A stretch of 64,000 nucleotides of DNA, from the NCBI RefSeq assembly GCF_000021645.1, contig NC_011661.1, positions 1,272,723 through 1,336,722 on the forward strand. The letters are read 5' to 3'. The position numbers were made by a program, and so were the translations under genes. The first letter of the stretch is position 1. Each line of letters opens with the position of its first letter. The notes under the pieces were generated by a model. It did not search any database, had not been told where the DNA came from, and worked only from the letters and a program-made list of their open reading frames with translations. Of this stretch, positions 1 through 64,000 are shown one piece after another. This stretch comes from Dictyoglomus turgidum DSM 6724 (GTDB lineage Bacteria; Dictyoglomota; Dictyoglomia; Dictyoglomales; Dictyoglomaceae).

Positions 1-560
1 AGAGCATGAGAAGAAACTTCCATAGCTAAAAATTTTACCCCTTTATTTACCATTTTACTTAAAATTTCTTGAAGCTCTTGAGGTTGAGGAGTGGTGAAAT
101 TAGAAGGATAAGATTCTTCATCTATTCTATAATCAATAGTCCCAATTAAGCCTGATTTTAAACCCTTACCTTTCCAATAATGGTATAGTAAGCTTGTGGT
201 AGTAGTTTTTCCATTAGTACCTGTAACTCCCACAATATTTAGGTGTTTAGAAGGAAAATTATAAAAGTACAAAGAGACCTTACTTAACACGTCAAATATT
301 TCTTTTACTCTTATTAAGGCTACGTCTCTTTCAAAATTATCAACCTCTCCCTCAAAAAATACTGCTCTTGCTCCTTTTGATATAGCATCACCTATGTACC
401 TTCTTCCATCGTCTCTCGTGCCAGGAAGAGCAAAAAAGATATTCCCTTCTTTTACCTTCCTTGAGTCCGTAGCTATTCCTGTAATATTCCCATCTAAATA
501 TCCCCTAGTTTCAATAACATACTCTCTCACATATTCAACTATTTCTTTTAATTTTCTCAA
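1..560 (-). CDS. murE: UDP-N-acetylmuramyl-tripeptide synthetase MurE, N-terminal part (runs off the window)
   Basis: Cytoplasmic Mur ligase that adds the third stem-peptide residue to UDP-MurNAc-L-Ala-D-Glu. The visible N-terminal part shows the substrate-binding domain (TDSRKVKEGNIFFAL), the ATP-binding P-loop (GTNGKTTTTSLLY) and the start of the central domain (MEVSSHA). I start it at TTG 558-560, which overlaps the ftsI stop by four bases (TTGA) and has a GGAGG eight bases upstream. An ATG at 566 is out because its frame hits the ftsI stop. It is translationally coupled to ftsI. The C-terminal half, which determines Lys versus diaminopimelate, lies outside. Confidence 0.9.
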   Translation of the reverse strand, partial: MRKLKEIVEYVREYVIETRGYLDGNITGIATDSRKVKEGNIFFALPGTRDDGRRYIGDAISKGARAVFFEGEVDNFERDVALIRVKEIFDVLSKVSLYFYNFPSKHLNIVGVTGTNGKTTTTSLLYHYWKGKGLKSGLIGTIDYRIDEESYPSNFTTPQPQELQEILSKMVNKGVKFLAMEVSSHA

Positions 561-2104
561 TTTATCATCCTCCCATATATTGCCAATCTTTTAATTATTT
601 CTCTAAAAAGTGGTACTACCGTTTCTGCGGCAAATCTTCCTTTTTTAGGCTCTTCCAACATAATTAGAATACTATATTTTTTATCTCCTAAAAAGATATA
701 GCCTACAAAAAAATGATTGTATATATCTATATATCCCTGAGATGTAGAGACTTGAGCAGTACCAGTTTTACCTGCAATATAATATTTTAAACTTGAAAGA
801 TTCTTAGCTGTACCTTTCTTTACAACCTCCCTCATCATTTTTAGTACCTCTTCAGAGGTTTCTTTTGAAAAAACCTGTCGGAAAATTTCTCTATGACTTT
901 CTTCAGAAGGTTTTCCAATACCCTTTATTAATCTTAGTTTTAATAAAATTCCATCATTGCCAAAAACGCTTAGAATCCACAACATCTTTAGAGGATTCAT
1001 AGCAATACCATGACCAAATCCAATAGTTCCCCTATTTACTAAGCTTTTTTCAATATCCGCAACTGTAGCATCCCTATCCACAAATTTAGCATCAATAGGA
1101 ACAGGATTATTTATACCGAGCAAATCAAAATACTTATTCCAAATCGAATAAGGAATTTTTTTTGCAAGGTGATAAAAGTATATATTACAAGATTTAACAA
1201 CAGCCTCTTCTAAATTAACTATCCCATGGGGTTCTGTGCATTTAACTTTATATCCGTCACTTATTTCTTCACCTTTACAATAAACAGTCTCTAATGGATC
1301 TACTAATTTCTCTTCTAAAGCAATTCCCGCAGTTATGATCTTAAATAAAGATCCAGGCTCATAAAGAGAATATATGGGACACTTTATATTCTGAGAACTA
1401 TTTATTATTTCTGTTAAGCTTCCATTTGTGTCTATATCGGGAAGAGAGGCTAAGACCAAAATCTCTCCTGTATTAAGATCCATTATTCCAACAAAGCCCC
1501 CTTTTGCCTCATATTCTTTAACATAATCCCTAAGATAAAGAGAAACAATTTCTTGAAGATTTTTATCTATAGTAAGATAGATATTTTTACCTTTGTTTAA
1601 ATAATTATCAAGAAAAGCCTCTAACCCATATAATCCCTGAGAATCTACTCCCACAAAACCCAGTAAATTTGAAGTCCCTATTTTTAAGGGATAGGATCTA
1701 TAATTTTCTTCTACTACAAAAATCTTTCTTCCATCCACATACTTCTTTATCCTATCATATTCCTTCTCCGAAAGAATTCTTTTAATCCAAATAAAGCTTA
1801 CCTTTAAATTTAATTTACTAAGAACATCTTTTTTATCTAAATTTAACTCCTTACTCAATAAAGTAGCGATTCTATTCCTTTCTGCATTATTAAGGATAGA
1901 TGGATTTACTGCCAAGGATTTTCTCTTTATATTAAAGGTTAGTTCATACCCATTTCTATCAAAGATAAGTCCTCTTTCCGAATTTGGAGGAATAAATACT
2001 ATATTCTCAGGTTTAGAAACCTGAGAATAAATAATAAACCCTTCAACAAAAAACAAGATTAATATCCAAAATGTGAAAAATATTCTTGCCCTTAATATAC
2101 TCAT
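557..2104 (-). CDS. ftsI: Division-type penicillin-binding protein 2 / FtsI transpeptidase
   Basis: Class B penicillin-binding protein of 515 residues that cross-links septal peptidoglycan on the outer face of the membrane. One N-terminal membrane segment (about residues 7-27) is followed by a dimerisation domain and the transpeptidase. The three catalytic motifs are present: SxxK as GSLFKI, SxN as SCN and KTG as GKTGTAQ. The gene sits between ftsL and murE, the classical dcw order. No C-terminal PASTA domain is seen, unlike many Firmicutes homologues. Confidence 0.92.
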   Translation of the reverse strand: MSILRARIFFTFWILILFFVEGFIIYSQVSKPENIVFIPPNSERGLIFDRNGYELTFNIKRKSLAVNPSILNNAERNRIATLLSKELNLDKKDVLSKLNLKVSFIWIKRILSEKEYDRIKKYVDGRKIFVVEENYRSYPLKIGTSNLLGFVGVDSQGLYGLEAFLDNYLNKGKNIYLTIDKNLQEIVSLYLRDYVKEYEAKGGFVGIMDLNTGEILVLASLPDIDTNGSLTEIINSSQNIKCPIYSLYEPGSLFKIITAGIALEEKLVDPLETVYCKGEEISDGYKVKCTEPHGIVNLEEAVVKSCNIYFYHLAKKIPYSIWNKYFDLLGINNPVPIDAKFVDRDATVADIEKSLVNRGTIGFGHGIAMNPLKMLWILSVFGNDGILLKLRLIKGIGKPSEESHREIFRQVFSKETSEEVLKMMREVVKKGTAKNLSSLKYYIAGKTGTAQVSTSQGYIDIYNHFFVGYIFLGDKKYSILIMLEEPKKGRFAAETVVPLFREIIKRLAIYGRMIN

Positions 2105-2115
2105 TCAATCCATTT

Positions 2116-2421
2116 CTATTTCTCTAAACTCAAAGCATAATATTTTTCTTTATTTATTTCAGATATTCTTCCATTATAAATTCTAAATTCTACCACATTT
2201 TTAGGATAAACAAGTCCCATTTCTAAAGCCTTCTTTTCTATTTTCTTTAGATCTAAATTAGATTGAATATAGTTTTCTAAATATGTTTTCTCTTTCTCTA
2301 AAATATCAATCTCGTTAATAACTTTCTTAATTTCACTTCGTAGTGCAGAGACCTTGATATTTAAAAAAACAGTACTTAAAAAAAGGAGAAAAAAGAACAA
2401 GATACTTAAAAACTGCTTCAA
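2116..2421 (-). CDS. ftsL: FtsL-like septum formation protein
   Basis: Small single-pass membrane protein of 101 residues: a short cytoplasmic start, a hydrophobic stretch (about residues 4-24) and then a coiled-coil-like segment rich in Glu, Lys and Ile. This is the FtsL/DivIC layout. Sequence is poorly conserved in the family, so the call rests on topology and on its place between rsmH and ftsI. FtsL bridges FtsB/DivIC and FtsW-FtsI in the divisome. Confidence 0.75.
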   Translation of the reverse strand: MKQFLSILFFFLLFLSTVFLNIKVSALRSEIKKVINEIDILEKEKTYLENYIQSNLDLKKIEKKALEMGLVYPKNVVEFRIYNGRISEINKEKYYALSLEK

Positions 2422-2423
2422 AT

Positions 2424-3311
2424 TTATTCCCTCCTTTCTCCCACCCTTAATTTGGCACTTCTTGCTCTCCTGTTCTCTCTTATCTCATTAACAGATGGTC
2501 TTATTACCTTTTTGTTTACAGGAAAAATCTTATCTGAATGACTTTTAAAAAAGTTTTTAACTACCCTATCCTCTATGGAATGGTAAGTTAGCACCACGAT
2601 TCTTCCCCTTGGTGCTAAAATAAAGGGAATCTGATCTAAAGCCCTTTTAAGAATATTTACCTCGTCATTCACTACAATTCTTAATGCTTGAAAAACCTTT
2701 GTTGCTTCATGCCTTTTTCTTTTAGGTATGACCTCCTCAACTACTTCTAAGAGATCCTTAACGTATACAAATTTTTTCTCTTTTCTTCTCTCAACTATTT
2801 TCTTTGCAAGTTTTCTTGAAAGAGGTTCCTCCCCATATTCCCAAAAGAGGTTTGAAAGCTCTAATTCATTGAAACTGTTTAATATGTCTGCTGCAGTTAG
2901 AGTAGTATCCTTAGAATATCTCATATCTAAGGGCTCCTCAGGTCGCATAAAGGAAAAGCCCCTTTCACTTTTTTCTATATGAAAGGAGGAAAAACCTAAA
3001 TCAAACAAAATTGCATCTATGAACGACAATTTCAATTCCTTTAATATCTCCTGAACTTTGTCATATGTGGTATTAAATAATACGAAATTATTTGCTATTT
3101 TTCTTAGCCTTTCTCTTGCTAAATTAAGAACTTCCTCGTCTCTGTCTATACCTATAAGAAGTCCTTCTCCTTTTAACTCTCTTAAAATCTCACTACTGTG
3201 TCCACCAAGTCCTAAAGTAGCATCTACCACTATTTTTCCTGGAGAAAGTTTCAAATAATGAATAACTTCTTTTAACATTACAGGTTTATGAATGATTTCT
3301 ATCTCTTCCAT
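2424..3311 (-). CDS. rsmH: 16S rRNA (cytosine(1402)-N4)-methyltransferase RsmH (MraW)
   Basis: SAM-dependent enzyme that methylates N4 of C1402 in the 16S rRNA decoding centre. At 295 residues it has the usual length. Diagnostic segments are HKPVMLKEV at the start, the SAM-binding DATLGLGGHS, the family motif FDLGFSS, RGFSF, LDMRYS and the C-terminal YHSIEDRVVK. It overlaps the 3' end of mraZ by 13 bases, indicating coupled translation. Confidence 0.96.
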   Translation of the reverse strand: MEEIEIIHKPVMLKEVIHYLKLSPGKIVVDATLGLGGHSSEILRELKGEGLLIGIDRDEEVLNLARERLRKIANNFVLFNTTYDKVQEILKELKLSFIDAILFDLGFSSFHIEKSERGFSFMRPEEPLDMRYSKDTTLTAADILNSFNELELSNLFWEYGEEPLSRKLAKKIVERRKEKKFVYVKDLLEVVEEVIPKRKRHEATKVFQALRIVVNDEVNILKRALDQIPFILAPRGRIVVLTYHSIEDRVVKNFFKSHSDKIFPVNKKVIRPSVNEIRENRRARSAKLRVGERRE

Positions 3312-3739
3312 AATTCAGACACCTTTTCGTTTATTTCTTTCATACTCTCAAGAATATTCTCTTCCTTATTAAACTCTTCCCATCTCTCTTTAGCCCAGAT
3401 TTCTATATGTCTTCCAGCCCCTATAATTACTACATCCTTATAAAGCTCAGCATAATCAATTAAAAAAGATGGAATAAGTATTCTGCCTAATTTGTCAGTA
3501 GTAACCTGTACCGATCCAGAAAACCAAAACCTACAGAGTCTCCTCATTAAATCATCTGTGGGAGAAAAACTACTAATAATTTCAGAAAAATTATTCCAAT
3601 CAGTAATAGTATAGATATTCAAACACCTCTCAAAACCCCGGGTAAGATAAAAAGTTTCCCCCAAAAGTTGCCTAAAATTATTTGGAACAATTAGTCTTCC
3701 TTTTTCATCAAGTGAGTGATAATACTCCCCAACAAACAA
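3299..3739 (-). CDS. mraZ: Transcriptional regulator MraZ
   Basis: SpoVT/AbrB-fold DNA-binding protein of 146 residues with two tandem domains. Each carries the family signature: DEKGRLIVPNNFRQ near residue 11 and DKLGRILIPSFL near residue 84. MraZ forms ring oligomers and represses its own dcw operon by binding GTGG/TGGG repeats before the gene; such repeats are present here (3748-3785). The start is TTG at 3737-3739, preceded by a G-rich ribosome site that overlaps the last repeat, so bound MraZ might also hinder ribosome access (inference). Confidence 0.93.
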   Translation of the reverse strand: MFVGEYYHSLDEKGRLIVPNNFRQLLGETFYLTRGFERCLNIYTITDWNNFSEIISSFSPTDDLMRRLCRFWFSGSVQVTTDKLGRILIPSFLIDYAELYKDVVIIGAGRHIEIWAKERWEEFNKEENILESMKEINEKVSELWKR

Positions 3740-3747
3740 TTAATTTT

Positions 3748-3785
3748 CCCCCATCTTTTACCACTTTTTACCACTTTTTACCACA
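3748..3785 (-). promoter_or_regulatory. MraZ-box repeats before the division cluster
   Basis: Read on the minus strand this holds GTGG, GTGG, GTGG and ATGG cores at an exact 10-base spacing, separated by TAAAAA or TAAAAG. Known MraZ operators are three or four GTGG/TGGG cores at one helical turn, so the match is strong. A -10-like TATACT lies just upstream at 3786-3791, placing the boxes at about +1 to +40. The fourth core merges with the ribosome-binding site of mraZ. Confidence 0.82.
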
Positions 3786-3900
3786 AGTATAGCATAAGAC
3801 TTAACAAATAAAAAAAAGAGATTTATAAGGATTAGTCTATATTTGGAGTTAGAGAAATTAATATGATTTAACTTTTGTTTAATTTTTGTTTAATAAAAAA

Positions 3901-4272
3901 GAGGAGGAAGAAGCAGATCATAAGCCGAATTCTGTTCCCCATATATATGGGGCGGCAACCATCTATCTAGGGCAAGAATTACTTCTTGCCTCAAGCGGCC
4001 AACCCGAGGGTCGGCGGGCCACCTCAACCCCTCCTATTTGGCCTTGCACCAGGTGGGGTTTGCCAAGCCAGGAAGGTCACCCTTCCTGCTGGTGAGCTCT
4101 TACCTCACCTTTTCACCCTTACCCAAGGCAAAAACCTTGGGCGGTTTATTTTCTGTGGCACTTTCCTTCAGGTCACCCTGACTGGGTATTACCCAGCACC
4201 CTGCCCTTTGGTGTTCGGACTTTCCTCGGAATCTCTCAATTCCGCGGTTGCCTGATCTACTTCTTCCTCCTC
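3901..4272 (-). ncRNA. rnpB: RNase P RNA
   Basis: Catalytic RNA of about 372 nt that removes tRNA 5' leaders. The universally conserved core is readable on the minus strand: GAGGAAAGTCCGAACACC near the 5' end and ACAGAATTCGGCTTAT near the 3' end, which together form helix P4. The ends are set by a P1 helix of about 20 bp that pairs 4253-4272 with 3901-3920. A U run follows the 3' strand (3895-3900). The 5' part overlaps the reading frame of the upstream zinc-ribbon gene. Confidence 0.96.
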
Positions 4273-4557
4273 ATATAATTTAGTCCAAGGTACAACCTCA
4301 AATCCTCTTAAACCCTCTTTTCTAATGATCTTCCAATAAGGAACATTATAGGTAACTCTTTTCTCATATCCACATTCACAATACATAATTTTCTCTTCAA
4401 CTCCATCTTCAAAAGGTGTAGGAGCTTTTAATAGTCTATACCTTGTGAGCAAAATTTTCCCGCATTTAGGACATTTAGGCGTTGTAAAGTATTTTATCAG
4501 CTTATCTCCAAGGTACAGTATTAACAAAGCCCCTACTATAAGAAGAATTGCTTCCAT
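4189..4557 (-). CDS. Small membrane-anchored zinc-ribbon protein, reading into rnpB
   Basis: Unrecognised protein of 122 residues. It has an N-terminal hydrophobic helix (residues 3-20), then a zinc-binding CPKCGK and a second pair, CECGY, about 30 residues later. No stop occurs before rnpB, so the last 28 codons lie in the 5' strand of the RNase P RNA and end only at 4189. Those 28 codons give a low-complexity acidic tail (EEEEVDQATAELRD) and may be incidental. The gene follows the 4564-5277 gene by six bases, probably in one transcript. Confidence 0.6.
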   Translation of the reverse strand: MEAILLIVGALLILYLGDKLIKYFTTPKCPKCGKILLTRYRLLKAPTPFEDGVEEKIMYCECGYEKRVTYNVPYWKIIRKEGLRGFEVVPWTKLYEEEEVDQATAELRDSEESPNTKGQGAG

Positions 4558-4563
4558 GTTATA

Positions 4564-5277
4564 TCATTCCACCCATAAAATTCTACCACAATTTGGGCAA
4601 TTTACAATTTCATTTCTCTTTACCCTTTCAAGAACTACCTTAGGAATGGCTATCTTACATCCTTCACATACATCTCTATTTACCCTTGCTATAGGTTTAT
4701 AATTTTTTTGTTTTGACAATTTATCAAATTCCTCTAAATCATCAGTAGGAATCTCCTTTCTTTTATCCTCAATTTCTATATGTAAAAGCTCTATCTCATT
4801 CTCTACATTTTTTATCTTTTCTTCATATTCCTTCACTTTATTATCAAAGGCTATTTTAGACTCATTAAAAGCTTTCTCCAATTCTTTCTCGGTCTTTGTT
4901 TTCTCTTCTAACTCAATCATTAGATTCAAAATTTCGTCCTCAATTTTTGAGATTAAACTCTTTAAATTTTCTATCTCCTTCTCCATATGCATTACTTCCT
5001 TAGGGTTTTTTAAAATTAATATTCTCCTTTCTTCATTAGTAAGCTTCTCTTTTAATAAAACCAACTGATCTTCTTTTTCCCTTTGTTGATCTCTTAGCTT
5101 TTTAATCTGATCTCTAATATTGATTAGATTTTCTTCTTTCAACTTTATTTCTCCTAATTTTTCATTCTTAAAGATATCAAATTCTGCTTGAAGCCCCTTT
5201 AAATTTTTTTCAGATTCTCGGTATTTTAATTGTAAATCTTGTATTTCTAATAATTTTGGAATTAACTCTCTCTTCAT
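4564..5277 (-). CDS. Coiled-coil protein with C-terminal C4 zinc ribbon (DUF164 / zf-RING_7 family)
   Basis: Protein of 237 residues. About 180 residues of charged heptad-like sequence predict a long antiparallel coiled coil. The C-terminus has CEGCKIAIP and CPNCGRILW about 21 residues apart, forming a C4 zinc ribbon. This is the bacterial PF02591 architecture; proposed roles involve nucleic acids but the function is not established. In many genomes the family sits close to rnpB, as here. Confidence 0.8.
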   Translation of the reverse strand: MKRELIPKLLEIQDLQLKYRESEKNLKGLQAEFDIFKNEKLGEIKLKEENLINIRDQIKKLRDQQREKEDQLVLLKEKLTNEERRILILKNPKEVMHMEKEIENLKSLISKIEDEILNLMIELEEKTKTEKELEKAFNESKIAFDNKVKEYEEKIKNVENEIELLHIEIEDKRKEIPTDDLEEFDKLSKQKNYKPIARVNRDVCEGCKIAIPKVVLERVKRNEIVNCPNCGRILWVE

Positions 5278-5357
5278 ACTAACTCCCTTCCTAAAAGAAC
5301 ATAAAGATCCTCGTTTATTTTAGACTATAAAGGAGGAAAAGAAAAGAGTAAAAAAAT

Positions 5358-5433
5358 TGGTGGGCGGAGCAGGATTTGAACCTGCGACCTCCTGCGTGTG
5401 AAGCAGGCGCTCTAACCTCTGAGCCATCCGCCC
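5358..5433 (-). tRNA. tRNA-Val (anticodon CAC)
   Basis: Cloverleaf on the minus strand with acceptor GGGCGGA/TCCGCCC, encoded CCA and discriminator A. The anticodon stem CCTGC/GCAGG encloses loop TTCACAC, giving anticodon CAC for GUG codons. The T-loop is GTTCAAAT. It is nearly identical in its arms to tRNA-Val(TAC) at 28675. Confidence 0.96.
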
Positions 5434-5461
5434 ACCACAATAGTTCTTTATATAAAAAAAT

Positions 5462-5536
5462 TGGTGGGCCCGCCAGGATTCGAACCTAGAACCAACCGGT
5501 TATGAGCCGGCTGCTCTGCCGTTGAGCTACGGGCCC
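5462..5536 (-). tRNA. tRNA-Met (anticodon CAT, elongator type)
   Basis: Minus-strand cloverleaf with acceptor GGGCCCG/CGGGCCC, discriminator A and encoded CCA. The anticodon loop is CTCATAA. The anticodon stem lacks the three consecutive G:C pairs (GGG/CCC) of initiator tRNA and the first acceptor pair is matched, so it is an elongator Met tRNA. A lysidine-modified Ile(CAU) tRNA is a less likely alternative that sequence alone cannot exclude. Confidence 0.88.
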
Positions 5537-5601
5537 AACCATCGAAGAAAATTATAATATATTCTTCCCTAAAATTCAAGTGCCCTCTAAATAAAACTCA
5601 T

Positions 5602-5632
5602 CGGGGAATGGAAGCTAAAAGCCCATTCCCCG
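5602..5632 (-). terminator. Hairpin terminator after trpB2
   Basis: Perfect 10-bp stem (CGGGGAATGG with CCATTCCCCG) around an 11-base loop, ten bases beyond the trpB2 stop. On the minus strand it is followed by GAGTTTTATTT, a modest U tract. Confidence 0.7.
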
Positions 5633-5642
5633 ACTTTGGATT

Positions 5643-6995
5643 TTAGATCTTAGGTAGTTCTTTCAATGCCTCTTCAACCTTATCTTTTGGATAGAAATAG
5701 TCTTCAAGTTTTCCAGAAAGATATTGATCATAAGCAGACAAATCAAAGAATCCATGTCCACTCAAATTAAATAATATTACTTTCTTTTCTCCTTTTTCTT
5801 TTGCATCTAAAGCCTCATCGATGACAGCTCTAATAGCGTGAGTGGATTCTGGAGCAGGTACAATACCCTCAGTCTTTGCAAAGATCACTCCTGCTTCAAA
5901 TACTTTTGTCTGGGGATAAGCTACAGCTTCTATGTACCCATGGTGATATAAAGCACTAACCAAAGGAGCCATACCATGATAACGAAGTCCTCCAGCATGT
6001 ATAGCAGGAGGTATAAAATTATGCCCCAAGGTATACATTTTGAGAAGAGGAGTCATCTTAGCTACATCTCCATAATCATAGGTATAAACTCCCTTAGTCA
6101 AACTTGGACATGATTCTGGTTCAACTGCAATAATTCTTATTTTTTTACCTTTAAATTTTTCTCTTATAAAAGGAAAAGAAATACCTGCAAAATTGCTTCC
6201 TCCTCCTACACAACCTATAACTACATCAGGAAACTCTCCTGCTATCTCCATTTGTAATAAAGCCTCTTCTCCTATCACAGTTTGATGAAGTAAGACATGA
6301 TTTAATACACTACCAAGGGAATATTTTGTATCATCCCTTTTAACTGCATCTTCCACTGCCTCACTTATAGCAACTCCTAAGGATCCCGGAGAGTCAGGAT
6401 CTTGTTCTAATATCCTTCTCCCTGACTCAGTATCAGGACTTGGACTTGGTACTACTTTAGCTCCCCAGATCTCCATCAAGGATCTTCTATATGGCTTTTG
6501 ATAATAACTTACTTTAACCATATAGACTTTACATTCTAACCCAAAGAAATTACAAGCCATAGCAAGAGCTGAGCCCCATTGTCCTGCTCCAGTCTCTGTA
6601 GTTAATCTCTTAACCCCTTCAAGCTTGTTATAAAAGGCCTGAGCTACAGCAGTATTTGGCTTATGGCTTCCAGGAGGGCTTACTCCCTCGTATTTATAAT
6701 ATATATGAGCTGGAGTATCCAAATATTTCTCTAAATTAAGAGCCCTATACAAAGGAGTTGGTCTCCATAACTTGTATATTTTCCTTACTTCTTCGGGAAT
6801 TTCAATATATCTCTCTGTACTCACCTCCTGCTTTATAAGCTCCACAGGAAAAATAGGTGCAAGATCCTCAGGTTTTACTGGTTGCAGGGTCACAGGATGA
6901 TAGACCGGGGGAAGAGGAAAAGGCAGATCAGGAATAATGTTGTACCAATCCTTAGGTATTTTAGACTCGTCAAGAATAAATTTGACCTTTGACAT
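5643..6995 (-). CDS. trpB2: Tryptophan synthase beta chain, TrpB2 type
   Basis: PLP enzyme of 450 residues that condenses indole with serine to form tryptophan. Features: the PLP lysine in GSHKPN, GAGQWG, the glycine-rich phosphate cup GCVGGGSNF and a C-terminal LSGHGFFDL. Its length and the extended N-terminus ([15 protein letters not shown]-like) mark the TrpB2 branch rather than TrpB1, which usually pairs with TrpA. No trpA is nearby; TrpB2 enzymes are thought to work alone, scavenging indole. The tryptophan-specific T-box before it supports the role. The ATG has a GGGGAGG ribosome site. Confidence 0.92.
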
Positions 6996-7020
6996 AATTG
7001 TACCTCCCCTATAAAAATTT

Positions 7021-7054
7021 AAGCCTTCTCATCCTGAAAAGGACGAGAAGGCTT
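7021..7054 (-). terminator. T-box intrinsic terminator
   Basis: Stem of about 14 bp (AAGCCTTCTCGTCC pairing with GGATGAGAAGGCTT) with a short loop, then AAATTTTTAT on the minus strand, 25 bases before the trpB2 start. It competes with the T-box antiterminator. Confidence 0.85.
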
Positions 7055-7262
7055 ACTCTCGCGGTACCACCTTAATGGAGTCTAAAAAGACTCCACTCTT
7101 TGCTCTATAACGGGAGCAATACCGTCTTTGGCTACTCAAACCTTTCGCCTCGAAGCTCCGGGGCCCATTCACTATAAACAGGATAGTTAGCTTTCAGCCT
7201 CAGACTAACCTCTCTGTAATCCTGTTTTATAGTTACTCTTCCCCTTCACAGCTTTTGCTAAT
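7021..7262 (-). promoter_or_regulatory. T-box riboswitch controlling trpB2, predicted specifier UGG
   Basis: Minus-strand leader with the T-box sequence AAGGTGGTACCGCG at about 7061-7074 and a terminator/antiterminator pair at its 3' end. Stem I pairs ACTATAAAACAGGAT with ATCCTGTTTATAGT. The specifier bulge reads GAA-TGG-G, putting a UGG (Trp) codon at 7165-7167. Uncharged tRNA-Trp would pair with it and with the T-box bulge, stabilising the antiterminator and switching on trpB2. A TATAAT-like -10 at 7283-7288 precedes the leader. Confidence 0.93.
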
Positions 7263-7380
7263 TTCAAATTGCTTTTTTTATTATTATACAACAAAGATTT
7301 AAAAGTGGATATACTATTGATAATTTTAAAACTATATGTTATTTTTATACCAAAGAAGTATAAATTGGGGTGAAAAAGTA

Positions 7381-8058
7381 ATGAAAAAAATTATTGAAAC
7401 TATAATTGCGGATTACAAAGCTGTCTTTGAAAAAGACCCAGCAGCAAGAAATTTCTTAGAGGTAATCTTATGCTATCCTGGATTTCATGCCATTCTTTTG
7501 CATCGTATTGCTCATTTCTTATGGAAATTGAAAATACCTATAATTCCGAGGCTCATATCCCACATAAATAGATTTTTAACAGGAATAGAGATACATCCAG
7601 GAGCCAAAATAGGCAAAGGATTTTTTATAGATCACGGTATGGGCGTAGTAATTGGCGAAACCACCGAGATAGGTGACAACGTACTAATTTACCAAGGAGT
7701 TACCCTTGGAGGTACAGGTAAAGAAAAAGGAAAAAGGCATCCTACTATAGGAAATAACGTGGTTATAGGAGCTGGAGCAAAGGTTTTAGGCCCTATAACC
7801 ATAGGAGACAATACCCGAATAGGAGCAGGTTCTGTAGTATTAAAATCTGTACCACCTAATTGTACTGTGGTTGGGGTACCAGGAAGAATTGTAACCCAGG
7901 AAGGAAAAAAATTAACCCCTAAGGAGATGTTAGAACATGGTAATATACCTGATCCGGAACTAAGGTTAATAGAAGAATTGAATGCTAAAATAGAAAATCT
8001 TGAAAAAAGAATAAATTATTTGGAAAATCTCATCAGAGAAAAAATAAAAGAGATGTGA
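7381..8058 (+). CDS. cysE: Serine O-acetyltransferase
   Basis: Transfers acetyl from acetyl-CoA to serine, the first committed step of cysteine synthesis. A helical N-terminal domain is followed by left-handed beta-helix hexapeptide repeats ([20 protein letters not shown]) from about residue 65 to 185. The catalytic segments [17 protein letters not shown] and [15 protein letters not shown] are present. I prefer ATG 7381 (225 residues) over a start 45 bases upstream because GGGGTGA lies before it. The tail ends in a short coiled coil. A candidate promoter TTGATA (7317-7322) precedes it. Confidence 0.93.
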
Positions 8059-8081
8059 TATAATACACAAAAATTGAAGAT

Positions 8082-8174
8082 GGTTCCCGGGGGAGCCTCT
8101 GATCCGAGGCTGAGAGGGTAGCAGGAGCTACCGACCCTTTGAACCTGATCTGGGTAATGCCAGCGTAGGGAAGG
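8082..8174 (+). promoter_or_regulatory. TPP (thi-box) riboswitch upstream of thiT-thiN
   Basis: Canonical TPP aptamer: CTGAGAGG in the pyrimidine-sensing arm, ACCCTTTGAACCTGATCTGG and GTAATGCCAGCGTAGGGAA in the pyrophosphate arm, closed by TTCCC/GGGAA. A TATAAT at 8059-8064 is a probable -10 box, with the cysE stop just before it. TPP binding is expected to shut off thiT and thiN by the terminator that follows. Confidence 0.97.
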
Positions 8175-8176
8175 GA

Positions 8177-8230
8177 TAAAAAATTTAAGGTTCCCTCCTT
8201 ATGGCTGGCAGGGAGCCTTAAATTTTTTAT
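8177..8230 (+). terminator. Terminator arm of the TPP riboswitch
   Basis: Long inverted repeat (AAAAAATTTAAGG... pairing with ...CCTTAAATTTTTT, plus inner CCCT/AGGG pairs) that ends in a T run just before the thiT ribosome site. It is positioned as the expression platform of the aptamer. Confidence 0.85.
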
Positions 8231-8243
8231 GGGAGGTGCTCAC

Positions 8244-9041
8244 ATGGAAAGAAAATCTATAAGGATGCTTACTGAAGGTGCCTTAAGTATTGCATTATCT
8301 CTTTTACTCTGGTACTTAAGGATAGGAGCTATGCCTCAAGGAGGAAGTATAAGCCTGCAAATGCTTCCTTTATTTATTTTTGCCCTAAGATGGGGATTCG
8401 TTCCTGGTTTACTCGTGGGAGTTACTTATGGATTGATTCATTCCTTGCAAGATATGTATGTGGTACATTGGCTCCAATATCTCCTCGACTATCCTATAGC
8501 CTTTGGCTTAATTGGACTTTCTGGCATAGTAAAAAACTTAAAAATTTCGAAATTTATTACTTATATAATTGCTGTACTCTTTCTCCTGGGAACAATCTTT
8601 TTTGTAGTAAATATATCTTCGGAACTTCCACAAACTCAAACAACTTTAGAAGAGCTAAAAGCGAAACTACAAACTGCTACAGGGGAAGAAAAGTCAAAAA
8701 TAGAAGAAGATATTAAGGATTTAGAGTTTAAAATCAAATGGTATCCAGTTTCAAGGATTGTATTAATAATAGCAGGAATCTTAGGAACTTTACTCCTTCT
8801 TTATGGAGGTTATATAAGAAAAACTCAAGAACCTATAGAACTTGGTGTTTTCATTGGAGGCTTAGGAAGACTTTTTGCTCATTTTCTTTCGGGAATAATT
8901 TTCTTCTCCGAATACGCTCCTCCAGGAACTCCAGCATGGATATATTCTCTCATCTACAATCTTTTTGTAGTGGTACCCTCTACCTTTGTATGTTTACCTT
9001 TTGTTTTAATAATTATGCAGAGGCTAAGAGAAAATGAATAA
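8244..9041 (+). CDS. thiT: Thiamine transporter substrate-binding subunit ThiT (ECF type)
   Basis: S-component of an energy-coupling-factor transporter that binds thiamine in the membrane. About six hydrophobic segments are visible, with family motifs in the first half (ALSIALSLLLWYLRIGAMPQGGSIS). ATG 8244 is chosen for its GGGAGGTG site; 265 residues. Most ThiT proteins are under 200 residues. The excess is a charged helical insert at about residues 135-165 (TLEELKAKLQTATGEEKSKI) between transmembrane segments. The TPP riboswitch and adjacent thiN support the call. No ECF ATPase is nearby. Confidence 0.9.
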   Translation: MERKSIRMLTEGALSIALSLLLWYLRIGAMPQGGSISLQMLPLFIFALRWGFVPGLLVGVTYGLIHSLQDMYVVHWLQYLLDYPIAFGLIGLSGIVKNLKISKFITYIIAVLFLLGTIFFVVNISSELPQTQTTLEELKAKLQTATGEEKSKIEEDIKDLEFKIKWYPVSRIVLIIAGILGTLLLLYGGYIRKTQEPIELGVFIGGLGRLFAHFLSGIIFFSEYAPPGTPAWIYSLIYNLFVVVPSTFVCLPFVLIIMQRLRENE

Positions 9042-9693
9042 AGAAGTTAAAAAAATCTTGATTTTTGTAAACGGAGAAACTAAGATAACTACTTTTGATC
9101 TTGATGAAATCCTACCAGTAGATAAAGTAATATGTGCCAATGGAGGAACTAAGATTGCATTAAGGCTTGGAATCTTTCCAAATATTATAGTTGGAGATTT
9201 AGATTCAATCACTGAAGATATTGAAAAAAGGCTTGCCAAACACCAAGTTGAGTGGAAAATTTATCCCACTGAAAAAGATGAAACTGATTTAGAACTTGCT
9301 ATAAGGGAAGCAGTAAAATTTAATCCAAATTCCATATACATCGTAGGGCTTCTAGGAGGACGTATAGATCATACACTTGCCAATATATTTTTCCTTGAAA
9401 GAATAAAAGATTTGAATATAGAGCCACATGTTATTGATAGAAAACTTAGGATTTACATTATGAAAGGAGAAGAAGAGAAAACCATCTGGGGGAATAAGGG
9501 GGACATTCTCTCCCTTATTCCCCTATCAGAAATAGTAGAAGGGATTTATTTAGAAGGACTTAAATATAGTTTGAATTATGAACCTCTCTACAGAAATCTT
9601 ACTCGTGGTATAAGTAATGTGTTTACTGATTACCAAGCTAAGATCAGCATACAAAAAGGAACTTTATTGGTTATACATCTATACCAAACCTGA
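9034..9693 (+). CDS. thiN: Thiamine pyrophosphokinase
   Basis: Cytoplasmic enzyme of 219 residues that converts thiamine and ATP to TPP. Motifs: CANGGTKIAL, GDLDSI (metal/ATP site), PTEKDETDLELAI and GLLGGRIDHTLAN. It overlaps thiT by eight bases, so uptake and activation of thiamine are coupled and both sit under the TPP riboswitch. Confidence 0.95.
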   Translation: MNKEVKKILIFVNGETKITTFDLDEILPVDKVICANGGTKIALRLGIFPNIIVGDLDSITEDIEKRLAKHQVEWKIYPTEKDETDLELAIREAVKFNPNSIYIVGLLGGRIDHTLANIFFLERIKDLNIEPHVIDRKLRIYIMKGEEEKTIWGNKGDILSLIPLSEIVEGIYLEGLKYSLNYEPLYRNLTRGISNVFTDYQAKISIQKGTLLVIHLYQT

Positions 9694-9758
9694 AATTTAT
9701 GCTAAAATTAAAAGACGTTAGCTTATTTTTTAACCAAGATTAAACAAGAAGGAAAAAT

Positions 9759-12185
9759 ATGGCTGAGAAAAGTAAAGTTATCTTAGTTGGTTTAGAAAGA
9801 GAAATGGAAAACTCTTACCTTGATTACGCCATGAGCGTAATCGTAGGTAGAGCTCTACCCGATGCAAGAGACGGCTTAAAACCAGTTCAAAGAAGAATCA
9901 TCTATTCCATGTATGAATCGGGAATACTTCATAATCGACCTTACAGAAAAAGTGCTCATGTAGTAGGTAATGTACTAGGCAGATATCATCCTCATGGAGA
10001 TGCAGCAGTTTATGAAGCTCTCGTAAGAATGGCACAAGACTTCTCTTTTAGATATCCCCTTATAGATGGTCATGGCAACTTTGGCTCTATAGATGGAGAT
10101 GAGCCTGCCGCAATGAGATATACAGAGGTTAGACTATCTCCTATAGCCTCTGAGCTGATAGCAGATATCGAAAAAGATGTAGTTGATTTTGTACCTAATT
10201 ATGATAATTCCTTAAGAGAACCGGTAGTGTTACCTACTAAAATCCCTCAACTTCTTATGAATGGTTCATCGGGAATTGCTGTAGGAATGGCAACAAACAT
10301 TCCTCCCCACAATTTAGGAGAATTAATTGATGCCCTTTTATATCTTATTGAAAAACCTACAGCTGAAATAGAAGAGCTTCTCAATTTTATAAAAGGGCCT
10401 GATTTTCCTACCGGGGGAATAATAATTGGTACTAAGGGAATTAGAGAAAGTTATTTAACAGGTAAAGGAAAATTAACAGTAAGAGGAAAATTAGTCATTG
10501 AGGAAACTAAAAAAGGCGATAAAAACATAATAATCAAAGAAATACCGTACATGGTGAACAAATCAAATCTCCTCACTCAGATAGCCGAATTAGTTCAAGA
10601 GAAAAAAATAACTGGAATAAAAGATTTAAGAGACGAATCCGACAGGCACGGAATAAGAGTCGTTATTGAGCTTAAAAAAGATGCTGATCCTAAAATCGTT
10701 ATAAATCAACTATACAAGCATACTCAACTTCAAACAACCTTTGGAGTTATAATGCTTGCCATATTGGACGGACAACCAAAGATTTTTAATTTAAAAGAGC
10801 TACTAACTATATTCCTTGAACATAGAAAAGATGTAGTTATAAGAAGAACTAAATATGATTTAGAAAAAGCAAAGGCAAGAGCTCACATATTAGAAGGTTT
10901 ACTCATAGCCCTTGATCATCTTGACGAGGTAATCTCAATTATTCGGCAAGCAGAGAACTCAGAAAAGGCGAAAGAGAAGTTAATGTTGAGATTTAAGTTG
11001 ACCCAAAATCAAGCCCAAGCAATCCTTGACATGAGATTACATCAACTTACAAGACTCGAAAAAGAAAGATTAATGGAAGAGATGAAGCAAATAAAGGAAA
11101 ATATATCAATTCTTGAAAGAATATTAAAAGACGAAAAAGAACTTTGGCGCGTTATTTCTGAAGAGTTAAAGGAGATAAAGAAAAAATATGCTGATGAGAG
11201 AAAAACTTCTATAGAGGAAGAAGAAAAAAGCGATATTACTATTGAAGATATTCTGCCTGACAATCCTGAAGTGATATGTATAACTCAAGACGGTTATATT
11301 AAAAGACTTCCTTTATCTACATATCAGCTTCAAAGAAGAGGAGGAAAAGGTCTAAATACTCTTGCTAATAATAATGATGATGTAATAACGTCTTTCGTGG
11401 TAACTTCTACAAGAAGTACATTATTCCTATTTAGTAATAAAGGTAAAGTCTATTCTATAAAAACCTATGAATTAGATGAAACCTCAAGACAGAGTAAAGG
11501 AATAGCCATAAAAGAATATCTTAATATAGAGAACGAAGAAAGAATAACAGAAATAATCTCCCTTAGTGAACTTCCAAAAAATCTCTACTTCTTTTTTATC
11601 ACATCAAAAGGAATCGTCAAGAAAACTCCTGTAGAAGAATTTGAAAATGTAAGAAAATCAGGAATATATGCTATAAAAATTGGAGAGGGAGATTTTCTTG
11701 TAAATGTATTCCTTACCTCAGGAAATAACGAAATAATTATATTTACACGAAAGGGCAATGCCATAAGGTTCCATGAAAAAGACACAAGACCCATGGGTAG
11801 AGTAGCCCAAGGAGTTATAGGCATAAAGTTGAGAAAAGACGACTCTGTAATAGGAGGAGTCATACTTCAAGAATCTAAACAGATAGTACTCGTAACCAAA
11901 TATGGAATTGGAAAAAGAGTTAATCCACAGGAATTTTCAACCCAAAAAAGAGGTGGCATTGGAATAAGAGCAATTAAAATTACATCAAAAACTGGAGATC
12001 TTATAGGAGTAAAAAATGTCTCAGAAAATGATGAGATACTAATAAGCACGAAAAAAGGACAGATTATAAGAATTCCAGTAAACAACATTCCTATTCTTTC
12101 AAGAAATTCACAAGGAGTTAAGTTGGTAAAACTCAACGAGGATGATAGTGTAGTTAGTATGGATCTGGTGGAAAACGAAACATGA
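9759..12185 (+). CDS. gyrA: DNA gyrase subunit A
   Basis: Breakage-reunion subunit of gyrase, 808 residues. The catalytic tyrosine lies in [11 protein letters not shown]; the quinolone-determining region reads [17 protein letters not shown]. The C-terminal beta-pinwheel carries the GyrA-box QRRGGKG (about residue 528), which distinguishes gyrase from topoisomerase IV ParC. gyrB is not in this window. The start has AGAAGGAAA upstream. Confidence 0.95.
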
Positions 12186-12598
12186 AAAATTATGAACTTT
12201 TAGATCATACTGCAGATATAGGAATTATAGTATATGGAGAAACAAAGGAAAAAGCCTTTGAATCAGCTGCTGAAGCAATGTTTGACCTTATGTGCCCCTT
12301 AGAAAAAATTCAAGAAAAGGAATGCTTTGATATTGAGGTTGACGGAGAAGATTTAGAATCTCTTTTAGTCACTTGGCTTAACGAACTTCTCTATGTATTT
12401 GAAGTACAAAAACTCTTATTTAGAAGGTTTGATGTAACCCTTATTGGACACAATCAACTTATAAGTCATTGTTATGGAGAAAGATTTGACCCTAAAAAAC
12501 ATGAGATAACAAGAGAGATAAAAGCAGTTACCTATAATCTTTTAAAAATAGAACAAAGAGAAGATAAATGGATGATACAGGTGGTATTTGATATATAA
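12182..12598 (+). CDS. Archease
   Basis: Protein of 138 residues with the archease signature: LDHTADIGI at the start, [24 protein letters not shown] and a C-terminal VTYNLLKIE. In studied systems archease activates the RNA ligase RtcB by promoting guanylylation. Asp and His of DHTADIG and the C-terminal Asp are metal ligands in the family. It overlaps gyrA by four bases. No rtcB is visible in this window. Confidence 0.93.
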
Positions 12599-12600
12599 CT

Positions 12601-13605
12601 ATGGCAAACCTAATTATAGGAGAGTCCCAGTCTGGAAAAACCACATTTTTAAAAGTACTCTCAAAGGGAAGAGCCCATCTTAAATTTTCCGATATTAATG
12701 TATGTGCTGTTCCTAAGGAAGACTATAGATTGATTCAACTTTGGAAAACCTTTAATAGTAAATCTATTAATTTCATAAATATGGACTTTATTGATCTTCC
12801 TGGAAATGCTAAGCTTTCCTCTCTTACTCCTCAGTTTTATGAAAGAATTCAAAAATCTGAGATACTCTTTTATATAATACCTCTCTTTAGAGAAGATTTG
12901 GATATAAAAAATTATACGAATAATGAACAAAATGAAATTATATTGAGAGATTTAGAAATATGTGAAAGACTGTTAAAAAATAGAAAACTTAACATGGCAG
13001 AAAAAAGCGTATTAGAAAAAATACAGAAAAATCTTTTAGAGGAAAAACCCTTAAACGAAATTGAACTTAGAGAAGACGAATTAAAAATAATATCTTCTTG
13101 GAACTTTATCTCCATAAAACCCATTTTTTATGTAATAAATGTCTCTAACAATCAATTAGAGGATAGTAAATTTATAGAAGAAATTAAAAACAAACTTAAA
13201 AACAAAATTTATTTTATATTTCCTGCCCAATTAGAGGAAGAAATAATGGAGCTTTCTGAAGATGAAGTAAAAGAGTATTTATCTATTTATAACCTTAAAG
13301 ACCCCATAAGGAACCAAGTTCTTGATAAGATTTTTGAATATAATGACCTGATCTCCTTTTTTACAGCTGGAGAAAAGGAAGCCAGAGCATGGAAACTCAA
13401 GAAAGGAAGTACCGCATTAGAGGCTGCAGGGACTATCCATTCAGATATAGCTAGAGGTTTTATAAGAGCTGAAGTGATAAGATGGGATGAACTTGTCCAA
13501 ATAGGGGATTGGAAAAAAGCCTATCAAGAAGGAAAAGTAAGAATTGAAAAGAAAGATTACATAGTGCAGGATGGAGACGTGATTTACATCAGATTCCACG
13601 TATAG
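12601..13605 (+). CDS. Divergent YchF/Obg-like GTPase with TGS domain
   Basis: Protein of 334 residues. The C-terminal 85 residues match the YchF ending (FFTAGEKEARAWKL, then a TGS domain with IHSDIARGFIRAEVIRW). The N-terminal domain has a P-loop GESQSGKTT and DLPGNAK in place of the usual GxPNVGKS and DIAGL motifs, and YVINVSNNQLED where YchF has NVxE. The central coiled coil is retained. It is likely a nucleotide-binding protein related to YchF/OLA1, which can bind ATP; the altered motifs make its substrate uncertain. Confidence 0.8.
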   Translation: MANLIIGESQSGKTTFLKVLSKGRAHLKFSDINVCAVPKEDYRLIQLWKTFNSKSINFINMDFIDLPGNAKLSSLTPQFYERIQKSEILFYIIPLFREDLDIKNYTNNEQNEIILRDLEICERLLKNRKLNMAEKSVLEKIQKNLLEEKPLNEIELREDELKIISSWNFISIKPIFYVINVSNNQLEDSKFIEEIKNKLKNKIYFIFPAQLEEEIMELSEDEVKEYLSIYNLKDPIRNQVLDKIFEYNDLISFFTAGEKEARAWKLKKGSTALEAAGTIHSDIARGFIRAEVIRWDELVQIGDWKKAYQEGKVRIEKKDYIVQDGDVIYIRFHV

Positions 13606-13608
13606 TTC

Positions 13609-14025
13609 TTATTTAATCTTTTCTTCTTCCCTTAAGAAGTCAGCAAGGGTGTATTTTGCTAAGGTTTCTTTTAAACTTTTTGTCATCTCCATCCATAAAG
13701 GTCTTGTAGGGCAATAAGCCATTCTTTTGCATTTTATCCCATGAAGACAATCTACAAGATTAATCCTACCCTCAAGAGCTTCTACCACGTCAAGAATCTT
13801 AATATTTTCAGGGAGCATGCTCAAATAATATCCTCCTTCAGCTCCTACCTCTGCTCTAACATAACCCTTCTGAGAAAGGATCCTCATGATCCTTTCTAAA
13901 TACCTTAATGGTATCTCCTCAGCTTCTGCTATCTTTCTAACACTTACAGGATTTTCTTCTTTTTGATTTTTAGCAATATAAATCAAAGCTCTTAATCCAT
14001 ATCTTGACCTCGTTGGTAATTTCAT
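13609..14025 (-). CDS. Rrf2-family transcriptional regulator
   Basis: Winged-helix regulator of 138 residues. The N-terminal DNA-binding part reads LPTRSRYGLRALIYIAKN and PLRYLERIMRILSQKGYV. Three cysteines, CLHGIKCKRMAYC at about residues 93-105, fit the Fe-S ligand arrangement of IscR/NsrR-type members. No cysteine desulfurase gene is adjacent, so the target is unknown; its own promoter carries a long inverted repeat. Confidence 0.88.
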   Translation of the reverse strand: MKLPTRSRYGLRALIYIAKNQKEENPVSVRKIAEAEEIPLRYLERIMRILSQKGYVRAEVGAEGGYYLSMLPENIKILDVVEALEGRINLVDCLHGIKCKRMAYCPTRPLWMEMTKSLKETLAKYTLADFLREEEKIK

Positions 14026-14048
14026 TTTCTCTACACCTCATAATTCAT

Positions 14049-14091
14049 ACTTTTTTAGACATATTTTAACCTTCTATACTAAAAAAGTCAA
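14049..14091 (-). promoter_or_regulatory. Promoter of the Rrf2 gene with a 10-bp inverted repeat
   Basis: On the minus strand TTGACT (14086-14091), a 17-base spacer and TAAAAT (14063-14068) form a good sigma-70 promoter. A perfect inverted repeat, ACTTTTTTAG with CTAAAAAAGT (14079-14088 and 14049-14058), brackets the -10 box. This is a plausible operator for autoregulation. It could instead act as a hairpin terminating the esterase transcript, though no U tract follows it closely. Confidence 0.6.
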
Positions 14092-14095
14092 ATTA

Positions 14096-15085
14096 TTATT
14101 TACCTTGTAAAATCCTTTTAAGCCAAAAAATAGACTTATTAGCATAAATCTCATGTCCACCATCAAAGAATTCACAATCTATATTTTCAGAAACCCCTAA
14201 AAAATCATATACCTCCTTAATTTTTTTAAAAGCAAAAACAGTGCTTTCTATGGGAAAAATAGGATCCTTTTTTCCATGCTCAATAAATAGGAATCTTGGA
14301 GCAATAAGAGAAGCTATATCATACATTTCTCCATATTCTAAAATCCCTGGAATATAATTGCATTCACAGTGAGACATTGACAAAATACTATCTCTAAAGG
14401 TATTAAGATACCCACTAATCACTGTAGCTTTTATTCTATCGTCAATAGCTGAGGTAAAAAGTGCAGTGGTTCCTCCTCCCGAGATTCCATAAATTCCAAT
14501 AGCATCGCTTTTTATCTCAAAATTTTCCAAAAAAAGATCAATAGTCCTTATAATATCCCAAACCCTTAATCCTATTAGAGTCTTGCCTTGCATTAAAGCC
14601 CAAAAAGCATAAGTTCTACAGGAGCTTTTATCTTCTCTTTCTTCTATATCTTTTTCCTCTCTTCTTTCTCCAAATCCAAGCTGCTCTATAACAAAAGTTA
14701 AAAAACCACTTTGAGCAAGTAGAACTCCAAAATTCTTCATATATCCTGAAGAATCCCCAAAAACTGCATCTTTTGCTCCAACTCCATGTCCAGGAACAGC
14801 TATTACAAAAGGAGCAGGAAGATTTATTTCAGGAGTTAAAACATAACCTATAACTTCTATATCTTTTGAGGAGTTAAACTTAATTTTTTCCACACAGATA
14901 TTTCTAAGCTTACTTTTTTCAAGAATCTCTAATTTAAAATCTGAACTTTCAGGAAATTCTCCTAAAATCCTGATCAAGTCCTTCCTAAAATTTGTTTTCC
15001 AATCTTCCCATTCTCTAACATTTTTTGCTTTAAATTCATACTTCCTTTCCCTTCCATAAAGCCTCAGAAAGTATTCAAAGTTCAT
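14096..15085 (-). CDS. Alpha/beta hydrolase, acetyl-xylan-esterase/dienelactone-hydrolase-like
   Basis: Soluble hydrolase of 329 residues without a signal peptide. The nucleophile elbow is GISGGGTTAL (about residue 199), the oxyanion region VPGHGVGAKD, and the acid/His end IEHGKKDPIFPIEST followed by GGHEIY. The layout resembles acetyl-xylan esterases and related cytosolic esterases, where the substrate is often a short acyl ester on a sugar. The exact substrate cannot be told from sequence. Confidence 0.75.
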   Translation of the reverse strand: MNFEYFLRLYGRERKYEFKAKNVREWEDWKTNFRKDLIRILGEFPESSDFKLEILEKSKLRNICVEKIKFNSSKDIEVIGYVLTPEINLPAPFVIAVPGHGVGAKDAVFGDSSGYMKNFGVLLAQSGFLTFVIEQLGFGERREEKDIEEREDKSSCRTYAFWALMQGKTLIGLRVWDIIRTIDLFLENFEIKSDAIGIYGISGGGTTALFTSAIDDRIKATVISGYLNTFRDSILSMSHCECNYIPGILEYGEMYDIASLIAPRFLFIEHGKKDPIFPIESTVFAFKKIKEVYDFLGVSENIDCEFFDGGHEIYANKSIFWLKRILQGK

Positions 15086-15161
15086 AGTTCCCTCCCTTGA
15101 GAAAATATTAACAATCTAACCAATTTATTATAAACTAATGAGAATAAAAGAGGTGATTTCT

Positions 15162-16382
15162 TTGAGATTCATAGCAGATTTTCATATTCATTCCAAATAT
15201 AGTAGAGCCACAAGCAAAGATATGAATTTAGAAGGGATTTCAAAATGGGCAAAGATAAAAGGTGTAGCCCTTTTAGGAACAGGAGATTTCACTCATCCTT
15301 TATGGTTTGAAGAATTGGAGGAAAAATTAAAAGAAGAAAACTATGGCATTTACTCTTATAATAGTACAAACTTTATATTAACCTCTGAAGTAAGTTTGGT
15401 ATATTCTCAGAATAAAAAATTGAGAAGAATTCACCTGATTATTTTCTCACCCACGTTAGAAATTGCCTCCAAGATTAACAAAACCTTAAGTAAATTTTGC
15501 GACCTTTCTGTTGATGGAAGGCCTACTATTGGAAAATCAATATTAGAAATCTTACCTCTTCTTTGGGAGATATCTGAGGATGTTCACATAATTCCTGCCC
15601 ATGCTTGGACACCGTGGTTTTCTCTATTTGGATCTAACTCAGGGTTTGATTCTATAGAAGAAGCTTTTGATAGATATAGTAGTAAAATCTTTGCCCTTGA
15701 GACAGGATTGAGTAGTGATCCTCCTATGAATTGGAGATTAAGCTCTCTTGATAAAATATGTCTGATTTCTAACTCTGATGCCCACTCGCCAGGGAAAATT
15801 GGAAGAGAAGCTAATGTATTTAACTGTGATATGAATTATAGAGAGATTTTTAACGCTATAAAGACCCAAGACAAAAATAAGTTTTTGTTTACCATTGAAT
15901 TTTTCCCAGAAGAGGGGAAATATCATTATGATGGACATAGGAACTGCAATGTGTCTTTACATCCTAAAGAAAGCCAAAGATTAGAAAATTTATGTCCTGT
16001 ATGTAAAAAACCTCTTACCATAGGGGTACTCCACAGAGTAGAAGCTCTTGCAGATAGAGAAGAGGGATTTATACCTCAGAATAAAATCCCTTATGTAAAC
16101 TTAGTTCCTTTAGAGGAGATTATAGCTCAAGCCATGGATAAAGATGTATCTTCTCCTTATGTTCAAAGAGAATACATGAGGTTTATAGAGAACCTTGGTG
16201 ATGAACTAAGTATTCTTCTTTATAGAGACATCTCTGAAATTGCTAAAGTATCTGAAAAAGTAGCTATAGGTATAAGACTCATGAGAGAAGGAAAAATTTC
16301 TATTAAACCAGGGTACGATGGGGTCTATGGAAAAATTGAAATATTTGGAAATGAAGACAAAAGACAAATATCCTTTTTCTAA
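15162..16382 (+). CDS. Endonuclease Q-like DNA repair nuclease (PHP domain, TIGR00375)
   Basis: Family first described in Thermococcales; it cuts DNA 5' of deaminated bases and abasic sites. The PHP domain has metal ligands in ADFHIHSKYSRATS, GTGDFTHP and SNSDAHSPGKIG. A zinc-finger segment follows (CNVSLH... CPVCKKPL) and then HRVEALADRE, all family hallmarks. I choose TTG 15162 (406 residues), which has AGAGGTGA ahead of it, over ATG 15138, because family members begin directly with the PHP strand. Confidence 0.85.
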   Translation: MRFIADFHIHSKYSRATSKDMNLEGISKWAKIKGVALLGTGDFTHPLWFEELEEKLKEENYGIYSYNSTNFILTSEVSLVYSQNKKLRRIHLIIFSPTLEIASKINKTLSKFCDLSVDGRPTIGKSILEILPLLWEISEDVHIIPAHAWTPWFSLFGSNSGFDSIEEAFDRYSSKIFALETGLSSDPPMNWRLSSLDKICLISNSDAHSPGKIGREANVFNCDMNYREIFNAIKTQDKNKFLFTIEFFPEEGKYHYDGHRNCNVSLHPKESQRLENLCPVCKKPLTIGVLHRVEALADREEGFIPQNKIPYVNLVPLEEIIAQAMDKDVSSPYVQREYMRFIENLGDELSILLYRDISEIAKVSEKVAIGIRLMREGKISIKPGYDGVYGKIEIFGNEDKRQISFF

Positions 16383-17167
16383 AATTGAAATTTGAAAAGA
16401 TCAAAAATTTTTTCCTTAAGGGAGGTCTCTGGAACAAAATTTTTAAAATCCTCTATTGCTTTGTCAAAGCCTATATCATATCCTCTTTTTTGGCTTTCAA
16501 GCCATTTATGATCGGATATGTATACATATAAATCTGATTCGGTTCTTCCAGGAAAAGCATCAAGAAGCTTTTCTTTCCTAATCTTCTCTACAATAGGTAG
16601 GTATATATTTTTATACCAATCTCTTGCTGCTTCTTTTATGCTAACTTCCTCTCCCCTTCTCTCACTCATATAATATTTATGTTCTAAAATCTGGCTTAGA
16701 AGCTTTCTATACTGCCCTATCTCTGTAAGAATTATATCTCTTAAACCCGTTATTAGTTCAAAATCTGATCTTTCCCGAGCTAATATATTTTCCATACTAG
16801 TCTCTGCAGGAATATACTCTATTATATGAGCATCAATTTCCTTTTGTCCTAATTTCTTTGCTACCGCCACTCTATGATTTCCATCTACAACATAATATTC
16901 ATCTTTTATCTTATAAACTTCAATGGGAGGTAAGATCTTCCCTCTTAATATGGCATTCTCAAGCTCTTGTAATCTGCTTTTTGAGCTTCCCTTTAATGGT
17001 CTGAACTCTTCATCAAAATCTCTATACCTTCCTACACTTCCCACAATTTTATCAACCTCAATGGTTTGATAGCCTAAATCTCTCCATCCAATAAAATCTT
17101 CCTCTTTTAATTTTTCGTCAAAACTTTTTAGATGTCTTTTTTTAAATAAGCCTCTAAAAAACCTCAT
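16379..17167 (-). CDS. ParB/sulfiredoxin-like nuclease-domain protein
   Basis: Protein of 262 residues with a ParB-like N domain at about residues 35-110: an ILPPIEVYKI strand and VDGNHRVAVAKKLG, equivalent to the GxxRxxA box. The remainder is helical and charged and not recognised; no ParB helix-turn-helix or parA neighbour is present, so a partitioning role is unlikely. I choose ATG 17167 for the GGAG eight bases upstream. It follows the phosphoesterase gene by two bases and meets EndoQ tail to tail with a four-base overlap. Confidence 0.7.
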   Translation of the reverse strand: MRFFRGLFKKRHLKSFDEKLKEEDFIGWRDLGYQTIEVDKIVGSVGRYRDFDEEFRPLKGSSKSRLQELENAILRGKILPPIEVYKIKDEYYVVDGNHRVAVAKKLGQKEIDAHIIEYIPAETSMENILARERSDFELITGLRDIILTEIGQYRKLLSQILEHKYYMSERRGEEVSIKEAARDWYKNIYLPIVEKIRKEKLLDAFPGRTESDLYVYISDHKWLESQKRGYDIGFDKAIEDFKNFVPETSLKEKIFDLFKFQF

Positions 17168-17169
17168 CC

Positions 17170-17754
17170 TCAAAGCTCCAATATCACTATCCCAGAACAA
17201 TTTATAACCTTAGTTTTTCCAATTTCAGCAATTCTCTGAGAGTTATAAACATAGTTCATATGAGTATGCCCATGTAAAAAATACTTAGGCTGGTACTTTA
17301 TAATTAATTTAAGAAAAGATTCAAAGCCCTTGTGAGCAAAATCACCCGTTTCATGAACCCCTGCTGGGGGAGAATGGGCAACCACAATATCTATACCCTT
17401 TCTTAATTTAAAATAAAGTCTCCTTATTCTTCCTTCCATCTCTTTCTCTGTAAATTGAAATTTCCCATCACTGTACTTAATAGATCCTCCAAGTCCTAAT
17501 ATTTTTTTTCCTTTAAATTCAATTATCCTACCATCAATGTTTTCACAGCCTTCAGGAGGACGTTTCAAATATATCTCATCGTGATTTCCATATACATAAA
17601 AAACAGGTACGTTTAACATGGTAGCAATGTAGGTTAAAAGTTCGGGCATAACATCACCACAAGATATTACCCCCTCCACCCCTCTATATGGGCTAATATC
17701 AAATCTTTCGTAAAAATTGGGAGACTCTATATCTGCAAGGGCTAATATCTTCAA
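17170..17754 (-). CDS. Calcineurin-like metallophosphoesterase
   Basis: Protein of 194 residues with a two-metal phosphoesterase site: ADIE (D at 7), SCGDVMPE, YGNHDE, VVAHSPP and LHGHTHMNY. The DxH motif is reduced to DIE, a variation seen in some family members. The substrate is unknown. It overlaps the isomerase gene by four bases. Confidence 0.85.
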   Translation of the reverse strand: MKILALADIESPNFYERFDISPYRGVEGVISCGDVMPELLTYIATMLNVPVFYVYGNHDEIYLKRPPEGCENIDGRIIEFKGKKILGLGGSIKYSDGKFQFTEKEMEGRIRRLYFKLRKGIDIVVAHSPPAGVHETGDFAHKGFESFLKLIIKYQPKYFLHGHTHMNYVYNSQRIAEIGKTKVINCSGIVILEL

Positions 17755-18821
17755 CTTAAAGCCTGTCCAATCCTTAATTTAAGCTCATTTATATAGCCTA
17801 TGGAGAAGGGATCCTTATCTGCAAGATAAGCAAGGTAGACAGTAGCAAAATCCCCAAGATAAGTTAGGGAGAAAAATTGAGTCAATGGATTATTACCTTC
17901 TGCTTGCCAAAGAAATACTGGAACTCCTCTTGCCGAGATCTTCTCTTGCATAAACTCAACTCTTATCTTCATCTCTCCCTCAAGAGATGTGTAAAGGAAA
18001 ATTAAAGTTAATGGCTTTATAACATTGTCTATAGCTTCCCACGCCATAATTTCGTTATGATTTAATTCGGGAAAGAAATGATAAAAAGCAGGATATTTCG
18101 AATTCTCATTTATTTGACATTTCCATCTATAAGCAGCTACCTTCCATTTTTCTTCCACAGCATAAATAACAGGAATATGTTTGAACATCATTTTTGCAAC
18201 TTTTTTTGCCACATTTTGTTCAGTGGGAACCTCAATCTTAAATTCTTCTCTCTTATTTCTCAAATATGCTACTGTCTCTTCAATATCCTTCTTTTTAGAA
18301 GAAATAAGTCCTAATCTTTCCAAAATTACAAAAGATGGTATAGTCACATAACCTATGGCTGCCCTTGGAGCCATTCCACTCGGTATCTCTACAAGGGTAA
18401 GATTGTTTTCTTGAGCAAATTCTTTCAATACTCCGCCACTAGTTACAGCAACCACTGATGCACCCCTACTATAGGATAGTTTTGCCGAATTTATAGTTTC
18501 TACTGTATGCCCCGAATAACTAACAGCAAAAACTAAGGTGCTTTCATCAACCCAATTTGGTAAATCATAATCCCTATTTACAAAAACTGGAAATTTAGCT
18601 TCTTTAAAGAGTACACTTTGTAAGACATCTCCACCTATGGCAGAGCCACCCATTCCAAGTACAAGAACTTTGTCAATTTTATCGGATATGTTCTTAATTT
18701 CAGCATTGTATGCAACTTCTGCTGCTCTTTCAATCTGTTCAGGTAGATTATAAACCGCAGAGTACATATCTTTGGGATCTAATTTTTTAAGTTCTTCAAT
18801 CTGATCTAACTTTTCTACCAT
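17751..18821 (-). CDS. Bifunctional phosphoglucose/phosphomannose isomerase (SIS domain)
   Basis: Enzyme of 356 residues that interconverts fructose-6-phosphate with glucose-6- and mannose-6-phosphate. Two SIS domains are present: LGMGGSAIGGDVL near residue 56, SYSGHTVET near residue 100 and the C-terminal ELNHNEIMAWE. The type was first found in hyperthermophilic archaea and has a few bacterial members. It heads the three-gene minus-strand unit with the phosphoesterase and ParB-like genes. The ATG has a GGGAGG site. Confidence 0.88.
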   Translation of the reverse strand: MVEKLDQIEELKKLDPKDMYSAVYNLPEQIERAAEVAYNAEIKNISDKIDKVLVLGMGGSAIGGDVLQSVLFKEAKFPVFVNRDYDLPNWVDESTLVFAVSYSGHTVETINSAKLSYSRGASVVAVTSGGVLKEFAQENNLTLVEIPSGMAPRAAIGYVTIPSFVILERLGLISSKKKDIEETVAYLRNKREEFKIEVPTEQNVAKKVAKMMFKHIPVIYAVEEKWKVAAYRWKCQINENSKYPAFYHFFPELNHNEIMAWEAIDNVIKPLTLIFLYTSLEGEMKIRVEFMQEKISARGVPVFLWQAEGNNPLTQFFSLTYLGDFATVYLAYLADKDPFSIGYINELKLRIGQALS

Positions 18822-18858
18822 CTCTGATCCTCCCTAAAATTATTTTGTTTATCAAGAT

Positions 18859-18908
18859 ATTTTATCTTATAATTAAAGCATTGACAATAATTTACCACTC
18901 TGTATACT
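18859..18908. promoter_or_regulatory. Back-to-back promoters sharing a -35 region
   Basis: Plus strand: TTGACA (18881-18886), a 16-base spacer and TATACT (18903-18908), towards osmC. Minus strand: TTGTCA (18882-18887), a 17-base spacer and TAAAAT (18859-18864), towards the isomerase. The two -35 boxes overlap on opposite strands by five bases, so one polymerase should exclude the other. Confidence 0.65.
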
Positions 18909-18952
18909 TTTAAAAGTATTAAAAAAATAAAAAACTAAGGAGGGATTTAAGG

Positions 18953-19363
18953 ATGGAAACAAAAGTAGTATGGGATGGAAAAATGCAATTTACAGGTACT
19001 ACACCATCAAATTTTAATATTGTAATGGACGCAGTTCCTGAGCACGGTGGAGAAAACAAAGGACCAGCCCCAATGGAGCTTATTCCCGTAGCTCTTGGTG
19101 GGTGTACTGGTATGGATGTTATTTCCATTTTAAACAAAATGAAGGAAAAAGTAGAGCATTTTGAGATGAGAATTACCACAGAAAGAGCTACAGAACATCC
19201 TAAGGTATACACTAAGGTTCACATTGAGTATATTTTTAAAGGCGAAAATCTCAATGAGGAAAATATTAAAAAGGCAATAGAACTATCCCAAAATAAATAC
19301 TGCTCAGTCTCTGCTATTTTAAGGGGAACAGCAGAGGTAACTTATTCATACAAGATTTTATAG
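18953..19363 (+). CDS. OsmC/Ohr-family protein
   Basis: Protein of 136 residues with the two peroxidatic/resolving cysteines of the family: [14 protein letters not shown] near residue 51 and [10 protein letters not shown] near residue 115. Members reduce organic hydroperoxides using thiols. It belongs to the YhfA-like OsmC branch rather than Ohr, judged by the [11 protein letters not shown] context. The start has AAGGAGGG upstream. Confidence 0.9.
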
Positions 19364-19392
19364 GACCCCAAAGAAGGGAGTGGTGTCACTTA

Positions 19393-20826
19393 ATGGATAG
19401 TGTAAGAGTAAGAATTGCTCCAAGTCCAACAGGTTATCTTCATGTAGGTACGGCGCATACCGCTTTGTTTAATTGGCTTTTTGCAAGACACAATAAGGGA
19501 ACTTTTATTTTAAGAATAGAAGATACTGACCTTGCTAGATCTACAAAAGAATATGAAGAAAATATAATTGAAGGACTGAAATGGTTAGGACTTTATTGGG
19601 ATGAGGGACCATACTATCAAACCCAAAGATTAGACCTATATAGAAAGTATGCTGATGAACTATTAAGAAAGGGACTTGCTTATTATTGCTATTGTACCCC
19701 TGAAGAATTAGAAGAAAGAAGAAAAGAAGCTCTTGCTCAGAAGAAACCACCTAAATACGACAGAAAATGTTTATATCTATCGGATGAAGAAAGGGCAAGA
19801 TATGAAAGAGAAGGAAGAAAACCTGCCATAAGGCTTCTTGTTCCAGAAGGTAAAACAGTATTTAACGATATTATTCGAGGAGAAATAGAATTTAATAACG
19901 AAGATATTGGAGATTTTGTCATTATGAAATCGGACGGAATACCCACATACAACTTTGCAGTAGTGATCGATGACTACACTATGGGAATAACCCACGTAAT
20001 AAGAGGAGAAGACCACATATCCAATACTCCAAAACAGTTATTTATATACCAAGCTTTTGGATGGAGTCCCCCTGAGTTTGCTCATCTTCCACTTCTTCTT
20101 GGCCCTGACCGATCAAAACTCTCTAAAAGACATGGCGTGACATCGGTTACGGAATATAAGAATATGGGTTATCTTCCTCAAGCATTAGTGAATTATCTTG
20201 CTCTTTTAGGATGGACTCCCGAAGAGAACAAGGAAATTTATACTGTAGAAGAATTAATTGAGCTTTTTGATCTAAGAAGAGTTACTAAAAATCCAGGCAT
20301 ATTTGATGTGACAAAGCTTGAATGGATAAACACCCAACATATAAGAAGATTATCCTTAGAAGAGCTTGCAGATCTTACATATCCTTTTTTAAAAGAAGCA
20401 GAATGGTTCAAAGAGGAAAATTTCAAAAGAGAATACTATCTTAAAGTGCTTACTCTTCTCCAGGAGAGACTGAAAACTCTTGCTCAAATTAGAGAATACG
20501 CTGATTACTTCTTTGTAGATGATTTAGATTATGATGTGGAAATAGCTAAAAAGGTATGCAAGCATCCTGATACTCCACTTTATTTAGAGAAAATAAAAGA
20601 GGTATGGAGCCAAATACAAGAATTTACTGCTGAAAATTTAGAAAACTCATTAAGAAACTTAGCTGAAGAAAATCAAATTCCTACCAAAAACCTTGTTCAT
20701 CCAATTCGAGTTGCTCTAACTAACAAAACAGTAGGACCAGGACTTTACGAGATTGCAGAGGTGCTTGGAAAAGATAAGACTTTGAAAAGATTAGAAAAGT
20801 TTATTGAATTTTTGAGAAGTCTTTAA
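19393..20826 (+). CDS. gltX: Glutamyl-tRNA synthetase
   Basis: Class I aminoacyl-tRNA synthetase of 477 residues. The HIGH-type motif is [13 protein letters not shown] and the KMSKS-type motif is [10 protein letters not shown]. The first domain contains [13 protein letters not shown], which contacts glutamate and ATP, and the C-terminal half is the helical anticodon-binding cage. Whether it also charges tRNA-Gln cannot be decided here; no gatCAB genes are in the window. Spacing to osmC is 29 bases. Confidence 0.95.
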
Positions 20827-20836
20827 AGATTTAACT

Positions 20837-21451
20837 ATGATAAGGCGCTCTCCCTATAAAAACCTTTTAAAATATGAGAAAAAATTATCTACTAATTTAG
20901 GAGAGGGAGAGCGTTTCTTTCTTCACTATACATTAATACAAGCAAAAAGTAATTTAGAAATAGGAGAGAAATCCGATTATTTTGTTTCCCCCTTACTATT
21001 TTTTTATGGATTAGTAGCTCTTTCCAAAATAATAATTTTAATGAAGTCAAAAACTATCCCACGAGAAGTTCTCCATGGACTTACCGTAAGAGTAGCAGGA
21101 GATAAATCTGTAGATTGGACAAAAGATTATGATCCAAGAGTTGAGACTGTACTCATAAAAGAAAAGGGACTTTTTCCTACTTTTTACAAAGCCATTTCTC
21201 CCTATTCCCTTCCAGAAGGAGAAAAATATACCTTAGGTGATTTATTTTTATTCCTTAATAGAAAAACATCTCTTGATAACTTAGCTATTCATTACTTAAT
21301 ACTTTTTCTTCTGAGCATGCTTGCAAGATATGAACCTCAGAAATGGGGATGGGCTTATGAAAGATCTTCTTTCTCAAGAGAATTACAGACTTATTTAAAA
21401 ATTGTGGGAAGAGACATTTATGATCTCTGGAGAGAAAAAATCAAATTATAA
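20837..21451 (+). CDS. Uncharacterised protein, tentatively YaaC-like
   Basis: Protein of 204 residues, mostly helical, with no signal peptide. The segment SPLLFFYGLVALSKIIIL resembles the region of Bacillus YaaC and relatives where a conserved SYYYGLxxLAKA-like stretch occurs. This is recalled similarity, not a search, and no catalytic motif is evident. It follows gltX by ten bases and its last 34 bases overlap the convergent prenyl synthase gene. Confidence 0.5.
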   Translation: MIRRSPYKNLLKYEKKLSTNLGEGERFFLHYTLIQAKSNLEIGEKSDYFVSPLLFFYGLVALSKIIILMKSKTIPREVLHGLTVRVAGDKSVDWTKDYDPRVETVLIKEKGLFPTFYKAISPYSLPEGEKYTLGDLFLFLNRKTSLDNLAIHYLILFLLSMLARYEPQKWGWAYERSSFSRELQTYLKIVGRDIYDLWREKIKL

Positions 21452-22449
21452 TAGTCTTCAAAGAGTTTTCTTAGGAGGGAAATATTGTACAAGTCTTGAA
21501 AAGATAAAAGTTTTTTATACCCCTCATCAAAATATTTTTCAGCAAGATTGAAGGTCGCCTCTTTAACTCTTTTCCTTTCTAAATGGTCTAAAAGATATTC
21601 GATATCCTTCTCTGTAACAATCTCTCTCCCCCATATCTCTTCTATTCTTAATTTTTCTTTTTCAGAAGATTCGGAATATAAATATAGAATAGGATAAGTT
21701 TTCTTTTTTCTCCAAAGATCTACAAAAGCATTTTTTCCCGTTTTCTCAGGATCACCCCATATACCTATAGCATCATCAGCAATTTGGAAAAATAAACCAA
21801 AATCTCTCCCTATTTCTTGAAATATCTTTGAAAGATCTTCTTTATAGGTAGCCGAGAAAGCACCAAGATAAAAACTTGTAGAAAATAATTTAGCAGTTTT
21901 TTTATCTATCATCATTAAATATTCCTTAAGACTAATATCCTTTCTCTTTTCAAAAGAAATATCAAGATATTGCCCTTCGATAAGTTCTCTTATAGTCTCT
22001 GTCAGTTCTTTTAAGGATTTGGAAAGCAAAACAGGAGATTTTAAGTTTGTAAGTACCTGAAAAACCATGTTAAAAAGTAGATCTCCCACATTTATCGCTT
22101 GAGCCTCTCCCCATATCTTCCAAACAGTCCATCTACCATGCCTTTTCTCATCTCTATCCTGAATATCATCATGAACTAAAGAAAAATTATGTAAAAATTC
22201 AATAGCAGAACCTATCTCTAATGCATCATCTAAGAAACCACCTAAGGTTTGATTTACTAAAACACAAAATAGGGGTCTTAATCTCTTTCCCCGCCTAATA
22301 TTAGCAAGAGGAGTTAAGTCTTCACCGACCCACCCCATATGATAGGCTGTGATTAAATGAATTGATATATTAGAAGAGAATTTATTCCAATTCTCTTGAA
22401 GTTTATTTTCTATAATTAACAAAAACTTTTGAATTTCATTCACATCCAT
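21418..22449 (-). CDS. Polyprenyl (isoprenyl diphosphate) synthase
   Basis: Trans-prenyltransferase of 343 residues that chains isopentenyl units. The first Asp-rich motif is HDDIQDRDEKRHG; the second is unusual, FQIADDAIGIWGD, with DDAIG replacing the common DDxxD. GKNAFVDLWRKKKTYP follows. Product length cannot be predicted safely. It overlaps the ThuA-like gene upstream by ten bases. Confidence 0.85.
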   Translation of the reverse strand: MDVNEIQKFLLIIENKLQENWNKFSSNISIHLITAYHMGWVGEDLTPLANIRRGKRLRPLFCVLVNQTLGGFLDDALEIGSAIEFLHNFSLVHDDIQDRDEKRHGRWTVWKIWGEAQAINVGDLLFNMVFQVLTNLKSPVLLSKSLKELTETIRELIEGQYLDISFEKRKDISLKEYLMMIDKKTAKLFSTSFYLGAFSATYKEDLSKIFQEIGRDFGLFFQIADDAIGIWGDPEKTGKNAFVDLWRKKKTYPILYLYSESSEKEKLRIEEIWGREIVTEKDIEYLLDHLERKRVKEATFNLAEKYFDEGYKKLLSFQDLYNISLLRKLFEDYYNLIFSLQRS

Positions 22450-23060
22450 AATATTAAATCCCTTAGTAATTTCCTTAAATTCTCATTAGCTAAAGCCTCA
22501 TTATGGGCAGGAGTAAGACACAATATTTTCCCTTTTCCATACTCATGATACCATCCTGCAACAGACTCTCCATCAAGGGAGGTAGAATACAAGAAAATAT
22601 TTGTACTTTCTTTATCCACCTCTACAAAATAATGTTCATCAAAAATCTCGAAATATATATCTTTATCCTTATCAGGATACCTACCATAGTATTTTACCAT
22701 TTTTCTCTCAGGATGATACTTAAAATATCCTCTTGTAAGTTCTCTCACATATTTTCCACTTACGTCATAGGAGGCTAAGCCTGAATGCATCACCAGAAGT
22801 CTCCCTCCATTAGACACATAATCTACCAAAAGATTTTCAATTTCGTCATCCATCCAAATAAGAGAATTTTTGTCTTGAGGGTTTAACTTATTTTCTCTTC
22901 CTATAATAACTAAATAGGGATCTTCTCTTATTAGCATAGAAAAATTATTAATTGAAGCATAATCAACCCAATAAGTGTTCTTTAAAACAAACTCTAAGGT
23001 CTCTTTGATTTTCTCTTCAGGATGATAATAATCTCCAACAATTGCAAGGACCCTTTCCAT
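22440..23060 (-). CDS. ThuA-like domain protein (class I amidotransferase fold)
   Basis: Protein of 206 residues with the ThuA fold: a central GGRLLVMHSGLASY segment near residue 85, FEIFDEHYFVEVD and GWYHEYGKGKILCLTPAHNE at the end. ThuA relatives act in sugar metabolism but the catalytic Cys of amidotransferases is absent here (His-Ser in its place). Substrate unknown. It lies two bases after the VOC gene. Confidence 0.75.
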   Translation of the reverse strand: MERVLAIVGDYYHPEEKIKETLEFVLKNTYWVDYASINNFSMLIREDPYLVIIGRENKLNPQDKNSLIWMDDEIENLLVDYVSNGGRLLVMHSGLASYDVSGKYVRELTRGYFKYHPERKMVKYYGRYPDKDKDIYFEIFDEHYFVEVDKESTNIFLYSTSLDGESVAGWYHEYGKGKILCLTPAHNEALANENLRKLLRDLILWM

Positions 23061-23062
23061 TT

Positions 23063-23507
23063 TTAAAAATTCTCAAGAAGCTCAATTATAAATTTTAACT
23101 TTTCAAAGGAGTCAAGATAAGTATACTTTCCTCCTGTGTAATCCCCTTTTTGAGCTACTTCAATTCCATAATTTTTAAATCTTCTCACAATTTCGTCTGT
23201 TCCTTTAACCAAAAAAGCCAAATGATGAACTCCTTCTCCGTGCTTATCTAAAAATTCTCTCCACGTAGAGGGATTTTCGTCAGGTTCTATAAATTCTATC
23301 TCCACATTTTTAAAATTCTTAAAAAACGCAAGCTTCGCTCTTGCAGATGTAGGTTTCCCTTTATACTCTGTATGAGCTTTCTCGTAAACATCAGTAATTA
23401 TTATTTCTGGTTTTACTACATTAAAAATCCTTGAAAATTCCTCCACAGCTTTCTCTATATCCTTTACAATAATACCAATCTGAACCACCATATCGGTGCC
23501 TAAAATT

Positions 23508-23518
<11 letters not shown>
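23063..23518 (-). CDS. VOC/glyoxalase-superfamily protein
   Basis: Protein of 151 residues made of two beta-alpha-beta-beta-beta units: VQIGIIVKDIEKAVEEF and HHLAFLVKGTDEIVRRF. Metal ligands are consistent with methylmalonyl-CoA epimerase/lactoylglutathione-lyase relatives (Q/H at the first strand, HH in EGVHHLAF and E in FIELLE). The start is ATG 23518, with GAGGAGG ahead of it inside the end of nadD (11-base overlap). A longer in-frame start exists but lacks a ribosome site. Confidence 0.75.
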
Positions 23519-25420
<1,902 letters not shown>

Positions 25421-25424
25421 TCAT

Positions 25425-25679
25425 CTATTGAATAGAAAGTACATTTACATACTTTTTGCCATGCTTTATGGAGAATTTAACAATTCCAGGCTGCAAGGCA
25501 TAAAGGGTAAAATCTCTACCCATCCCCACATTCATCCCAGGATAGATTTTCGTACCTCTTTGTCTTACAAGTATATTGCCTGCTTCTACCAATTGTCCCT
25601 CAAATCTTTTAACTCCCAAATATTTAGGATTACTATCTCTTCCGTTTCTGCTTGCACCACCTGATTTTTTGTGAGCCAT
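25425..25679 (-). CDS. rpmA: Ribosomal protein bL27
   Basis: 84 residues beginning [17 protein letters not shown], the flexible arm reaching the peptidyl-transferase centre. There is no cleavable N-terminal extension as in Firmicutes, and no Prp protease gene between rplU and rpmA, consistent with direct use of the Met-Ala-His start. The ribosome site is AGGAGGTG. Confidence 0.97.
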
Positions 25680-25699
25680 TTAAATTCACCTCCTCTTGC

Positions 25700-26017
25700 C
25701 TAATGAGGTAGAACTATTTCTTTAATGGATAGTTGAGTATAAGGTTGTCTGTGTCCGTATTTTCTTCTGTAATGCTTTTTTCTTTTAAACTTAAATACAA
25801 TTACCTTGGGATACTTATCCTGTCTAACCACCTTTGCTATGACCTTTGCTCCCTCCACATAGGGTTGACCAATAATTACCTCATCTTCTTTTCCCACCAA
25901 TAGTACTTTATCTAAAACTACCTCATCACCTACATTTGCTTTTAGTTTCTCCACATTCACCATACTTCCAACACTTACTTTGTATTGTTTTCCTCCTGTC
26001 TCTACTACCACAAACAT
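25700..26017 (-). CDS. rplU: Ribosomal protein bL21
   Basis: 105 residues with the family start [16 protein letters not shown] and the RNA-binding [18 protein letters not shown] near the C-terminus. It is the first gene of the rplU-rpmA-obg-nadD run. The ATG follows AGGAGGTTG. Confidence 0.97.
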
Positions 26018-26075
26018 TTCCTAACAACCTCCTATATATAATGAATAATTTTTAAAATATCCTAATCGACATTAC

Positions 26076-26105
26076 AATTTATCACTTTATTATTACTCTT
26101 GTCAA
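26076..26105 (-). promoter_or_regulatory. Promoter for rplU-rpmA-obg-nadD
   Basis: TTGACA at 26100-26105 and TAAATT at 26076-26081 on the minus strand, 18-base spacing, about 60 bases before the rplU start. The leader between is short and shows no obvious L21 autoregulatory structure. Confidence 0.55.
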
Positions 26106-26143
26106 GCATTAAGGGAGAGTAAGAATATTTTTCCTTAACAAAA

Positions 26144-26172
26144 TTGACACTTTAATAATAAAGCATTATACT
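26144..26172 (+). promoter_or_regulatory. Promoter for the DUF362 gene
   Basis: Consensus TTGACA (26144-26149), 17-base spacer and TATACT (26167-26172). It drives the plus-strand gene at 26241, leaving a leader of about 60 bases that ends in AGGAGGT. Confidence 0.7.
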
Positions 26173-26240
26173 TTATTGTTTATTTAATATAGTACATAAT
26201 CTTTGCATAATATTAAAATATTAAGACTAGGAGGTTCTCC

Positions 26241-27368
26241 ATGAACAAGGTTGCTATAACAAGGACAAAGGATGATATATACAAATCAGTTGGAGATGCT
26301 ATAGACCTAATTGGTGGAATAGAAAAATACGTAAAAAGAGGAGACATAGTCTTGATAAAGCCTAATGCATTTATTAGCAAGGAAGAAAAAGGATTCATTT
26401 CTGACTCTCAAGTAGTATTATCTCTTGCTAAACTTTGTAAAGAGCAAGGAGCAAAAGAAGTATATATTGGAGAAAGAACTCCTACCGTTTTTAAATGGTA
26501 CAAGAAAGAAGAGATAAATTTTGCAAAAGTTATATGTTTCGACGATCCTCCTCATAATTTAAAAACTTTACCTGAGGCAGAAGTAATTAAATCTGCAGTT
26601 CCTATTCCTCCAATTGTGGAAGAATGCGATGTGTTTATAAATGTTCCTGGACTAAGATTTCATGCTTTAACAATAATTTCTAATGGAATGAAAAATATAA
26701 TGGGAATTATGCCTAAAGAAACTACTTTGCTAATTCATGTATCAGGTTTAGAAGACGCCATAGTAGATCTAAATAGATTTAGAAAGAGTGACCTTGTAAT
26801 AACTACTGCAATAAACACCCTTGTAGGAAATTTCCCTGTGGGTGGCTATGGCATAGAAAGCAATACACTAATCGTAGGAGACAACGTGGTAGCGGTAGAT
26901 TCTATAGCTGCAAGAGTATTAAAAGTAGATCCTTATAAGATAAGACATCTAACTCTTGCAAAGAAATTTAGCCTTGGTCCTATAGATCTTTCCGAGATTG
27001 AGCTCTTGGGTGTACCTATAGAATCTCTTGAGTGGAGAGAGAAAATTGTAGAGCCAACATTAGAATATGAAGAATTTAGAGATAAAATTAACATTATTGA
27101 CCCATCAAAAAGTTGTCCTAGTTGTAAAAGAGCAATGGCAAGTGGAATTGCTGGTATCTTTGAAGAAGATCCAAACGCTGATTTGAAGGATATAACTGTG
27201 GTAATTGGACCTGTAGAGGATTTAAACAAATATAAACTCACAAAAAAATTAATCCTTTTTGGAAATTGTACTTTTCCCTATAAAGATCAAGGATTATATG
27301 TACAAGGATGTCCACCAAGAGCAAATATGGCAAAACAGGCCATAAAAAAGATCATGGAAGGTAAATAA
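26241..27368 (+). CDS. DUF362-domain protein
   Basis: Protein of 375 residues. The DUF362 signature is visible in VLIKPNAFISKEEKGFISD, INVPGLRFHALTIISNGMKN and GDNVVAVDSIAARVL. The last 90 residues contain CPSCKRAMASG and two further cysteines (GNCTF and VQGCPPRA), possibly a metal site. DUF362 proteins are often fused to ferredoxin domains and proposed to take part in redox or radical chemistry, but no reaction is proven for this branch. Its 3' end overlaps the convergent oxidoreductase gene by 17 bases. Confidence 0.8.
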   Translation: MNKVAITRTKDDIYKSVGDAIDLIGGIEKYVKRGDIVLIKPNAFISKEEKGFISDSQVVLSLAKLCKEQGAKEVYIGERTPTVFKWYKKEEINFAKVICFDDPPHNLKTLPEAEVIKSAVPIPPIVEECDVFINVPGLRFHALTIISNGMKNIMGIMPKETTLLIHVSGLEDAIVDLNRFRKSDLVITTAINTLVGNFPVGGYGIESNTLIVGDNVVAVDSIAARVLKVDPYKIRHLTLAKKFSLGPIDLSEIELLGVPIESLEWREKIVEPTLEYEEFRDKINIIDPSKSCPSCKRAMASGIAGIFEEDPNADLKDITVVIGPVEDLNKYKLTKKLILFGNCTFPYKDQGLYVQGCPPRANMAKQAIKKIMEGK

Positions 27369-28338
27369 TCTTATTTTTGTCTGCTGATTGCCTAGCTAAA
27401 AGAGCTACTTCTGTAGCATAAAAAGACTCTTCTGCTGTTACCATACAGCTCCCATTACCTTTTATTTCTTTCAAAAAATCCACAAATATATTTCCTCTAC
27501 CTTCAAGGGGAAGCTCTTGATTTTTATAGTCTTTGTTAGTCAAAAACACCTTATTAAATATAACTTCTATTACTCCATCAGTACCTACAATTCTCATACG
27601 ATCATCATCGTGAGATAAAGCATTTTCAGGACGAAGATAATCTATGCTCAAAGAAGCAAAAATTTCGTCCTCCAACGTAAAATGACAAAGAGCTGTAACT
27701 TCAAGATCTCCATGATCTTTATTGTATTTCCTTGAATGGGTTGCATATATAGTCTTAAACCTTTTATGAGTAAACCAATGAATCCAATCTATAGCATGAA
27801 TTCCCACCCATGGAATAGTTCCACCATAAGTCTCTCTTTTTTTATAAAATTCATCTCTTCTACCCAACTTATAAGACTTTTGAGTATTTATTAATCTTAT
27901 CTCTCCTATGGCTCCTTCTCTTACGAATTTATAAGCAGTAAAAAACCATGGTTTATACCTTATTCCAAACATAGCACAAAGTCTTTTACCAGACTGATAA
28001 TAAACTCTTTTTAATGCTTTAAGATCTTCCATTGTAGTAGCTAAGGGTTTCTCTGTAAAAACATGGCAACCATAACTTAAAGCTTTGATATTAACCTTAG
28101 CTATATCTCCAAAATGACAGGCAACCACTGCAACATCAGGAGAAAGCTCTTCTAACATTACCTCATAATCACCATAAACCTTTCCCTTAAAATTTTCACC
28201 AAGCATATTTAAAACTTTATCTATGCTCTCTCCTTTGGAACCGGGGGCTACCCCAACAACTTCGCATTCTTTATCAAGCCCTATACCTTCGATAGCATAA
28301 TTTATGTGTCCTGAAGAGCCAATTATAACTATCTTCAT
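27352..28338 (-). CDS. Gfo/Idh/MocA-family oxidoreductase
   Basis: NAD(P)-dependent dehydrogenase of 328 residues. The N-terminal Rossmann fold starts KIVIIGSSGHINYAIEGIG; the family EKP motif is in FTEKPLATTMED, and the catalytic region is GTIPWVGIHAIDWIHW. Substrates are usually sugars or inositols; this one cannot be assigned. The first loop is GSSGHIN rather than GxGxxG, which may affect cofactor choice. Confidence 0.85.
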   Translation of the reverse strand: MKIVIIGSSGHINYAIEGIGLDKECEVVGVAPGSKGESIDKVLNMLGENFKGKVYGDYEVMLEELSPDVAVVACHFGDIAKVNIKALSYGCHVFTEKPLATTMEDLKALKRVYYQSGKRLCAMFGIRYKPWFFTAYKFVREGAIGEIRLINTQKSYKLGRRDEFYKKRETYGGTIPWVGIHAIDWIHWFTHKRFKTIYATHSRKYNKDHGDLEVTALCHFTLEDEIFASLSIDYLRPENALSHDDDRMRIVGTDGVIEVIFNKVFLTNKDYKNQELPLEGRGNIFVDFLKEIKGNGSCMVTAEESFYATEVALLARQSADKNKIIYLP

Positions 28339-28394
28339 AATCTTAAAGTCCTCCTACTTCGGTATTATAAGGTATTATAACAAAAGACGGGTTA

Positions 28395-28494
28395 TTGAAA
28401 ATTATGTATTTTTTTGGTAGAATACTTGTCGGAGAAGTTAAGGAAAATTTTGTACCTTGGAATTATTGACAAAATAAGACAAATATAGTATATA
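28395..28494 (+). promoter_or_regulatory. Two candidate promoters for the tRNA cluster
   Basis: The first is TTGAAA (28395-28400), 17 bases, TAGAAT (28418-28423). The second is TTGACA (28466-28471), 17 bases, TATATA (28489-28494), which puts initiation a few bases before tRNA-Lys. Before insertion of the island these promoters would have served the whole five-tRNA cluster. Confidence 0.65.
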
Positions 28495-28507
28495 AAAATA
28501 CTCGTGT

Positions 28508-28583
28508 GAGCCGCTAGCTCAGTCGGTAGAGCACCTGACTTTTAATCAGGGGGTCACAGGTTCGATTCCTGTGCGGCTCACCA
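28508..28583 (+). tRNA. tRNA-Lys (anticodon TTT)
   Basis: Acceptor GAGCCGC/GCGGCTC, discriminator A, encoded CCA. The anticodon stem CCTGA/TCAGG has loop CTTTTAA. The T-arm reads GTTCGATT. Confidence 0.97.
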
Positions 28584-28590
28584 AGATAAA

Positions 28591-28668
28591 GCCCTCATCG
28601 TCTAGCCCGGCCTAGGACACCGCTCTTTCAAGGCGGTGACGGGGGTTCGAATCCCCCTGAGGGCGCCA
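28591..28668 (+). tRNA. tRNA-Glu (anticodon TTC)
   Basis: Acceptor GCCCTCA/TGAGGGC with discriminator G and encoded CCA. The anticodon stem CCGCT/GGCGG encloses CTTTCAA. It lies seven bases after tRNA-Lys, probably in the same transcript. Confidence 0.96.
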
Positions 28669-28674
28669 TAAAGT

Positions 28675-28750
28675 GGGCGGATAGCTCAGTGGTTAGAGCG
28701 CCTGCCTTACAAGCAGGAGGTCGTAGGTTCAAGTCCTGCTCCGCCCACCA
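28675..28750 (+). tRNA. tRNA-Val (anticodon TAC), integration target of the island
   Basis: Acceptor GGGCGGA/TCCGCCC, discriminator A, encoded CCA; the anticodon stem CCTGC/GCAGG encloses CTTACAA. Its 3' 54 bases (28697-28750) are repeated at 46067-46120. The tRNA is complete, so integration regenerated it. Confidence 0.97.
28697..28750 (+). repeat. Left attachment-site copy (attL) inside tRNA-Val
   Basis: A 54-base segment from the anticodon arm to CCA, in direct orientation with 46067-46120; 53 of 54 positions match (28734 T versus 46104 G). A 3' tRNA segment is the usual target of tyrosine-recombinase islands, and the recombinase gene starts 97 bases beyond it. Confidence 0.85.
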
Positions 28751-28847
28751 TCTTTTTTAAACTTAGTTTTCATCTCTATTTTCTCTTTTTTAATCTTATT
28801 CTTAAATCTTCATCTCTGCCCCTCTTTTTGAAGGAGGCAGGCGTACT

Positions 28848-29531
28848 ATGAAAAACCAAGTTAAATCCTGGAAATCCCTCCTTGATAATTTTTTCTTTGT
28901 CTCCCAAGTGAATGGTAAAAGACCTAAAACCCTTCAGTGGTACAAAGAAACTTTAATTCCCTTCACTAAGTCTGTCCCCTTAGAAGAGCTTTCTGTTTAC
29001 TCTATCCAGAAATATATTTCATCCCTTAGAGAAAGGGGACTAAAGCCTGCCTCTATTGACACTCACATTAGAGCTATAAAATCTTTTCTTCACTTCCTAT
29101 ATGATGAAGGATATTTAGAAGAAAATATTTCAGCAAAAATTAAAAGATATAAACTTCCAAAAAGTTATCCTCATATTTTAAACGATGAACAAATACTTAA
29201 TTTACTCAAGGTTTGCGATAAAAAATCATGGGATAGTTTTAGAAATTATGTAATTGTTCTTACCTTTTTAGATACTGGGATAAGGCTATCTGAACTTTTA
29301 AACCTCACTGTAAATGATGTAAATTTACCCAAAAGGAGTATTTTCATTAGAAGTGGAAAGGGAGAAAAAGATAGAGAAGTTTACATGGGAAAGACTCTTG
29401 TAAGGGAGATGGCAAAGTGGTTAAAAATGAGAGGATATTTTCCATATGAAGAAAGAGTATTTATTACAAAACAAGGATATCCTCTAAATAAAAGAGGAGT
29501 AGAAAGGATATTTACAAAGATACCTAAATAA
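28848..29531 (+). pseudogene. Tyrosine recombinase (XerC/D-like integrase), 3' truncated
   Basis: 227 residues remain of a family that usually has about 290. The N-terminal SAM-like core-binding domain (residues 5-90) and the first part of the catalytic domain survive, with the first catalytic Arg in DTGIRLSEL and the beta-strand Lys in GKGEKDREVYM. The frame stops at VERIFTKIPK just where the HxLRH box and the nucleophilic Tyr should follow. The stop is at the border of the first lipoprotein cassette, which suggests that cassette insertion or rearrangement removed the 3' end. Confidence 0.85.
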
Positions 29532-29535
29532 AAAA

Positions 29536-29562
29536 GGGAGCAAGGATTCTCTCCCTGCTCCC
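29536..29562 (-). terminator. Cassette 1 terminator
   Basis: GGGAGCA pairs with TGCTCCC around an inner GGA/TCC pair, then TTTTTTATTT on the minus strand. It lies 14 bases after the lipoprotein stop. The same hairpin occurs at 31533, 33304 and 34859. Confidence 0.85.
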
Positions 29563-29576
29563 CAACCCGTCACTTA

Positions 29577-31052
29577 TCACTGAGTAGGATATGGTCCTGT
29601 ATTTCCTTCTGAATCTGTTTTTATTATGTAAAAATCAGCAGATCCTGCACCAAAAGAAGATGTCCCTCCTGCAACTATATATCCTCCATCACTTGTCTGC
29701 TGTATGGAATAAGCCCGATCATAACTGCTTCCTCCATAGGTTTTCTCCCAAACCTTATCCCCATTACTGTCAAGCTTTATTATGTAAAAATCCCCATTTC
29801 CTGCACCAAAAGACTCTGTATATCCTGCAACTATATATCCTCCATCACTTGTCTGCTGTATGGAATAAGCCTCATCATAACTGCTTCCTCCATAGGTTTT
29901 CTCCCAAACCTTATCCCCATTACTGTCAAGCTTTATTATGTAAAAATCAGAACGTCCTGCACCAAAAGAATTTGTATATCCTGCAACTATATATCCTCCA
30001 TCACTTGTCTGCTGTATGGAATAAGCCTCATCATAACTGCTTCCTCCATAGGTTTTCTCCCAAACCTTATCCCCATTACTGTCAAGCTTTATTATGTAAA
30101 AATCATCATATCCTGCACCAAAAGAATATGTCGTTCCTGCAACTATATATCCTCCATCAGTTGTCTGCTGTATGGAACGAGCCCATTCATCATTGCTTCC
30201 TCCATAGGTTTTCCCCCAAACCTTATTCCCATTACTGTCAAGCTTTATTATGTAAAAATCAGAACCTCCTGCACCAAAAGAAGATGTCTCTCCTGCAACT
30301 ATATATCCTCCATCACTTGTCTGCTGTATGGAATAAGCCCAATCCCAAGAGCTTCCTCCATAGGTTTTCCCCCAAACCTTATTCCCATTACTGTCAAGCT
30401 TTATTATGTAAAAATCAGCAGATCCTGCACCAAAAGAATATGTCCCTCCTGCAACTATATATCCTCCATCACTTGTCTGCTGTATGGAATAAGCCACATC
30501 ATTCTCGCTTCCTCCATAGGTTTTCTCCCAAACCTTATTCCCATTACTATCAAGCTTTATTATGTAAAAATCCATATTTCCTGCACCAAAAGACTCTGTC
30601 CATCCTGCAACTATATATCCTCCATCAGTTGTCTGCTGTATGGAAGAAGCCCAATCCAAATTGCTTCCTCCATAAGTTTTTTGCCAGACTTGCTGTTGAG
30701 CATTTTGCACATTTACAGTTATACTTGCACTTCCTACATTCCCTGCATTATCTATTGCTCTAACCTGTATTGTATGATTCCCATCTGCATATTGAGTAGT
30801 ATTCCAGCTATACTCATAAGGACTTGATGTATCTTCTCCCACTTTTGTTCCATCAATGTAAAATTCTACTTTTGAAACTCCTACGTTATCACTTGCGGTT
30901 GCCCGTATTATGACAGTTCCAGAAACAGTTTGACCATCTTGAGGATTTGTAATTGTTACTTGTGGTGGAGTTGTATCCTTTTTAGGTGAACATCCTGAAA
31001 TTAAAAGGGAAAAGATAAGGAAAACTGAAAGAAGAAGAAAAAATTTTCTCAT
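29577..31052 (-). CDS. Lipoprotein with Ig-like domain and seven propeller-type repeats (paralogue 1)
   Basis: 491 residues. A signal peptide ends in the lipobox LLISGCSPKK. Residues about 28-118 form a bacterial Ig-like domain (VSKVEFYIDGTKVGEDTSS). Seven repeats of about 52 residues follow, each with VWEKTYGGS, SIQQTSDGGYIVAG, SFGAG and DFYIIKLDSNG; the last ends IIKTDSEGNTGPYPTQ. Seven such units fit a closed seven-bladed beta-propeller on the outer surface. DNA repeats are 156 bp and nearly identical. Variation is confined to a few residues after GGS and around AGxTxSFGAGxx. Function unknown; ligand binding or adhesion is possible (inference). Confidence 0.85.
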   Translation of the reverse strand: MRKFFLLLSVFLIFSLLISGCSPKKDTTPPQVTITNPQDGQTVSGTVIIRATASDNVGVSKVEFYIDGTKVGEDTSSPYEYSWNTTQYADGNHTIQVRAIDNAGNVGSASITVNVQNAQQQVWQKTYGGSNLDWASSIQQTTDGGYIVAGWTESFGAGNMDFYIIKLDSNGNKVWEKTYGGSENDVAYSIQQTSDGGYIVAGGTYSFGAGSADFYIIKLDSNGNKVWGKTYGGSSWDWAYSIQQTSDGGYIVAGETSSFGAGGSDFYIIKLDSNGNKVWGKTYGGSNDEWARSIQQTTDGGYIVAGTTYSFGAGYDDFYIIKLDSNGDKVWEKTYGGSSYDEAYSIQQTSDGGYIVAGYTNSFGAGRSDFYIIKLDSNGDKVWEKTYGGSSYDEAYSIQQTSDGGYIVAGYTESFGAGNGDFYIIKLDSNGDKVWEKTYGGSSYDRAYSIQQTSDGGYIVAGGTSSFGAGSADFYIIKTDSEGNTGPYPTQ

Positions 31053-31096
31053 TCCTCTTTCACCTTCTTTCTTAACTAAATTAAGATGAGATAAGT

Positions 31097-31194
31097 AGGA
31101 TAAAAGATTTAAATTGTGGTTTATTTTAAGCTATATGCCCTAATTTTATCCTTTTTTCACTTTCTATTTTAAGTAGCTCTTTTAAAAAAGTCAA
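31097..31194 (-). promoter_or_regulatory. Cassette 1 promoter and leader stem
   Basis: Minus strand: TTGACT (31189-31194), 17 bases, TAAAAT (31166-31171). The leader of about 110 nt can form a 9-bp stem, AGGATAAAA (31144-31152) with TTTTATCCT (31097-31105). The same arrangement occurs in all four cassettes. A GAAGGTGAAAGAGG site precedes the ATG. Confidence 0.65.
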
Positions 31195-31204
31195 TTCTTC
31201 TATT

Positions 31205-31505
31205 CCCTGACCTGTAATCAGTATTTAAAAAAGGATGCCTCCTTGTGGTAGAATTTGAAGGCGATTTTATATGTTTATTTTACCAAATTTACCTCAATAA
31301 TCGTAGAAGATTTCCGCTAATATTTTTGTAAGAAGATAAAGATAAGCAAGAAAAGAAAGTTAGTCCTAATATTTGAGGGATGATAAAAGTGATTACAGGT
31401 CAGCCATTTTATCCCTTCTTTCCATACACAAAATTATTTTATACTACCGGATATGCTGTTGATCCTTTAAAATATGCAAGAAAATTAATAAGTCAAAAGA
31501 TTGGA
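31205..31505. repeat. Intercassette segment, duplicated at 32928-33231
   Basis: This stretch between lipoprotein cassettes 1 and 2 is almost base-for-base repeated between cassettes 2 and 3, starting TGACCTGTAATCAGTATT and continuing through the first 42 codons of a RelE-like gene. It holds no complete gene. The near identity points to a recent tandem duplication of cassette plus spacer (about 1.72 kb). Confidence 0.85.
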
Positions 31506-31508
31506 TAA
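31380..31508 (+). pseudogene. RelE/ParE-like toxin remnant, copy 1
   Basis: 42 codons (MIKVITGQPFYPFFPYTKLF...) that match the start of the fragment at 33104 but stop after ISQKIG at a TAA. From the GGATA at 31503 on, the sequence instead equals the left border of the cassettes, so the 3' half was lost at the junction. It could not make an active toxin. Confidence 0.6.
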
Positions 31509-31532
31509 AAAATATTACACAAAATAAAAAAG

Positions 31533-31559
31533 GGGAGCAAGGATTCTCTCCCTGCTCCC
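31533..31559 (-). terminator. Cassette 2 terminator
   Basis: Same hairpin as at 29536 (GGGAGCA/TGCTCCC arms) with a T-rich tract following on the minus strand, after the lipoprotein 2 stop. Confidence 0.85.
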
Positions 31560-31573
31560 CAACTTATCACTTA

Positions 31574-32776
31574 TCACTGAGTAGGATATGGTCCTGTATT
31601 TCCTTCTGAATCTGTTTTTATTATGTAAAAATCCCCTCCTGCACCAAAAGAATATGTCCCTCCTGCAACTATATATCCTCCATCAGTTGTCTGCTGTATG
31701 GAAGAAGCCTCATCATCATTGCTTCCTCCATAGGTTTTCTCCCAAACCTTATCCCCATTACTATCAAGCTTTATTATGTAAAAATCAGAATATCCTGCAC
31801 CAAAAGACTCTGTATATCCTGCAACTATATATCCTCCATCACTTGTCTGCTGTATGGAATAAGCCTCATCATAACTGCTTCCTCCATAGGTTTTCTCCCA
31901 AACCTTATCCCCATTACTGTCAAGCTTTATTATGTAAAAATCCCCATTTCCTGCACCAAAAGAATTTGTATATCCTGCAACTATATATCCTCCATCAGTT
32001 GTCTGCTGTATGGAAGAAGCCCGATCCCAAGAGCTTCCTCCATAGGTTTTCTCCCAAACCTTATCCCCATTACTATCAAGCTTTATTATGTAAAAATCAG
32101 CAGATCCTGCACCAAAAGAATATGTCCCTCCTGCAACTATATATCCTCCATCACTTGTCTGCTGTATGGAAGAAGCCCAATCATCATCGCTTCCTCCATA
32201 GGTTTTCTCCCAAACCTTATTCCCATTACTATCAAGCTTTATTATGTAAAAATCCCCTCCTGCACCAAAAGAAGATGTCCCTCCTGCAACTATATATCCT
32301 CCATCACTTGTCTGCTGTATGGAACGAGCCACATCATTCTCGCTTCCTCCATAGGTTTTCTCCCAAACCTTATCCCCATTACTATCAAGCTTTATTATGT
32401 AAAAATCAGCATATCCTGCACCAAAAGAATATGTCCCTCCTACAACTATATATCCTCCATCACTTGTCTGCTGTATGGAACGAGCCCAATCATCATTGCT
32501 TCCTCCATAGGTTTTCTCCCAAACCTTATTCCCATTACTATCAAGCTTTATTATGTAAAAATCCCTATTTCCTGCACCAAAAGACCATGTATATCCTGCA
32601 ACTATATATCCTCCATCACTTGTCTGCTGTATGGAATAAGCATAATCAGAACTGCTTCCTCCATAGGTTTTTTGCCAGACTTGCTGTGGTGGAGTTGTAT
32701 CCTTTTTAGGTGCACAGCCTGAAATTAAAAGGGAAAAGATAAGGAAAACTGAAAGAAGAAGAAAAAATTTTCTCAT
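31574..32776 (-). CDS. Lipoprotein with seven propeller-type repeats (paralogue 2)
   Basis: 400 residues: signal peptide with lipobox LLISGCAPKK, a short linker (DTTPPQQ) and directly seven repeats, without the Ig-like domain of paralogue 1. The signal peptide and final IIKTDSEGNTGPYPTQ are identical to those of the other copies. Blades 3 and 7 carry the shortened loop SFGAGGDFY. Several blades are interchangeable with blades in paralogue 1 (for example SSYDEAYSIQQTSDGGYI), as expected from gene conversion between copies. Confidence 0.85.
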   Translation of the reverse strand: MRKFFLLLSVFLIFSLLISGCAPKKDTTPPQQVWQKTYGGSSSDYAYSIQQTSDGGYIVAGYTWSFGAGNRDFYIIKLDSNGNKVWEKTYGGSNDDWARSIQQTSDGGYIVVGGTYSFGAGYADFYIIKLDSNGDKVWEKTYGGSENDVARSIQQTSDGGYIVAGGTSSFGAGGDFYIIKLDSNGNKVWEKTYGGSDDDWASSIQQTSDGGYIVAGGTYSFGAGSADFYIIKLDSNGDKVWEKTYGGSSWDRASSIQQTTDGGYIVAGYTNSFGAGNGDFYIIKLDSNGDKVWEKTYGGSSYDEAYSIQQTSDGGYIVAGYTESFGAGYSDFYIIKLDSNGDKVWEKTYGGSNDDEASSIQQTTDGGYIVAGGTYSFGAGGDFYIIKTDSEGNTGPYPTQ

Positions 32777-32820
32777 TCCTCTTTCACCTTCTTTCTTAAC
32801 TAAATTAAGATGAGATAAGT

Positions 32821-32918
32821 AGGATAAAAGCTTTAAATTGTGGTTTATTTTAAGCTATATGTCCTAATTTTATCCTTTTTTTACTTTCTATTTTAAGTAG
32901 TTCTTTTAAAAAAATCAA
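32821..32918 (-). promoter_or_regulatory. Cassette 2 promoter and leader stem
   Basis: Minus strand: TTGATT (32913-32918), 17 bases, TAAAAT (32890-32895). The leader stem pairs AGGATAAAA (32868-32876) with TTTTATCCT (32821-32829). The -35 is one base weaker than in cassettes 1 and 4. Confidence 0.6.
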
Positions 32919-33103
32919 TTCTTCTATTCCCTGACCTGTAATCAGTATTTAAAAAAGGATGCCTCCTTGTGGTAGAATTTGAAGGCGATTTTATATGTTT
33001 ATTTTACCAAATTTACCTCAATAATCGTAGAAGATTTCCGCTAATATTTTTGTAAGAAGATAAAGATAAGCAAGAAAAGAAAGTTAGTCCTAATATTTGA
33101 GGG

Positions 33104-33295
33104 ATGATAAAAGTGATTACAGGTCAGCCATTTTATCCCTTCTTTCCATACACAAAATTATTTTATACTACCGGATATGCTGTTGATCCTTTAAAATATG
33201 CAAGAAAATTAATAAGTCAAAAGATTGGAACCTATAGATTTAGGATTGGAGATTATAGAGTTATCTTTGATAAGGATATTTACAAAGATACCTAA
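33104..33295 (+). pseudogene. RelE/ParE-like toxin remnant, copy 2
   Basis: 63 codons. The segment KLISQKIGTYRFRIGDYRVIFDKD is typical of the RelE toxin core. It is followed at once by IYKDT, whose DNA (33282 onward) is identical to the end of the integrase fragment at 29510-29531. The C-terminal strand and catalytic residues that should lie between are missing. No antitoxin gene is recognisable beside it. Confidence 0.65.
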
Positions 33296-33303
33296 ATAAA
33301 AAA

Positions 33304-33330
33304 GGGAGCAAGGATTCTCTCCCTGCTCCC
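33304..33330 (-). terminator. Cassette 3 terminator
   Basis: Same GGGAGCA/TGCTCCC hairpin as the other cassettes, followed by a T run on the minus strand. Confidence 0.85.
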
Positions 33331-33344
33331 CAACTTATCACTTA

Positions 33345-34550
33345 TCACTGAGTAGGATATGGTCCTGTATTTCCTTCTGAATCTGTTTTTATTATGTAAA
33401 AATCACCATATCCTGCACCAAAAGAATTTGTATATCCTGCAACTATATACCCTCCATCTTTTGTTTGCTGTATTGAATTAGCCCAATCATCATTGCTTCC
33501 TCCAAAAGTTTTCTCCCAAACCTTATTCCCATTACTATCAAGCTTTATTATGTAAACATCACCTGCACCAAAAGACCATGTCACTCCTGCAACAATATAT
33601 CCTCCATCGCTTGTCTGTTGTATGGAATAAGCCCTATCATCACTGCTTCCTCCAAAGGTTTTCTCCCACTTCATATTTCCATTACTACCAAGCTTTATTA
33701 TGTAAACATCACCATATCCTGCACCAAAAGAATTTGTATATCCTGCAACGATATATCCCCCATCACTTGTTTGCTGTATGGAACAAGCATAATCAGAACT
33801 GCTTCCTCCATAGGTTTTCTCCCAAACCTCGTCCCCCTTGCTATCAAGCTTTATTATGTAAAAATCAGCAGATCCTGCACCAAAAGACCATGTCACTCCT
33901 GCAACAATATATCCTCCATCACTTGTCTGCTGTATGGAAAGAGCATAATCATCACTGCTTCCTCCAAAAGTTTTCTCCCACTTCATATTTCCATTACTAT
34001 CAAGCTTTATTATGTAAACATCACCCTCTCCTTTACTAAAAGAATTTGTTCTTCCTGCGACAATATATCCCTCATCACTTGTTTGCTGTACGGAAAAAGC
34101 CTCATCCCAATCGCTTCCTCCAAAGGTTTTCTCCCACTTCATATTTCCATTACTATCAAGCTTTATTATGTAAACATCATAACTTCCTGCACCAAGAGAA
34201 GATGTTCTTCCTGCAACAATATATCCCCCATCAATTGTTTGCTGTATGGAAAAAGCCCAATCAGCATTACTTCCTCCAAAGGTTTTCTCCCACTTCATAT
34301 TTCCATTGCTATCAATCTTTATTATGTAAACATAGTAAGATCCTGTGGCAAGAGGAGATGTCCATCCTGCAACAATATATCCTCCATCATTCGTCTGCTG
34401 TATTGAAGAGGCCTCATCACCAGAATCGCTTCCTCCATAGGTTTTTTGCCAGACTTGCTGTGGTAGAGTTGTATCCTTTTTAGGTGCACATCCTGAAATT
34501 AAAAGGAAAAAGATAAGGAAAACTGAAAGAAGAAGAAAAAATTTTCTCAT
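33345..34550 (-). CDS. Lipoprotein with seven propeller-type repeats (paralogue 3, most diverged)
   Basis: 401 residues: lipobox LLISGCAPKK and seven repeats. Several blades use a variant unit with MKWEKTFGGS and DVYIIKLDSNGN instead of VWEKTYGGS and DFYIIKLDSNGDK. Blade 5 is of the other type, suggesting shuffling between unit families. Blade 1 has a longer loop (SDSGDEAS) and an atypical SPLATGSYYVY. It is presumably exported and anchored like its paralogues. Confidence 0.85.
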   Translation of the reverse strand: MRKFFLLLSVFLIFFLLISGCAPKKDTTLPQQVWQKTYGGSDSGDEASSIQQTNDGGYIVAGWTSPLATGSYYVYIIKIDSNGNMKWEKTFGGSNADWAFSIQQTIDGGYIVAGRTSSLGAGSYDVYIIKLDSNGNMKWEKTFGGSDWDEAFSVQQTSDEGYIVAGRTNSFSKGEGDVYIIKLDSNGNMKWEKTFGGSSDDYALSIQQTSDGGYIVAGVTWSFGAGSADFYIIKLDSKGDEVWEKTYGGSSSDYACSIQQTSDGGYIVAGYTNSFGAGYGDVYIIKLGSNGNMKWEKTFGGSSDDRAYSIQQTSDGGYIVAGVTWSFGAGDVYIIKLDSNGNKVWEKTFGGSNDDWANSIQQTKDGGYIVAGYTNSFGAGYGDFYIIKTDSEGNTGPYPTQ

Positions 34551-34591
34551 CCCCTTCTCACCCCTTTATTAAGTAAATTAGGAGAAAAAGC

Positions 34592-34688
34592 AGGATAAAA
34601 AGTGGATTAAACGATGCTTTATCTTTAACTCTAATTTTTTATCCTTATTTTTATTTTCTATTTTAAATCTTTCTTGAAAAATTTTCAA
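34592..34688 (-). promoter_or_regulatory. Cassette 3 promoter and leader stem
   Basis: Minus strand: TTGAAA (34683-34688), 17 bases, TAAAAT (34660-34665). The leader stem is 10 bp, AGGATAAAAA (34636-34645) with TTTTTATCCT (34592-34601), although the sequence between the arms differs from the other cassettes. This argues that the stem itself is kept. Confidence 0.6.
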
Positions 34689-34858
34689 TATTTTTTCAAT
34701 CTCCTTCCCCCTCATACACATCTAAAAATTTATAAAGCAAAAAAAATTTGCATGTAGGTCATTAAAAGGAAAAGGAGCACATTCAGGAATTAGAGTAATC
34801 TACGCTTATTATGAGGAAAATAGAGAAAGGATAAAAAAATATTATACAAAATAAAAAG
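34689..34858. other. Spacer between cassettes 3 and 4
   Basis: Apart from the toxin remnant at 34750-34854, I see no gene in this AT-rich stretch. It does not match the spacers after cassettes 1 and 2. Confidence 0.5.
34750..34854 (+). pseudogene. HigB/RelE-type toxin C-terminal remnant
   Basis: An open stretch without start codon reading RSLKGKGAHSGIRVIYAYYE and ending KKYYTK at a TAA. This resembles the C-terminal half of HigB-like toxins. Its last codons share the GGATAAAAAAATATTA border sequence with the left edge of cassette 2. Confidence 0.45.
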
Positions 34859-34885
34859 GGGAGCAAGGATTCTCTCCCTGCTCCC
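34859..34885 (-). terminator. Cassette 4 terminator
   Basis: Same hairpin as the other three cassettes, after the lipoprotein 4 stop, with a T-rich tail on the minus strand. Confidence 0.85.
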
Positions 34886-34899
34886 CAACTTATCACTTA

Positions 34900-36111
34900 T
34901 CACTGAGTAGGATATGGTCCTGTATTTCCTTCTGAATCTGTTTTTATTATGTAAAAATCCCTATTTCCTGCACCAAAAGACCTTGTCCATCCTGCAACTA
35001 TATATCCTCCATCAGTTGTCTGCTGTATGGAACGAGCCCAATCATCATTGCTTCCTCCATAGGTTTTCTCCCAAACCTTATCCCCATTACTATCAAGCTT
35101 TATTATGTAAAAATTAGAACCTCCTGCACCAAAAGAATCTGTCAATCCTGCAACTATATATCCTCCATCAGTTGTCTGCTGTATGGAATAAGCCTCATCA
35201 TAACTGCTTCCTCCATAGGTTTTCTCCCAAACCTTATCCCCATTACTATCAAGCTTTATTATGTAAAAATCATCATATCCTGCACCAAAAGAATCTGTCA
35301 ATCCTGCAACTATATATCCTCCATCAGTTGTCTGCTGTATGGAAAAAGCCACATCATTCTTGCTTCCTCCATAGGTTTTCTCCCAAACCTTATCCCCATT
35401 ACTGTCAAGCTTTATTATGTAAAAATCAGCAGATCCTGCACCAAAAGAATATGTCAATCCTGCAACTATATATCCTCCATCAGTTGTCTGCTGTATGGAA
35501 GAAGCCCAATCATCCCAATTGCTTCCTCCATAGGTTTTCTCCCAAACCTTATTCCCATTACTGTCAAGCTTTATTATGTAAAAATCCCCTCCTGCACCAA
35601 AAGACCATGTATATCCTGCAACTATATATCCTCCATCAGTTGTCTGCTGTATGGAATAAGCCCCATTATCCCAATCGCTTCTTCCATAGGTTTTCTCCCA
35701 AACCTTATTCCCATTACTGTCAAGCTTTATTATGTAAAAATCATAATATCCTGCACCAAAAGAATATGTCCCTCCTGCAACTATATATCCTCCATCACTT
35801 GTCTGCTGTATGGAAGAAGCCCGATCATAATACTCTCCTCCATAGGTTTTCTCCCAAACCTTATTCCCATTACTATCAAGCTTTATTATGTAAACATCCC
35901 TATTTCCTGCACCAAAAGACTCTGTCCATCCTGCAACTATATATCCTCCATCAGTTGTCTGCTGTATGGAAAAAGCCTCATCATCATTGCTTCCTCCATA
36001 AGTTTTTTGCCAGACTTGCTGTGGTGGAGTTGTATCCTTTTTAGGTGCACATCCTGAAATTAAAAGGGAAAAGATAAGGAAAACTGAAAGAAGAAGAAAT
36101 ATTTTTTTCAT
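34900..36111 (-). CDS. Lipoprotein with seven propeller-type repeats (paralogue 4)
   Basis: 403 residues: signal peptide beginning MKKIFLLLSVFLIF, lipobox LLISGCAPKK and seven repeats. Blade 2 opens VWEKTYGGEYYDRAS and blade 3 VWEKTYGRSDWDNGA, the only departures from GGS in this copy. Loop variants include AGLTDSFGAG and AGWTRSFGAG. The C-terminus IIKTDSEGNTGPYPTQ is shared with all copies. Confidence 0.85.
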   Translation of the reverse strand: MKKIFLLLSVFLIFSLLISGCAPKKDTTPPQQVWQKTYGGSNDDEAFSIQQTTDGGYIVAGWTESFGAGNRDVYIIKLDSNGNKVWEKTYGGEYYDRASSIQQTSDGGYIVAGGTYSFGAGYYDFYIIKLDSNGNKVWEKTYGRSDWDNGAYSIQQTTDGGYIVAGYTWSFGAGGDFYIIKLDSNGNKVWEKTYGGSNWDDWASSIQQTTDGGYIVAGLTYSFGAGSADFYIIKLDSNGDKVWEKTYGGSKNDVAFSIQQTTDGGYIVAGLTDSFGAGYDDFYIIKLDSNGDKVWEKTYGGSSYDEAYSIQQTTDGGYIVAGLTDSFGAGGSNFYIIKLDSNGDKVWEKTYGGSNDDWARSIQQTTDGGYIVAGWTRSFGAGNRDFYIIKTDSEGNTGPYPTQ

Positions 36112-36155
36112 TCCTCTTTCACCTTCTTTCTTAACTAAATTAAGATGAGATAAGT

Positions 36156-36253
36156 AGGATAAAAGATTTAAATTGTGGTTTATTTTAAGCTATATACCCT
36201 AATTTTATCCTTTTTTTACTTTCTATTTTAAGTAGCTCTTTTAAAAAAGTCAA
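36156..36253 (-). promoter_or_regulatory. Cassette 4 promoter and leader stem
   Basis: Minus strand: TTGACT (36248-36253), 17 bases, TAAAAT (36225-36230). The leader stem pairs AGGATAAAA (36203-36211) with TTTTATCCT (36156-36164). The -35 begins only five bases after the stop of the 36259 gene. Confidence 0.65.
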
Positions 36254-36258
36254 TTCTT

Positions 36259-36471
36259 CTATTCCTTTTCCTCTCTATACCTTTCCAAAAATATCATTAA
36301 AATTATCCTTTTTTCCTTCTCAAAATATTTTTTCAGCCTGTAGATTAAAAAGTCCTCGTCATATCCACAAGAAATAAATCTCTCAACTGCGGTATCCATT
36401 ACCTTTTTAAATTCTTCATATTCCCTTTCAAGATCCAAAAGCTCAATTAAATCTTTTATCTTTACTTCCAT
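36259..36471 (-). CDS. Small hypothetical protein
   Basis: 70 residues, highly charged and helical (IELLDLEREYEEFKKVMDTA). GGAG lies eight bases before the ATG. Not recognised. It ends where homology to the lipoprotein cassettes begins, and its start overlaps the nuclease-like relic upstream. Probably part of a small phage-derived operon facing away from the XRE regulator. Confidence 0.5.
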   Translation of the reverse strand: MEVKIKDLIELLDLEREYEEFKKVMDTAVERFISCGYDEDFLIYRLKKYFEKEKRIILMIFLERYREEKE

Positions 36472-36632
36472 TTTATTAGCTCCAAAAATTTTTCCATGTT
36501 CATCACAACCAAAAATTCTTTTCTATCTGCCCTTAAAAATAAAAAGTCTTTTCCAAAGAGTCACTTGTAAATCTCTTTGAAGCCTTCTTTCCTTGCCTTT
36601 ACCTCTCCTATATATTCTTTTCCATTAATGCT
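36462..36632 (-). pseudogene. Nuclease-like phage gene relic with in-frame UGA
   Basis: Reads INGKEYIGEVKARKEGFKEIYK, a UGA stop, then LFGKDFLFLRADRKEFLVVM and MEKFLELI. The GEVKARKxGF...ADRK pattern resembles small PD-(D/E)XK-like proteins of phages, where a Trp often stands at the place of the UGA here. It has no start codon and one stop, so it is taken as decayed. The resemblance is from memory, not a search. Confidence 0.4.
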
Positions 36633-36736
36633 TACTCTTCATCACTCCAGCCTATTTCTTTTATTAATGCATGGATATATGCCACTTGTTTAACTGTTGC
36701 CTTATCAATTATTTGGGTCTCTTGATAATTTTTCAT
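36632..36736 (-). CDS. 34-residue ORF, GemA-like N-terminal fragment
   Basis: MKNYQETQIIDKATVKQVAY... ending IGWSDEE. A strong AAGGAGGT site lies before the ATG and a near-consensus promoter upstream. ATVKQVAYIHALIKEIGW resembles the N-terminal part of Mu gp16/GemA-type proteins, which are longer, so this is likely a truncated gene or a small peptide. It is the first gene under the operator at 36754. Confidence 0.45.
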   Translation of the reverse strand: MKNYQETQIIDKATVKQVAYIHALIKEIGWSDEE

Positions 36737-36753
36737 TTTTTATACCTCCTTAC

Positions 36754-36848
36754 TTCCCATATGGGAATTATATTACAGTATAAATTTCTATTTGGGAATT
36801 GTCAATAGGAAAATTTATGTTTACATTTTGGAAAATATGTATTAAAAT
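36754..36848. promoter_or_regulatory. Divergent promoters and palindromic operator of the XRE repressor
   Basis: Leftward promoter: TTGACA (36800-36805), 17 bases, TATACT (36777-36782), near consensus. Rightward promoter: TTTACA (36820-36825), 17 bases, TAAAAT (36843-36848), towards the XRE gene. A perfect 14-bp palindrome TTCCCATATGGGAA lies at 36754-36767 downstream of the leftward start, and a half-site TTTGGGAA lies in its spacer (36791-36798). This is the arrangement of a phage-type repressor region. Confidence 0.7.
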
Positions 36849-36879
36849 ATACCTAAGTGGAAAAAGTAAGGTGAGAGAG

Positions 36880-37212
36880 ATGGACGAGGACAAAGAAATA
36901 AAGATCATAAGTGAAAGACTCAAAGAAGTTCGTGAAAAAAGAGGACTAACTAAAAAAGAACTTGCTCTGAAAATAGGAGTATCTCCCTCCACAATAACAA
37001 GATATGAAGAGGAAGGAAGAGTACCAAAGCTTACTATATTAAAAAGAATCTCTGAAGTGCTTGATGTTTCCATAGACTATCTCCTTGGAAAGGAAGAGGT
37101 AAAAATTGCAACATGTCTCTCTTATGGAGATCTTTCTGACCTTCCTGAACCCGCAATAAAAAGCATTGAAGAATTCGTTGATTTTGTAAGAAAGAAGTAT
37201 GGAAAAAAATAA
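36880..37212 (+). CDS. XRE-family transcriptional repressor
   Basis: 110 residues. Helix-turn-helix at about residues 10-65: ERLKEVREKRGLTKKELALK and PSTITRYEEEGRVPKL. The C-terminal 40 residues are a short extension without protease domain. I choose ATG 36880 (AAGG eight bases before it) over upstream starts. Its gene pairs with an ImmA-type protease gene 19 bases downstream, the layout of ICE/prophage repressor-antirepressor modules. Confidence 0.85.
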   Translation: MDEDKEIKIISERLKEVREKRGLTKKELALKIGVSPSTITRYEEEGRVPKLTILKRISEVLDVSIDYLLGKEEVKIATCLSYGDLSDLPEPAIKSIEEFVDFVRKKYGKK

Positions 37213-37231
37213 ATTAAATGTGAGGTGATGA

Positions 37232-37663
37232 ATGCTTTCTAATCTTCTTGAGATGGTAGAGGAAGAAGGTATTCATTTAGAATGGTGGGACTTTAAGGAA
37301 CCAATTTCCGCAGTTTATTTAGAGATGGAAGGGGTAAAGGTTATAGGGTTAAGAAGGGATATTAATAGAAGCAAAAAAGAGTTTAAATGTGCACTGGCAG
37401 AAGAGCTTGGACACTACTTTACAGGATCAACTTACAGTGATAGGAAGCCAGAAAATTACAGAGAAGAGATTGAAATATCAAGAAAAGAATATAGAGCAAT
37501 GAAATGGAAAGTATCTTATCTTATTCCTGAGGAAGAATTTTTAGAGGCAGTAAGGAAAGGAATAACAGAAGTTTGGCAATTAGCTGAATATTTTGATTTA
37601 CCTGAAGAATTAATAAAATTTTATTTAAAGCTTCCTAAGGTGCAGGAAAGTTTAGGAGGGTGA
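37232..37663 (+). CDS. ImmA/IrrE-family metallopeptidase
   Basis: 143 residues with the zinc-peptidase helix CALAEELGHYFTGS near residue 51. The first His of HExxH is Glu here (EELGH), a variant I recall from other mobile-element members. Family members cleave the partner XRE repressor to switch on mobile-element genes. RIxR and WxLAEYFDLPEELI motifs towards the C-terminus are also family-typical. The ribosome site is GTGAGGTG. Confidence 0.82.
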   Translation: MLSNLLEMVEEEGIHLEWWDFKEPISAVYLEMEGVKVIGLRRDINRSKKEFKCALAEELGHYFTGSTYSDRKPENYREEIEISRKEYRAMKWKVSYLIPEEEFLEAVRKGITEVWQLAEYFDLPEELIKFYLKLPKVQESLGG

Positions 37664-37751
37664 TTGAGCCTTTCCTCACAAGATTTACCAACGCCATCCC
37701 ATATTGGGAGCCCCTCAATGCATAGGAAAATGTAAATTTGGAGGATAAGGA

Positions 37752-40700
37752 ATGAACACCATCCAGAAATTTCAAGAACTATTAAAGAATCTTTTTCAAT
37801 TTGAATCCTCTGATTTGGACTTCGGAATTTACCGCATTTTAAATTACAAGCGTGAGATGATTGAGAAGTTTATTGAGAAAGACCTTGTAAATAAGGTTGA
37901 AACTGCCTTTGCAAGATATAAGGATAAAAGGATTGAAGACATCCAGCAGAGATTGGAAGAAGCAAAAAGAAAGATTATAGATACATTAGGAAATTCCGCT
38001 CTTACTCCAACTGGAGAATTAAAACCTGAATATAAAGACACACCTGTCGGTAAGGATTATCTTTCCATAAAAGCACAAAAGGAAGAAGCAGAAAAGATTG
38101 ATGAGATAAAACTTCAGGTTTTCAACGACCTTTACAACTTCTTTTCAAGATATTATGAAGAAGGTGATTTTGTTCCCCAATACCGCTACTCAATAAAAGG
38201 GCATAAATATGCTATCCCCTATAACGGCGAGGAAGTAAAACTCTACTGGGCAAATGCCGAACAGTATTACACAAAGACAGGTCTTCTTTTCCGGGACTAT
38301 GCCTTCTTTACCGATGCAAGCAAATCTTATAAGGTTTTATTCCGCATAGTTTCAGCAAAAGAGGAGTTGGGCTCAAATAAAGCAACAAAGGAGAGATTCT
38401 TCATCCTTGATGATGAAAAACCTGTAGAGTTAGAAGATAAGACCTTAATTATCCGTTTTCAGTATAGAGAGTTAACGGATGAGGAGGTAAAACATTACGA
38501 AGTAGAAGGTGGAAGCAACACAGCAAAACAAGAAAAAATCAATCAAAAAAGTTATGAAGAAATTTTAAATAATCTGAAAGAACTTTCACTTAAAGGTTTC
38601 TTGATACAAAACAAAAATGATAAACCACTACTTCTTTATCACATCTCAAGGTTTACTGCCAAAAACACCAAGGATTACTTTATCCATAAAAACCTCAAAA
38701 AATTCCTCTCCGAGCAACTGGATTACTTCATAAAATCCGAGGTTTTGGATATTGAAACACTGGAGAAAGAAAGATTTTTAGATAAACATATCACCAGGGC
38801 AAAGGTGGTAAGGGAAATAGGTTCCGCAATCATTGATTTTCTTTCACAGATTGAAGATTTTCAGAAAAGGTTATGGGAAAAGAAGAAGTTTGTTTTAAAG
38901 ACAGATTATGTGATTACCATGGATAGGATTAAAGAGTGGACTGATGATGAGTTTTATAAAGAACTAATTGATAAGGTTTTGAGAAACAAGGAGCAGCTTG
39001 AAGAGTGGAAAGAACTTGGTTTTGGAGATATAAAAGATGAGAAGGATTTAGAAGGTAAAAAATTTCCGCTTGATACAAATTATTTTGATGAGGAGTTTAA
39101 GCTAAAACTTCTTGAAAAGATATCTGAAAAATATGATTTAGATGATGTTTTGGATGGAATTCTAATCAAGAGTGAAAATTGGCAGGCACTGAATTTGCTT
39201 TTGAATAAGTATAAAGAAAAAGTTCAAACAATTTATATTGACCCACCATTTAACAAAGAACAAGATGCTGATTATCTTTACAATGTGAGGTATAAGGATT
39301 CTACCTGGATAAGCATGCTTGAAAACAGGTTGCGACTTGCCAGGGATTTACTTTCCGATAAAGGAAGCATATTTGTCAGGTGCGATTACAACGGCAATAT
39401 GTATGTTAGGCTTTTGATGAATGAGATTTTTGGAGAGGAGAATTTTAGGAATGAGATAACTATTAAAAGGACAGAAGGTAAGAGTAGAACAGAAGGACTT
39501 TCTTATTCTATTGCTACTGAAAGCTTATTGTTTTACGCCAAAAGCGAAAAACAATACTTTATGATCCCTTCTAGAAAGACTGATTTTTACAAGAATATGC
39601 TGGTATTATTAGAGAGGCTGAAAAAAGACGAAGAAAAATTAGAAGTCGTCAAAAATCTTTTTAAAGAAATATTTTGGATAGATTTAGATCACAGACCAGG
39701 TGAGCGAACTACTTCATCAGTAGTAAATGTTTTTGGAATAGAGTTTAAAGCTCCTGCTGGAAGACATTGGTTGTATAATCAAAATCGAATAGACGAAGCA
39801 ATAAAAAAAGGAAAGGTTAGAATAGTTTGCGTTAAGTGTGAGGTTCCTTATTACTCTACAATTTCAAAATGTGAAATATGTGGCAAAAAAGAATTTAAAA
39901 TTCAAATATTTTATGATGAAGAAAGCTTAACTACAAACTGGACTGATGAGATGAGTTATGCTCAATCTAATTTCTGGGGTATAAAATTCCCCACTGAAAA
40001 CTCCGAAATCCTTTTAAAGCGTGTTATAGAATCTACTTCTAACCAAGGCGATTTAGTTATGGACTTCTTCCTCGGCTCAGGCACAACAACGGCAGTAGCA
40101 CACAAACTTAAAAGAAAATGGATTGGAATTGAGATGGGAGAGCATTTCTGGACAGTAGTTTTGCCAAGAATGAAAAAAGTTTTGGCTTATGATAAATCAG
40201 GAATTTCAAAAGAAAAAGATGTTAAAGAAAAATACAATGAAAAAACAGCAGGTGGCTTTTTCAAATACCAAATCCTTGAACAATACGAAGACACTCTTGA
40301 TAACATTGAGCTTAAAGAAAACAAAAAGGCACTGGAACTTTTTAAAGACGAATACCTTTTAAAATACTTCCTTGACTACGAAACAAGGGAAAGCCCATAT
40401 CTCTTAAATATGGAAAGCCTCAAAGACCCTTTTGCTTACAAATTAAAGGTAAATCTCTCTGAAGTTGGTGAGCCACAGGAAATGGTGGTAGATATTCCGG
40501 AGACATTTAACTACCTTTTAGGATTAAAGGTAAAGAAGATAAAAGCAAGAGAAAACGATGGCAAAAGATACCTCTTTATCCTTGGAGAAAAAGAAGGAAA
40601 AAACATTGCGGTTGTCTGGCGCAAGTATTGTGATGATTGGAACGAAGAAGATTTCAAAAAGGATAAAGAGTTTATTGGAAGTGAACTAAAAGAATGGCAA

Positions 40701-40799
40701 CCAAGCATTGTATATGTGAATGGGCAGAGTGTTTTGACACCAACAATGGGGGAAATAAGATACATTGAGCCTGAATTTAAGAGATTAATGGAGGAATAA
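37752..40799 (+). CDS. Type III restriction-modification system, DNA adenine methyltransferase (Mod)
   Basis: 1015 residues. Motif IV TIYIDPPFNKEQDADYLY (about residue 494) precedes motif I DFFLGSGTTTAVAHKL (about residue 771), the beta-class order of N6-adenine methyltransferases. Between them lies a zinc-ribbon-like segment, CVKCEVPYYSTISKCEIC (about residue 693), in the region where target recognition sits. The N-terminal 480 residues are unusually long and charged. It is followed by MNT, a broken HEPN gene and res. Mod alone methylates one strand and gives Res its specificity. Confidence 0.9.
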   Translation: MNTIQKFQELLKNLFQFESSDLDFGIYRILNYKREMIEKFIEKDLVNKVETAFARYKDKRIEDIQQRLEEAKRKIIDTLGNSALTPTGELKPEYKDTPVGKDYLSIKAQKEEAEKIDEIKLQVFNDLYNFFSRYYEEGDFVPQYRYSIKGHKYAIPYNGEEVKLYWANAEQYYTKTGLLFRDYAFFTDASKSYKVLFRIVSAKEELGSNKATKERFFILDDEKPVELEDKTLIIRFQYRELTDEEVKHYEVEGGSNTAKQEKINQKSYEEILNNLKELSLKGFLIQNKNDKPLLLYHISRFTAKNTKDYFIHKNLKKFLSEQLDYFIKSEVLDIETLEKERFLDKHITRAKVVREIGSAIIDFLSQIEDFQKRLWEKKKFVLKTDYVITMDRIKEWTDDEFYKELIDKVLRNKEQLEEWKELGFGDIKDEKDLEGKKFPLDTNYFDEEFKLKLLEKISEKYDLDDVLDGILIKSENWQALNLLLNKYKEKVQTIYIDPPFNKEQDADYLYNVRYKDSTWISMLENRLRLARDLLSDKGSIFVRCDYNGNMYVRLLMNEIFGEENFRNEITIKRTEGKSRTEGLSYSIATESLLFYAKSEKQYFMIPSRKTDFYKNMLVLLERLKKDEEKLEVVKNLFKEIFWIDLDHRPGERTTSSVVNVFGIEFKAPAGRHWLYNQNRIDEAIKKGKVRIVCVKCEVPYYSTISKCEICGKKEFKIQIFYDEESLTTNWTDEMSYAQSNFWGIKFPTENSEILLKRVIESTSNQGDLVMDFFLGSGTTTAVAHKLKRKWIGIEMGEHFWTVVLPRMKKVLAYDKSGISKEKDVKEKYNEKTAGGFFKYQILEQYEDTLDNIELKENKKALELFKDEYLLKYFLDYETRESPYLLNMESLKDPFAYKLKVNLSEVGEPQEMVVDIPETFNYLLGLKVKKIKARENDGKRYLFILGEKEGKNIAVVWRKYCDDWNEEDFKKDKEFIGSELKEWQPSIVYVNGQSVLTPTMGEIRYIEPEFKRLMEE

Positions 40800-40801
40800 G
40801 A

Positions 40802-41101
40802 ATGAACAAAAAATTGCAGAATATAATAAAAACTATTGAAAGCTTAAAAGATAAGATAAAAAGGGATTATAAGGCAGAAATAGTGGGAATATTTGGTTCT
40901 TATGTGCGTGGAGAGCAAAAAAGGGGAAGTGACCTTGATTTACTCGTGAAATTTTATGATGGGGCTACTCTTTTTGAGTTTGTAGGGCTTGCTATCTTCC
41001 TTGAAGAAAAACTTGGCATTAAAAAGGTTGATATTGTCCCTTATGATACGGTAAAATCTGAAATCAGAGATAAAATTTTTAATGAGGCAATCTATTTATG
41101 A
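40802..41101 (+). CDS. MNT-type nucleotidyltransferase
   Basis: 99 residues with the minimal nucleotidyltransferase signature GIFGSYVRGEQKRGSDLDLL (GSxxRG...SDxDL). MNT proteins neutralise HEPN RNase toxins, in studied cases by adenylylating or binding them. It starts two bases after mod and overlaps the HEPN remnant by four bases (ATGA). Confidence 0.88.
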   Translation: MNKKLQNIIKTIESLKDKIKRDYKAEIVGIFGSYVRGEQKRGSDLDLLVKFYDGATLFEFVGLAIFLEEKLGIKKVDIVPYDTVKSEIRDKIFNEAIYL

Positions 41102-41269
41102 ACAAAAGAAATGTAGAAATCTATCTAAAAGATATAATACAGGCGATGGAAAATAATGGTAGGTTTTAGAGACAAACTTATTCATTTTTATTTTGGGATC
41201 AAATATGAAATTGTTTGGGAGACAATAAAATCAAAAATTCCGGAATTAATTGAAGATTTGGGAAACTAA
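41098..41269 (+). pseudogene. HEPN-domain toxin (DUF86-like), broken
   Basis: First frame: MNKRNVEIYLKDIIQAMENN then a stop at 41167-41169. Second frame from 41156: MVGFRDKLIHFYFGIKYEIV... to a stop at 41269. Together these match the two ends of a HEPN protein of roughly 110 residues, but about 50 residues in the middle are missing and the frame shifts. The Rx4H motif RDKLIH survives only in the second part. Loss of toxin with retention of the MNT partner is the usual decay route. Confidence 0.75.
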
Positions 41270-41272
41270 AAG

Positions 41273-44200
41273 ATGAAACTTGAAAAATATCTCGTCTTAA
41301 ACAAATATTTTCTCTCGCTTTTCGGCGTGGAGGAGTTTAAAGACTTAAAAAAGGAGTTAGAGAATACAAGTCCGGGCTATGATAGTGATGGCAGAAGTTA
41401 TTTTGTCAATAAACTGAGGAGCCTGGATAATTTGAAAATCCCTCATGATGATCTTTTAAGATATGACGAAAATATCTCAAATTATGTCAAGAAAATAAAT
41501 GAGAAGAGAGAGCCTAAGGTTACTCTTAAATACTTTCAATATTTAGCTGTCCTTTTCACGGAGATTTTCCTTGACAACTTAAAAAACAGAAAGCAGGAAT
41601 TCCTGTATGAGCTTAACGATTTTCTTGGTAAATATAGACAGAAGGAGGAAATCACCCTCCTTGATAACTTCTCTGAGGATGACTTGAAAAAGCTTGCCTT
41701 CTGGATGGCAACTGGTTCAGGAAAAACATTAATTGCTCATATTAACTATTATCAATTCTTCCATTACCGATTATTCTCACCGGATAACATTCTTTTTATT
41801 ACCCCAAATGAAGGTTTATCCAAACAGCATTTTGAGGAATTACAGAAGAGTGGAATCCCCTGCCTGCTCTATGGAGGGAGTCTAAATGGTGGTTTGAAAA
41901 GCGAAAGAGAAATTCTTGTCATTGAGATGACAAAATTTGTTGAAGAGAAAAAGGGAGGAGGTGTAACCCTACCCATTGATACTTTTGAAGGTAAAAATCT
42001 TGTATTTGTAGATGAAGGACATAAAGGCAGGAGGTCAGAAGAACAAAAATGGGCAAGATTAAGGAATGAACTTGCTAAAGATGGCTTTACCTTTGAATAC
42101 AGTGCAACTTTTGGGCAGATTTTAAGTGAAAACCAGCCCGATATTCTTAAAGAATATGCCAAATCCATTATTTTTGATTATTCCTACAAATACTTTTATC
42201 TGGATGGCTATGGCAAAGACTTTTCTGTTTTGAATGTGAAGCAGGCAAAGATTTCTGAGCAGAGATTCCAGGAAACAATATTTTCTGCAAACCTTTTATC
42301 TTTCTACCAACAGCTTCTGGTTTATGAAGAAAACAAAGACTTGGCAAAAGAGCACAACCTTGAAAAACCACTATGGATATTTGTGGGAACAACAGTTACC
42401 GGTAAAGAAGAAGAGTCAGATGTTATCCAGATTGTGGAATTTATAAAGAAGGCAATAGAGGAAGAAGACTGGCTAAAAGAACAGGTAGATAACATTTTAA
42501 ATGGTAAAACTGGATTAAAGGACGATAAAGATGAAGATGTGTTTAGCCGAAAGTTTGAAATTCTCAAGAAAAAAGGGGTTGATTTTGATGATCTTCAGAG
42601 GAAGGTTTTTGGTGGGAAAGGGGGATTTGGCATTTATGAGTTAAAAAATGCCGAAGGTGAACTTGGGTTAAAAGTAGGTGAAAATGATTACTTCGGCGTT
42701 ATAAACATTGGCGATGTTTCTGGATTTAAAAAAGAGTTAGAAAAAAGGGGAATATCGGTTAGCGAGGATGCGATTTCAGGTTCACTCTTTGAAGACATTA
42801 AAAGGGAGAGCTCAAAGATTAATATTCTGATTGGTTCTAAAAAGTTTATTGAGGGCTGGGATACCTGGCGGGTATCCTCTATGGGTCTTTTAAATATAGG
42901 CAGAGGACAGGGGCCGCAGATTATTCAGCTTTTTGGTCGAGGGGTAAGATTAAAGGGCAAAGGGATGACGCTCAAAAGAAGTAGCGAGGAAAAGATTAAA
43001 CTTCTGGAAAATCTTAATATTTTTGCAATTAAGGCAGATTATCTGAGCAAGTTCTTAGAGGCAATAAGTAAGGAAGAGATTGAGCTTGAGACCATTGAGA
43101 TACCTGTTAAGCCACAACATGAAGATAAGTGGGCAAGCCTCCAGATTCCCTGGAAAGATGAAAGCAAGAAATTCGAAGAGGCGAAAGTTTTACCGTTAGA
43201 GATTGATAGCACGATTCATTTCACATTAGAGCTTTTGCCAAAGGTTTCTGAGTATTTAGCAAAGGAAAGAAAAGAGGCAGGAATAAAGACAGAGGAATTA
43301 AAGGTGGAGCCTGAAAGAGAAAGAATACCTGAAGACATTATAGAACTGCTTAACTGGGAAAGGATTTACCGCGAGATTTATGATTTTAAGATTGGGAGAG
43401 GATACTGGAATCTAATTTTTGATAAAGAGATGCTTAAGAATTTACTCATTTCAGATAGATACAAGATCTCCGCACTTCCAGAAATTTTAACTGTTAAGAC
43501 CCAGGAAGATGTGAGGAGAATAGAAGACATAGCAATTTTGGTCCTTAAAAAATACATAGATATGTTTTATAAGAAATATGCCAGACAATTTGAGACAGAT
43601 AATCTACACTATTACACTGTGGGGGAACAGTTGCCTCTATTTGCTTTTGAAAGCTCAGATGGACAGTATATCTACAAAGTGCAAGTAGACAAAAAAGAGA
43701 AGGAACTTATCCAGAAGATACGAAATCTGGTGAGGGATTTAAATAAATTACTTAAGGATGAAGATGAAACCCTGCCACGGGTTTATTTTGACAAGCACCT
43801 CTATGTACCAATCCTTCTTCAAAGTAAGAAGATAGAGAAGATAACTCCACCTGGGCTTGTTGAAAGTGAAGTAAGGTTTGTTAAAGGGTTGCGAGAACAT
43901 TTAAGATCGCATCAGGAGCGATTTAAGGAATGTGAAATTTACTTGCTCCGCAACTTCCCGAAAATAGGCTTAGGTTTTCAACTTCAGTGGCATGGTTTTT
44001 ATCCTGACTTTATTATGTGGCTAAAAGCGGGCAATAAACAGACTATTGTCTTTATTGACCCCAAAGGATTAGAACATACCAAAGGATTAGATGACGAGAA
44101 GATACAGTTTGCAAAAGAAATCAAAGAATTGGAACGAAAACTTGGCAAAAATAATATAAGACTGGAATCTTTCATACTTTCAAAGACTAACTATCAATCT

Positions 44201-44326
44201 TTAATAGATGGTATAAGTAGTCCACCAGAAAAAGACAAATACATAGAAAATCATGTCCTATTTTTAGAGGATAACAACTGGCCTGAAATATTATTTAGCA
44301 GTTTGATGAGGAAGAATGCACCATGA
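41273..44326 (+). CDS. Type III restriction-modification system, restriction subunit (Res)
   Basis: 1017 residues. Superfamily 2 helicase: motif I FWMATGSGKTLIAH (about residue 143), motif II VDEGH (about 246), motif VI QLFGRGVRLKGKG (about 552). C-terminal PD-(D/E)XK nuclease: YPDFIMWL (about 909) and IVFIDPKG (about 925). DEGH replaces the commoner DEAH. Res translocates or slides after ATP hydrolysis and cuts when two inversely oriented unmethylated sites meet. No frame disruption is seen, so it may be active with Mod. Confidence 0.9.
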   Translation: MKLEKYLVLNKYFLSLFGVEEFKDLKKELENTSPGYDSDGRSYFVNKLRSLDNLKIPHDDLLRYDENISNYVKKINEKREPKVTLKYFQYLAVLFTEIFLDNLKNRKQEFLYELNDFLGKYRQKEEITLLDNFSEDDLKKLAFWMATGSGKTLIAHINYYQFFHYRLFSPDNILFITPNEGLSKQHFEELQKSGIPCLLYGGSLNGGLKSEREILVIEMTKFVEEKKGGGVTLPIDTFEGKNLVFVDEGHKGRRSEEQKWARLRNELAKDGFTFEYSATFGQILSENQPDILKEYAKSIIFDYSYKYFYLDGYGKDFSVLNVKQAKISEQRFQETIFSANLLSFYQQLLVYEENKDLAKEHNLEKPLWIFVGTTVTGKEEESDVIQIVEFIKKAIEEEDWLKEQVDNILNGKTGLKDDKDEDVFSRKFEILKKKGVDFDDLQRKVFGGKGGFGIYELKNAEGELGLKVGENDYFGVINIGDVSGFKKELEKRGISVSEDAISGSLFEDIKRESSKINILIGSKKFIEGWDTWRVSSMGLLNIGRGQGPQIIQLFGRGVRLKGKGMTLKRSSEEKIKLLENLNIFAIKADYLSKFLEAISKEEIELETIEIPVKPQHEDKWASLQIPWKDESKKFEEAKVLPLEIDSTIHFTLELLPKVSEYLAKERKEAGIKTEELKVEPERERIPEDIIELLNWERIYREIYDFKIGRGYWNLIFDKEMLKNLLISDRYKISALPEILTVKTQEDVRRIEDIAILVLKKYIDMFYKKYARQFETDNLHYYTVGEQLPLFAFESSDGQYIYKVQVDKKEKELIQKIRNLVRDLNKLLKDEDETLPRVYFDKHLYVPILLQSKKIEKITPPGLVESEVRFVKGLREHLRSHQERFKECEIYLLRNFPKIGLGFQLQWHGFYPDFIMWLKAGNKQTIVFIDPKGLEHTKGLDDEKIQFAKEIKELERKLGKNNIRLESFILSKTNYQSLIDGISSPPEKDKYIENHVLFLEDNNWPEILFSSLMRKNAP

Positions 44327-44460
44327 AGTTTAAAAGTTTAATCAAGAGATTAAAAAGCACGGCACAGCGTATAACACAGCATAAAAGGTTCGTGCCTTAC
44401 AGTGCTTGCTTAAATTCGATTTTGGCTGGACTTCTTTTATCCGCAAACCATTATGCTTAA
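44323..44460 (+). CDS. Possible 45-residue ORF coupled to res
   Basis: The ATG overlaps the res stop (ATGA). It encodes a basic N-terminus (MKFKSLIKRLKSTAQRITQH) and a hydrophobic end. Not recognised and may be chance; the tight overlap is the only argument for it. Confidence 0.25.
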   Translation: MKFKSLIKRLKSTAQRITQHKRFVPYSACLNSILAGLLLSANHYA

Positions 44461-44545
44461 AAATCTTGCTTGATTTTTTAACAAGTAGTGTATAATTAAA
44501 CCATAATTTAGATAATGGCGACCGAAAAATGGTTTATGCTAATCT

Positions 44546-44570
44546 TCCTCCCCCATCATAAGGGGGAGGA
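44546..44570 (+). repeat. Hairpin of a G-rich intergenic element
   Basis: A 9-bp stem TCCTCCCCC/GGGGGAGGA with a seven-base loop, followed by AAAGGTGGGGGTGAGCGG. Similar CCTCCCCC...GGTGGGGGTG sequences lie before DUF559 endonuclease genes in many bacteria (recalled), and a DUF559-like start, MTEAEKKLWY, indeed follows at 44603. Confidence 0.5.
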
Positions 44571-44602
44571 TAAAGGTGGGGGTGAGCGGTTAAAAAAGAA
44601 AT

Positions 44603-45390
44603 ATGACGGAGGCCGAGAAAAAGTTATGGTATAGGAAGTTTACTATGTTTATTTTTATGGATATGTATGATAGAGATTGGTATAGAAAGGAATCTCCTAA
44701 AACTCATAGGCGTGTTGATGGTTTTAAAGTTTTAAAAATATTAGGAAAAATCCTTCTTATAATCTTTATTGCCATATTTCTTTATATTAATATCCAACAA
44801 GAGGACCTATTTTTAGCGCTTTTCTTATTGTCCTTTTTAGGGCTTATTGTTGGATTAGTCAGCCTAAATTAGTTATTAGATGGGGGAATAAAAGGACACG
44901 TGGCAGAGTGCTCTTAACTTATGGTCTGGCCATGTTTGTCTTTTTTATATTATTTGGTATTACCACCAATCCAACCGAACAAAAAGGGAAGGAACTAGCG
45001 GTATTATCTTCGCCTAAAGTTACACAAGAAACTCCAACTCAATTTAAGAAAAGTTGCAAATTCATTCCCTACAAAAAACTTGCAAGAAACATAGAGGATT
45101 ACATAGGAGAAAGAGTCGTGTATAAGGGTCGAGTATTTCAAGTTGTAGAGAATTTTAGAAGTACTACCATTCTTATGAAAGTAACAGGTAGAAAGGTTTT
45201 TGACCAAATTATTTATGAAGATGATATCTTTGTTTCTAGAAATGGAGAGAACAAAAATCCCCGTGTCCTTGAAGATGATATCATTAGAATCTATGGGGTA
45301 GTTAAAGGGAATACTTCCTATATTACGGTCTTAGGAGCAAAAAGAACTCTCCCTGAGATAGAAGCTAAATATATTGAAATAATAGAATAA
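44603..45390 (+). pseudogene. Membrane protein gene split by a frameshift
   Basis: The first frame (44603-44872) gives a membrane protein ending LGLIVGLVSLN. A second frame continues at once with PKLVIRWGNKRTRGRVLLTY, a further membrane segment and then an OB-like extracellular domain ending VLGAKRTLPEIEAKYIEII (to 45390). One missing base near 44867 (CC for CCC) would join them into a protein of about 260 residues. The likely original start is ATG 44645 (MFIFMDMYDRDWY). The preceding MTEAEKKLWY looks like a DUF559 remnant fused in frame. A TATAAT is at 44491-44496. Function unknown. Confidence 0.65.
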
Positions 45391-45422
45391 AAATGATTTA
45401 CAGAACTAAAGGAGGGAATAAA

Positions 45423-45974
45423 ATGAAGAGAGTGACTAAGAAATTTTTGTGTATTTCTTTAATAGCTATGCTTATACTGGGTTTCAGTATTCCTATTTAT
45501 GCTCAAATGGGTCCTAAAGAAATAAGAAAAGATCTTAGAGAAAGAGAAAGAGAAAGAGAATTTAGAAAATTAGTTATACCGGGAGAAAGGTATAAAGGTG
45601 ACTATGATATTTTTGTGGTATATGTTGAACCTAAGGGCATCATTATTTCAATCGATTTAGGTTATTCTAATTATGAGGGTATAACTGAGGAAGGTTTAAA
45701 TTCTTTCTTTTCTTCCATATGGAGAGTTTTTGGATATGGAATCTCAAAATATCCACCTACAATAAAAGTCAATTTTTACATTGAATTGGGAGATGAAGAT
45801 TCTTTGATTGTTGAATTCCCTATAGGTGCTTTACTTGACTTCTTCAAAGAAAAAATAACAAGAGCGGAATTTCTTAAACAATGTGAAATATGGATAAATG
45901 GAGAAAAAGCAGTTATAGAAGGAGATGTAATCAAAGTTTTAGGAAAAGAGTTTAAGATGGATTTTACTTTCTAA
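45423..45974 (+). CDS. Secreted protein of unknown function
   Basis: 183 residues from ATG 45423, which has AAGGAGGG ahead of it. A signal peptide (FLCISLIAMLILGFSIPIYA) is followed by a highly charged linker (IRKDLREREREREFRK) and a compact beta-rich domain. No family is recognised. It is the last gene of the island before the right attachment site. Confidence 0.7.
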   Translation: MKRVTKKFLCISLIAMLILGFSIPIYAQMGPKEIRKDLREREREREFRKLVIPGERYKGDYDIFVVYVEPKGIIISIDLGYSNYEGITEEGLNSFFSSIWRVFGYGISKYPPTIKVNFYIELGDEDSLIVEFPIGALLDFFKEKITRAEFLKQCEIWINGEKAVIEGDVIKVLGKEFKMDFTF

Positions 45975-46013
45975 GTTTAAAAAGATTTTTCTGAGTCAGG
46001 CGAACTTTTAAAG

Positions 46014-46042
46014 TTGACATGGAAGTGATGTTATGGTAAAAT
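46014..46042 (+). promoter_or_regulatory. Outward promoter at the right end of the island
   Basis: TTGACA (46014-46019), 17 bases, TAAAAT (46037-46042). Transcription would start about 46049, pass the tRNA-Val fragment and enter tRNA-Asp, tRNA-Thr and possibly the rseC-like gene. Confidence 0.75.
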
Positions 46043-46066
46043 CTGACTTGTCAAAAACAAGGGCGA

Positions 46067-46120
46067 AGCGCCTGCCTTACAAGCAGGAGGTCGTAGGTTC
46101 AAGGCCTGCTCCGCCCACCA
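46067..46120 (+). repeat. Right attachment-site copy (attR): tRNA-Val 3' fragment
   Basis: 54 bases matching 28697-28750 with one mismatch at 46104, in the T-arm. The acceptor 5' strand and D-arm are absent, so this cannot fold as a tRNA. Confidence 0.88.
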
Positions 46121-46143
46121 ACGTGTTGTATAATATATAATGC

Positions 46144-46222
46144 GGGGTCGTGGTGTAGCCCGGTTTAACACACCTGCCTGTCACGCAGGAGACCGCGGGT
46201 TCGAATCCCGTCGACCCCGCCA
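46144..46222 (+). tRNA. tRNA-Asp (anticodon GTC)
   Basis: Acceptor GGGGTCG/CGACCCC, discriminator G, encoded CCA. The anticodon stem CCTGC/GCAGG encloses CTGTCAC. A TATAAT-like sequence lies at 46128-46133 and a T run follows the gene. Confidence 0.95.
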
Positions 46223-46293
46223 TTTTTTTTATTTATAAACCCAATTTTTCTAAATCACTCTTAAGGCTAATCTTGAAAATCCAATTTCAAAAT

Positions 46294-46323
46294 TTGACTT
46301 ATGATATTAATTGAAGCTATAAT
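46294..46323 (+). promoter_or_regulatory. Promoter for tRNA-Thr and downstream genes
   Basis: TTGACT (46294-46299), 18 bases, TATAAT (46318-46323), 17 bases before the tRNA. Confidence 0.7.
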
Positions 46324-46340
46324 TACTTTGAAAACTTGGG

Positions 46341-46415
46341 GCCGGTGTAGCTCAGTGGCAGAGCAGCCGATTCGTAATCGGCTTGTCGCCGGTTCGAATC
46401 CGGCCTCCGGCTCCA
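46341..46415 (+). tRNA. tRNA-Thr (anticodon CGT)
   Basis: The anticodon stem GCCGA/TCGGC encloses TTCGTAA. The acceptor GCCGGTG/CTCCGGC contains a T-T mismatch at pair 6-67; discriminator T; encoded CCA. D- and T-arms are normal. Confidence 0.92.
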
Positions 46416-46433
46416 AAAGTAAGGTGATAAATC

Positions 46434-46844
46434 ATGAAAGAAATTGGCCAAGTAATTGAAAAAAATGGAATAATACTAAAAGTTAAGTTTAGTTCATCAG
46501 AAGCATGCCACAGTTGTGGACTATGTAAGATTAATGAAGAAGACTTAGTACTCGATGTTATTGACGAGTGCAACGCTAAAATAGGAGATTTTGTTATGGT
46601 AGAAGTAGAGAGAAAAGATTTTTACCAAGTTACTTTTTTAATATATTTATTTCCCCTTATTTCTTTTATTTTAGGAGTTCTAATAGGATATTTAATTGGA
46701 GAAAGGTACAGACTTGATACCCAACTTCTAGGACTTTCCATAGGTTTAGTCTTTACCGTCTTGAGTTATCCTCTAATAAAGTCTATATATAAGAAGCTTT
46801 CCCAAAAACAAAAATTTATCCCAGTCGCAAAAAAAATTGTTTAA
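46434..46844 (+). CDS. RseC/MucC-family membrane protein
   Basis: 136 residues: an N-terminal cysteine-rich part (SEACHSCGLC), then two adjacent transmembrane segments (about residues 65-85 and 97-115). This is the layout of RseC/SoxR-reducing family proteins, which in some bacteria work with Rnf-type complexes; no such genes are here. The gene follows tRNA-Thr by 18 bases. Confidence 0.85.
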   Translation: MKEIGQVIEKNGIILKVKFSSSEACHSCGLCKINEEDLVLDVIDECNAKIGDFVMVEVERKDFYQVTFLIYLFPLISFILGVLIGYLIGERYRLDTQLLGLSIGLVFTVLSYPLIKSIYKKLSQKQKFIPVAKKIV

Positions 46845-47082
46845 AGATTTTACCCCTCCTAAAGGATACAGAATATTAAAGATAGCTCCTAACTATATAA
46901 TAGGAGAACTCATATATAACCTTTTGGTGTCCGAGGGTTTTCATCCCCAAATACTTTCCTCAAGCTTCCCTTATACAGACCCTGTATACATGGGGAGAGG
47001 CTTACCTGTATATGTGATAATCCCAGAAGGAGAATTTGAAGAAGCCCAAAAAATCCTTGAAAGTCAAAATTTTGAAGAATAG
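46837..47082 (+). CDS. Small DUF2007-like protein
   Basis: 81 residues from a TTG start that overlaps the RseC-like gene by eight bases. The ferredoxin-like core (LIYNLLVSEGFHPQILSSS... VYVIIPEGEFEEAQKIL) resembles DUF2007 putative signal-transducing domains. Function unknown. Confidence 0.65.
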   Translation: MFKDFTPPKGYRILKIAPNYIIGELIYNLLVSEGFHPQILSSSFPYTDPVYMGRGLPVYVIIPEGEFEEAQKILESQNFEE

Positions 47083-47094
47083 GGGTGAAAGGCA

Positions 47095-48342
47095 GTGGAG
47101 AATCTTATAGAAAAACTCAAAAAAGCCAAAGTTTCAAGTTATACCCTTGCTCTCCTAAATACTAATGAAAAAAATGAAGCATTACGTGCCATAGCAAACA
47201 ACATAGAAAAAAATATAGATAAAATCATAAAGGAAAATGAAAAGGATTTAAAAAGAGGCGAAGAAAAAGGACTAAGTAAGGCAGTACTTGACAGAATACT
47301 TCTTAACGAAAAAAGACTAAGAGATATAATAAAAAGCATAGATGATGTCATAAAACTCCCAGACCCTGTTGGAGAAATAGTATCCATGCAAAAAAGGCCC
47401 AATGGAATCCTTGTGGGACAAATGAGAGTTCCTATTGGGGTCATTGCCATAATTTATGAGGCAAGACCAAATGTAACTGTAGACGCTACAATTCTTGCTC
47501 TTAAATCAGGAAATGCCATTGTATTAAGAGGAAGCTCTGATGCTTTAAATTCAAATATCATCATCACTGAGATCATGAAAGAAGCGTTATCAAATACAAA
47601 GGTTCCTCCAGATACAGTACAGATAATTGAGTCTCCAGAGCATTCTGTGGTAGAAGAACTTTTACAGATGGTGGACTATATTGATGTGGCAATACCCCGT
47701 GGAAGTGCAAAATTTATCAAACATGTCATGAATATCTCGAAGGTTCCTGTAATTGAGACAGGAGCAGGAAACAATCACATTTATGTGGAAGAGGATGCAG
47801 ATTTTGAAATGGCACGAAAAATAATAATAAATGCAAAAGTTCAGAGACCTTCAGTATGTAATGCTATTGAAAAGCTTCTAATACACAAAAATATTGCAGA
47901 AGAATTCTTACCGATAATAGCTAAAGATCTAAGAGAATACAACGTAGAGATAAGAGGATGCAAAAGAACTTTAAAGATACTAACAGATGCTATACCAGCC
48001 ACAGAAGAAGACTGGTACACAGAGTATTTAGATTACATAATTGCAATAAAGATTGTAGAATCTATTGATGAAGCAATAGAGCATATCAATAAATATAATA
48101 CCAAACACTCGGAAGCAATTATAACTAAAGACTATTACAAAGCATTAAAATTCCTAAGAATGGTAGATGCTGCAGCAGTATATGTAAATGCTTCTACAAG
48201 ATTTACTGATGGGGGAGAATTTGGTTTAGGAGCTGAAATAGGAATATCTACCCAAAAACTACATGCGAGAGGGCCTATGGGCCTTAAAGAACTAACTACA
48301 ACAAAATATGTTATTTTAGGTGAGGGCCAAATAAGAGAGTAA
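47095..48342 (+). CDS. proA: Gamma-glutamyl phosphate reductase
   Basis: Second enzyme of proline synthesis; reduces gamma-glutamyl phosphate with NADPH. 415 residues with IYEARPNVTVDA, LRGSSDALNSN and the catalytic Cys region VQRPSVCNAIEKLL. Start GTG 47095 with GGGGTGAAAGG. It is followed by proC; proB is not in the window. Confidence 0.95.
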   Translation: MENLIEKLKKAKVSSYTLALLNTNEKNEALRAIANNIEKNIDKIIKENEKDLKRGEEKGLSKAVLDRILLNEKRLRDIIKSIDDVIKLPDPVGEIVSMQKRPNGILVGQMRVPIGVIAIIYEARPNVTVDATILALKSGNAIVLRGSSDALNSNIIITEIMKEALSNTKVPPDTVQIIESPEHSVVEELLQMVDYIDVAIPRGSAKFIKHVMNISKVPVIETGAGNNHIYVEEDADFEMARKIIINAKVQRPSVCNAIEKLLIHKNIAEEFLPIIAKDLREYNVEIRGCKRTLKILTDAIPATEEDWYTEYLDYIIAIKIVESIDEAIEHINKYNTKHSEAIITKDYYKALKFLRMVDAAAVYVNASTRFTDGGEFGLGAEIGISTQKLHARGPMGLKELTTTKYVILGEGQIRE

Positions 48343-48356
48343 GGAGGATCTAAATT

Positions 48357-49175
48357 ATGAAGCTAGGGATAATTGGTGGAGGAATGATGGGAGAAGCCAT
48401 TCTTTCAGGAATAATTGATAGCAATTTCTTGAAAAATGATGAAATAATAGTTTCAGAACCTATAGAGAAAAGAAGAGAATATCTAAGAGATAAGTACAAT
48501 GTAGAAGTTATTTCAGATAATAAGCTTATTGCTAAAAAAGCTAAATACATCCTTATTGCTGTAAAACCACAAAACATTAAAGATGTTTTAAAAGAAATCA
48601 GCCCCAATATAGATGAAAATAAAACTATTATTTCTATTGCTGCAGGAGTAAAAATATCCTTGATAAAGAGATATTTAAATAAATTTAAATGCATTATAAG
48701 AATAATGCCTAATCTACCTTGTACCGTCAAGAAAGGAGCTATTGCTTTAACTTTTGATAAATACGATAAGGAAGAAGTGGAATTTGTAAAAAATCTATTT
48801 TCTACTATAGGAAGTGTTTGGATTGTTGATGAGAAATATTTTGATACTATCACTGCCTTAACAGGAAGTGGTCCTGCTTTTGTTTCTACCATTCTTCAGG
48901 GTTTTACTCTTTCGGGGGTTAAAGGAGGACTTTCTTATGACATTTCTAAGGAGATGGTATTAAAGCTCTTTGAGGGAGTAATTGAATATATAAGAGAAAA
49001 AAATCTATCTTTTGAAGAAGTAGTAAAAATGACAAGCTCTCCAGCAGGAACAACTATTATGGGACTTGAAACATTGCATAAAGAGGGAATAGTTGGAATA
49101 ATTATGGAAGCAATAACGTCAGCTAAATTAAGAAGTGAAGAAATAAGTAAATATTTAGAGGAGGGAGAAGCATGA
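48357..49175 (+). CDS. proC: Pyrroline-5-carboxylate reductase
   Basis: Last step of proline synthesis. 272 residues with Rossmann motif IIGGGMMGEAIL, VKPQNIKDV, MPNLPCTVKKGA and the signature ALTGSGPAFV; the usual YEAL-type helix is shortened. A TSSPAGTTIMGLETL end completes the family pattern. Fourteen bases separate it from proA. Confidence 0.95.
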   Translation: MKLGIIGGGMMGEAILSGIIDSNFLKNDEIIVSEPIEKRREYLRDKYNVEVISDNKLIAKKAKYILIAVKPQNIKDVLKEISPNIDENKTIISIAAGVKISLIKRYLNKFKCIIRIMPNLPCTVKKGAIALTFDKYDKEEVEFVKNLFSTIGSVWIVDEKYFDTITALTGSGPAFVSTILQGFTLSGVKGGLSYDISKEMVLKLFEGVIEYIREKNLSFEEVVKMTSSPAGTTIMGLETLHKEGIVGIIMEAITSAKLRSEEISKYLEEGEA

Positions 49176-50341
49176 GGAGAGAAAGAGGAGTATGGCAGGT
49201 TCTGTTAATCATATTCATACTGGGAGCCTTAATAGGCGGCTTCATTGGAAGTGTAGGAGGATACTATTTATTAAATAAGAATTCCCCTGCATCAAGTGAA
49301 ACGAAGATAAATAACGTGGTTCCAACCCAAGAAGTGTATATACCAAGTTCTCTTGGAGCTTTTGAAAAGGATATTGTTGCTGTAGTTAAAAAATCAATGC
49401 CTGCAGTAGTAAACATAAGTACCATAACCTTAGTTGAAGATTTCTTCTTTGGTATATATCCATCTTCAGGAGTTGGTTCTGGTTTCATTATTGACCCTAA
49501 AGGATATATTCTAACCAATTACCACGTGGTAGAAGGAGCAAGAAAAATTGATGTTACTTTATCAGAAGGGAAGAAATACTCAGGAAGAGTAGTTGGATAT
49601 GACAAGAGATCAGATCTTGCGGTAATAAAGATTGATGCTGAAAATTTACCTGCCCTTCCTTTAGGGGATTCTGATAAATTAGAACCTGGACAATTTGCTA
49701 TAGCAATTGGAAACCCTTATGGTTTAAATAGAACGGTAACCCTTGGTATTGTAAGCGCTCTTAATAGAACTATTGTGGAACCCAATGGTGTAAGACTTGA
49801 AAATCTTATTCAAACTGATGCCGCAATTAATCCTGGAAACAGTGGTGGACCATTAATAAACATTAAAGGAGAAGTTATAGGAATAAATACAGCTATAAAA
49901 AGCGATGCTCAGGGGATTGGATTTGCAATTCCTATTAATAAAGCAAAACAGATTGCAGATAAACTAATAAAAGAAGGAAAGATAACCTATCCATGGTTAG
50001 GAATAAGAGGCTATGCTATTACCTCTGATATGCTTGATTATATAAAATTCCCTGTAGATAAAGGTGTGGTGATAGCAGAGGTAGTACCGGGAAGTCCTGC
50101 AGACAAAGCAGGATTGAAGGGCGGAGATAGAATAATCTATGTAGACAGTACTCAAATCATTGTAGGAGGAGATATTATCACAAAGATTGACGGAAAACCC
50201 GTAGAAAGTATGGAGGAACTAAGATCGGAGATCCAAAAGAGAAAAGTTGGAGACACTGTTGTCATTACATATATAAGAAGCGGGAAAGAATATACAGTAA
50301 AGATACAATTAGAAGCAATGCCTGATAATTTGAGTGGATAA
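49172..50341 (+). CDS. HtrA/DegP-like serine protease with PDZ domain
   Basis: 389 residues. One N-terminal membrane anchor (about residues 7-30), then a trypsin-like domain: His in NYHVVEGA, Asp in KRSDLAVIK and Ser in PGNSGGPL. One C-terminal PDZ domain has [20 protein letters not shown], with a short insertion before the [10 protein letters not shown] strand. Such proteases degrade misfolded extracytoplasmic proteins. It overlaps proC by four bases. Confidence 0.94.
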
Positions 50342-50343
50342 AA

Positions 50344-50802
50344 TTGCAGTTTAAAATTCTTGTAGTAGGAAAGTTGAGAAACGAATTTATAAAGGCAGGA
50401 GTCAATGAATATTTGAAAAGACTCCTGCCTTTTATAAATATAAAAATTGAATTTCTACCGAGTTTCTCAGAACTTCCCGAGAAAATGGCTTTATTAAAGG
50501 AAGAAGAAATTATTCTCAAAAATATAAAGAATAATGAATTTATAATAATCTTAGACAAAAATGGAGAAAAATTATCTTCTGAAGAATTCTCAAACAAACT
50601 TTTTAAGCTTACCACATTAAATCCACAAATTACCTTCGTAATTGGAGGTATATACGGAGTTTCAGAAAATATTAAAAAAAGTTCAAAATTTCTTTTATCC
50701 TTATCTCCTATGACTTTTACCCACGAATTTGCCCTTTTAATCTTATTAGAGCAGATCTATCGTGCTTTTAAAATAAATAGGAATGAGCCTTATCACTATT
50801 AG
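50344..50802 (+). CDS. rlmH: 23S rRNA (pseudouridine(1915)-N3)-methyltransferase RlmH
   Basis: 152 residues, SPOUT fold. Motifs: [30 protein letters not shown] and the C-terminal [33 protein letters not shown]. The start is TTG 50344, two bases after the htrA stop. It meets the LptF/G gene tail to tail with no gap. Confidence 0.94.
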
Positions 50803-51873
50803 TTAGCGCTTTTTATTTAGAAGGTAAATTCCAATAATAAGAAAAACTATATTTCCAAGCCAAGCTCCCAAAAAGTATGGGACTATACCTGCCTTTGCTA
50901 AGGATCTTCCTATGGAAAAAATAATGTAGTATACAAAAATTGAAATCACACTGAGTCCAAAACTTAATGATCTTCCTCCTTTTCCCATGTTTAAGCCAAG
51001 TCCAAGAGCAAGAATTGCAAATATAGGACAAGTAAAAGGCAAAGCAATTCTAATATGAAATTCCGTCTTCAAGTTATTTAAGTTCAAACCTGTTCCCTCT
51101 AAAAGCCTAATTTGATCTACAATTTCAAATATACTCATCTCTTCAACCGGTTTTGAAGATGGTACTAACTGATATGGAGCTCTATTTAAAGTCACTTTAT
51201 ATTCCTTAAATTTTCCTTGAAATATCATTTCCCCTTCCTTATTCAAGGAATATACTTCTCCATTCATAAAAGTCCATCCTTTAAACTCGTCCCATAATGC
51301 TTTCTCGGCATGGATTATTAATCTGACATTACCTTTCTCAAGAAGTTCTATTAAAAGAATATCTTCAAATTTCTTATTTTTAGGATCCACTTTTCTAAAA
51401 AAGTAAAAACTATTATTTTCATTAAAAAATACATTTTCTCTACTTGGCATAATAACGTTATTGTAGGCCTTATTCATTAGTATTTTTTCTCTCTCATAAG
51501 CTTTTGGCGCTACAAATTCATTAACATAAAACATAATTAATTGGGCAGAAAGAGAAAACATAAGTATGGCTGGTAAAAAATATTTGATAGAAGCTCCAGA
51601 AGCCTTCATTGCCATTATCTCACCATGTTCACTAAACTGACCTATCACATAAACCACAGCAAGAAATATGGCCATAGGAAAGGTATATGTTAAATAAGGT
51701 GGAATTTTGGTAATAAATAACTCAAGAGCAGTCTTCAAGGGTATAGATCTTGCAACCACAAGATCCATTATTATAAAAAGAGGAGAGACCAGCAAAATTG
51801 TAGTAAAAAGTAACAATCCAACAAAAAAAACAGGTATAAAATTTTGGAGAAAATACCTTGAAATTATCTTCAT
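50803..51873 (-). CDS. LptF/LptG-family permease
   Basis: 356 residues with six predicted membrane segments and a large extracytoplasmic jellyroll between helices 3 and 4. The YjgP/YjgQ signature LAVVYVIGQFSEHGEIMAMK is present. In Gram-negatives LptF and LptG move lipopolysaccharide with LptB; only one such permease gene is here, so it may form a homodimer or partner elsewhere. It follows mutS2 by four bases. Confidence 0.88.
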   Translation of the reverse strand: MKIISRYFLQNFIPVFFVGLLLFTTILLVSPLFIIMDLVVARSIPLKTALELFITKIPPYLTYTFPMAIFLAVVYVIGQFSEHGEIMAMKASGASIKYFLPAILMFSLSAQLIMFYVNEFVAPKAYEREKILMNKAYNNVIMPSRENVFFNENNSFYFFRKVDPKNKKFEDILLIELLEKGNVRLIIHAEKALWDEFKGWTFMNGEVYSLNKEGEMIFQGKFKEYKVTLNRAPYQLVPSSKPVEEMSIFEIVDQIRLLEGTGLNLNNLKTEFHIRIALPFTCPIFAILALGLGLNMGKGGRSLSFGLSVISIFVYYIIFSIGRSLAKAGIVPYFLGAWLGNIVFLIIGIYLLNKKR

Positions 51874-51877
51874 AAAT

Positions 51878-54214
51878 CTAAATTGAGCTATCCAAAATTA
51901 CTACCGTTGCACCCTCCCCTCCTTCGTTAGGAGGAGCAAGATAGTACTCTTTCACATAAGGCACCTTAGAAAGATAATCATGAACTGCATTTCTCAATTT
52001 CCCAGTACCCTTTCCATGAACTATTCTCACCCTTTTTAACCCTGCAAGAAAAGCCTTCTCAAGATATTTTTTAACTTCTTCTAATCCTTCATCCACGGTC
52101 ATCATTCTTATATTTATCTCCCTTGGTATGCTCTCTTGATTTATTTTCTCCACTTTTACATAGGAAAACAATTGGCTCTCTTCTTTCAAAGAGGGAGCAA
52201 GCTCTGTCCATGGAACTTTTATCTTTAAAAGTCCCACTTGTACTAAAGCAATTTTTTCATCAGCATCTACCTCGATCACATATCCTTCCTTTTTTGTAGA
52301 TCTTAATACTACCCTATCACCTACTTGAGGAACATAACTCAAAGCTTTAGGTTCTTCTCTTTCTTCTAAAACAAGTTCTTTTTTAAGCTTTTTAACTTCT
52401 TCTTGTAAACTTTGTGCGTCCTTCATGCTTAAACTTTCTTCTTGTAATCTCCTTATAATCTCTTTTAACCTATTTTCTATTTTAGAGATATCCTTAAATA
52501 GCTCTTCTTTATATTTAGTCTTCAATTTTTCCTTTTCTTTCTCTAAAATTTCCCTTTCCTCTAAAATCCTTTTCTTCTCTTCCTGCAACTCTTTTTTCAC
52601 TTTATTAATCTTATCAATCTCTTCTTGATACTTCCTCCTGTCTTTTTGAAGTTCTCCTATTACCTCTTCTAGTTTTATCTCGTTTTCAGAAAGCAAACTA
52701 ACAGCCCTATCAAGAATCTTTCGGGGAAGACCCAATCTTTTTGAGATCAATATAGCATTACTTTTCCCTGGAATTCCCATAGCTACTTTGTAAAGAGGTC
52801 TTAAAGAGATCTCGTCAAACTCCATAGAGGCATTTTCCATACCTGGATATTTGGAGGCAATCACTTTGAGCTGAGGATAATGAGTAGCAATGACATTTAT
52901 AGTTCCTTTCTCATGAAAATATTCCAGAAGAGCCACAGCAAGAGCAGCACCTTCTTGAGGATCAGTTCCCGCTCCCAATTCATCTATAAGAACAAGTACT
53001 TTTTTATCCCCAGTCCTTTCTAAATAATCTATAAAAGAAATTATATTAGTCATATGAGAAGAAAAAGTACTTAAATTTTGCTCAATGCTTTGCTCATCCC
53101 CTATATCGGCAAATACCTGATTAAAAATACCAAGAGTAGTTCCCTCTTTCGCAGGAACAGGAATCCCAGCTTGATTTAACAATACAAAAAGACCAATAGT
53201 TTTCAAGGTTACAGTCTTTCCCCCAGTATTCGGTCCTGTGATCACAAGAGTATGGAAATAGCGGCCTACCTCAAGAGTTATAGGAACTGCTTTATCTCCA
53301 AGAAAAGGATGTCTTGCCTCTCTTAAGATAACAATAGGCTTATCTTTCTCAAGGATAGGAGTAATAGCCTTATACTTTTCTGCCCATTTCACTTTTGCAT
53401 AGACAAAATCAAGTTCAAAGGAGGTTCTCAGGTTTTCTAATATCTCCTCTTTATAACTTAACAATACAGAAGTAAGCCTAGTTAATATTCTCTCTATCTC
53501 CCTTTTTTCTTCACTTTCAAGAAGAGCTATCTGGTTATTCAATTCTACAATAACTTGAGGTTCTACATAAACTGTAAGTCCTGATGTAGACTGATCATGT
53601 ACAATTCCTTGAATTTTTCCTCTAAATTCTTGTCTTACAGGAACTACATATCTCCCATGTCTTATGGTTATTATTTGGTCTTGTAAATAGCCTCTCCATT
53701 CCTTTTGGATTATATTTTCCAATGTTTCCCTTACCTTTTGATTAAGTCTTTCCTTCTTCTGTCTTATCTGTTTAAGCTCTGGAGAGGCAGAATCTATCAC
53801 TGCCCCATCCTGAACACATTTTCTTATTTGGATATAGAGATCATGAAGGTTATGTAGAGTATTTTTCCATAAATTGGGAGCTGTTTTCCTGACTTTTTCC
53901 TGATAATCTCTTAATTTCCCCCATACTTCCAAAGTTTTTACTATCTCCTCAAATTCATCAGGATAAACAATACCGCCTTTTTCTGCCTTATCAATATATA
54001 TTTCAATATTCCTAATTCCAGAAAAGGATGGATATCCAAAAGAATAAATAGTCTTAAAAGCTTCTTCATTTAATAAGTGCCATCTATCTATAATTGAATA
54101 ATCAGTTATAGGTTTTAAAGAACGGATTTTTGCCTTTCCACCTTCTGTCTCAGCTTCTTTCTCTATCTCGCTTATTATCTTTTCCCATTCAAGGATCTTT
54201 AACGCCTTTTCCAT
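51878..54214 (-). CDS. mutS2: Endonuclease MutS2
   Basis: 778 residues. ATPase: Walker A TGPNTGGKTVTLKT, Walker B LIDELGAGTDPQEGAAL. A long coiled coil lies at about residues 515-640, then a KOW-like segment, and a C-terminal Smr nuclease domain (RVRIVHGKGTGKLRNAV). MutS2 suppresses recombination or rescues collided ribosomes depending on species. One base is shared with the pheT stop (TAATG). Confidence 0.95.
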   Translation of the reverse strand: MEKALKILEWEKIISEIEKEAETEGGKAKIRSLKPITDYSIIDRWHLLNEEAFKTIYSFGYPSFSGIRNIEIYIDKAEKGGIVYPDEFEEIVKTLEVWGKLRDYQEKVRKTAPNLWKNTLHNLHDLYIQIRKCVQDGAVIDSASPELKQIRQKKERLNQKVRETLENIIQKEWRGYLQDQIITIRHGRYVVPVRQEFRGKIQGIVHDQSTSGLTVYVEPQVIVELNNQIALLESEEKREIERILTRLTSVLLSYKEEILENLRTSFELDFVYAKVKWAEKYKAITPILEKDKPIVILREARHPFLGDKAVPITLEVGRYFHTLVITGPNTGGKTVTLKTIGLFVLLNQAGIPVPAKEGTTLGIFNQVFADIGDEQSIEQNLSTFSSHMTNIISFIDYLERTGDKKVLVLIDELGAGTDPQEGAALAVALLEYFHEKGTINVIATHYPQLKVIASKYPGMENASMEFDEISLRPLYKVAMGIPGKSNAILISKRLGLPRKILDRAVSLLSENEIKLEEVIGELQKDRRKYQEEIDKINKVKKELQEEKKRILEEREILEKEKEKLKTKYKEELFKDISKIENRLKEIIRRLQEESLSMKDAQSLQEEVKKLKKELVLEEREEPKALSYVPQVGDRVVLRSTKKEGYVIEVDADEKIALVQVGLLKIKVPWTELAPSLKEESQLFSYVKVEKINQESIPREINIRMMTVDEGLEEVKKYLEKAFLAGLKRVRIVHGKGTGKLRNAVHDYLSKVPYVKEYYLAPPNEGGEGATVVILDSSI

Positions 54215-56613
54215 TACTTCTGCCTTAAATAAACTCCTTTTATAGATAAATCAATTAGTATTTTATTTATTATCTCGTCTACCTCTTTATCTTCAAGAGT
54301 ATGATCATCAGCAAGGAAGAAAAGAGAAAAAGTTACACTCTTATATCCTTTCTCAACCTTCTCACCTTGATAGAGGTCAAAAATCCTTATCATTTTTAAT
54401 AGATCTCCTGAGATTTTTAAAATCTCTTTCTCTACACTTTCTACAGGCATTTCTTCAGGAATAAGTAAAGCAAGATCCCTCCTAATTCCAGGATATATAG
54501 GAAGAGATTTATATTGAGGTCTTGGCTTCTCAAAATTCAACTTATCTAAATTGATTTCTGCAAAATATACTCTTTCCCTTATGTCCAAATTCTGGGTTAT
54601 CCACGGATTGACTTCCCCCATAAATCCCACAATCTCATCTTTAAACACAATATAACCCTGTTTAGAAGGGTGCATAAAACTATACTCACTTTTTTTGAAA
54701 ATTGGTTCCCTTCCCCATATTTTTTCAAATATGGCCTCGATTATTCCCTTAAGGTCATAAAAGTCTGCCTTTCTTATCTCATAAGGAATATTCCAGGGAT
54801 CTTTGTAAGACTCGCCTGTCATAAGTATTCCTAAGTGTTTTTCCTCAAAATAGCTATTATCCTTCTTATAAAAGACTTTACCAATCTCATAAATAAAAAC
54901 ATCCCTCTGCTGTCTATTGATATTAATTTGAGCAACATTCAACAAAGAAGGCAAAAGAGAAGTTCTCAATATACTGTTTTCTTCACTCAAAGGATTAGAA
55001 ATTTGAAGGAAAGAATTAAATGGCTCTGTGCTTAAAATACCAACCTTTTCTAAATCTTTAATTGACATGAAACTATAATTTATAGTTTCATATAACCCAA
55101 AGTTTGGTAATATTTCCCTTATTTTCCTTTCTATTATCTCTTCCATTAATGGGGGATCTACAATATGTCCTTTTTGTAAAGGAATTGATGGTATGTTATT
55201 GTATCCATAAAATCTTGCAACCTCTTCAATAAGATCTATTTCTTCTTTTATATCTTGTCTGTAAGATGGAATTTCAACTTCAAAAAGGGGATTTTGGGAT
55301 TTTATGTTAAATCCAATCTTTGAGAGAATATTTATAATCTCATCCTCTTTTAAAGTAGTCCCAAGAACCTTATTGACTCTTTCTGGGCGTAAAAATACCT
55401 TAGTCAGGCTTGGCAATCCTCTATTAATATCAATTTTATCTTTGGCAATATTTCCTCCTGCAATAAGTCTTATCATCTCTGCAGCATAGTCAAGAATATC
55501 AGATGTTCTGTGGATATCCACTCCTCTTTCAAATCTTAATGATGCATCAGTGCGAAGACCAAGTTTTCTTGCACTTCTTCTAATATTTACAGGCAAGAAA
55601 TAGGCCGCCTCAAGAAGAACATCCTTAGTATTATCATTTATTTCCGTATCCTTTCCTCCCATGATTCCACCTATAGCTACTGCTCTCTCTGCGTCCGCTA
55701 TCACAAGGACATCACGATCTAATATCCTTTCTTCTCCATTTATTAAAACTATCTTCTCTCCATTTTCCGCTCTCCTAACGATCAACTTTCCTCCTTTTAA
55801 AAGATCAAAATCATAAGCATGAAGGGGCTGTCCTGTCTCAAGCATTACAAAGTTAGTAATATCAACCACATTATTTATAGACCTTAAACCAACTCTTTCT
55901 ATTCTCCACTTTAGCCACAAGGGAGATGGAGCAATTTTTACATCTTTTATAAACCTTAAAGTAAATCTTGGGCATAAATCAAAATCAAGTACTTCGCAAG
56001 CTGCAAAATCCTCTATTTTAATATCATTTTTCTCTTGTACTTTTTTAAACTCAAAATTCAAAGGTATATTAAAATATCCTGAAAGTTCCCTAGCTATACC
56101 TAAATAACTTAGACAATCTCCTCTATTAGATGGAACTTCAACTTCTACGAGAAAATCGCCTTTTCCAAAATGGCTATCAAAGGTAGTGCCCACTTTAAAA
56201 TCTTCTGGAAGAATCATAATCCCTTCTTTATCTTCAGAAAATTCTAATTCGTATTCCGAACATAACATTCCTTCAGATTTTACTCCTTCAAATTCTCTTA
56301 CCCCTATGACCTCTCCTAGTATTTCTATCCCTGGTAAAGCTACAGGTACCTTTGCTCCTACGAAAACATTTTTAGCCCCCGTTATGACCTTGAGATTTTT
56401 TTCACCTGTATCTACCTCGCAAACTAATAGGTTTTCAGACTTAGGATGTCTCTCTATAGACTTTATCTCTCCAACTATAATCTTTTCCCAATTTTCTCCT
56501 ATTCTCTTCTGAATAGTAGCATAAAGTCCAAGATTTCTTAAAGCATTTATAACTTCTTTGACTGGAATCTCTTCTTTAAAATAATCCATTAACCATCTAT
56601 ATGAGATTAACAT
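54214..56613 (-). CDS. pheT: Phenylalanyl-tRNA synthetase beta subunit
   Basis: 799 residues. An N-terminal tRNA-binding EMAP-like domain (KSENLLVCEVDTGEKNLKVI), B3/B4 editing region, B5 domains and a C-terminal ferredoxin-fold anticodon-binding domain (GIRRDLALLIPEEMPVESV). It forms an alpha2-beta2 enzyme with PheS, whose gene ends 12 bases upstream. Confidence 0.96.
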   Translation of the reverse strand: MLISYRWLMDYFKEEIPVKEVINALRNLGLYATIQKRIGENWEKIIVGEIKSIERHPKSENLLVCEVDTGEKNLKVITGAKNVFVGAKVPVALPGIEILGEVIGVREFEGVKSEGMLCSEYELEFSEDKEGIMILPEDFKVGTTFDSHFGKGDFLVEVEVPSNRGDCLSYLGIARELSGYFNIPLNFEFKKVQEKNDIKIEDFAACEVLDFDLCPRFTLRFIKDVKIAPSPLWLKWRIERVGLRSINNVVDITNFVMLETGQPLHAYDFDLLKGGKLIVRRAENGEKIVLINGEERILDRDVLVIADAERAVAIGGIMGGKDTEINDNTKDVLLEAAYFLPVNIRRSARKLGLRTDASLRFERGVDIHRTSDILDYAAEMIRLIAGGNIAKDKIDINRGLPSLTKVFLRPERVNKVLGTTLKEDEIINILSKIGFNIKSQNPLFEVEIPSYRQDIKEEIDLIEEVARFYGYNNIPSIPLQKGHIVDPPLMEEIIERKIREILPNFGLYETINYSFMSIKDLEKVGILSTEPFNSFLQISNPLSEENSILRTSLLPSLLNVAQININRQQRDVFIYEIGKVFYKKDNSYFEEKHLGILMTGESYKDPWNIPYEIRKADFYDLKGIIEAIFEKIWGREPIFKKSEYSFMHPSKQGYIVFKDEIVGFMGEVNPWITQNLDIRERVYFAEINLDKLNFEKPRPQYKSLPIYPGIRRDLALLIPEEMPVESVEKEILKISGDLLKMIRIFDLYQGEKVEKGYKSVTFSLFFLADDHTLEDKEVDEIINKILIDLSIKGVYLRQK

Positions 56614-56625
56614 CTTATACCCCCT

Positions 56626-57645
56626 TTAAAATTGTTTTAAAAATCTTACATCGTTTTCATAGAAAAGTCTTATATCATCAATCCCATAAATTTGCATAGC
56701 TATTCTATCAGGCCCCATTCCAAAAGCAAAACCAGTGTATTTTTCTGGATCAATCCCTACAATTCTAAATACTTGAGGATGAACCATGCCACATCCAAGA
56801 ATTTCTAAAACTCCTGAGTATCCGCAAGCCTTACACCCTGCACCTTTACATACACCACATTCCACATACATCTCTGCGCTTGGTTCTGTAAAGGGAAAAT
56901 AGCTCGGAATAAAGTAAACTTTCCTATCTTTGCCAAACAATCTATGAGCAAAAATAGTAAGTACTCCTTTTAATTCTGCAAAGGTTACATCAGTATCTAC
57001 TACAAGTCCCTCAATCTGATGAAACATGGGACTATGAGTTGCATCAGGAATGTCCCTTCTATAACACTTTCCCGGAGCTACAACTCTAAGAGGTGGTTTC
57101 TTATTCTCCATAACCCTTATTTGCACAGGTGAGGTTTGAGTTCTTAAAAGATGCTCTTTATCTATATAAAAAGAATCATGAGATTCTCTTACAGGATGAT
57201 CCATAGGAATATTTAACGCGGTAAAATTATAGTAATCTGTCTCAAGTTCCGGACCATATACTACCTGAAACCCCATTTCTTTGAATACCATAACTATTTC
57301 TTCTATAACTTGATTTATAGGATGAATCCTTCCAAGAATTTTTCTCCTCCCTGGTAAAGTTATATCAATTTTTTCCTCTTCAAGTTTCTTTTGCAAAGTT
57401 AAATATTTTAATTCCTTCTCTTTATTCTCATATAGACTCTCAAGTTCTTCCTTCCATTCATTAGCAAGCCTTCCCCATTTAGCTCTCTCTTCTTGGGGCA
57501 TTTTACCTATGGATCTTAAAATCTGAGTAAGAAATCCTTGCTTTCCTAAATAAACTCTCTTAACCTCTTCCAGTTCAGTCAAATTCTGAGCCCTAAGAAT
57601 CTTTTCTTTTGCTTCCTTAAACTTTTCAATATACTCTTCATTCAT
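56626..57645 (-). CDS. pheS: Phenylalanyl-tRNA synthetase alpha subunit
   Basis: 339 residues. N-terminal coiled coil, then class II catalytic core: motif 2 YRRDIPDATHSPMFHQIEGL and motif 3 FAFGMGPDRIAMQIYGIDD. Four cysteines in CGVCKGAGCKACGYSG form a zinc-finger-like insert seen in many bacterial PheS proteins. It overlaps the methyltransferase gene by eight bases. Confidence 0.96.
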   Translation of the reverse strand: MNEEYIEKFKEAKEKILRAQNLTELEEVKRVYLGKQGFLTQILRSIGKMPQEERAKWGRLANEWKEELESLYENKEKELKYLTLQKKLEEEKIDITLPGRRKILGRIHPINQVIEEIVMVFKEMGFQVVYGPELETDYYNFTALNIPMDHPVRESHDSFYIDKEHLLRTQTSPVQIRVMENKKPPLRVVAPGKCYRRDIPDATHSPMFHQIEGLVVDTDVTFAELKGVLTIFAHRLFGKDRKVYFIPSYFPFTEPSAEMYVECGVCKGAGCKACGYSGVLEILGCGMVHPQVFRIVGIDPEKYTGFAFGMGPDRIAMQIYGIDDIRLFYENDVRFLKQF

Positions 57646-58447
57646 CTTTTATTCCCCCTTCGAAATATCTTTGTCTTTGAGCCTCAAAAAGAAAAACTGA
57701 AGCTGCTATAGAAACATTCAATGAATCTACACCTTCCCTTAAGGGAATTTTTAATAATATAGGATCTAAATCTATATATTTTTCTTTCCTAGTTCCCCAT
57801 GCTTCATTACCAAGAATAAGAACGAAACTTTCCCTTAAGTTTTCTTGAAAATATACCTTACTACCCTTAGGATCTGCTATGATTACCTTCCATCCTTTAA
57901 AAAACTCTATAAAGGTCTTCTTGTCAGAAACCCATATGGGAACTCTAAAAATAGATCCCGTTGAACCCCTTATAACTTTATAGTTGTAAGGATCTACCGT
58001 ATTCTCACTAAGAATAACAGCATCTACTCCTACCCCATCAGCTATTCTGATAATAGTTCCCAAATTTCCAGGATCTTGTATATCATCAGAAAAAAGTACT
58101 ATTTTATTATTCTTTTCCTCTAAAAGTTCCCATTTAGGAAATAGAAATAATGGAAACACCCCCATAATACCTGGGGGTGTTTCCATAAGGGATATTTTTT
58201 CCATTAAATTATCTTCTACAATATATAAATCATAAGAAGAAAAACTTTTTAAAATCTCGTCTCTTCTCTTATTCCATAAACTCTTTGAAATTATTAGCTT
58301 CTCAATAAAAATCCCATTTTCTTTTGCGTCCTGTATTAATCTCCAGCCTTCTACTATACACTTTTTAAGTTTTTTTCTCTTATTCTTATCATGGAGCTTT
58401 ATTACTTCCTTTATAACTTCGTTTGAAGGACTGGAGATAAACTTCAT
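57638..58447 (-). CDS. TrmH/SpoU-family RNA 2'-O-methyltransferase
   Basis: 269 residues: an N-terminal L30e-like RNA-binding domain and a SPOUT methyltransferase domain with QDPGNLGTIIRIADG, ILGNEAWGT and IPLREGVDSLNVSIAASVFL. Likely a 23S rRNA or tRNA ribose methyltransferase of the RlmB/TsnR type; the target is not determinable. It lies between rplT and pheS. Confidence 0.9.
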   Translation of the reverse strand: MKFISSPSNEVIKEVIKLHDKNKRKKLKKCIVEGWRLIQDAKENGIFIEKLIISKSLWNKRRDEILKSFSSYDLYIVEDNLMEKISLMETPPGIMGVFPLFLFPKWELLEEKNNKIVLFSDDIQDPGNLGTIIRIADGVGVDAVILSENTVDPYNYKVIRGSTGSIFRVPIWVSDKKTFIEFFKGWKVIIADPKGSKVYFQENLRESFVLILGNEAWGTRKEKYIDLDPILLKIPLREGVDSLNVSIAASVFLFEAQRQRYFEGGIKDE

Positions 58448-58448
58448 C

Positions 58449-58790
58449 TCATTTTACTTTGTTCACCAATGCCTCAAAAGCCTTTGGTTCATTTACACAC
58501 AAGTCTGCAAGAACTTTCCTATTAAGCTTTATATTTGCTTTTCTGAGCAAGCCCATGAATTTACTGTAAGATAAGCCATAATTTCTTAAAGCCGCATTTA
58601 TTCTTACAATCCAAAGTCTTCTAAATTCTCTCTTTTTTCTTCTTCTATCAATATAAGCATCATATAGAGCTTTAATTACTGATTGATTTGCAATCTTAAA
58701 AATTCTACTTCTTCTACCCCTGTAACCTTTTGCTAATTTCAGTATCTTCTTATGCCTTTTTCTTGTTATTGTTCCACCTTTTACTCTCAT
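58449..58790 (-). CDS. rplT: Ribosomal protein bL20
   Basis: 113 residues starting [20 protein letters not shown], with the basic N-terminal helix and [16 protein letters not shown]. It is in the conserved infC-rpmI-rplT order. L20 often represses this operon by binding its leader; no obvious mimic is seen here. Confidence 0.97.
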
Positions 58791-58810
58791 CTTTCATCTC
58801 TCCCCTATTT

Positions 58811-59011
58811 TTATAAATTGTATGGAAGCATCCTTTCAACTTTCCAGCGATCCACACTTTTTATTTCCCCAGGAATATCAAGTCTTCTCTTCCTGGATTC
58901 TGATTTTTTACTTAAATTATGCCTTTTACCAGCTTTTTTGTGCAGAATTTTACCAGTAGCAGTGACTTTAAATCTTTTTGCCGCAGAAGATCTCGTTTTA
59001 AGCTTACTCAT
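58811..59011 (-). CDS. rpmI: Ribosomal protein bL35
   Basis: 66 residues, [20 protein letters not shown]..., with [14 protein letters not shown]. The start overlaps the infC stop by eight bases. Confidence 0.97.
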
Positions 59012-59561
59012 CTTTTACCTCCTCTAATACAGCTTTTTTTGTAGAAGTTTTCTTTCCTGGAATCAACATAGTAACCAAAGACATACCCACCTGTTGCCCC
59101 TTTTTCTCGGCTGTACCCAAGTCAGATATGTCTTGTAAAATTCTTTCTAAAAGTTTATCACCCCACTCGTTATAAATCAATTGTCTTCCTTTGAAAAGTA
59201 TTATTAAACGTACCTTATATCCTTTTTCAAGAAATTCTCTTATCTTCCTAAGCTTAACTTGATAATCATGCTCTTCAATGTTAGGTCTTATTTTTATTTC
59301 TTTAACTTCTGAGGCTATCTTTTGGTTTTTCTTTGCTTCTTTTTCCTTTCTTGCAAGCTCATACTTAAACTTACCAAAGTCCATTATTTTACATACGGGA
59401 GGATTAGCATTAGGAGCTACCTCTACTAAATCGAGATTTCTTTCTCGTGCAAGTTTTAAAGCTTCACTAACTGGCATTATACCTAATTGCTTTCCATCTT
59501 CATCAACCACCCTAATCTCCCTTGCTCTTATTTTCTCATTAACCCTGTAATCTTTATCTAT
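59004..59561 (-). CDS. infC: Translation initiation factor IF-3, non-AUG start
   Basis: IF-3 keeps subunits apart and checks start codons. The universal N-terminal motif ([20 protein letters not shown]) lies upstream of the first usual start codon (GTG 59510) and reads back in frame to an AUA at 59559-59561, with AUU two codons earlier. AAGGAGG is nine bases before AUA. Rare starts (AUU, AUC, AUA) are typical for infC and allow IF-3 to repress itself. From AUA the protein has 185 residues, with the linker [20 protein letters not shown] and C-domain [16 protein letters not shown]. Confidence 0.93.
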
Positions 59562-59586
59562 TGAAATACACCTCCTTGAAAAGATT

Positions 59587-60828
59587 TTAATCTTCTAAAT
59601 AATCTTTTATTTTCTTGCTCCTACTTGGATGTCTCAGCCTTCTTAAGGCTTTTGCCTCAATTTGTCTTATTCTCTCCCTGGTCACATTAAATAACTTACC
59701 AACCTCCTCTAAGGTTCTTGGTTGATTATCCTCTAAACCAAATCTTAATTTTAAGATTTCTCTTTCTCGTTCAGAAAGTTCGTTTAATAATTCTTCTATA
59801 TCTTTTTTCAAAGACTTCTGTACAGCAATATCTGCAGGACTCAAATCTTTATTTTCTACAAAATCAGCTAACCTATTATCCTCATCTTCTCCTACAGGCA
59901 TTTCAAGAGAAAGAGGCTCCTGTCCCATCATACTAATTTCTCTTACCTTTTCAGTTTGCTGTTTTATCTCCTCCTCAAGTACATGTCTTAATTCTTTAGC
60001 TTCTTCATTTATCTTCTCTTTGGTTAGTTCCTTTTTTCCTTTTGTCTTAAGGTGCAATTCTACAAGTTTTTTAGCTATTTCATCCAAGGACAACATGCTA
60101 ATTTCTACAATCTCATCATCGGAAATCTTTTCACCCGATTCCTGGTATACTTCAAATTCCTGTAACTTCTGCTGTATGACAAGGAATTTTGCTATGTCCT
60201 CCTCTGTAGGTTTCCTACCTAAGCTCTGGGTAAGGAGTCTTGTAATCTTATGGATCTTGTTCATAGTTTCTACCATATGAACAGGAATACGAATAGTTCT
60301 CGCCTGATCAGCAATAGCTCTTGTTATTGCCTGTCTTATCCACCAAGTAGCATAGGTAGAAAACTTATATCCTTTTCTCCAATCAAATTTCTCTACAGCC
60401 TTTATAAGACCAAGATTTCCTTCTTGGATTAAATCCAGAAAAGAAAGCCCTCTTCCAATATATCTCTTAGCCACACTTACTACGAGTCTTAAGTTTGCCT
60501 CTATAAGTCTTTTCTTCGCATCTTCATCTCCCTGTTCCACTCTCTTAGCAAGTTCTATCTCTTCTTCAGGAGTTAATAAAGGAATCTTTCCTATCTCTTT
60601 CAGATACATTTTAACAGGATCATCTAATTCAATTTCCTCAGGAATTTCAACTTCCTCTTCCACACTTTCAGGAAGCTTATCTTCTTTAACATCTACATAA
60701 AGATCCTCATTATCTACTAACTCATGACTTTCAAGAAATTCTTCAACTTCTTCTATACTTTCCTCAGGATATGGAAACTCCGCAAGGACTTCCTCAGGAG
60801 TCACCTTTTGAATTTTCTTTTTAGGCAT
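59587..60828 (-). CDS. rpoD: Primary RNA polymerase sigma factor (sigma-70/RpoD)
   Basis: 413 residues. Region 1.2 [20 protein letters not shown]; region 2 ([38 protein letters not shown]) and region 4.2 ([20 protein letters not shown]). An insert between region 2 and region 3 (about residues 220-300, rich in Glu and Lys) is longer than in minimal sigma-A proteins. It stands between dnaG and infC, the widespread dnaG-rpoD pairing. Confidence 0.95.
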
Positions 60829-60858
60829 ATAAAATCATCTCCTCCTCAAAGTTATTTT

Positions 60859-62592
60859 TTAATCCTTCACTTCTAAAAGACTTCTTAAGAAATAAATTTC
60901 TTCCATCAATTCCTTCTCTTTTGCAGGGTCTTCTACTTTAGATAGTTCTTCAATTAGTTTATTAATCTCCTTCTTTATCCTCAATTTTTGAAAATGATCC
61001 CATAAAAAGGGAATAACTTCCTCTTGATTAATAAACTCTTCTCCCGACGATATCGCCCTATCTATAAGTACTCTTTTATCCTCATCCCATAAATTCAAAA
61101 ATTCCTCTAAGGTTCCTTCCCAAATTCTCCATTTTTTTAATACTTCTTGATACAATGGGAAGGAAAAGTCTTCAGGACTCATATTTCTAATCTGCGAATT
61201 ATTTGTCTTTAAAAGAATCAAACCTAAAAGTACTTCCTCCGTTTTTGAGACTCCAAAATAACGTGTTATCTCAATTTTAACATCATTCCTATAACTCCTA
61301 TCAGAGAAAATCCGCTTTTGAATTTCTCTTTGAAGACCCTCTTCGGGAACTCCCAGTTTCCTACTTATTACTGGGAGATATTGCTTTATTTTTTCCTGCT
61401 GGACTAGTATATTTTTACTACGAAGAATTGAAGATGTCAATATTTCTATAATTTCTTCTAATTTTTCTTTAAAGTTCATGGGAAGATTTAAGGTATTTTC
61501 AATTAAAAAATCTAAGGATGTTTTACTTTCTTTAACGAACCTCAAAAATTCTTCTTTTGAATACTTCTGAACAAATTCATCTGGGTCTTTTACATCATGA
61601 GGCAAAGAAAGCCAATAAACCTCAAGCCCCTCTAATTCAAGAAGAGATAAAGCTCTTTTTCCCGCTTGGTAACCTGCAGAATCTTGGTCATATCCTAATA
61701 TTACTTTGTTAGTATAACTCTTTAACAGTTTTGCTTGATGGGAAGTAAATGCAGTACCCAAGGAGGCAACTGCATTAGTAATTCCTGCCTGGTGGAGAGA
61801 AATAGCATCCATATATCCTTCTACTAAAATAGCTTCTCCTTCCTTTTTAATGCTTTCCTTTGCCTGATATAAAGCATACAGATTTTTTCCTTTACTGAAG
61901 AGATCGCTTTCAGGAGAATTTAAATATTTTGGCTCCTCGCCTGTTAGGGTTCTACCTCCAAACCCTATAACTTTTCCCCTTGGATTCATTATTGGAAAAA
62001 CAACTCTCCCAGCAAAAGGATCCTTCCATTCATCTTTTATAAAATAAAGTACCTTTGCTTTAAGAATATCATCTTTTGAAAATCCCTTCTTCTCAAGATA
62101 TTTTAACAGTAGGGTTGGATTTAAAGGAGCATAGCCTAATAAAAATTTCTCTTGGATTTCTGATGACACACCTCTTTTTTTTAAATACAACCTACCCTCT
62201 GCCCCATATTTACTATTAAGGTATATGTGATAGAAAGTAGCTACTGCCTTGTTTATCTCTAAAAAAATATTAGCCTCAGCCGAAATCCTTTCATCTTTTT
62301 TTGGGAGTTCCAAACCAACTTCTCGAGCAAGTTCCTCCAAAGCTTCTCGAAAGGTAAGATTTCTATAATTAATGAGAAAGGAAAAAACATCTCCTGCTGC
62401 TCCACATCCAAAGCAATGATAAAGCCCTTTATCAGGACTAACGTAAAAAGACGGAGTTTTTTCTTGATGAAAAGGACACAACCCTACGTAATTTTTTCCT
62501 GTCTTTTTTAAATTTACGTACCTTGATATGACATCAACTATGTTAACTCTTTGTTTTACCTCTTCCACAAAATCTTCCCATGCAAGACTCAT
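60859..62592 (-). CDS. dnaG: DNA primase DnaG
   Basis: 577 residues. N-terminal CHC2 zinc finger CPFHQEKTPSFYV and YHCFGCGAAGD; catalytic core with the Toprim residues ILVEGYMDAISLHQAG and ILGYDQDSAGYQAG; a C-terminal helicase-interaction domain follows. It begins right at the dgt stop with no gap. Confidence 0.96.
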   Translation of the reverse strand: MSLAWEDFVEEVKQRVNIVDVISRYVNLKKTGKNYVGLCPFHQEKTPSFYVSPDKGLYHCFGCGAAGDVFSFLINYRNLTFREALEELAREVGLELPKKDERISAEANIFLEINKAVATFYHIYLNSKYGAEGRLYLKKRGVSSEIQEKFLLGYAPLNPTLLLKYLEKKGFSKDDILKAKVLYFIKDEWKDPFAGRVVFPIMNPRGKVIGFGGRTLTGEEPKYLNSPESDLFSKGKNLYALYQAKESIKKEGEAILVEGYMDAISLHQAGITNAVASLGTAFTSHQAKLLKSYTNKVILGYDQDSAGYQAGKRALSLLELEGLEVYWLSLPHDVKDPDEFVQKYSKEEFLRFVKESKTSLDFLIENTLNLPMNFKEKLEEIIEILTSSILRSKNILVQQEKIKQYLPVISRKLGVPEEGLQREIQKRIFSDRSYRNDVKIEITRYFGVSKTEEVLLGLILLKTNNSQIRNMSPEDFSFPLYQEVLKKWRIWEGTLEEFLNLWDEDKRVLIDRAISSGEEFINQEEVIPFLWDHFQKLRIKKEINKLIEELSKVEDPAKEKELMEEIYFLRSLLEVKD

Positions 62593-63630
62593 TTAGAAAA
62601 ACCTCCATGGTTTTGGTATAAATACATTCTCATAAAGCTCTATGGCATATCTATCAGTCATTCCTGCTAAAAAATCTCTTATCTTTATTATAATATTCTC
62701 TTCCTCGGAAAGATTTTGAGGAAGCTTTTGAGGATTTTTCATAAAATATTCAAAGAGACCTGTTAATAATAATTTAACTTTATCATTTTCAGACTTCACA
62801 TGTGGATTCACATATAATTTCTCATACAAAAAAGCTCTCATCTCCTCAATAGCATCAAGGATTTCAGAATCAAATACCAATCTATCTTTATTAATACTAT
62901 TTGCCACAAGATTTTGGACCATAGTATTAATTCTTTCTCTATGAGTCCTTCCCAAAACATCTAACACCTTTTTAGGAATGTCTTTTTCTCTTATAACACC
63001 AGCCCTTATGGCATCATCAAGGTCATGATTCAAATAAGCAATAACATCAGAAAATCTAACCACTTCAGCTTCCAAAGTCTCGCATACTCGACTCCCAAAA
63101 CATTTCCTAAAATCTTGCTGTCCTTTGCTATGTTGAAGAATGCCCATTCTAACTTCATAGGTTAGATTTAATCCCTTTCCATTATTTTCAAGCCTATCTA
63201 CAATCCTTAAACTCTGCTCCGCATGAGAAAATCCTAAAAGTCCATAGGATTTAGAAATCTCATCTAAAACATCCTCTCCCATATGTCCAAAAGGAGTATG
63301 TCCAAGATCATGTCCTAAAGCTATAGCTTCCGTTAAATCTTCATTTAAAAATAAAGCTCTCGCAATAGTTCTTGCTATCTGAGAGACTTCAAGGGTATGA
63401 GTCAAACGAGTTCTATAATGATCTCCTTCAGGAGCCAGAAATACTTGCGTCTTATGTTTTAACCTTCTGAAGGCTTTAGAATGTATAATTCTGTCTCTAT
63501 CTCTTTGAAAACGGGTTCTTATAGAACATTCTTCTTCAAAAAATAGTCTACCTTTACTATTACAACTTAGGGTTGCATATGGGGACAAGAATAGTTTTTC
63601 TCTTTCTTCTAATTTCTCCCTAATAGTCAT
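62593..63630 (-). CDS. dgt: Deoxyguanosinetriphosphate triphosphohydrolase-like protein (HD domain)
   Basis: 345 residues. The HD metal site is formed by HTLEVSQIARTIAR and ALGHDLGHTPFGHMGED; the N-terminal RDRIIHSKAFRRLKHKTQVF and CRYSDVIAYLNHD-like VRFSDVIAYLNHDLDDA are family hallmarks. It hydrolyses dNTPs to nucleoside and triphosphate. The gene lies just before dnaG, as in Firmicutes and Thermotogae. Confidence 0.92.
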   Translation of the reverse strand: MTIREKLEEREKLFLSPYATLSCNSKGRLFFEEECSIRTRFQRDRDRIIHSKAFRRLKHKTQVFLAPEGDHYRTRLTHTLEVSQIARTIARALFLNEDLTEAIALGHDLGHTPFGHMGEDVLDEISKSYGLLGFSHAEQSLRIVDRLENNGKGLNLTYEVRMGILQHSKGQQDFRKCFGSRVCETLEAEVVRFSDVIAYLNHDLDDAIRAGVIREKDIPKKVLDVLGRTHRERINTMVQNLVANSINKDRLVFDSEILDAIEEMRAFLYEKLYVNPHVKSENDKVKLLLTGLFEYFMKNPQKLPQNLSEEENIIIKIRDFLAGMTDRYAIELYENVFIPKPWRFF

Positions 63631-63636
63631 TTTTCA

Positions 63637-63660
63637 GGGGAGGGAAATTTTTCCCTCCCC
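63637..63660 (-). terminator. Hairpin between ppdK and dgt
   Basis: Strong stem GGGGAGGG... pairing with ...CCCTCCCC around an AT loop, 16 bases after ppdK and seven before the dgt ATG. On the minus strand no clear U run follows (TGAAAAATGA), so it may attenuate, protect mRNA ends or overlap dgt initiation rather than terminate fully. Confidence 0.55.
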
Positions 63661-63676
63661 TTCTTTTATCACCTCT

Positions 63677-64000
63677 CTAAGCAGTTCTATCTACAAACTC
63701 CATTTTCTTTTGATGTTTTAAAGTAGCTTGAGCAGCTGCTAATCTCGCCACAGGCACCCTAAATGGGGAACAACTTACATAGTCAAGTCCAATAATATAA
63801 CAGAACTCAATAGATTTTGGATCTCCACCATGTTCTCCACATATACCCACTTTAAGATCGGGTCTTGTACTTCTACCTTTTTGAACCGCTATCTTCATCA
63901 ATTCTCCTACACCCTCAGTATCTAAATGTTCAAATGGATCCTCTTCCACATATCCTTTCTCTCTATATCTTCCTAAGAATTTACCTTCTGCATCATCACG
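63677..64000 (-). CDS. ppdK: Pyruvate phosphate dikinase, C-terminal part (runs off the window)
   Basis: About 107 C-terminal residues visible: [44 protein letters not shown] (the catalytic Cys/PEP site CGEHGGDP) and [16 protein letters not shown]. These are the last PEP-binding strands of the enzyme, which interconverts pyruvate, ATP and Pi with PEP, AMP and PPi. The frame is open to the window edge, so the start lies beyond 64000. Confidence 0.93.

Follow-up and report, generated by a model that had tools for sequence, protein, structure and literature searches.

A zinc-ribbon gene running into the 5' quarter of the RNase P RNA gene in Dictyoglomaceae, and comparable overlaps with unrelated genes in other bacteria

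How can the same bases serve as codons of a protein gene and as the conserved core of a ribozyme, and from which transcript does the ribozyme then arise? The locus that raises this question lies on the minus strand of the window, the whole stretch of 64,000 nucleotides analysed here from the heat-loving bacterium Dictyoglomus turgidum (genome length 1,855,560 bases). Its rnpB gene encodes a class A RNase P RNA (RF00010), which covers the full Rfam model (1-367 of 367) and scores 338 bits against a cut-off of 100. The Rfam match spans 3906..4263, but both ends pair past this boundary in a P1 helix of 20 contiguous pairs starting from 4272, which extends the gene to 3901..4272. This helix, which joins the two ends of the RNA, consists of 17-26 contiguous pairs in all six family genomes with the gene. 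A run of T directly 3' of the P1 3' strand (3895..3900, minus strand) represents a possible terminator as judged from the sequence; it is not reported by our terminator scan, which accepts loops of 3-8 only.

The final gene ahead of rnpB on the same strand, referred to here as znR (4189..4557, minus strand), is an ORF of 122 codons for a zinc-ribbon protein of 122 amino acids with the Cys pairs CPKC and CEC and an N-terminal hydrophobic stretch, for which a Pfam profile search yielded no family at or above its cut-off. The ORF reading agrees with the original prediction of a frame without a stop codon before rnpB that stays open to 4189: the znR stop is a TAA at 4191-4189, inside rnpB. The predicted extent of 28 codons into the RNA fits the extended P1 with the stop counted, corresponding to an overlap of 84 nt (4189..4272, minus strand; 27 sense codons plus stop), while counting from the Rfam boundary gives 75 nt (24 codons plus stop). 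The shared stretch contains both elements that had been proposed to serve as codons, the P1 5' strand and the conserved GAGGAAAGTCC core, along with P2, P3 and the stem leading to the TAA loop. Within rnpB, the frame reads GAG GAA AGT CCG AAC ACC (EESPNT), and the predicted protein tail would end with the residues ...GQGAG. According to the Rfam structure line, the TAA falls within an apical loop, which we take to be that of P8.

The overlap of znR and rnpB is real and conserved. Six of the seven genomes sampled from the family, evenly divided between two genera, carry both genes; the remaining one (G003, 72% complete, same genus) gave a match for neither. In all six, znR continues into rnpB as far as this TAA, an open frame in relatives having been suggested as a check, and no genome of the family was found to combine a stop before rnpB with a strong rnpB promoter. 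Beyond the family, one more znR match, a weak one in G124, emerged from a search of 145 genomes. It is this conservation to the same stop in six of six genomes from two genera which is non-trivial, while an open frame into rnpB alone is unremarkable. The 5' region of rnpB is generally stop-poor: 60% of 441 frame entries (three frames each in 147 diverse rnpB genes, i.e., the 149 survey loci except two without the core motif) stay open for at least 60 nt, and 37% of the frames are open as far as the core. Such frequencies would suit an explanation by chance or annotation only, in which ribosomes never reach the open frame, the mRNA having been cut upstream beforehand. We nevertheless consider this very improbable, because the znR body qualifies as a real conserved gene (relatives share 68-89% identity with the window protein, and the variable columns by codon position number 41, 21 and 79), and because a cut upstream would deprive the znR message of its stop codon, so that ribosomes on it would have to be rescued.

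The part of the frame lying within rnpB has 4, 5 and 9 variable columns by codon position (27 codon columns). These values, which are not significant and not clearly uneven, make no convincing case for coding selection in the overlap, and together with the sister lineages without overlap they speak for a protein tail that is mostly a by-product. Against this view stands a hint from P3, whose hairpin lengths, counted by hand in the six-genome alignment, are 14, 14, 14, 20, 17 and 17 (L001, L003, L004, L002, L005 and L011) and thus differ only by multiples of three; hairpins past the stop also change by other steps. This may indicate a frame that is held rather than merely tolerated, although the independent events are few and the observation is partly circular, the loci having been called by the frame. 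A held frame, as well as an overlap conserved in all six family genomes, would be expected if the overlap had been selected as regulatory coupling, with ribosomes that cross the 5' quarter of P RNA on the primary transcript delaying its folding or cutting, so that P RNA output answers to translation. Regulation of P RNA by translation is possible, but selection for it appears unlikely to us, one point against it being the non-significant codon-position signal; further points on both sides come from other bacteria and are given below.

As to the origin of P RNA, the gene order duf164-znR-rnpB is found in all six family genomes, with duf164 directly upstream of znR. In the window, duf164 (4564..5277, minus strand) encodes a C4-type zinc ribbon with a coiled coil (PF02591, 6.2e-11, above cut-off). 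No terminator-like site was found on the minus strand from 5700 to 3600 in the scan for loops of 3-8, and going upstream from the operon, the first strong promoter candidate is a TTGAAT-17-TATAAT promoter-like site (5551..5579, minus strand), which precedes two tRNA genes located upstream of duf164. Promoters were scored by a matrix built from 22 of the 26 tRNA leaders of the window genome, which covers sigma-A-type sites only; 22/26 leaders score above 4 and 19/26 reach 9.7-17.9, with a 95% value of 7.0 for the background of 80-nt coding stretches. In the 80 nt scanned before rnpB, no site in any of the six family genomes amounts to a strong promoter of the sigma-A type: the best sites score 0.0, 6.5, 4.9, 0.0, 0.6 and 2.7 (L001, L002, L003, L004, L005 and L011). 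The lack of a clear rnpB promoter noticed in the original prediction is therefore borne out, the best window site scoring 0.0 vs. the background of 7.0.

A promoter may still be embedded in the znR coding sequence, starting a transcript without a start codon near 4272 and doubling as codons; mRNA and P RNA would then be separate molecules and the overlap thus harmless. We regard this explanation as possible, though tentative. It draws on candidate sites located 8 nt before the rnpB Rfam 5' end in L002 (TTGAAA-18-TATATA, 6.5) and L003 (TTGAAG-18-TATACG, 4.9), but 6.4% and 21.8% of 80-nt coding stretches reach these respective scores, the other four family genomes score only 0.0-2.7, and no hexamer pair is conserved across the six. 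A more general argument in its favour is how often a -10-like box accompanies the 5' end of rnpB: this is the case in 106/188 non-overlapping loci vs. 5-12% at seven control offsets, and in 9/26 overlapping loci vs. 4-19% at controls (Fisher p 0.057, with related genomes counted apart; L134, L140 and L141, whose matches start inside the model, are excluded from the overlapping set). The overlapping loci with a box include four RsfS loci (TAGAAT) as well as L250 and L252 (TATAAT), and some lineages, the RsfS group included, thus seem to keep the box inside coding sequence. For the Dictyoglomaceae family, no convincing -10-like box is apparent within the coding sequence.

With a probability of roughly 0.5, we favour a compact operon of duf164, znR and rnpB, from whose transcript P RNA is probably released by a cut, and a protein tail that is mostly a by-product. 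An at least partial derivation of P RNA from the cut operon transcript is the most likely origin, and an embedded promoter is nearly as likely. Ribosomes on znR would run through P1, P2, P3 and the GAGGAAAGTCC core and leave at the TAA built into P RNA, adding a tail which the znR protein presumably tolerates. P RNA would be freed by an endonuclease cut upstream and subsequent 5' trimming, which would halt at the long P1 helix; the trimming enzyme is perhaps RNase J, as in S. aureus, and a homologue of it is encoded in the genome (TIGR00649, 596.6 bits, cut-off 400). Each molecule would then serve either as translated mRNA or, after the cut, as a ribozyme without a start codon. Three points count against a cut transcript as the source: a promoter may exist even without consensus, a TGGATA-16-TATAAT promoter-like site of moderate score (7.9) lies inside znR 81 nt before the rnpB Rfam 5' end (4345..4372, minus strand) and is also present in G004/L002, and it is hard to explain how enough P RNA should come from an mRNA of ordinary strength.

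A precedent for such processing exists in S. aureus. There, a transcript spanning gpsB and rnpB is cut ahead of rnpB and shortened to P1 by RNase J, and the promoter of rnpB itself is weak (PMC3937233). The S. aureus locus resembles znR-rnpB in having a same-strand gene directly upstream with no terminator between, no strong rnpB promoter, an encoded RNase J, and P1 as a barrier to 5' trimming, a role that is only predicted for znR-rnpB (PMC3937233). The same source places the S. aureus cuts after the upstream ORF and before rnpB, whereas the znR ORF crosses P1 and the core, and processing is demonstrated for S. aureus but presumed for znR-rnpB (PMC3937233). Of the original suggestion that rnpB may be processed from a longer mRNA, the processing itself has gained indirect support from the gene order, the missing terminator and good promoter, the RNase J gene and the S. 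aureus precedent; translation may, as also suggested, compete with folding of the RNA. A special meaning of the arrangement has lost ground through the stop-poor region, the occurrence of the layout elsewhere, and the -10-like box in some of these cases.

The overlap was also considered as a unique invention of the Dictyoglomaceae, which was rejected when a survey of 149 diverse rnpB loci (L006-L241) revealed other lineages with unrelated genes. Pfam-matched genes ending at least 20 nt inside rnpB code for RsfS (L009), RNase HI (L014, L023, L103, L163 and L232) and an EamA transporter (L212), and genes of all three kinds end at the corresponding rnpB TAA in other lineages. Not counted as genes were long frames that run across the rnpB 5' end and lack a Pfam match (L153, L121, L195, L221 and L203, all scanned), frames discounted by eye without a Pfam scan (L170, L217, L015 and L101), and L215, which has a match below cut-off only. 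What is new is the breadth, i.e., the same layout in several lineages with other genes; a literature search, with most subscription journals outside its reach, found no paper on a protein gene overlapping the rnpB 5' end.

A close counterpart to znR is RsfS in the phylum of G042, which uses the same frame through GAGGAAAGTCC and reaches the corresponding TAA in 5/9 genomes. It differs in the unrelated protein, in a -10-like TAGAAT in the coding sequence, and in the four genomes where the gene ends elsewhere, two at +8 and two at -17. In L009, L129, L130 and L131, this TAGAAT is part of the RsfS coding sequence, precedes the rnpB 5' end by 6 nt and represents a candidate promoter made of codons. 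RNase HI enters rnpB in all eight genomes with a read locus from the phylum of G027 (a second, low-scoring match, L142, was left unread), five ending at the corresponding TAA and three at a stop in the P3 hairpin (L135 TAA, L138 TGA and L139 TAG); the latter position is also used in L103, as if the variable P3 loop were a free place for an RNase HI stop. Two orders show the overlap in a minority of loci. In that of G298, where 22 of 25 genomes have matches and L262-L265, being partial or low-scoring, were left unread, 3/21 read loci run to the TAA; in that of G238, with matches in 32 of 41 genomes and with L294 plus two hits lacking loci left unread, 4/29 do so. For L250, L252, L267, L270 and L271, RNase HI was identified by motif search only.

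A view on the wider neighbourhood offers a simple origin for these cases. As detected by two home-made profiles, RNase HI is encoded upstream of rnpB in 48/149 loci, with stops from -261 to +107, and DUF164 in 46/149. The duf164-rnhA-rnpB neighbourhood, with RNase HI encoded immediately or almost immediately ahead of rnpB, is widely shared. It resembles the znR locus in the upstream DUF164 gene and in a final gene which ends near, at or inside rnpB in some loci, and differs in that this gene codes for RNase HI instead of a small zinc-ribbon protein. The wide spread of RNase HI ends around rnpB thus identifies the overlap as the tail of a distance spread in an old gene neighbourhood, and the sister lineages of the other overlapping groups lack it.

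The choice of frame could still be taken as a sign of selection, as 6/7 lineage groups crossing the core, grouped by eye, use the EESP frame and the same TAA, compared with 37% of frames that remain open to the core (p 0.013), which would favour the regulatory coupling outlined above. However, the EESP frame simply has the nearest stop: the median distance after the GAGG of the GAGGAAAGTCC core is 39 nt, compared with 55 and 119 nt in the other frames, and the shorter tail given by the nearest stop may be the whole reason why the frame is shared. With the rnpB 5' region being stop-poor, a gene losing its stop before rnpB will therefore often reach the corresponding TAA. The patchy occurrence elsewhere, seen in the two orders and in the phylum of G042, is a further argument against coupling. 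In its most far-reaching form, the shared stretch would be a selected dual-use element, in which ribosomes ending at the TAA keep the 5' quarter of P RNA open on the primary transcript, each transcript acts as either mRNA or ribozyme, and the coupling was reached independently by lineages with zinc-ribbon, RsfS, RNase HI and EamA genes; we consider this improbable as well.

Overlapping genes with a stop codon inside the next gene are known from compact operons. Ordinary overlaps involve a second protein frame, whereas the partner downstream of znR is a ribozyme, in which the shared bases are constrained by pairing and catalysis. As a rule, RNase P RNA is regarded as plainly non-coding, and one Ribo-seq study chose it to exemplify RNA that is not translated (PMC10117765). 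Translation of the tail, if it occurs, would mean that a universal ribozyme is also protein-coding over its 5' quarter, conserved core included, in several bacterial lineages. This would provide natural systems where ribosome traffic meets ribozyme folding on one transcript, and a warning for gene-calling programs, for the annotation of rnpB and for controls in Ribo-seq. Even on the plain reading of a cut operon transcript with a by-product tail, an essential ribozyme is packed very closely behind a message, and a conserved loop offers a ready stop codon.

Some minor observations concern the surroundings of the operon. The two tRNA genes upstream of duf164, tRNA-Val (cac; 5358..5433, minus strand) and tRNA-Met (cat; 5462..5536, minus strand), were rejected as a fixed part of it, as their position differs among the family genomes: they are close to duf164 in G004 as in the window genome, more distant by about 3.3 kb in G002, and absent from the stretches read in G001, G005 and G006. 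In G002 (1,959,987 bases), the segment of about 3.3 kb separating the tRNA pair from duf164 (L300, about 240-4070 of the reversed stretch), compared with fewer than 100 bases in the window genome, carries minus-strand frames of 196 and 245 codons. The window also contains a T-box leader (7036-7258, minus strand) ahead of a gene of the PALP family (TrpB-like; 5643-6995, minus strand), and a TPP riboswitch (8079-8188, plus strand) ahead of a frame at 8229.
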